A DNA stretch of 20,259 nucleotides from a virus: positions 1-20,259 of IMG/VR virus record IMGVR_UViG_3300035633_000036; one strand, written 5' to 3'. The notes beneath the pieces were generated by a model. It made no database searches. It worked only from the letters and a program-made list of their open reading frames with translations, and had not been told where the DNA came from. Every line of letters begins with the position of its first letter. The stretch's first letter is position 1. The translations under genes were made by a program, and so were the position numbers. Positions 1-20,259 of this stretch are shown one piece after another.

Positions 1-445
1 GTCTCTACAGGAGCACGCTCTCTTCAATCTCAATAATACTCTTTATTGTCTCGGTGTGGAAGTTCCGGACGGGACTCAATATATCGTACCCTCTGAGCTG
101 GAAGGCCTAGAGTGCTTCGTTGAGGTTGCAGACGAGACCTACGAAGGCCGTAAGCGTACTCGTATCGTTGACGTTCTTCCGGAGGATGCAGAAGAAGAAC
201 CCGAGGAAGAAGACGAGCGTACCGAGGTTGAAGACGAGCCGGAAGAGCCGGACGGAGGAGAGGATCTAGACCCGTTGTCCGAAGACGAGGTACTAGAGAT
301 GAAGACCTCAGACCTCGAAGACGTGATAGAGGACTACGAGCTTGACGTAGACCTCGGAGAGTACAAGACGCTCGGTAAGAAGCGTAACGCTGTGCTTGAC
401 GCTCTGGAGGAAGCCGGTTATATCGAAGAGCCGGAAGCAGACTAG
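1..445 (+). CDS. Putative ssDNA-binding/recombination protein, C-terminal part (5' end outside window)
   Basis: The reading frame is open from base 2 to the TAG at 443-445, giving 147 residues with no start, so the gene is cut by the window edge. A GTG at base 56 is in frame but is probably an internal valine. The first 60 or so residues (ending in a YEGRKRTRIVDVLP segment) resemble, from memory, the C-terminal part of DUF669-type phage proteins, which sit in replication/recombination operons and are thought to bind single-stranded DNA. A strongly acidic linker rich in Glu and Asp follows, then about 50 residues that look like a SAP/HeH-type helical fold (LSEDEVLEMKTSDLEDVIED and onward). Acidic tails on ssDNA-binding proteins commonly recruit partners, which fits the nuclease and helicase downstream. 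The family call rests on the pattern and the neighbours only. Confidence 0.55.
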   Translation, partial: SLQEHALFNLNNTLYCLGVEVPDGTQYIVPSELEGLECFVEVADETYEGRKRTRIVDVLPEDAEEEPEEEDERTEVEDEPEEPDGGEDLDPLSEDEVLEMKTSDLEDVIEDYELDVDLGEYKTLGKKRNAVLDALEEAGYIEEPEAD

Positions 446-525
446 AGGAGTGGGCTCACGCTGGGGAGGTCAAAGCTCTGGACTAGAGTTACTCTTATCT
501 GGGGCCTCCTCCCCTCTTCGTTACC
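446..525 (+). promoter_or_regulatory. 80-bp intergenic leader with a possible hairpin
   Basis: This gap holds GGGGAGG (463-469) and its exact reverse complement CCTCCCC (508-514), separated by 38 bases. A pyrimidine-rich run CCTCCTCCCCTCTTCGTT (505-522) lies directly before the next ATG. A similar pyrimidine run follows the terminator hairpin near 2290-2315, so this may be a weak terminator or an RNA structure controlling the next gene. I see no convincing -35/-10 promoter pair. The stem is short and the loop long, so the call is weak. Confidence 0.25.
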
Positions 526-849
526 ATGCCAGTACAACCTGAGACAAGACTAAAGACCCGTATAGTAGAGGAGCTGGAGGAGCAGGTAGGGGGAACGTGG
601 AAGAAGATACACGGGGAAGAGTATCAGCCCTTTATGCTAGACCTCGTAGGCTGTGTCCGTGGGCTGTACTTCGAGCTTGAGGTAAAGGTACCAGGTAACA
701 AAGCTACGAAGAGACAGCAAGACCGGATAGACGAAGTACGAGAGGAGGGAGGAGTATCAGACGTTGTCACCAGTCCACAGGAAGCAGTCAAGATTGTACG
801 GAGGGCTCTGGCAAGAGCAAAGACCCGTAGTAGACTTCGTTCTAGGTAG
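526..849 (+). CDS. VRR-NUC family nuclease (PD-(D/E)XK fold)
   Basis: This 107-residue protein matches the small stand-alone VRR-NUC nucleases common in phage replication modules, which are thought to cut branched or flap DNA as homodimers. The catalytic pattern is visible: Asp39 in MLDLVG (the usual PDLLG position), then Glu52 and Lys54 in FELEVK, then the conserved Gln64 in KRQQD. The GGVSDVVTSPQEA stretch near the C-terminus also fits the family. The length is normal for single-domain members. The last 20 residues are very basic and are encoded where the gene overlaps the helicase start. The ATG at 526 has no Shine-Dalgarno sequence; the bases before it are pyrimidines. The nearest upstream in-frame stop is the TAG at 484-486 and no better start exists, so the start is kept with some doubt. 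Confidence 0.85.
   Translation: MPVQPETRLKTRIVEELEEQVGGTWKKIHGEEYQPFMLDLVGCVRGLYFELEVKVPGNKATKRQQDRIDEVREEGGVSDVVTSPQEAVKIVRRALARAKTRSRLRSR
743..754 (+). promoter_or_regulatory. Shine-Dalgarno tract for the helicase inside the nuclease gene
   Basis: AGGAGGGAGGAG ends nine bases before the TTG at 764. It supports TTG as the helicase start although the site lies inside the preceding gene. Confidence 0.6.
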
Positions 850-2173
850 AGAGGCTTCAGCCCTATTCTGTGAGCAGCGTACGGGTAAGACCTACATTAC
901 AGCAGCAATAGTAGAGCAGATCCTACACCCTGAAGCAGAGATCCTCGGGGTTGTTCCACTATCGAATATAGAGACAGCATGGGTACGAGTTCTGCAGCAA
1001 GTCAGGGGCCTAAGTGTCTGCCGTTCCTGGGAGGAGTACGTAGATACGGAGTGGCCCCGCTTGCTGCTCGTGCACTTCGAGGCCGTACCTAAGATATCAC
1101 GCTTTCTAGTCAAGAACCACTGGACACTAGGCTACGTTGACGAGTCCCAGAGATTACGTAGCAGGAATGGGAAGCAGTCAAAGGCTATAGGCCGTATCAA
1201 AGACTGTGAGCGTAAGCTCATTCTGACAGGTACTCCGATTGACAAAGGCCTAGAGGATCTCAAGAACCCAGACACAAGCAAGCTAGCTAAGCAAGACCCT
1301 CAAGAGCTGTGGGCTCAGTTCCGCTTCTTAGATCCTACTCTCTTCGGTACCGTATGGCAGGACTTTGACGAGGAGTTCCTACGTCCGTGTGGTTACAAAG
1401 GAAAAGAGAGACGGTATAGGCCGTCAATGCTCCCCGAGTTCTACAGCCGTATAAGCCCATACATAATGAGAGTCACTAAGACTCAAGTAGGTATAGAACC
1501 TCTGAGGATCAAGCGTGCTGCAGTTTTCCTCCGAGGGAAGCAGAGACAGCTGTACCGAGAGATGGAGGAGGACTTTGTTACACGTCTAGGTAGGAAAGTC
1601 TTCAGAGCCCCTCTCAAGATTACTCAGAAGGTCAGGCTACAGCAGTTAACAGGAGGCTTCATAACTGAGAAGAAGGGGAAGAAGCGTATACAGCACAGAG
1701 TAGGTAGCTCGAAGCTCAAGAGACTAGGCAAGCTCCTTCCTAAGCTGCAGACTCCTACGGTTATCTTCTACAAGTTCAAGGAAGAGCTGGAACTCATACT
1801 AGAGCTGCTAGAAGAGAAGTACCCAGACGCTGCTATAGACTACATAAGCGGTCAGAATAGGCAACACAGAACAGAGATACTAGATGACTTCCAGGCTGGA
1901 CGGATAGACTACCTCGTAGTACAGGTCAGGGCTGGGGGAACTGGAGTAGATCTCTACGAGGCTAACTCTGCTGCAGTATACTCCTGCACTCACAGCTACG
2001 TTGACTTTGACCAGCTGCTATCACGTCTGCAGGTACGAGGGAAGGAGCCTATAGATCTGTGGTTACTTTACTGCAAGGGAACTATTGACGAGGATATACT
2101 AGGGGCTATACGCTTCAAGGACACGGTAACTAACAGGTTCCACAGGAGAGTAAAGAAGAGGCAGAAGAGATGA
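764..2173 (+). CDS. SNF2-type DNA helicase/translocase
   Basis: This 469-residue protein is a superfamily 2 ATPase of the small phage SNF2 type, expected to translocate on DNA during replication or repair. Motifs run in order. An LYGGLWQEQRPVVDF stretch takes the place of the N-terminal Q-like motif. Walker A is EQRTGKT (37-43), Walker B is DESQ (126-129) and motif III is TGTP (155-158). The C-terminal lobe carries VRAGGTGVDL (388-397, motif V) and QLLSRLQVRG (417-426, motif VI, where SNF2 proteins usually read RxxRxGQ). The C-terminus is highly basic. The TTG start lies inside the nuclease gene, giving an 86-base overlap in another frame. It is supported by the AGGAGGGAGGAG tract and by the Q-like region beginning almost at residue 10. 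The TGA stop overlaps the ATG of the next small gene. Confidence 0.88.
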   Translation: MSPVHRKQSRLYGGLWQEQRPVVDFVLGREASALFCEQRTGKTYITAAIVEQILHPEAEILGVVPLSNIETAWVRVLQQVRGLSVCRSWEEYVDTEWPRLLLVHFEAVPKISRFLVKNHWTLGYVDESQRLRSRNGKQSKAIGRIKDCERKLILTGTPIDKGLEDLKNPDTSKLAKQDPQELWAQFRFLDPTLFGTVWQDFDEEFLRPCGYKGKERRYRPSMLPEFYSRISPYIMRVTKTQVGIEPLRIKRAAVFLRGKQRQLYREMEEDFVTRLGRKVFRAPLKITQKVRLQQLTGGFITEKKGKKRIQHRVGSSKLKRLGKLLPKLQTPTVIFYKFKEELELILELLEEKYPDAAIDYISGQNRQHRTEILDDFQAGRIDYLVVQVRAGGTGVDLYEANSAAVYSCTHSYVDFDQLLSRLQVRGKEPIDLWLLYCKGTIDEDILGAIRFKDTVTNRFHRRVKKRQKR

Positions 2174-2274
2174 AGACCGTAGCTCTATGGTTACTTGTGA
2201 TCGTAGCCGGAGTACTACTCGGACAAGGCTACGTATGGTTAAGAGTGAGGATACGTAGAAGGAAGAACGGGTAG
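2170..2274 (+). CDS. 34-residue single-pass membrane peptide
   Basis: The ATG at 2170 overlaps the helicase TGA as ATGA, a strong sign of translational coupling. The frame runs 34 codons to TAG at 2272-2274. The peptide has a short MKT start, a hydrophobic stretch of about 16 residues (roughly residues 4-19, VALWLLVIVAGVLLG) and a strongly basic tail (RVRIRRRKNG). This is the pattern of a single-span inner membrane peptide with its C-terminus in the cytoplasm by the positive-inside rule. There is no lipobox. Its stop codon lies inside the left arm of the terminator palindrome. I do not recognise a family. A holin-like, antiholin-like or membrane-anchoring role is possible but unproven. Confidence 0.6.
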   Translation: MKTVALWLLVIVAGVLLGQGYVWLRVRIRRRKNG

Positions 2275-2290
2275 CCGGTTGACTACCCGT
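2267..2290. terminator. Bidirectional terminator between convergent operons
   Basis: ACGGGTAG (2267-2274) and CTACCCGT (2283-2290) form a perfect 8-bp stem with an 8-base loop. It is the only clear palindrome in the gap between the rightward replication genes and the leftward tail/lysis genes. Pyrimidine-rich sequence follows on both strands: CCTCTCCTCTTCC going right and TCTTCCTTCT going left. Long U runs are lacking, so strength is uncertain. Confidence 0.65.
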
Positions 2291-2321
2291 CCTCTCCTCT
2301 TCCTTGCTTCGTTCGCTTGCT

Positions 2322-2678
2322 CTAAGCAGGGGTAGCAGGAAGACCCTTGTTGAAGAAGCTGAGTGCTCCAGCCTTCAACCCGTCAGTGATCTTCTCCAGA
2401 GCGTCACCCTCGAAGAAGGCAACCTTTTTGACGAGAGCGTTAGGCTCGTTGCCTATACCCGCGTCCCAGACTTCTGCAAGGAACTCGTCACGCTCACTCT
2501 TCGGTAACGAGATGAACTTACCCGCTACCTGAGTGGTCTTCATGAGTTCCCCGAGAAGAACCATAGTAAACATTGTACTCTTGACTCCGTGCTCTTCGGC
2601 AGCGTCTTTGATAGCGTTAGCCGCTACAATGAGCTTGTCTGCCTCTGCACGGTATTCAGGATGATCTAACGGACTCAT
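2322..2678 (-). CDS. Hypothetical protein, last gene of the late operon
   Basis: This is a 118-residue, mostly helical soluble protein that I do not recognise. It has no signal peptide. Residues 36-47 (MFTMVLLGELMK) are mildly hydrophobic, and residues 80-110 (around LVKKVAFFEGDALEKITDGL) could form an amphipathic helix. The ATG follows an AAGGAGG ribosome binding site at seven bases, so the start is secure. It lies 12 bases downstream of the amidase stop, at the end of the lysis cassette. A lysis accessory role is possible from position only. Transcription past it should end at the palindrome at 2267-2290. Confidence 0.7.
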   Translation of the reverse strand: MSPLDHPEYRAEADKLIVAANAIKDAAEEHGVKSTMFTMVLLGELMKTTQVAGKFISLPKSERDEFLAEVWDAGIGNEPNALVKKVAFFEGDALEKITDGLKAGALSFFNKGLPATPA

Positions 2679-2690
2679 ACCGAGGCCTCC

Positions 2691-3308
2691 TTACTTTAGG
2701 TTGAAGAACCTGTAGAGAGCAGTCTTGACCGCTCCTACGTAGTTACCCCGCCACTCTTTTGATACACACCTATCCTCTGCAAGGAAGGCAGGCTCAAGTA
2801 TAGCAGCAGGTATGTTACGAGCGTGAAGCTTCCGGAGCACTCGAAAGCTCTTACGCTTTAGCCCTCGGTTCTTGTTACCGAGGCTACGGTTGAACTCCTC
2901 TATAAGAAGTTCTCCCAGCTTGCGGGTCTTAGGGCCTGGAAACTTACGTATAAAGACCTCGTGTCCTGTGGCCTTCGTCAACCCTAGAGAGTTGAGAGTA
3001 GAGCGGTTGAGATGGAACTCAACAGCTGCTTGTACAGAGTCTCTAAGAGCCCACTCTACCCTAGCGTCTATATTACCCATTCCCCCGAGGAACGAAGGAG
3101 GGCTTAGCTTACTTATCTTCTGTACTATGTCCCACGGATGAGAGGCCCCGTCAATATGAATGAAGACCGGACAGAGGAGCCCTTCACTATCGAGCTGCTG
3201 CACGAGGTTGAGAGCGTCTGCATAGCACAGGCTCCACTCGTCACGATCTCTCAGCGTTGCTCCTGTACCTCTTCCGTGATGACCTACTAGGATTCCTACC
3301 TTTATCAT
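2691..3308 (-). CDS. N-acetylmuramoyl-L-alanine amidase (Amidase_3-like endolysin)
   Basis: This 205-residue protein has the layout of zinc amidases that cut the bond between MurNAc and the stem peptide of peptidoglycan. VGHHGRGTGA (8-17) replaces the usual DPGHGGxDxGA, giving His10 or His11 as first zinc ligand. Glu24 in RDRDEW is the likely second ligand and His99 in VEFHLN the third. The RGLKRKSFRVLRK stretch followed by AAILEPAFL places the catalytic Glu at 172. There is no signal peptide or wall-binding domain, so it probably needs a holin-type partner. The preceding gene encodes a membrane protein that could serve, six bases away. The site before the ATG is only a weak AAGGGG inside the upstream gene, which suggests coupled translation. 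The first motif is divergent, so activity is inferred. Confidence 0.8.
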   Translation of the reverse strand: MIKVGILVGHHGRGTGATLRDRDEWSLCYADALNLVQQLDSEGLLCPVFIHIDGASHPWDIVQKISKLSPPSFLGGMGNIDARVEWALRDSVQAAVEFHLNRSTLNSLGLTKATGHEVFIRKFPGPKTRKLGELLIEEFNRSLGNKNRGLKRKSFRVLRKLHARNIPAAILEPAFLAEDRCVSKEWRGNYVGAVKTALYRFFNLK

Positions 3309-3314
3309 GAGAAC

Positions 3315-3593
3315 TCACCCCTTAAATACCAGAGCTAGGGCAGCTCCTACGACAGCTAGAAAGAATCCCCCGAGGATTACGTATACCCAGTTGATACGAG
3401 ACACGAGGCCCCGTATCTTACCCGCTTGACAGCTCACTTGAGTAGCAAGCGTAGCACGTTCTCCACTCTCTTGAGTAATCCTACTGTGTACTATATCTAT
3501 CTTCCTGTCTAGTTTGTCATCTAGAGTAGTGATAGATCCTCGGCAGAAGCGTACCTCTTCTAGGATTACTTCTAGCATCTTGCCGTTATCCAC
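3315..3593 (-). CDS. Coiled-coil membrane protein, XhlA/holin-like
   Basis: The 92-residue protein has an N-terminal heptad-rich helix (about residues 5-60) and one strong C-terminal membrane span (about 69-90, VYVILGGFFLAVVGAALALV) ending in a short basic KG. This matches the layout of XhlA-type hemolysin/holin proteins found beside phage endolysins, and it lies directly upstream of the amidase. The GTG start follows AGGAGG at four bases. Two cysteines (Cys17 and Cys55) lie in the soluble part. A tail-associated coiled coil or a spanin-like component is an alternative. The role in lysis is inferred from layout and position. Confidence 0.7.
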   Translation of the reverse strand: MDNGKMLEVILEEVRFCRGSITTLDDKLDRKIDIVHSRITQESGERATLATQVSCQAGKIRGLVSRINWVYVILGGFFLAVVGAALALVFKG

Positions 3594-3601
3594 AGAGCCT
3601 C

Positions 3602-3970
3602 CTACTTAGAGGGCTTAAATATCAGATGGAAGTCAAAGACTCCAGCTGCGACTGTGTTCTTTACCCACTTGAGACGTAGACCGTTGAACCTACAGCCGTA
3701 CGAGCCTATATCTCTCACTGCATTGACGGTACCTAGTGCAGTGTACTTCCCGTTAGCTGGGGCTGTGTCAGGGTAAGCCTCTGCTGAAGACGAACCAGGC
3801 TTAACAAAGCTCGTCAGCCCGTACCACGCTTCCGGCTTGCCTCCGAAGGCTACATTACCTTCTGCAGTCAGGCCCGTGGGAGTCCCTGTCAACCCTGTTG
3901 TCTGCTCTACGCAATAGGAGAAGATATCTGCAGGGCCTGGATACTTCTCAGTCTCCCAGTCCTGAGTCAT
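3602..3970 (-). CDS. Small virion-like protein with a disrupted 5' end
   Basis: From the first usable ATG (3970) this gives 122 residues, rich in Gly, Thr and aromatic residues like small tail or baseplate proteins. I do not recognise the family. This ATG has no ribosome binding site, unlike most neighbours. The frame stays open for 20 more codons upstream, and these read like real protein (VGPFEVWSFLDVD), up to a TGA at 4031-4033. A good AGGAGG (4061-4066) lies further upstream, followed by an ATG (4060) in the same frame as the TGA and a GTG (4050) in another frame. An 8-bp tandem repeat sits between. Removing one repeat unit would join the GTG frame to this gene and give about 146 residues. 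As it stands, the gene may be switched off, recoded, or started internally at low level. Confidence 0.55.
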   Translation of the reverse strand: MTQDWETEKYPGPADIFSYCVEQTTGLTGTPTGLTAEGNVAFGGKPEAWYGLTSFVKPGSSSAEAYPDTAPANGKYTALGTVNAVRDIGSYGCRFNGLRLKWVKNTVAAGVFDFHLIFKPSK

Positions 3971-4060
3971 ATCTACGTCTAGAAAAGACCAGACCTCGAA
4001 GGGGCCTACTCTTGTCTTCTTGTCTTCTTGTCAGCGTTGATTGTTGCCACTTTTACTCAT
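3971..4060 (-). other. Disrupted N-terminal coding region of the 3602-3970 gene
   Basis: Two short frames follow the AGGAGG at 4061-4066. ATG at 4060 directly abuts it and runs nine codons (MSKSGNNQR) to TGA at 4031-4033, in frame with the downstream gene. GTG at 4050 is ten bases after GGAGG and runs 14 codons (VATINADKKTRRQE) to TAG at 4006-4008. Downstream of the repeat the coding-like sequence continues in the frame of the main gene. Either a one-unit repeat gain or a CGA-to-TGA change would explain the break. Readthrough of the TGA-C context is also possible. Confidence 0.45.
4009..4032. repeat. 8-bp tandem repeat, about 2.9 copies
   Basis: On the plus strand TTCTTGTC occurs at 4017-4024 and 4025-4032, preceded by CTCTTGTC at 4009-4016 (7 of 8 bases). 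On the coding strand the unit is GACAAGAA. Eight is not a multiple of three, so gain or loss of one unit shifts the reading frame of the gene it lies in. Confidence 0.85.
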
Positions 4061-4066
4061 CCTCCT

Positions 4067-4450
4067 TTACAAGCTGAAAGTCTCACCAGGGCCTACACGC
4101 TTAGCCCACTTTTCGCTTGATACCGCTGTACGTAGCGGAAGTTTAAGAGACTGGTGCAGGAGCGTGCTTGCTCCAGCTAGTACCCCACCTTCCTGCAGAG
4201 CAACCCCTACAGATCCTGCCCAGTCTCCTGTAGCTACAACGTTCTTAGCGTACGAGACTGCCGAACTGATACCGAGGTTAAGATACGGTATAGCTCCGTT
4301 AGGCAGCTTAGATATACCGTGCTTTGCTACTGCACCTACTGCTGTGTTGATGATTGCCTCAGGGGTTACGGCAGCAAGAACCACAGGAGCAGCAGTCTTC
4401 ACTACAGCAGCTCCAGCCTTACCTAAGCCCCTCATAAGTTCCTTGAACAT
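4067..4450 (-). CDS. Small Ala/Val-rich hydrophobic phage protein
   Basis: The 127-residue protein begins with a basic amphipathic helix (MFKELMRGLGKAG), followed by a long Ala/Val-rich hydrophobic region (about residues 13-44) and a second moderately hydrophobic stretch (about 85-105, around VALQEGGVLAGASTLLHQ). It ends with a basic tail. It could be membrane-associated, either a holin-like protein of the lysis cassette or a tail-tip protein that enters the membrane on infection. I cannot name the family. The ATG follows AAAGGAGG at about seven bases. The gene lies 12 bases after the previous stop, and its own TAA overlaps the ribosome binding site of the next gene. Confidence 0.65.
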   Translation of the reverse strand: MFKELMRGLGKAGAAVVKTAAPVVLAAVTPEAIINTAVGAVAKHGISKLPNGAIPYLNLGISSAVSYAKNVVATGDWAGSVGVALQEGGVLAGASTLLHQSLKLPLRTAVSSEKWAKRVGPGETFSL

Positions 4451-4462
4451 ATTAGGCCTCCT

Positions 4463-4981
4463 TTACGGTGTGTCTACCGCGTGTCTGATACTCACGTCAT
4501 CTCTAGGGCTGGACGCTGCAGAAGAGGATACTACTCTTTTTACCCAGATAGCTTGAGCGTCTCCAGGCCCGAGGGTACCTATTGAGAGTGCAGACCCTAC
4601 GTCTGTAGGGTGACTGAATGTCACTCCAGCTGGAGCAGTGCTCTCGTTAGCTATCGTGGTAGCTACTCCTGTTGAGATGCCGTCTCCTACTCCTGCAGGG
4701 TCTAGCCCTATATCTATTTGTGTGTCAGCGCTAGGAGTCTCTACTCCTATGTATACTGCAAAGTCTGCAGAGTCCGTGTCACTCGTGTTGATAATGTAGT
4801 AGCATCTGTACTCAGTGTCTCCGGAAGATGCTTCACCGCTGGACACGTTGTCAAAGAGATTCTCAATGATAGAGTAGGAGATCTGGTCATTAGAGATCTG
4901 ACCTCCTAGAGAGTCATCCGGAACAAAGTTACTCTGTCCTCCGCTGAGTCTGAACTCTATGTCTATTGCTTCTACTACCAT
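4463..4981 (-). CDS. Virion-associated protein next to the tail tip
   Basis: The 172-residue protein is predicted to be all beta. It begins with EFRLSGG and contains a SLGG motif (25-27 region), NLFDNVSSGEASSGDTEYRC (around 40-60), STAPAGVTFSHP and QAIWVKRVV. I associate this pattern from memory with small structural proteins encoded just after J-like tail tip genes in other siphophages, but I have no functional name for it. It sits two bases after the tail tip stop. The ribosome binding site is weak (GACGAGAC), so translation may be coupled to the large gene upstream. A role at the tail tip or in host contact is inferred from position. Confidence 0.65.
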   Translation of the reverse strand: MVVEAIDIEFRLSGGQSNFVPDDSLGGQISNDQISYSIIENLFDNVSSGEASSGDTEYRCYYIINTSDTDSADFAVYIGVETPSADTQIDIGLDPAGVGDGISTGVATTIANESTAPAGVTFSHPTDVGSALSIGTLGPGDAQAIWVKRVVSSSAASSPRDDVSIRHAVDTP

Positions 4982-4983
4982 TG

Positions 4984-7900
4984 TTATATTGTCTCGTCTA
5001 ACCAGTAAGCCCCTAAGTCAGTCATCATAGTTTGTCTGTCAGAGACTCCTACTGATCCTGATATTACTGCTAGCTCGTAAAAGTCTCCAGTCCACTCTAG
5101 AGACTGGTTACCTGTCTCTCCTATCACTAGCCTGGTAGAGTTCGGGTACGTTGTGTCAGCAGCAGTGAAGGTATCAGCTGCTACTGTGTCATCATTATGG
5201 TATAGATCTCCGTTGCTGTGGTCAATAAAGAGAACGTGTAGCCCTCCTTCTGGAGATCCGTTACCCGCTGCTCCGTCATAGACATTGTTAACACTATCAA
5301 CCCTGTAGTGCCAGTCATCCGGATTAGTACCGAGGTTCCATCTAGCATACGGGCTACTATGTGACCCGTCTACGTGAGGTACTGCTACTATGTAGTCATT
5401 AGTTGAGTCTCTCTGTCCTCCCATTACCAGGAAGAAGTTAGGCCGTGCAATCATATACGGACGGGTAGTACCCGCTATCGTATCCTGCAGAGCTTCGTCA
5501 TTAGCTCCTTGAGAGTTGAAGCGTATATAAGCACGTCCAGTAGGAGACATATTGTAGTAGAGTCTAGGCTGGTCTCCTACTACTGAAGGCTCCAGGTTAG
5601 CTCCGTTGCCTGACTGGTCATAGAGCCTGACTACTCGTGCTTGACCCTTCACAAAGAATGGAGCTAGGTTGCCGTCTGGATCTGCCCCTACGTCTTGCTC
5701 TGAGTCATCAAAGGTATCACGTATACGAACGAGAGCCCCAGCGTAGGTAGATACCATTTTACGGAGGCCCCACGCTCCCTCTACCGTTGTTCCTGTGAAG
5801 CTATCGTACTTAGCCGCTGTAGTAGGGCTCGGGTCATGATACTTCAAGGAGGCATTATCAAAGGCTACCCCAGCGTCAGAAGCTATCAACTTCACTCGTA
5901 CTATAGTAGCATCCGTCCGGAGAGGTAGAGGTATCTCTAGTCTATCCCACTTTGCATACGGACTAGCCTCTAGAGGTGTTGTGATCGTATCGAGCGCTCC
6001 CCCTCCATCTCGTAGCTCTACTTCCAGCTGCCCCGTGATACCGTCAACTAGGTTGCCCTTGTAGACACTAACTAGAGCCTGCTTACCTGACCGTGCACCT
6101 ATAGTCCAGTCCTGACGTAGCTCGTGATTACCGCTGCCCTGAGTCTCCGCATGATCCTGGTCAAACATAGACCCGAGGACTCGTACAGGGTCAAGCGGGT
6201 AGTCTGTCTGTTCGTCATCCCAGCTACCGTCCTGCACACTCCAGGAACCAGGGAAGGCCCCTTCAAAGTCTCCGTCACTGAGCTGCTCAACTGAGAGGTT
6301 CTGGTAGCTTGCGTAGAAGAACTCGAAGAAGTCCTTAGTATGACTTGCCACACTGAAGGGACTATCTCTATAGGACTCTACCTCTATCACTGCTACTCCG
6401 TGTCCCTCTAGACCTGTGAGCGTAGCAATAGGGTTCGGGGCTGGGCCTGGTTCCCACGAGGCAATAGCTGTGACCTCGTCTAGTTCCCAGCCGTCAAGCG
6501 TCATCCGGAGGTTATACGTTGTGTCAGGGCTAGTCTCCGTCTGGTCTCCTGAGTCTCCTAACAGTACTACTTGATCTGGGCTAGTCCTGTTACGCTCGTT
6601 AGCCTCCGTCCACTCTATGTCATTGACTCCGATTACCTCAAAAGGAGCCCTACCCTCATTAGACCCGTCTCCTACTTGTATGAGATCCGGAGGAAGAGGA
6701 CGCTTGTAGCGTCTGTTGAGTACGATAGTACCAGCCGCTACGTCTGGATCATCAAAGTCTTGACCGTCCTCGTCAGAGAAGCTAAGAGCTTTCCACCACT
6801 GAGTACCTACGTCCGGCTTAGCGTCAGCACATAACCAGTCAATACTATTAAGCAGGAAGACAGTATCTCCGGCTACGTGGTCTTCAAAGGTTGTGTCAAG
6901 TAGTGCTCTGTGGATATTGAGTAACTCGAACTGCTCAGGCTCTCCACCTAACGAGTTGAAGTCTTCATAAGCAAAGATCTCTCCATTGATAACTATAAGG
7001 CCTTGTCCCTCGTTCCTGATATTGTTCTGATCTCCGTTAATGTCACGGAAGATAACACTACTGCCAAAGCCCCAGTATCTGTAGCCTGTGACTGCAGGAG
7101 GTAGAGGATCTTCTACTATAATCTTGTCAATTCTGCCAGAGGGTAGGCCTTGATTGAAGGGAATAGCTGTGACGAGCTTAGCGCTCTCCGTGTACCTCTG
7201 GTAGTTAGGATCTACTACAAGGTTATTCTGGAAGTTATCATTAGAGGTAACGAAGTCGTACCGTATCATAAACTCAGGAGAACGACAGAGAGCCCAGATC
7301 CAGCCTGAGTCCTCCGGAGGAGTAAAGTTATTGATCTGCTGTATAACCCAGTACGGAGTCTCAAAGATATTGTAGTCTTCAATCTCTACCGCGTCTCTCT
7401 CTATGGGATTCCACAGGGTATCCTCTGAGGTGAAGAGTGCATTAGCAGCAGCAAAGCGGTCTTGTAGACACTCCATTACTACCTTACCCTGCACTAGCTC
7501 CCCGAGGTCAAAGCGCTGAACTCTCATGACTACTTGACTGAGTCCGTACTCACTCCAGTTAAGCACGAACGGGGAACCAGGCCGGAGCTGTGCTGCCTGT
7601 CTGTTAGCTCGTATCGTTGCACGGAAAAGAGGTACGCTAACCTGTGAGAGTTCTCTTGCAGAGAGAGCAACCGCTAACCCTGGAACAGTCACACCAGGGA
7701 AGGATACAGTAGTACTACGTACTCTGCCTTGTATGTGGATATTTGCCATATCCTGAGACAGAGCAGCTGCCTCCTCGTACTTCTTCGTCCTCCAGGAGAA
7801 CTTGACTCGTACCTGGTTCATAGTCTCTGCCCAGCTCGTACGAGTGAAGTTCTCTACCTCCTCAATGTTACTCTCGTCAAAAACTGGGAGATTACCTACT

Positions 7901-8838
7901 ACGTAGTCCTCTCGGATGAGAGCTACTACCAGCTTGCCCGTAACAGGATCTTGATACAGGATACCGTCTACCTGCCTGAGTACCTCCTCTATGATATCTT
8001 TACCTGTGTTAGTTGACTGAACAGCTATGCTCATACCGTTCTGCTCATCATAGAGTGTCTGAGCTACGTTATGGAAGGAGGTAGTATCAATGTCCGAAGG
8101 GTCTACCCCTAACCCGTTCCACTCCTCAACGAGAGCACTGTAGAGAACCTCCATAGGGTTGAGGTCATCTCCTATAATCTGTATACCCAGACCGTCAAGC
8201 CCGAGGTTATCAGGGTACCTCTCTACCTCGAAGCTCATAGGCCGTAGCTGTGCAGAGGTGCCTATATAAGGCCTCCTAAAGACTACGTGACACGTACCAG
8301 GCATAGCGGGGAAGTCTGCCCCGAGTCTAGCTACCATGTAAGCGTCACGTCCTACCGGAGTGTCCTCACCCGTGTACCAGTAGAATGTACCTACGAAGCC
8401 TCCTCCCTTATTCCTTCCTCCGAATAGGCTACCTCTGTTGATCGTACCCGAGCCTCCGTCACCTACTCCGAGAGTGGAGAAGTATACAGCCTTCTTCTCT
8501 ATCCAGATCCTTTTTAGCTTCACACCAGGCCCCGAGCACAGCGCAAAGTGGAACCCTACGTAATAGTTATGACCCTTCGTTACTGTCTCTTCACTGAACC
8601 AGCCCGTTTTTACTTCCTCAGTGATAGCCGTTGACCCGAAGTGTCCGTACCAGATCGTATTAGGGGCCTGCAGTCTGACACGTCCGTAGACCACAGGAAT
8701 AGGTGAGCCTTCGTCATTACGAGGGAAGCGTATATCTCCTAGCTTTTCTGGTCTAGCGTTCTCAATGTTAGGCTTAGGAGTGAGAAGCACTGACAGAAAG
8801 AAGCTTGCTGCAAAGAGTAGTAGCGTGAACCAGATCAT
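4984..8838 (-). CDS. J-like tail tip/host specificity protein with C-terminal lectin-like domains
   Basis: This is the largest gene in the window (1284 residues). Residues 1-20 are strongly hydrophobic. Residues 30-65 (RFPRNDEGSPIPVVYGRVRL and on to IWYG) match the N-terminus of J-like and gene-transfer-agent-like tail proteins, which close the tail tip and contact the receptor. The central part (about 200-500) fits the conserved tip-attachment core. Residues about 850-1001 look like a CBM4_9-type beta-sandwich. Residues about 1020-1282 resemble the arabinofuranosidase-like concanavalin fold, with AWGLRKMVSTYAGALVRIR and RLYDQSGNGANL (1071-1082). These C-terminal domains probably bind surface carbohydrate. 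I cannot confirm catalytic residues. The ATG overlaps the hub TGA as ATGA. Confidence 0.85.
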   Translation of the reverse strand: MIWFTLLLFAASFFLSVLLTPKPNIENARPEKLGDIRFPRNDEGSPIPVVYGRVRLQAPNTIWYGHFGSTAITEEVKTGWFSEETVTKGHNYYVGFHFALCSGPGVKLKRIWIEKKAVYFSTLGVGDGGSGTINRGSLFGGRNKGGGFVGTFYWYTGEDTPVGRDAYMVARLGADFPAMPGTCHVVFRRPYIGTSAQLRPMSFEVERYPDNLGLDGLGIQIIGDDLNPMEVLYSALVEEWNGLGVDPSDIDTTSFHNVAQTLYDEQNGMSIAVQSTNTGKDIIEEVLRQVDGILYQDPVTGKLVVALIREDYVVGNLPVFDESNIEEVENFTRTSWAETMNQVRVKFSWRTKKYEEAAALSQDMANIHIQGRVRSTTVSFPGVTVPGLAVALSARELSQVSVPLFRATIRANRQAAQLRPGSPFVLNWSEYGLSQVVMRVQRFDLGELVQGKVVMECLQDRFAAANALFTSEDTLWNPIERDAVEIEDYNIFETPYWVIQQINNFTPPEDSGWIWALCRSPEFMIRYDFVTSNDNFQNNLVVDPNYQRYTESAKLVTAIPFNQGLPSGRIDKIIVEDPLPPAVTGYRYWGFGSSVIFRDINGDQNNIRNEGQGLIVINGEIFAYEDFNSLGGEPEQFELLNIHRALLDTTFEDHVAGDTVFLLNSIDWLCADAKPDVGTQWWKALSFSDEDGQDFDDPDVAAGTIVLNRRYKRPLPPDLIQVGDGSNEGRAPFEVIGVNDIEWTEANERNRTSPDQVVLLGDSGDQTETSPDTTYNLRMTLDGWELDEVTAIASWEPGPAPNPIATLTGLEGHGVAVIEVESYRDSPFSVASHTKDFFEFFYASYQNLSVEQLSDGDFEGAFPGSWSVQDGSWDDEQTDYPLDPVRVLGSMFDQDHAETQGSGNHELRQDWTIGARSGKQALVSVYKGNLVDGITGQLEVELRDGGGALDTITTPLEASPYAKWDRLEIPLPLRTDATIVRVKLIASDAGVAFDNASLKYHDPSPTTAAKYDSFTGTTVEGAWGLRKMVSTYAGALVRIRDTFDDSEQDVGADPDGNLAPFFVKGQARVVRLYDQSGNGANLEPSVVGDQPRLYYNMSPTGRAYIRFNSQGANDEALQDTIAGTTRPYMIARPNFFLVMGGQRDSTNDYIVAVPHVDGSHSSPYARWNLGTNPDDWHYRVDSVNNVYDGAAGNGSPEGGLHVLFIDHSNGDLYHNDDTVAADTFTAADTTYPNSTRLVIGETGNQSLEWTGDFYELAVISGSVGVSDRQTMMTDLGAYWLDETI

Positions 8839-9650
8839 AACGAGAACCTGAACGGGTTGTCTGCCGGAACGAACGGGAACCCGCCATAGTTAAGAGAATT
8901 ATTGAACTTGTTTATACACGTCTGGTAGCCGTGGTCACAGCCTGCAAAGAGTTCTACTGTGTCACCTACCTGAGCATTGAAGAATGGGAACGAGACGGTT
9001 ACGAGATCTGCTACGTTGTCTACTATTGTTCTACGCTCGTTCCTCGTAGTATTGTACATCTCTCCGGCTCGTAGGTACTCGTCTACGAAGCCGTCATCTG
9101 CTACCTCTATCTCTGTGTCACTAGTGATACCTACTATGGTAGTGACCTGCTTATAGGAGGCAGGGTCTACTTTGCAGCGTGCATCATAGAGAACGTGGTT
9201 ACATGGGTTGTGAAAGTAAGCATTAGGTAGCTCCCCCTGCAGTGCTACTGTGAAGACACTAGGTACCTGTATCTTAGTGAGCTTGCCCGAGGTAGAGAAG
9301 CTCGTAACAGGCCCCTTCCAGATAACTGCAAAGTCTACAGCTGGGTTCGTGCCTCTGTGATACCGGACTACTTCAAGTACCAGCTGGGGAGGAGTGATAC
9401 CGTAGCCGTAGTCCCTCACTAGCTGCAGATCCGAGGGTACTTCTAGCTCAAGGTCTAGGCTGTCATCATTCTGACTACCCGAGCGTATAGCGTTCCTCTT
9501 GATAGGGACTGCAGTATAGAGGTTACCTGCTATGGTCTCGTCTTGATCTGCACTGGTATAGTAGTAGTTATCGTACGTTCCTGTGAACTTGTACCCTTCT
9601 ACTGGTGCAGCATCATGAGCACTGTCCTCTGTGTCTGTGTATGTGCTCAC
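8835..9650 (-). CDS. Tail hub protein, lambda gpL/BR0599 (DUF2163) family, probable Fe-S cluster
   Basis: The 271-residue protein ends with the signature of this family: GCDHGYQTCINKFNN then NYGGFPFVP. Its only four cysteines are Cys150 and Cys159 (C-x8-C) and Cys238 and Cys245 (C-x6-C). Lambda gpL and relatives use four conserved C-terminal cysteines to hold a [4Fe-4S] cluster, and the hub of the Rhodobacter gene transfer agent is related. About 78 residues separate the two pairs, enough for an inserted small beta domain (160-237). The hub links the distal tail ring to the tip protein. The GTG start overlaps the previous TGA as GTGA, and its stop overlaps the tip protein ATG, so all three tail-tip genes are coupled or nearly so. 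Confidence 0.85.
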   Translation of the reverse strand: MSTYTDTEDSAHDAAPVEGYKFTGTYDNYYYTSADQDETIAGNLYTAVPIKRNAIRSGSQNDDSLDLELEVPSDLQLVRDYGYGITPPQLVLEVVRYHRGTNPAVDFAVIWKGPVTSFSTSGKLTKIQVPSVFTVALQGELPNAYFHNPCNHVLYDARCKVDPASYKQVTTIVGITSDTEIEVADDGFVDEYLRAGEMYNTTRNERRTIVDNVADLVTVSFPFFNAQVGDTVELFAGCDHGYQTCINKFNNSLNYGGFPFVPADNPFRFSL

Positions 9651-11446
9651 TCGTCCACCGTCCTTATAGCTCCCTCAAGTATTGTGTACATAGTAAAGTG
9701 AGTCAACGTGAAAGTATCGGACGCAAAGCGTACCTTATTAACGTACTCTATCTCGAATCCTACAGACCACTCGGGGAGAAGAGGTAGAGCAACGTCTAAC
9801 GTCAACCGCGTTGTTCCTCCTGGTAAGTCTTCCGCGTCAACAGCCTTCCTGTAGATCTGATCTCCATTAGGGTTCGTGAAGCGGAACCTTTTGTACGTAT
9901 CATGAGAGTAGTACTGAGATTTGTAGTTAGTGCTCGTGATATCTATTGTAGGATCTCCCCCGTTAGGAGTACCTGCTAAGAAGAGATCCTGTCTCCACGT
10001 AGGCATAAGGAAGGGCTCACGCATACCCCATGCTTCTGTAATGAAGTCCCTCCACCAGTCCATCTCTGTAGGGTTAACTATCCTCGGTATGCTCCATCTC
10101 CTACCTCCCTGTACGAAGACGTGTAACCAGTCCGTTCTTTGATCGTGGAGACCTGACTCACTGTCAATTATAAGCGGGTCAATATCGAAGGCCTCAGATA
10201 CTGCAGAGTTTGCTATAGGGCAACGGTCAAGAAGGTTGTACCCGTCATACGTGTTAATGACAGCCTGACTACCTATAGGATATGTGCCTACTCTGCTGAA
10301 CGTAGTACGGAAGTCCTCTGAAAAGACGTTGAACTTTAGCCCTCCTGATACCGTGGTCATATCTATACTCGTACGGTTAGCAAGACGGCAGTTGAAAGCC
10401 GGAGCTATTATGTCTCCGGTATAGAGATCCACTGTCAACGGAGTAGCTGTGTCTGCTCCATCCGTCTGCAGGTCTCCTAGCTGAATGAGGAAGGACTCTT
10501 CAGTACTAGGCCTGAAGATTACTGCTAGCTCATTAGCTCGGAAGTCTGTTCTTGCAGGGTTGAAGTAGATCCTTGACTCAGTTATAAGGCTATTCTGAGT
10601 GAGCCTGGTAGAGTACTGATAGAACGGTATAACTAAGCTGTTGCCTAGCCGGTTGTAGATCCTGTCATACTCTCTCTGTCTCTCTACGTCATCCTCAATG
10701 AGGTAGGAACATTCCAGAGCCCGTCTCGGTTGTCTACGTACTGCAGTCCTCTGCTCTGTGGAGTCATTACCTATAGTGATATCGGTTAACCAGCTCCACG
10801 TCTCACGTACTGGAGTCTCGGGTATAGTTTTGATCCAGTCACTAACAACAGTCTCAAAGAGGAAGACTCCTTGTCCCTCATCAAAGTTGAAGAGGTACGT
10901 TGCACTAATCTGGTTAGGAGCAGAAGGAGTGATCTGCAGGTTAACTACGATCTCCTCCACAGGGAAGAAAGCCCGAGGAGGAGTGAGGTCTAGAGTGAGT
11001 CCGTCCTGTCCGCTCCCTCCTATACTATTGAGCGTGTTGTCATCCGTGTAGGCCTGCCAGAGAGTGAAGGGAATATCAGTGTTAAGCTCGGGGTTCTGGG
11101 GCCTCAGGAACTCAGGTATACACCAGATACGCCAGTACACGTCACCTACGTAGAACTCGTAGAGGCCTGTACCTGCAGTAGCACTAGGTAGAATAGGAGC
11201 AGGAGGAGCGTTAGGAACAGTGCCTAGCATCTCCGGAGCTATGCTAGCTTCAGGGAACTTAGGCAGATCTGCTCGGGGTAATGGAGGAGTACCAGGTAGA
11301 GCCCACAGGAACCAGGTTACGTCATCCTCGTACGTAATACCCAGCCGGTAGGATAGCTTCTCATCTACGTAGAAGTCCTCAGTAAAGTTGACTGTGTACG
11401 TAGTGATCCTGTCAGCGGTAGCTATATGTACATTAGAGCTTGCCAT
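9647..11446 (-). CDS. Distal tail protein with two Dit-like modules
   Basis: The 599-residue protein sits where the distal tail (gpM/DUF2460-like) protein belongs, directly before the hub. Its C-terminal 180 residues have the typical order: DQRTDW (435-440), then RRWSIPRIVNPTEMDWWRDF, EPFLMPTWRQDLFLAG and a long beta domain. Residues about 216-370 show the same order in weaker form: EQRTAV (231-236), QPRRALECSYLIEDDVERQ, NSLVIPFYQYSTRL and another beta domain. I infer an internal duplication. The first 210 residues look like an added domain (Pro-rich at 51-90). Single-module distal tail proteins are usually about 200-250 residues, so this one is large. The ATG lies six bases after the previous stop with only a weak ribosome binding site. 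Confidence 0.72.
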   Translation of the reverse strand: MASSNVHIATADRITTYTVNFTEDFYVDEKLSYRLGITYEDDVTWFLWALPGTPPLPRADLPKFPEASIAPEMLGTVPNAPPAPILPSATAGTGLYEFYVGDVYWRIWCIPEFLRPQNPELNTDIPFTLWQAYTDDNTLNSIGGSGQDGLTLDLTPPRAFFPVEEIVVNLQITPSAPNQISATYLFNFDEGQGVFLFETVVSDWIKTIPETPVRETWSWLTDITIGNDSTEQRTAVRRQPRRALECSYLIEDDVERQREYDRIYNRLGNSLVIPFYQYSTRLTQNSLITESRIYFNPARTDFRANELAVIFRPSTEESFLIQLGDLQTDGADTATPLTVDLYTGDIIAPAFNCRLANRTSIDMTTVSGGLKFNVFSEDFRTTFSRVGTYPIGSQAVINTYDGYNLLDRCPIANSAVSEAFDIDPLIIDSESGLHDQRTDWLHVFVQGGRRWSIPRIVNPTEMDWWRDFITEAWGMREPFLMPTWRQDLFLAGTPNGGDPTIDITSTNYKSQYYSHDTYKRFRFTNPNGDQIYRKAVDAEDLPGGTTRLTLDVALPLLPEWSVGFEIEYVNKVRFASDTFTLTHFTMYTILEGAIRTVDE

Positions 11447-11452
11447 TACCCA

Positions 11453-11923
11453 CTACGGTAGCTCAATAGGTATGAGCCCCGTACCAAAGTTAGCCTTGAA
11501 GCGTACCTGTAGAGAGTCATACTCGGAGGGGCTCAGAGGTAACGTAGGGGTTGTAGGAAAGTTCCTTACCTGATATGCTCCTCCTGTGTTGCCGTCCCAG
11601 ACAGACTCTCCCTTACTGACTGCACCTACCCATAGACTCACACGGAGCTGAGGATTATTAGAAGGCCCTCCTCCTACGTTGAGTCCTTTGTAATACAGCT
11701 GCATAGTAACAAGTGTAGCCTCGTCCATATTACCAGGAGCGTCTGCAGGGTAGGAGTGTTGATCTCTGGGAATGAAGCTACAGACCCCGAGTATACGGTT
11801 AGTAGTCTCTTTGCTTCCCATTCCCTCATTGATCTTATCGTAATGAGCAGATCCAGCTCCGTACTCGTCCCACTCAAGAGGAGAGGAGTCACCAGAGGGT
11901 AGACTTGTAATATCAGGACTCAA
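11453..11923 (-). CDS. Hypothetical tail-region protein
   Basis: The 156-residue protein is probably beta-rich, with Gly, Ser and Pro throughout, one cysteine (in RILGVCSF) and no membrane segment. I do not recognise it. The TTG start is preferred because GGAGGT ends six bases upstream and the start forms a TTGA overlap with the previous stop. It lies between the paralog pair and the distal tail protein, a place where small virion proteins or tail fibre components would be expected. Structural role is inferred only from position. Confidence 0.65.
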   Translation of the reverse strand: MSPDITSLPSGDSSPLEWDEYGAGSAHYDKINEGMGSKETTNRILGVCSFIPRDQHSYPADAPGNMDEATLVTMQLYYKGLNVGGGPSNNPQLRVSLWVGAVSKGESVWDGNTGGAYQVRNFPTTPTLPLSPSEYDSLQVRFKANFGTGLIPIELP

Positions 11924-12234
11924 GGCATACCTCCGGCTAAGTCCGAAGGGTCTACTACATGATGGACAATTATATCTACGTTGAACTGACTAGCAGGGTC
12001 ACGAGGCCCCGTACCCTCTCCCACTGTAATAAGTGAGACGTGGAAGTATGTAGTATCAGCTGCACCAGGCCCCTCCATAGGGAACTCTACGTCATCTGCT
12101 TCTACAAACTGCACATTAGGATTAGCTAGAGCGTTAGCAATCTTCTGCAGACCAGCAGCTATCTTGTCACACCTTCCCCGCGTATTAGGGTTCGGCTTCC
12201 CTCCGTAGTTTACTATTGACATTCTTAGTGGCAT
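11920..12234 (-). CDS. Hypothetical tail-region protein
   Basis: The 104-residue protein has a helical N-terminal half (CDKIAAGLQKIANALANPNV) followed by a stretch with beta character that holds several histidines (FHVSLITVG, NVDIIVHHVV). I do not recognise the family. The ATG follows AGGAGG and overlaps the TAA of the previous gene as TAATG. Its TGA overlaps the next start as TTGA. The tight coupling on both sides says it is a real member of the tail operon, but gives no function. Confidence 0.65.
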   Translation of the reverse strand: MPLRMSIVNYGGKPNPNTRGRCDKIAAGLQKIANALANPNVQFVEADDVEFPMEGPGAADTTYFHVSLITVGEGTGPRDPASQFNVDIIVHHVVDPSDLAGGMP

Positions 12235-12587
12235 TACTCAGGCCTCCTGAACGGACGTACCCCTAGTCCCTGCTTCTCAGCTCCGGTCAGTGCTTGTGTC
12301 TCGTTGAGTCTTCGTACGATCTCTCGGAGTATACCGGCTTGCTCCTTCCGAACCTCTAGAGGCTCCTCGTAATGGTTCCCTCCAGGAGCCGGAAGAAGAC
12401 GAACCCAAGCACACAGCCACAGAGACTCAATACGGGGCAGATCCACTCCCACGAAGAACGGGTAGAAGTCAGAAGGGTACTCGTAGTCCTCCTCAAGAGG
12501 ATAGCCCCTCTCTACTTCTCCCATAGTAGGGTAACCCTGCAGCTTAATGTGCATAGTTACCTTTTTACGTTCCATATCTGTTATCAC
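12234..12587 (-). CDS. Hypothetical tail-region protein
   Basis: The 117-residue protein has a Tyr/Pro/Glu-rich first half and a helical, charged C-terminal half (EVRKEQAGILREIVRRLNE). The family is not recognised. Two starts are possible: GTG at 12587, which overlaps the previous TGA as GTGA and has AAGAGGG upstream, or ATG at 12575 (MERKKVTMHIKL), which lacks a ribosome binding site. I prefer the GTG because the overlap pattern is used repeatedly in this operon. No membrane segment or catalytic motif is visible. Confidence 0.62.
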   Translation of the reverse strand: MITDMERKKVTMHIKLQGYPTMGEVERGYPLEEDYEYPSDFYPFFVGVDLPRIESLWLCAWVRLLPAPGGNHYEEPLEVRKEQAGILREIVRRLNETQALTGAEKQGLGVRPFRRPE

Positions 12588-12811
12588 AGATCAGCCCTCT
12601 TCTTGATACTCCACTCGTCAAAAGCATCTGCCTGAGCCCGTGCTGCTTCTGATATTGCAGGGTCTCCCTCGTGCAGTTCGTTGAGCGCTGCATAGTACCT
12701 GATAACAGCAGCTGCACACTGGTCTTGAGCACGAAGCAAGAAGACCGGCTCTTCTTCCGGTACCTTCTTTGCAAGTGCTTTACCTTCGTAGTCATCTCTT
12801 CCGAACTTCAT
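12584..12811 (-). CDS. Small helical phage protein
   Basis: The 75-residue, mostly helical protein has the core EEEPVFLLRAQDQCAAAVIR and ends with a DEWSIKKRADL-type tail. Similar short proteins with an ExPVFLLRAxD core occur in many tail operons as far as I recall, but their role is not known to me. The ATG follows GTAGGAGG at about four bases. Its TGA overlaps the GTG of the next gene. The gene is real by its ribosome binding site and coupling. Function is unassigned. Confidence 0.68.
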   Translation of the reverse strand: MKFGRDDYEGKALAKKVPEEEPVFLLRAQDQCAAAVIRYYAALNELHEGDPAISEAARAQADAFDEWSIKKRADL

Positions 12812-12819
12812 AAGACCTC

Positions 12820-13893
12820 CTACGTGTTCTTCTTGTACGCTAGTCCGTACTCAATAGTGTTAACGAGGTCTACCGGATCTGACCCGCTGACAGTATTATC
12901 TCTCAGGCCCTTACGCTTGAATGGGAAGATTACCCACTCCTCACTACCATACGTGAGCACGGTACCAGGGGCTACGTCATCAATACGAGCGTACCTAACA
13001 CCAGGAAGTACCCCTAGCATAATGTGACTCCTCGGGCTCCCTGTATCTCTGAAGAGCATAGGAAGAGCCCACATAACGGTACCTCCGGTAGTAGGCTGGT
13101 TATATGAAGGGAGAGTAAAGTCAAGTATCCTACCCTGACTCGGAGGGTTCCAGTGGTCTTCATCCTCCCAGTCTCTCTTCATTACAGTAGTAAGTTGACT
13201 ACCATTGAAGGGTAGACCGTTCGGGCTCACGTCCTGGAAGCCTGTAGGTAGTACAGGGTCTGACACACTATGAGGTATGAAGACCTGTCCTTCTTCGTCA
13301 TCTCCCCAGTAGTACCCACAGTTATGATTGTCACTAGCAGGGTTGTTATTAGTAAAGGAACTGAGCCACCACTCCCACCACATAGAACAACAGAAAGCAC
13401 ATTCAGCATGAGTCTGACCTACAGGGTCAATGATACCTACGCTGAAGTGAGAGTAACGCTCACCAGCTGTCTGTACTACCATGTGGATATACTCAACGTC
13501 TCCTGCTCCACCAGAGAAGAACCACACATTAATAAAAGGAGGCTCCCCTAGATCATTGCAGCGTACGCGGTCATTATCCGTCTCAGTGGTTACGATAGAG
13601 TCAGGGTGATCGTGGTACTGATAAGGAGGCCCCGAGTCAAGACTACTAGAGAGAGCTGCACTCGTGTAGCCGTCAGTCTCTCCGGCTTTGTCTATATTGA
13701 GGTCTGCTGTACGTGTACCCATTGCCAGATGACAGTTACTGACCTCCATAGCTATTTGACGGATCTCAGGAGGCCCTACTATAGTTACCTCGTTATACTC
13801 CCCTGTCCAGGCTCCGTCTGTTACCGTACCGAAGGTATAGAGCTTGTCTAACAGGTCTGATACGTCAGTAGCACTTGTGTTCTGATAGGCCAT
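12820..13893 (-). CDS. Virion protein, paralog 2 of a tandem pair
   Basis: The 357-residue protein is similar in plan to its upstream neighbour (13896-14858). Both start with MAxxxxTAxD or SATD followed by DLLxxL and a Gly-Thr-Trp or Gly-Ala-Trp motif near residue 24. Both have a central hydrophobic beta region ending in a xxxGFFxP or xxVGIIDP motif, and a C-terminal part with a VRYARIDDVAPGTVLTYGSE-like segment before an aromatic strand. This copy has a Cys/His-rich middle (HAECAFCCSMWWEWW and nearby His/Cys) that the other lacks, which may bind metal. A GGAGGAGG ribosome binding site precedes the ATG. Position after the tape measure suggests a tail-tip or tail-fibre-associated protein; no direct function is known to me. 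Confidence 0.7.
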   Translation of the reverse strand: MAYQNTSATDVSDLLDKLYTFGTVTDGAWTGEYNEVTIVGPPEIRQIAMEVSNCHLAMGTRTADLNIDKAGETDGYTSAALSSSLDSGPPYQYHDHPDSIVTTETDNDRVRCNDLGEPPFINVWFFSGGAGDVEYIHMVVQTAGERYSHFSVGIIDPVGQTHAECAFCCSMWWEWWLSSFTNNNPASDNHNCGYYWGDDEEGQVFIPHSVSDPVLPTGFQDVSPNGLPFNGSQLTTVMKRDWEDEDHWNPPSQGRILDFTLPSYNQPTTGGTVMWALPMLFRDTGSPRSHIMLGVLPGVRYARIDDVAPGTVLTYGSEEWVIFPFKRKGLRDNTVSGSDPVDLVNTIEYGLAYKKNT

Positions 13894-13895
13894 TA

Positions 13896-14858
13896 CTACA
13901 CCTCCTCCACAGCAAAGAAGTCTCCTGCCTGGTTCCTAAAGACTCGTTGAAAGAGACGGAACGTCCTTCCTCCGAGCGTCAGTGTCTGGTTAGTTACTCG
14001 GTTGTGACCACACACGGAGTACACCCCTTCGAGAGATCCTGCTACGAGTCTAGCAGGCATATCTACTATATGAGGCTGGAAGAGTACTGACTCATCCTTA
14101 CCGTTGAGCTTCATCCTCCCAAAGCCTGACTCAGACCAGTAGTCCGGATTATCTGAGAAGCCTCCAGTAGCAAGGCCTGTCTTGTGAGGCCACATAAAGC
14201 AGCGTTCTCCATTCTTTGCTACAACAGATCCTGTACCACTACCCTGATTTACTATAGGCTCCCAGATACCGCTTGTACGTCTCCGGTAGAATGCTGCCCC
14301 ATCTCCAGGATCTACTATGCTGGAGTTCTTAGCATTGTTAAAGTCCGGTTGCTTCATCTCGTCATAGCTCCCTAGAATTACCAGAGGGAAGGGATACTCA
14401 CTAGGTAGAGCAATCGGCAGGAAGAACCCCGCGTACATACTCATATAGTTAGTACCTCCACAGAGAGCTACCACTACGAAGCGTCTGTCATTAGCGTAGA
14501 ACCAGTACGTTATTGATCCTGGAGCACTACCGCTCAAGTTGAACCAGGTAGGCCCTCCGGCTCCAGGTTGTGCACCGTGAGCTACGGACGGTGTGTAGCC
14601 TATAGCCCCGTAGAGTCTCCACGAGTATATAGGTGTGAGATCTGCTACCGTGTCTATGTTTACGTAGACCTCTTTACCAGAACCTGCACCAGGCCCCTGC
14701 AAAGACAGTGAAGCAGTCTCCTGCAGATCTACACCTATACCGCTCGGAGGAGGAGTCCAGTCAAGCTCAGTCCACGTACCGAGAGTGACCGTTAACCATA
14801 TACGAAGATCGTTAAGTAGATCGTGGTAGTTATCCGCTGTACTAGTGGTAAAGGCCAT
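13896..14858 (-). CDS. Virion protein, paralog 1 of a tandem pair
   Basis: The 320-residue protein is the first gene after the tape measure and the probable parent or sister of 12820-13893; the stop of this one is two bases before the next start. It is beta-rich with a hydrophobic core (YWFYANDRRFVVVALCGG) and a C-terminal segment (EGVYSVCGHNRVTNQTLTLG then FRLFQRVF) that lines up with the end of its paralog. No signal peptide or membrane span is present. GGAGGAGG precedes the ATG. Proteins of this general type sit after the tape measure in other siphophages in my memory, without clear function. A role in the tail tip complex or as a fibre adaptor is inferred. Confidence 0.7.
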   Translation of the reverse strand: MAFTTSTADNYHDLLNDLRIWLTVTLGTWTELDWTPPPSGIGVDLQETASLSLQGPGAGSGKEVYVNIDTVADLTPIYSWRLYGAIGYTPSVAHGAQPGAGGPTWFNLSGSAPGSITYWFYANDRRFVVVALCGGTNYMSMYAGFFLPIALPSEYPFPLVILGSYDEMKQPDFNNAKNSSIVDPGDGAAFYRRRTSGIWEPIVNQGSGTGSVVAKNGERCFMWPHKTGLATGGFSDNPDYWSESGFGRMKLNGKDESVLFQPHIVDMPARLVAGSLEGVYSVCGHNRVTNQTLTLGGRTFRLFQRVFRNQAGDFFAVEEV

Positions 14859-14861
14859 TCG

Positions 14862-17627
14862 TTATCCTCCTCCTAAGGCCCTTTTGATCTGACCAGGATT
14901 ACGTCTGACAAAGTTAAGGAAGAGCTTCTCTCCCTCTCGTGTGTCCATTGCGTCAACTGCTGCCTTAGGGTCAAAGACGTTAACCTGTCGTACGTTCAGT
15001 TCAGGAGCAGGAACATTGACGTTAGGTGCAGCTCCGTGTCCTACTGTTACCTGCTCTCCTGGTGTAGCTTTGAATGCTACTAGCTGACTGTCAGGGCCTC
15101 CGCTACCTCCTACCTTGAAGGAGCCTCCGTGCTGGAAGCCTGGTATAGGTGCAGCTCCAGCTGCAGGCCCTATACCTGGAATGAGAGACAGAAGAGCTTT
15201 ACGAAGTAGAAGCCTCGTGAGATCTGCTAGTATTGAGTCTATCAGTCCCTTGAAGTCTGCTTCTCCTGTTGTTACGAAGTCTGTTAGTGCCTGCTCTGCT
15301 CCTTGCCACGCATTGACTAGAGCCCCTTCAGATACTGAGGCTAAGTCTAGGATATCATCTTGTATCTTCTGCAGACCTCGTGTCACACCCGAGGCTGTGT
15401 CAGTAGCAAAGTCCAGAGAGATTAGCTTCAGTCTCTCCATAGCTGCAGTGTACTGCTGTATTGATATAAGCCCCTCGTCACGAGCAAGAGTGAGCTGCTT
15501 CTCCATCTCTAGCAGCTGCATCTGTGGAGTAACACTATCCTGTACCAGATCGTTGAAAGTCTGCAGAGCTTGTACCTTCTGTAGCTGCAGGTCTAAGGAT
15601 TCTCTCTCGGTAGGACTGAGCCCCTCTTTTATAGACTTGTCAATCTCTAGCAGCTGTGCTTCTCTCTCCCTCTCTGTGTTACTCATCCGTAGCAGATTTA
15701 TCTGCTCTTCAAGATCCGCGTTAGACTTCTCGTAACTAGGAAGCTCAAGAGCAATCTCCTCAATACCTTTGTACTGCTCCTTCAGCTCCTGCAGTTTAGC
15801 AATAGCCTGAGCCTGTGTTATCTCTCCTTCTTTCACGAGTGCATTTAGATGCTCCTCGAATCTTATTAGATCCTGGGCAGGGCCTATTATGGACTTGAGC
15901 AGCTCTTTTCTCTCCTCCATAAATTCGTTGTTCTTCTCTATAGCCTGACGTTCTTTGACAAGCTCGGTTACTCTCTTGATCTCTCCGCTAAGTAGCTTCC
16001 TCCCTGCCTGGTCTGCAGCGTCCATAAGAGCTACTTCTATCTCTCTAGCCTCCTCAGTCATACGTAGGAGTCTGTTCTCTTCTTTCAGTTTGGTTATGAA
16101 CCCAGCAACAGCCTTAGTCTGCTTCTCCTGCTCTTCCTTCTGTGCCTTGAGTGCTTTCACTTCTGCTAACCGAGCACGTATCATCTGCAGGGCTTTAGCG
16201 TGTGCAGCATCCTGCATCCTCTCTGCTTCGTCCATCTCTCGGTTAAGCTTGTCCATCAATGCTATAGTCCCTCCGATTGCTACCGCTCCGAATGCAATAA
16301 GCGGGTTAGTCATGATGACTCCCCACAGATTACGGAACGCTGCAGCAAGACGAAGCACACTAGCTCTCAAGGCCACAGTAGAGCCCGTACTCATTGCTGC
16401 CATTCCCACGGACAGCTTGAGAAGACCCTTAGACATATTGACAATGAGGATAGTAGCCTTACCGAAGATCTGAGGCCCGAAGGTTATTGCCATTGTCACC
16501 CCGAGGGCCTTTACCAGATCTATAGTAGCTTCGAGATTCTCTGACAGCTTACGGAGTGCACCAGCTAGACCCTCGAAGAACTGCTTTAGGTTCTCCTGAG
16601 CCCCTAGCTTACCCATCTCAAGTACAACAGACTCGAAGGCAGACTTAGTACGAAGAAGAGCCCCGTTGAGGTTATCGTCCATAATACGGGCTATCTCATC
16701 TGCAGTACCTCCTGCTGCTTTGAGATGTTTTATAGCGTCCTGTATATGAGGTATGTTACTCTTCAGGACTTCAAAAGCAGGGCCTCCACGTTGCCCGAAG
16801 ACCTCAAGAGCCTTGCCCGTGTCAATGCCTGCTTTCTCCATCTGCTGAAGAGCTACAACGAGGCCTACTGTGGATACCTCTACGTTCTCTTCCTCTATAC
16901 CCAGATCCTTGAGTATCTTTGCAGCAGGGCCTCCTACGGACTCAAGCTCTGCCATAACTCTACGGAGTCCGGTACCAGCAAGAGAAGCCTGCAGGCCTGC
17001 ATCTGACAAGGCCATAACAGCAGCTACGGTCTCTTCAAGAGATACCCTGAGACCAGCTGATACAGGAGCAACGAACTTGATTGCTTCTCCGAGCTGCTGA
17101 ACGTTCGTGTTAGACGTGTTAGCAGCAAGAGCTAGAACGTCCACAACCCTAGAGGCCTGGTCTGTATCGAGACGGAAGCCTCGTATAGTCTTTGCTGTGA
17201 TATCAGCTGCAGAGGCAAGGTCTAGCGCTCCAGCCTGAGCAAGCTTGAGCGTGTCATCTACGGTCTCCATTGTCTCAGCAGCATTGAAGCCTGCACGAGA
17301 TAGGAGTACCATACCTTGAGCTGCTTCCGAGGCTGTGAACCTGGTAGTAGCTCCGAGCTGCTTTGCAGTCTCTTCTAGCTGCTCAAACTCAAAAGCAGTA
17401 GCTCCGGTAATAGCCTGTACTGTGCTCATCTCTTGCGAGAAGTCAGCAAGTAGCTTGATACCGGCTCCTACACCTACTGCAGCTCCGAAGATAGCAAAGG
17501 TCTTGACAAGCGTAGCCTGGAGAGTCTTAGCCCGTGCCTCAGTAGTAGCAAGAGATCCTTGTACTACTCGGTTAGCTGCTACTGCTTGAGTAGGATCTAC
17601 CTTAACTCGTATGAAGAAGTCAGCCAC
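14862..17627 (-). CDS. Tail tape measure protein
   Basis: The 921-residue protein sets tail length and is ejected with the DNA. Residues about 65-265 carry the TP901-type tape measure core (QEMSTVQAITGA, AKQLGATTRFTASEAAQGM, LSRAGF and onward). Two hydrophobic regions lie near 375-400 and 435-460 and may enter the host membrane. A long coiled coil rich in Glu, Lys and Leu follows (about 460-740). The C-terminus has the usual QHGGSF and GGPDSQLVAFKATPGEQV motifs (from about 832). At roughly 0.15 nm per residue the tail would be about 140 nm. The GTG start (MADFF) overlaps the end of the chaperone extension by eight bases, with a weak purine-rich ribosome binding site, so translation is probably coupled to the frameshifted frame. 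Confidence 0.93.
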   Translation of the reverse strand: MADFFIRVKVDPTQAVAANRVVQGSLATTEARAKTLQATLVKTFAIFGAAVGVGAGIKLLADFSQEMSTVQAITGATAFEFEQLEETAKQLGATTRFTASEAAQGMVLLSRAGFNAAETMETVDDTLKLAQAGALDLASAADITAKTIRGFRLDTDQASRVVDVLALAANTSNTNVQQLGEAIKFVAPVSAGLRVSLEETVAAVMALSDAGLQASLAGTGLRRVMAELESVGGPAAKILKDLGIEEENVEVSTVGLVVALQQMEKAGIDTGKALEVFGQRGGPAFEVLKSNIPHIQDAIKHLKAAGGTADEIARIMDDNLNGALLRTKSAFESVVLEMGKLGAQENLKQFFEGLAGALRKLSENLEATIDLVKALGVTMAITFGPQIFGKATILIVNMSKGLLKLSVGMAAMSTGSTVALRASVLRLAAAFRNLWGVIMTNPLIAFGAVAIGGTIALMDKLNREMDEAERMQDAAHAKALQMIRARLAEVKALKAQKEEQEKQTKAVAGFITKLKEENRLLRMTEEAREIEVALMDAADQAGRKLLSGEIKRVTELVKERQAIEKNNEFMEERKELLKSIIGPAQDLIRFEEHLNALVKEGEITQAQAIAKLQELKEQYKGIEEIALELPSYEKSNADLEEQINLLRMSNTEREREAQLLEIDKSIKEGLSPTERESLDLQLQKVQALQTFNDLVQDSVTPQMQLLEMEKQLTLARDEGLISIQQYTAAMERLKLISLDFATDTASGVTRGLQKIQDDILDLASVSEGALVNAWQGAEQALTDFVTTGEADFKGLIDSILADLTRLLLRKALLSLIPGIGPAAGAAPIPGFQHGGSFKVGGSGGPDSQLVAFKATPGEQVTVGHGAAPNVNVPAPELNVRQVNVFDPKAAVDAMDTREGEKLFLNFVRRNPGQIKRALGGG

Positions 17628-18398
17628 TCTTCTTAGCCTTCTTCCTTACCCATTCCAGGTACACAGTGTCCATTGCTCTTATTACCTGAACGAAGAGCGG
17701 TAGTAGATCCTCGTCTAGCTCGAAGTACTGAGCATAGTAGACAATATCCCTCCACGGAATAGGCCCTAAAAACACACCTATAGGACGGCAGGTACTTAGC
17801 TCATAGAAAGCGTCTAAATAGAACTGATCTCCAGGGTATAGTAGAGGTTCGTTGAGAGCCCACTCAGGAAGAGGTAACTTCCTAGCTATGAGGACTTCTA
17901 CAGCAAAGCTCCTGTCCTGGTATTCAAGTTCCCACTTTAGACGCTCCGCTAGTTTTTTGAGACTTCCTCCGTGTCCGGTAGCTCTTCCTCAACAAAGTTC
18001 TCAGGCTGTACACAGAAGACCCGTACCTCGTCAAAGATCCAGTCAGGTAGAACCTTCAAGAACTCTGTTACTTCCTCCACAGAGAAGGGAACCTTTTTGC
18101 CGTCATTGTCCGTTATGTTTTCCCAGCCTTTGATGACGTGACGAGGATACAATACCTTGTCATCATTCCTGGTGTCCTCAATGGTATGGGCTTCCAGCTT
18201 CTCTGTCAGCTTCTTAGGAGTGAGTCTAGCAGGGCCTGTCCTCCTCCTCTTCAGCAGAGCATTGAAGTAGTCCTTATTAGCCCCGAACGCTGGAGCTACT
18301 ATAAGAGTAGGCTCCCCGTGAGTCTTGTCCAGACGTTCTAGAACATAAGGGACAGTGCCTTTAGGCTCCTTCTTCTTCAGGTAATCATACTTACTCAT
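17620..18398 (-). CDS. Tail assembly chaperone, long form made by -1 frameshift (gpGT-like)
   Basis: The zero frame (18398-17949) ends at TCA AAA AAC TAG. A -1 slip on A AAA AAC opens a second frame (17952-17620) of 110 residues with no stop, ending at TGA inside the start of the tape measure gene. The second frame reads as a good protein (LAERLKWELEYQDRS, LPEWALNEPLLYPG, WRDIVYYAQYFELDEDLLP). It has no start of its own with a ribosome binding site and fills the gap before the tape measure. The product would be about 259 residues. This is the gpG/gpGT arrangement: the short form coats the tape measure and the extension recruits tube subunits. Position between tube and tape measure is exactly as expected. 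Confidence 0.88.
17949..18398 (-). CDS. Tail assembly chaperone, short form (gpG-like)
   Basis: The unshifted product has 149 residues from the ATG at 18398, which follows AAAAGGAG at seven bases. A longer frame exists from GTG at 18455, but that start lacks a ribosome binding site and its first codons run through a hairpin, so the shorter start is chosen. The protein is basic at the N-terminus (MSKYDYLKKK), mixed in the middle and acidic at the end (EEELPDTEEVSKN). It contains a VEEVTEFLKVLPDWIFDEV segment like other phage tail chaperones. It is expected to be made in excess over the long form and to be absent from the finished virion. Confidence 0.85.
   Translation of the reverse strand: MSKYDYLKKKEPKGTVPYVLERLDKTHGEPTLIVAPAFGANKDYFNALLKRRRTGPARLTPKKLTEKLEAHTIEDTRNDDKVLYPRHVIKGWENITDNDGKKVPFSVEEVTEFLKVLPDWIFDEVRVFCVQPENFVEEELPDTEEVSKN
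17952..17958 (-). promoter_or_regulatory. -1 ribosomal frameshift site AAAAAAC
   Basis: On the coding strand the heptamer A AAA AAC is in the correct phase (X XXY YYZ), with the zero-frame TAG as the next codon. GGAGG (17966-17970) lies seven bases upstream and could act as a ribosome-pausing stimulator, as an internal Shine-Dalgarno does in dnaX. I did not find a clear downstream stem by eye. Confidence 0.85.
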
Positions 18399-18405
18399 TG
18401 TAGGT

Positions 18406-18410
18406 CTCCT
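18406..18410 (-). promoter_or_regulatory. Ribosome binding site that fixes the chaperone start
   Basis: AGGAG, within AAAAGGAG, ends seven bases before the ATG at 18398. No comparable site precedes the GTG at 18455. Confidence 0.7.
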
Positions 18411-18417
18411 TTTGTTC

Positions 18418-18444
18418 AGTCTCTCTCCGCTACGTTGAGAGACT
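18418..18444 (-). promoter_or_regulatory. Hairpin between tail tube and chaperone genes
   Basis: AGTCTCTC (18418-18425) and GAGAGACT (18437-18444) form a perfect 8-bp stem with an 11-base loop. It lies seven bases upstream of the chaperone AGGAG site and 18 bases after the tube stop. There is no U run after it on the coding strand. It may stabilise the tube mRNA, act as a partial terminator or limit chaperone translation. Confidence 0.55.
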
Positions 18445-18462
18445 ATGTAGCTCACTTACCCG

Positions 18463-19971
18463 TTAAGCTGCAGGAGCGTACGGGAAAAGAGAGACACTGA
18501 TACAGTAACCGAGGGTAGCGTCCTCGAATGCCATTGAGGTAGTGTTAATGAGCACACTCTCGTTAGCAGGGAACTCTTTGTCTCCTCCTCCCATTGTCAT
18601 AGAGGGAACGTCTACGAAGAAAGCTCCGTCATCATTCCTGAGAGCGAAGTCAAGAGCTACCGTAGTGTTGTCCCTTATGGCAGTGGGAACAGCAGAGTTA
18701 GTGAAGAGGAGCTGAGCTTCTACGTCAACGAAGAACTGTCCTACGTTGAGAGCTGTAGCTCCTAAAGTACCGAGGCACTTTATAGGGCTGATATTGTTGT
18801 TAAGGGTCAGGTTCAGAGACTTGAAACAGGTACTTATACCTGTCTCGTCAAGCTCAATGATCCTGAGCCTTGCAATATCAGCAGACGTGTTGAAAGCTAC
18901 CGTCTGTACAGGAGCAAGCGGAGTGTCTGCACCAGTAGCACGGCTTCCGCTCGGAGGTGCAGTGTCCGTACCGTGGAACCCGAAGGTAGCTGTAGCCTTG
19001 TCAGTCAGAGGTAGCTGTACCTGAACCTGGTTACAGTAGTTACCCTTTGCATACTCGTACTCAGGAGTACCCACTCCTCCGAGATCCTCATACGCTGCCT
19101 CGAACTGCAGTGACTCTTCCAGGTAGAGAGCGTCATCTACTGAGACGTTCCGGAGGAAGCGTCCGAAGTAAATATGTATCTCTTTCCCTGATCCGTCATC
19201 TACAGCAAAGACGGTACTCTTTTTGTCCAGGGTGAGCTTAGCTGCAGTAATAGCAGTGATACGAGCCCAGCCTCTGTTAGTGTCGTTACTGATATCCTCT
19301 GCAAAGCGGTTGAGTGCTGCAGTGCCTCCTATCCAGATGACCTGTCCGACAGTCAAGCCCAGCGTAGTGAAGTCAACTCCACCGTTGCTAATGAGGTCTC
19401 CGCTTGCGTCTATCTCCAGGTCTGCAGCGTCTCCCTCGTATCCACAGACTGCTATACGAGCCTCTGTAGGTACAGGGTCTTCGTCAACGAGCGTCTCTGC
19501 TACTCGAATGCTAGTAGCCGTAGATCCTGCTACAACGGTCTTGAGTCCGTTGTTATCTGAGTTCGTACAGCCCCTAACGTAGATGAGTTGACCAGCGCTG
19601 AGCGCTCCGTCTGCAGTTACTGTGTAGTCACTCGTAGCGTTGATTACGTCAGTAAACTGCTCTGACTGATACTCTCCCCACGGCGCGGTACCCGCGTAGT
19701 CTGCCATAACGAAGTTAGACAGGAAGTCTAGGACGTGCTCCATTGTCAGATCTGCTTCAAACTCTACAGCACTTTCCAGATCCGTAGTGGTTCCCTTTTT
19801 CCTCTGTCTGTCCTTCGAGATAGGTTCTCGGGCTACCGTAGTGATCGTTGATCCGAAGGTAGTAATATCGTTAGGCTCTAGCGTCTTCCATTGAGGGGTA
19901 GTGGGGAGTACCCCTATGGTCTCCTCTTTGGCATACGCTAGGGCAACCTTGTTCGTTGATACCCTTGCCAT
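18463..19971 (-). CDS. Major tail tube protein with two inserted beta domains
   Basis: The 502-residue protein begins with ALAYAKEETIGVLPTTPQW, then AREPISKDRQRKKGTTTDLE, features of the Phage_tube_2 type of tube protein. It polymerises as stacked hexamer rings around the tape measure. Two related beta segments follow: about 105-175 (ALSAGQLIYVRG, then LKTVVAGSTATSIRV) and about 180-255 (LGLTVGQVIWIGG, then WARITAITAAKLTLD). They look like an internal duplication that may be exposed on the tube surface. The second half (about 270-502) completes the tube fold. AGGAGG (19979-19984) precedes the ATG at seven bases and overlaps the stop of the tail terminator gene. The next gene is 64 bases further on, behind a hairpin. 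Confidence 0.88.
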   Translation of the reverse strand: MARVSTNKVALAYAKEETIGVLPTTPQWKTLEPNDITTFGSTITTVAREPISKDRQRKKGTTTDLESAVEFEADLTMEHVLDFLSNFVMADYAGTAPWGEYQSEQFTDVINATSDYTVTADGALSAGQLIYVRGCTNSDNNGLKTVVAGSTATSIRVAETLVDEDPVPTEARIAVCGYEGDAADLEIDASGDLISNGGVDFTTLGLTVGQVIWIGGTAALNRFAEDISNDTNRGWARITAITAAKLTLDKKSTVFAVDDGSGKEIHIYFGRFLRNVSVDDALYLEESLQFEAAYEDLGGVGTPEYEYAKGNYCNQVQVQLPLTDKATATFGFHGTDTAPPSGSRATGADTPLAPVQTVAFNTSADIARLRIIELDETGISTCFKSLNLTLNNNISPIKCLGTLGATALNVGQFFVDVEAQLLFTNSAVPTAIRDNTTVALDFALRNDDGAFFVDVPSMTMGGGDKEFPANESVLINTTSMAFEDATLGYCISVSLFPYAPAA

Positions 19972-19982
19972 AGGTTAACCTC

Positions 19983-20259
19983 CTACTTAATCTCGTCGTA
20001 GGTAAACTCTACTATTACGTTGAGTCTAGCCCACTGCCCCTCTTTAGGAGCCTCTTGCGGTCTAGCGTCGTAAAAGAATACCTGATCTATTGTCTTGCCT
20101 TCAAAGAGGCCGAGGGCTGTGTTAGCTAACTCGTCTAGCCGTAGGAGACCTCTGTTAACGGCAGCGTAGAGCTGGATAAGCACAAGCCCTCGGCGCTCAT
20201 ACCTCCTATTACCTACCGCTCCTAGAGAGGGGCAGTGGGCTAGACTCAACGTAATAGTA
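19983..20259 (-). CDS. Tail terminator protein, C-terminal part (5' end outside window)
   Basis: The frame is open to the window edge (whole codons from 20258), so the start lies outside. The TTG at 20249 is not a convincing start: it lacks a ribosome binding site and the protein sequence continues upstream. At least 91 residues are present. The pattern GNRRYERRGLVLIQLY, then LDELANTALGLFEGKTIDQV, FFYDARPQEAPKEGQWARL and a final VEFTYDEIK strand fits tail terminator proteins (DUF4128/gpU-like) that cap the tube at the head end. Its position directly before the tube gene is the usual one. The stop TAG overlaps the tube ribosome binding site. Confidence 0.75.
   Translation of the reverse strand, partial: TITLSLAHCPSLGAVGNRRYERRGLVLIQLYAAVNRGLLRLDELANTALGLFEGKTIDQVFFYDARPQEAPKEGQWARLNVIVEFTYDEIK

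Follow-up and report, generated by a model that had tools for sequence, protein, structure and literature searches.

The genes considered here lie in a viral sequence of 20,259 nucleotides, the whole stretch of DNA that was analyzed and that we call the window. The entire arrangement is carried on the minus strand, which an earlier, sequence-only reading had left unstated, and all coordinates below refer to that strand. The gene order is tube, G, T and tape measure, with two overlapping frames, G and T, between the tail tube protein gene (18463..19971; PF18906 Phage_tube_2, E 2.8e-28; phrog_290) and the tail tape measure gene (14862..17627, with a GTG start; phrog_38390, E 1.8e-127; PhageMin_Tail). 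G, the zero-frame tail assembly chaperone (17952..18398), encodes 149 aa from the ATG at 18398, or 168 aa if the in-frame GTG at 18455 is used as an alternative start. Its final codons contain the heptamer AAAAAAC (17958..17952), which is in phase (TCA AAA AAC TAG, i.e., A_AAA_AAC) and kept in relatives, and the zero-frame TAG (17951..17949) touches it directly, both exactly as had been read from the sequence. A Shine–Dalgarno (SD)-like GGAGG (17970..17966), a possible stimulator, lies 7 nt upstream of the heptamer; counted to the codons, the distance is 8 nt for AAA and 11 nt for AAC. AAAAAAC occurs once in all 20,259 bases, counting both strands; by chance, this single occurrence is unremarkable (0.54 expected; at least one in 45 of 100 shuffles).

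T, the -1-frame extension (17620..17952), takes up the space that follows. The gap of about 320 bases described earlier was measured as 321 bases from the G stop to the tape measure start, and it is filled by the -1 frame, which is open from 17988 and runs for exactly 110 codons past the slip (LAER...KKSG) before a TGA at 17622..17620 that overlaps the tape measure GTG at 17627. In the 330-base stretch concerned, this frame stayed open in 0 of 5,000 dinucleotide shuffles, and the other two frames contain 12 and 5 stops. T is without a usable start of its own, there being no ATG, GTG or TTG until 59 codons past the slip, and its homology and first predicted helix both begin at the slip site. 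Comparison with T of the relative L032 gave a dN of 0.14 and a dS of 0.97, with third positions accounting for 44 of the 71 differences; the T codons are under purifying selection.

We also examined the relationships of the two products. G matched phrog_313 (tail assembly chaperone; E 2.4e-16), while T matched phrog_3817 (E 5.9e-29) and Pfam PF23812 Phage_TAC_18 (E 2.4e-15; 56.9 bits, cut-off 27); a further family, phrog_8233, covers G and T in one profile (T match, E 9.1e-15). At the DNA level, a blastn search of the phage collection with G-T returned no match. AlphaFold2 models reached a pLDDT of 85.1 for G and 95.7 for T, the first helix of T beginning at residue 2 when T is read from the slip site, and both predicted structures match a 262-aa model of the Loki chaperone. 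Among solved structures, the best VIA-align PDB row for the G model was the HK97 tail assembly chaperone 2ob9, at a Z of 5.6 that is below the tool's trust level (next row 3.4), with an rmsd of 6.1 over 101 aligned residues at 9% identity. Foldseek with the G model gave no match at E 0.001 and nothing against the PDB under E 1.8; the T model had no convincing relative among solved structures, and G and T profiles searched against PDB sequences returned chance-level rows only.

To place the junction in a wider context, we surveyed 104 distinct loci, 103 of them with a readable junction, window included; the remaining one (L099) has no junction because of a contig end. For this survey, 25 of 277 phage records with T were examined, and 80 of 126 viral contigs encoding a relative were kept. 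Left out of the counts were L001 (the window itself), 13 loci more than 95% identical and L033 (a near-twin of L032), as well as L028–L031, L116, L117, L119 and the loci from a +1-pattern search (contigs of counted loci, near-duplicates, tape measure pieces or loci without T). The heptamers of L121–L125 were spotted by eye, and their phase was then checked. An in-phase XXXYYYZ heptamer was found in the same overlap in 98 of the 103 readable loci (43 AAAAAAC, 51 GGGAAAC and 4 others), compared with 39 of 14,091 in-phase positions within the bodies of these G genes, only 1 of which is AAAAAAC or GGGAAAC. This difference is decisive evidence beyond chance, comparative in kind. The sequence-only reading had named, as an observation that would count against it, related phages without the slippery site and the overlapping second frame; instead, heptamer, phase and position proved to be conserved in these 98 loci. 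The 5 loci without a canonical heptamer comprise three with T in the +1 frame (L058, L118 and L120) and two with G_GGG_GAR (L063 and L096).

The identity of the first three bases is itself informative. L026 carries AAAAAAC and L015 carries GGGAAAC, and their T sequences are 83% identical; such a swap of AAA for GGG as a block points to a constraint on the identity of XXX, as tandem re-pairing needs. Parsimony on the tree counted 26 AAA/GGG changes and 19 changes in stop adjacency, with 57 of 89 inner branches unresolved, so the case for block exchange rests on the L026/L015 pair rather than on the tree. In the Rhodobacter phages RcSimone-Hastad and RcRudolph, depositors had joined both frames as one CDS. 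Together, the protein families, the conserved heptamer, the purifying selection on T, the joined CDS and the structures support both -1 frameshifting and the chaperone identity, and we conclude that the locus is very probably a siphophage tail-assembly chaperone gene read in two ways by a -1 slip on A_AAA_AAC.

Among other accounts of the locus, the one with the most in its favor, though still unlikely, places the slip at termination: termination at TAG in the A site would be slow, leaving time for a -1 slip while AAC occupies the P site, and GGAGG, 11 nt from AAC, would pull the mRNA back. That spacing falls within the 9 to 14 nt given for -1 shifts in the available part of PMC5009743, and 71 of the 98 loci have the stop directly next to the heptamer. 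However, these adjacent stops are unskewed (31 TAA, 30 TGA and 10 TAG), and the heptamer is retained in the other 27 loci, where the stop lies 3–51 nt away. Moreover, the first T-frame residue after the slip is usually Leu even without an adjacent stop (17 of 26), and since Leu at this position forces a thymine after the heptamer, an adjacent stop arises easily for coding reasons alone.

It is much less probable that T is a separate gene, with its own start or reached by re-initiation past the G stop with help from GGAGG. Many depositors list T as an independent ORF and the SD-like GGAGG does precede the stop, but the first candidate start comes far downstream of the slip site at which homology and the first helix begin, and re-initiation leaves the in-phase XXXYYYZ of nearly all readable loci unexplained. 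Two further possibilities are less credible still. RNA polymerase slippage on the six A of the heptamer, yielding some mRNA with T in frame, would act on a run that is short for transcriptional slippage, and GGGAAAC, with no long single-base run, stands there in 51 of 98 loci, including one of the pair with 83%-identical T. Equally remote is the idea that a sequencing error or a recent mutation has split a single gene: one base would join the frames, but both the stop and the change of frame are seen again in the surveyed relatives, isolated phages with complete genomes among them.

Ribosomal -1 slippage on the heptamer being the favored reading, we considered what might stimulate it. In the available part of PMC5009743, A_AAA_AAC is much less shift-prone in E. 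coli than A_AAA_AAG, so that slippage may depend on a stimulator or on some effect of the host. The same source places the SD-like element of dnaX-like -1 sites 9–14 nt before the shift site. GGAGG had been proposed as such an element; it is present, and the family shows enrichment at its position, but at 7 nt it is closer than this range, and in the window alone its pairing does not exceed what synonymous codons give (42% of controls match it). Across 93 loci, by comparison with synonymous controls, pairing was favored by about -1.25 kcal/mol at spacings of 5–7 nt (Wilcoxon p near 1e-6, with relatedness ignored); the value at spacing 17 was spoilt by a no-pairing score, and a best-site comparison across all spacings was weak (p 0.03). 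For Glu codons before a guanine, the GAG:GAA ratio was 38:14 at the site versus 299:343 elsewhere (p 2.6e-4), and among 52 loci with less than 50% T identity, it was 22:8 (p 0.005). An SD-like GAGG is favored across the family at this position, and a stimulatory role at the family level is plausible.

A downstream RNA stimulator, also suggested earlier, fared less well. The 52-nt stretch after the heptamer in the window does fold well (z -3.2), but the stem begins at the stop codon itself, and the ribosome covers TAG; once the start was moved by 3 and 6 nt, z became -0.8 and +0.9, and we rejected this stem as a stimulator. The hairpin is not kept in the nearest relative, which could form just 10 of its 15 pairs. 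Across the family (n = 93), folding right after the heptamer was somewhat stronger than farther along, with a mean z of -1.12 at +0, -1.18 at +3 and -0.48 at +100, with z < -2 in 27, 29 and 12 loci, respectively, and some members may use a stem. In the window, both GGAGG and the downstream stem are weak candidates.

The three loci with T in the +1 frame and their close kin (L058/L116/L117, L118/L119 and L120) belong to one lineage. On balance, we lean slightly toward the view that they have dropped the -1 site and read the same gene pair by a +1 shift, some 13 codons farther upstream, within 33 nt around AAC TTT CGA TCC TGA C. These 33 nt are identical in three sequences, in a region otherwise 71% identical. 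A search with the +1 pattern gave 24 stretches. T lies in the +1 frame in the 5 on contigs that were known before, and the other 19 had no T match. No published account of such a lineage was noticed in literature searches on frameshifting in this chaperone family. If the reading is true, the direction of frameshifting is interchangeable between orthologous genes.

The type reference for tail assembly chaperone pairs made by programmed -1 frameshifting is reportedly Xu et al. 2004. Phage lambda resembles the window in its order of tube, G, T and tape measure and in a -1 slip near the end of G on an XXXYYYZ heptamer; in lambda, however, the in-phase GGGAAAG lies 15 nt upstream of the G stop, whereas AAAAAAC in the window touches it. 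Profile comparison by hhalign detected no kinship with lambda (probability 0.1% for G and 3.5% for T). The earlier label of a gpGT-type chaperone holds for the way of working but does not extend to any detected sequence kinship with lambda G and T. Closer parallels are already in print: as far as the available parts of these accounts go, GGGAAAC lies directly before the gp18 stop in KL1 gp18/gp19 (PMC3483164), AAAAAAC adjoins the gp12 stop in Loki gp12/gp13 (PMC5313236), and both are predicted to yield a G-T fusion. As in the window, the heptamer abuts the stop of the first chaperone frame, and the shift is a prediction there as here; KL1 differs in having one extra gene before the tape measure, whereas T in the window overlaps the tape measure start. 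The accessible part of PMC3556154 gives predicted -1 sites for phiCbK gp93/gp94 and relatives (AAAAAAC) and for CcrColossus (GGGAAAC), whose 268-aa pre-tape-measure chaperone model matches the window G and T models; both are large prolate Caulobacter phages, unlike the window virus. For phage 9g, a -2 site is reported in the part of PMC4276943 available.

We infer that slippage takes place at a low level. Most ribosomes would translate G (149 aa) and terminate at TAG, while in a minority, tRNA-Lys (on AAA) and tRNA-Asn (on AAC) would slip one base back, from A_AAA_AAC to AAA_AAA. Such ribosomes would bypass TAG and append the 110-residue T domain, for a GT product of roughly 259 aa. If lambda is a guide, abundant G may coat the tape measure and scarce GT may recruit the tail tube protein. 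The device is widespread among phages, and the window locus illustrates it clearly without being out of the ordinary. Its reading corrects the gene model of an uncultivated phage, which becomes G and GT instead of G followed by an empty gap or a mis-started T. It also enlarges a family in which the T half is often given an internal start codon or missed altogether. The survey, in turn, is a natural data set on how the parts of a -1 site are kept: AAA and GGG exchange as a block, the stop is often adjacent to the heptamer, an SD-like element stands at fixed spacing, and one lineage seems to have switched direction.

On the minus strand, the zero-frame tail-assembly chaperone gene, G, ends ...GAG GAA GTC TCA AAA AAC TAG, with the slippery heptamer A_AAA_AAC (17958..17952) in phase and adjoining the TAG stop (17951..17949), as the sequence-only reading had placed it. 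The −1-frame extension, T, is open from 17988 and continues for 110 codons past the slip, also as that reading had it, to a stop (17622..17620) that overlaps the GTG start of the tape-measure gene at 17627; ATG, GTG and TTG are absent from this frame before 17775, i.e., 59 codons in. Because AAAAAAC occurs once in the window against about 0.5 expected, the heptamer by itself is little proof. What counts is that it lies in phase and touches the stop, and that the −1 frame stays open, as it did in 0 of 5,000 shuffles. Judged by its substitutions against a relative (L032; dN 0.14, dS 0.97), T evolves as codons.

The identities of the two genes and their neighbors, tail tube and tape measure proteins, agree with this layout. 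G matched phrog_313 (tail assembly chaperone; E 2.4e-16), T matched phrog_3817 (tail chaperonin; E 5.9e-29) and Pfam Phage_TAC_18 (56.9 bits; cut-off 27), and a single profile, phrog_8233, spans residues of both. AlphaFold2 predicted T to be helical with high confidence (pLDDT 95.7), its first helix beginning at the slip site; the G model is a mixed fold, one end of which has low confidence, as would be expected of a linker to T. A model of the 262-aa chaperone of phage Loki matches the G and T halves alike; the top solved match of the G model, the HK97 chaperone 2ob9 (Z 5.6), is suggestive only. The proposed gpGT type holds for lambda-like working, since the pair shares the mode of lambda G/GT (roles as given in PMC5009743), but not for sequence kinship: no sequence test that we ran linked lambda G or T with the window genes.

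We then surveyed related loci. A T search matched 277 phage records, of which 25 were read; with 80 viral contigs (of 126 encoding a relative), 4 genome contigs and further contigs, 104 distinct loci remained after duplicate removal, the window included, and the junction was readable in 103 (L099 is truncated 5′ of it). Most related loci keep both the slippery site and the overlapping frame, an in-phase XXXYYYZ lying inside the overlap in 98/103 loci (51 GGGAAAC, 43 AAAAAAC, 3 GGGAAAG and 1 GGGAAAA). The stop adjoins the heptamer in 71, lies 3 nt on in 13 and 12 nt on in 9, and is further away in 5. Within the bodies of these G genes, XXXYYYZ occupied 39 of 14,091 in-phase positions, and AAAAAAC or GGGAAAC only 1; as a control, GGGAAAG was found in phase at the lambda G end. 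The five loci without a canonical heptamer are L063, L096, L058, L118 and L120. In RDJL Phi 1, R6L and YuA (L006, L014 and L023), the T frame is present, yet the annotation passes from G to the following gene with no T gene in between.

AAA and GGG are exchanged as a block, even between L026 and L015, whose T sequences are 83% identical. Such an exchange is consistent with a pair of tRNAs that both re-pair one base back, and it speaks against polymerase slippage on the A run, a candidate we consider very unlikely. A slip driven by the adjoining stop codon is possible but not needed, since a Leu codon past the slip requires T after the heptamer and so already makes a directly adjoining stop easy. 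Leu is the first residue past the slip in 68/68 stop-adjacent loci, where it is forced, and in 17/26 non-adjacent loci, where it is not; moreover, the adjoining stops show no skew to one kind, which counts against a stop-driven slip.

Across 93 relatives, an SD-like GAGG at fixed spacing, 11–8 nt 5′ of the heptamer, is favored beyond synonymous codon choice. For Glu codons 11–9 nt 5′ of the heptamer with G following, GAG:GAA was 38:14, compared to 299:343 elsewhere (p 2.6e-4), and 22:8 in the 52 loci with <50% T identity (p 0.005); anti-SD pairing at this site exceeded synonymous controls across 93 loci. Together, the GAG preference and excess pairing give family-level support to an SD stimulator. 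For the window's own GGAGG (17970..17966; seven bases 5′ of the heptamer), suggested earlier as a stimulator, the case is mixed: its pairing, taken alone, does not stand out given the amino acids encoded there, and its spacing is shorter than the 9–14 nt quoted for −1 frameshifting (PMC5009743). The checks gave no support to the window's downstream hairpin as a stimulator, the other kind envisaged.

Some loci carry other sites. On five contigs (L116/L117, L118/L119 and L120; L058 is L116), representing three distinct sequences, G stops about 13 codons earlier, and the usual G tail and T both lie in the +1 frame. Here the zero frame ends TTT CGA TCC TGA (about 1525–1560 in L116), and a 33-nt block around AAC TTT CGA TCC TGA C is identical in 3/3, in a region 71% identical overall whose next longest identical run is 17. 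This block looks like a +1 site, for which TTT to TTC before slow CGA, or TCC before TGA, are both plausible types; slipping by −2 could also lead into this frame. Recoding in this lineage of the chaperone family has likely changed from −1 to +1. In two distinct loci (L063/L064, near 1490–1515, and L096, near 1490–1500), (C/T)TG GGG GAR replaces G GGA AAC, possibly forming a G_GGG_GAR slip site.

Elsewhere in the window, a 42-nt inverted repeat (20010–20051 and 20218–20259; 98% complementary), with one arm at the very record end, is probably a fold-back artifact of assembly or amplification. Two adjoining minus-strand structural genes (12820–13893 and 13896–14858) both match phrog_687 and, with similar N-termini (43% over 30 residues), are likely old tandem duplicates.

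The stop-adjoining layout is shared with two published predictions: AAAAAAC at the gp12 stop of Loki (PMC5313236) and GGGAAAC at the gp18 TGA of KL1 (PMC3483164). Both heptamers are given as sites for phiCbK-like phages (PMC3556154), and the RcSimone-Hastad and RcRudolph records carry a joined CDS. Since this layout is already in print for Loki and KL1, the window pair is a sound further case of a known frameshifted chaperone arrangement.
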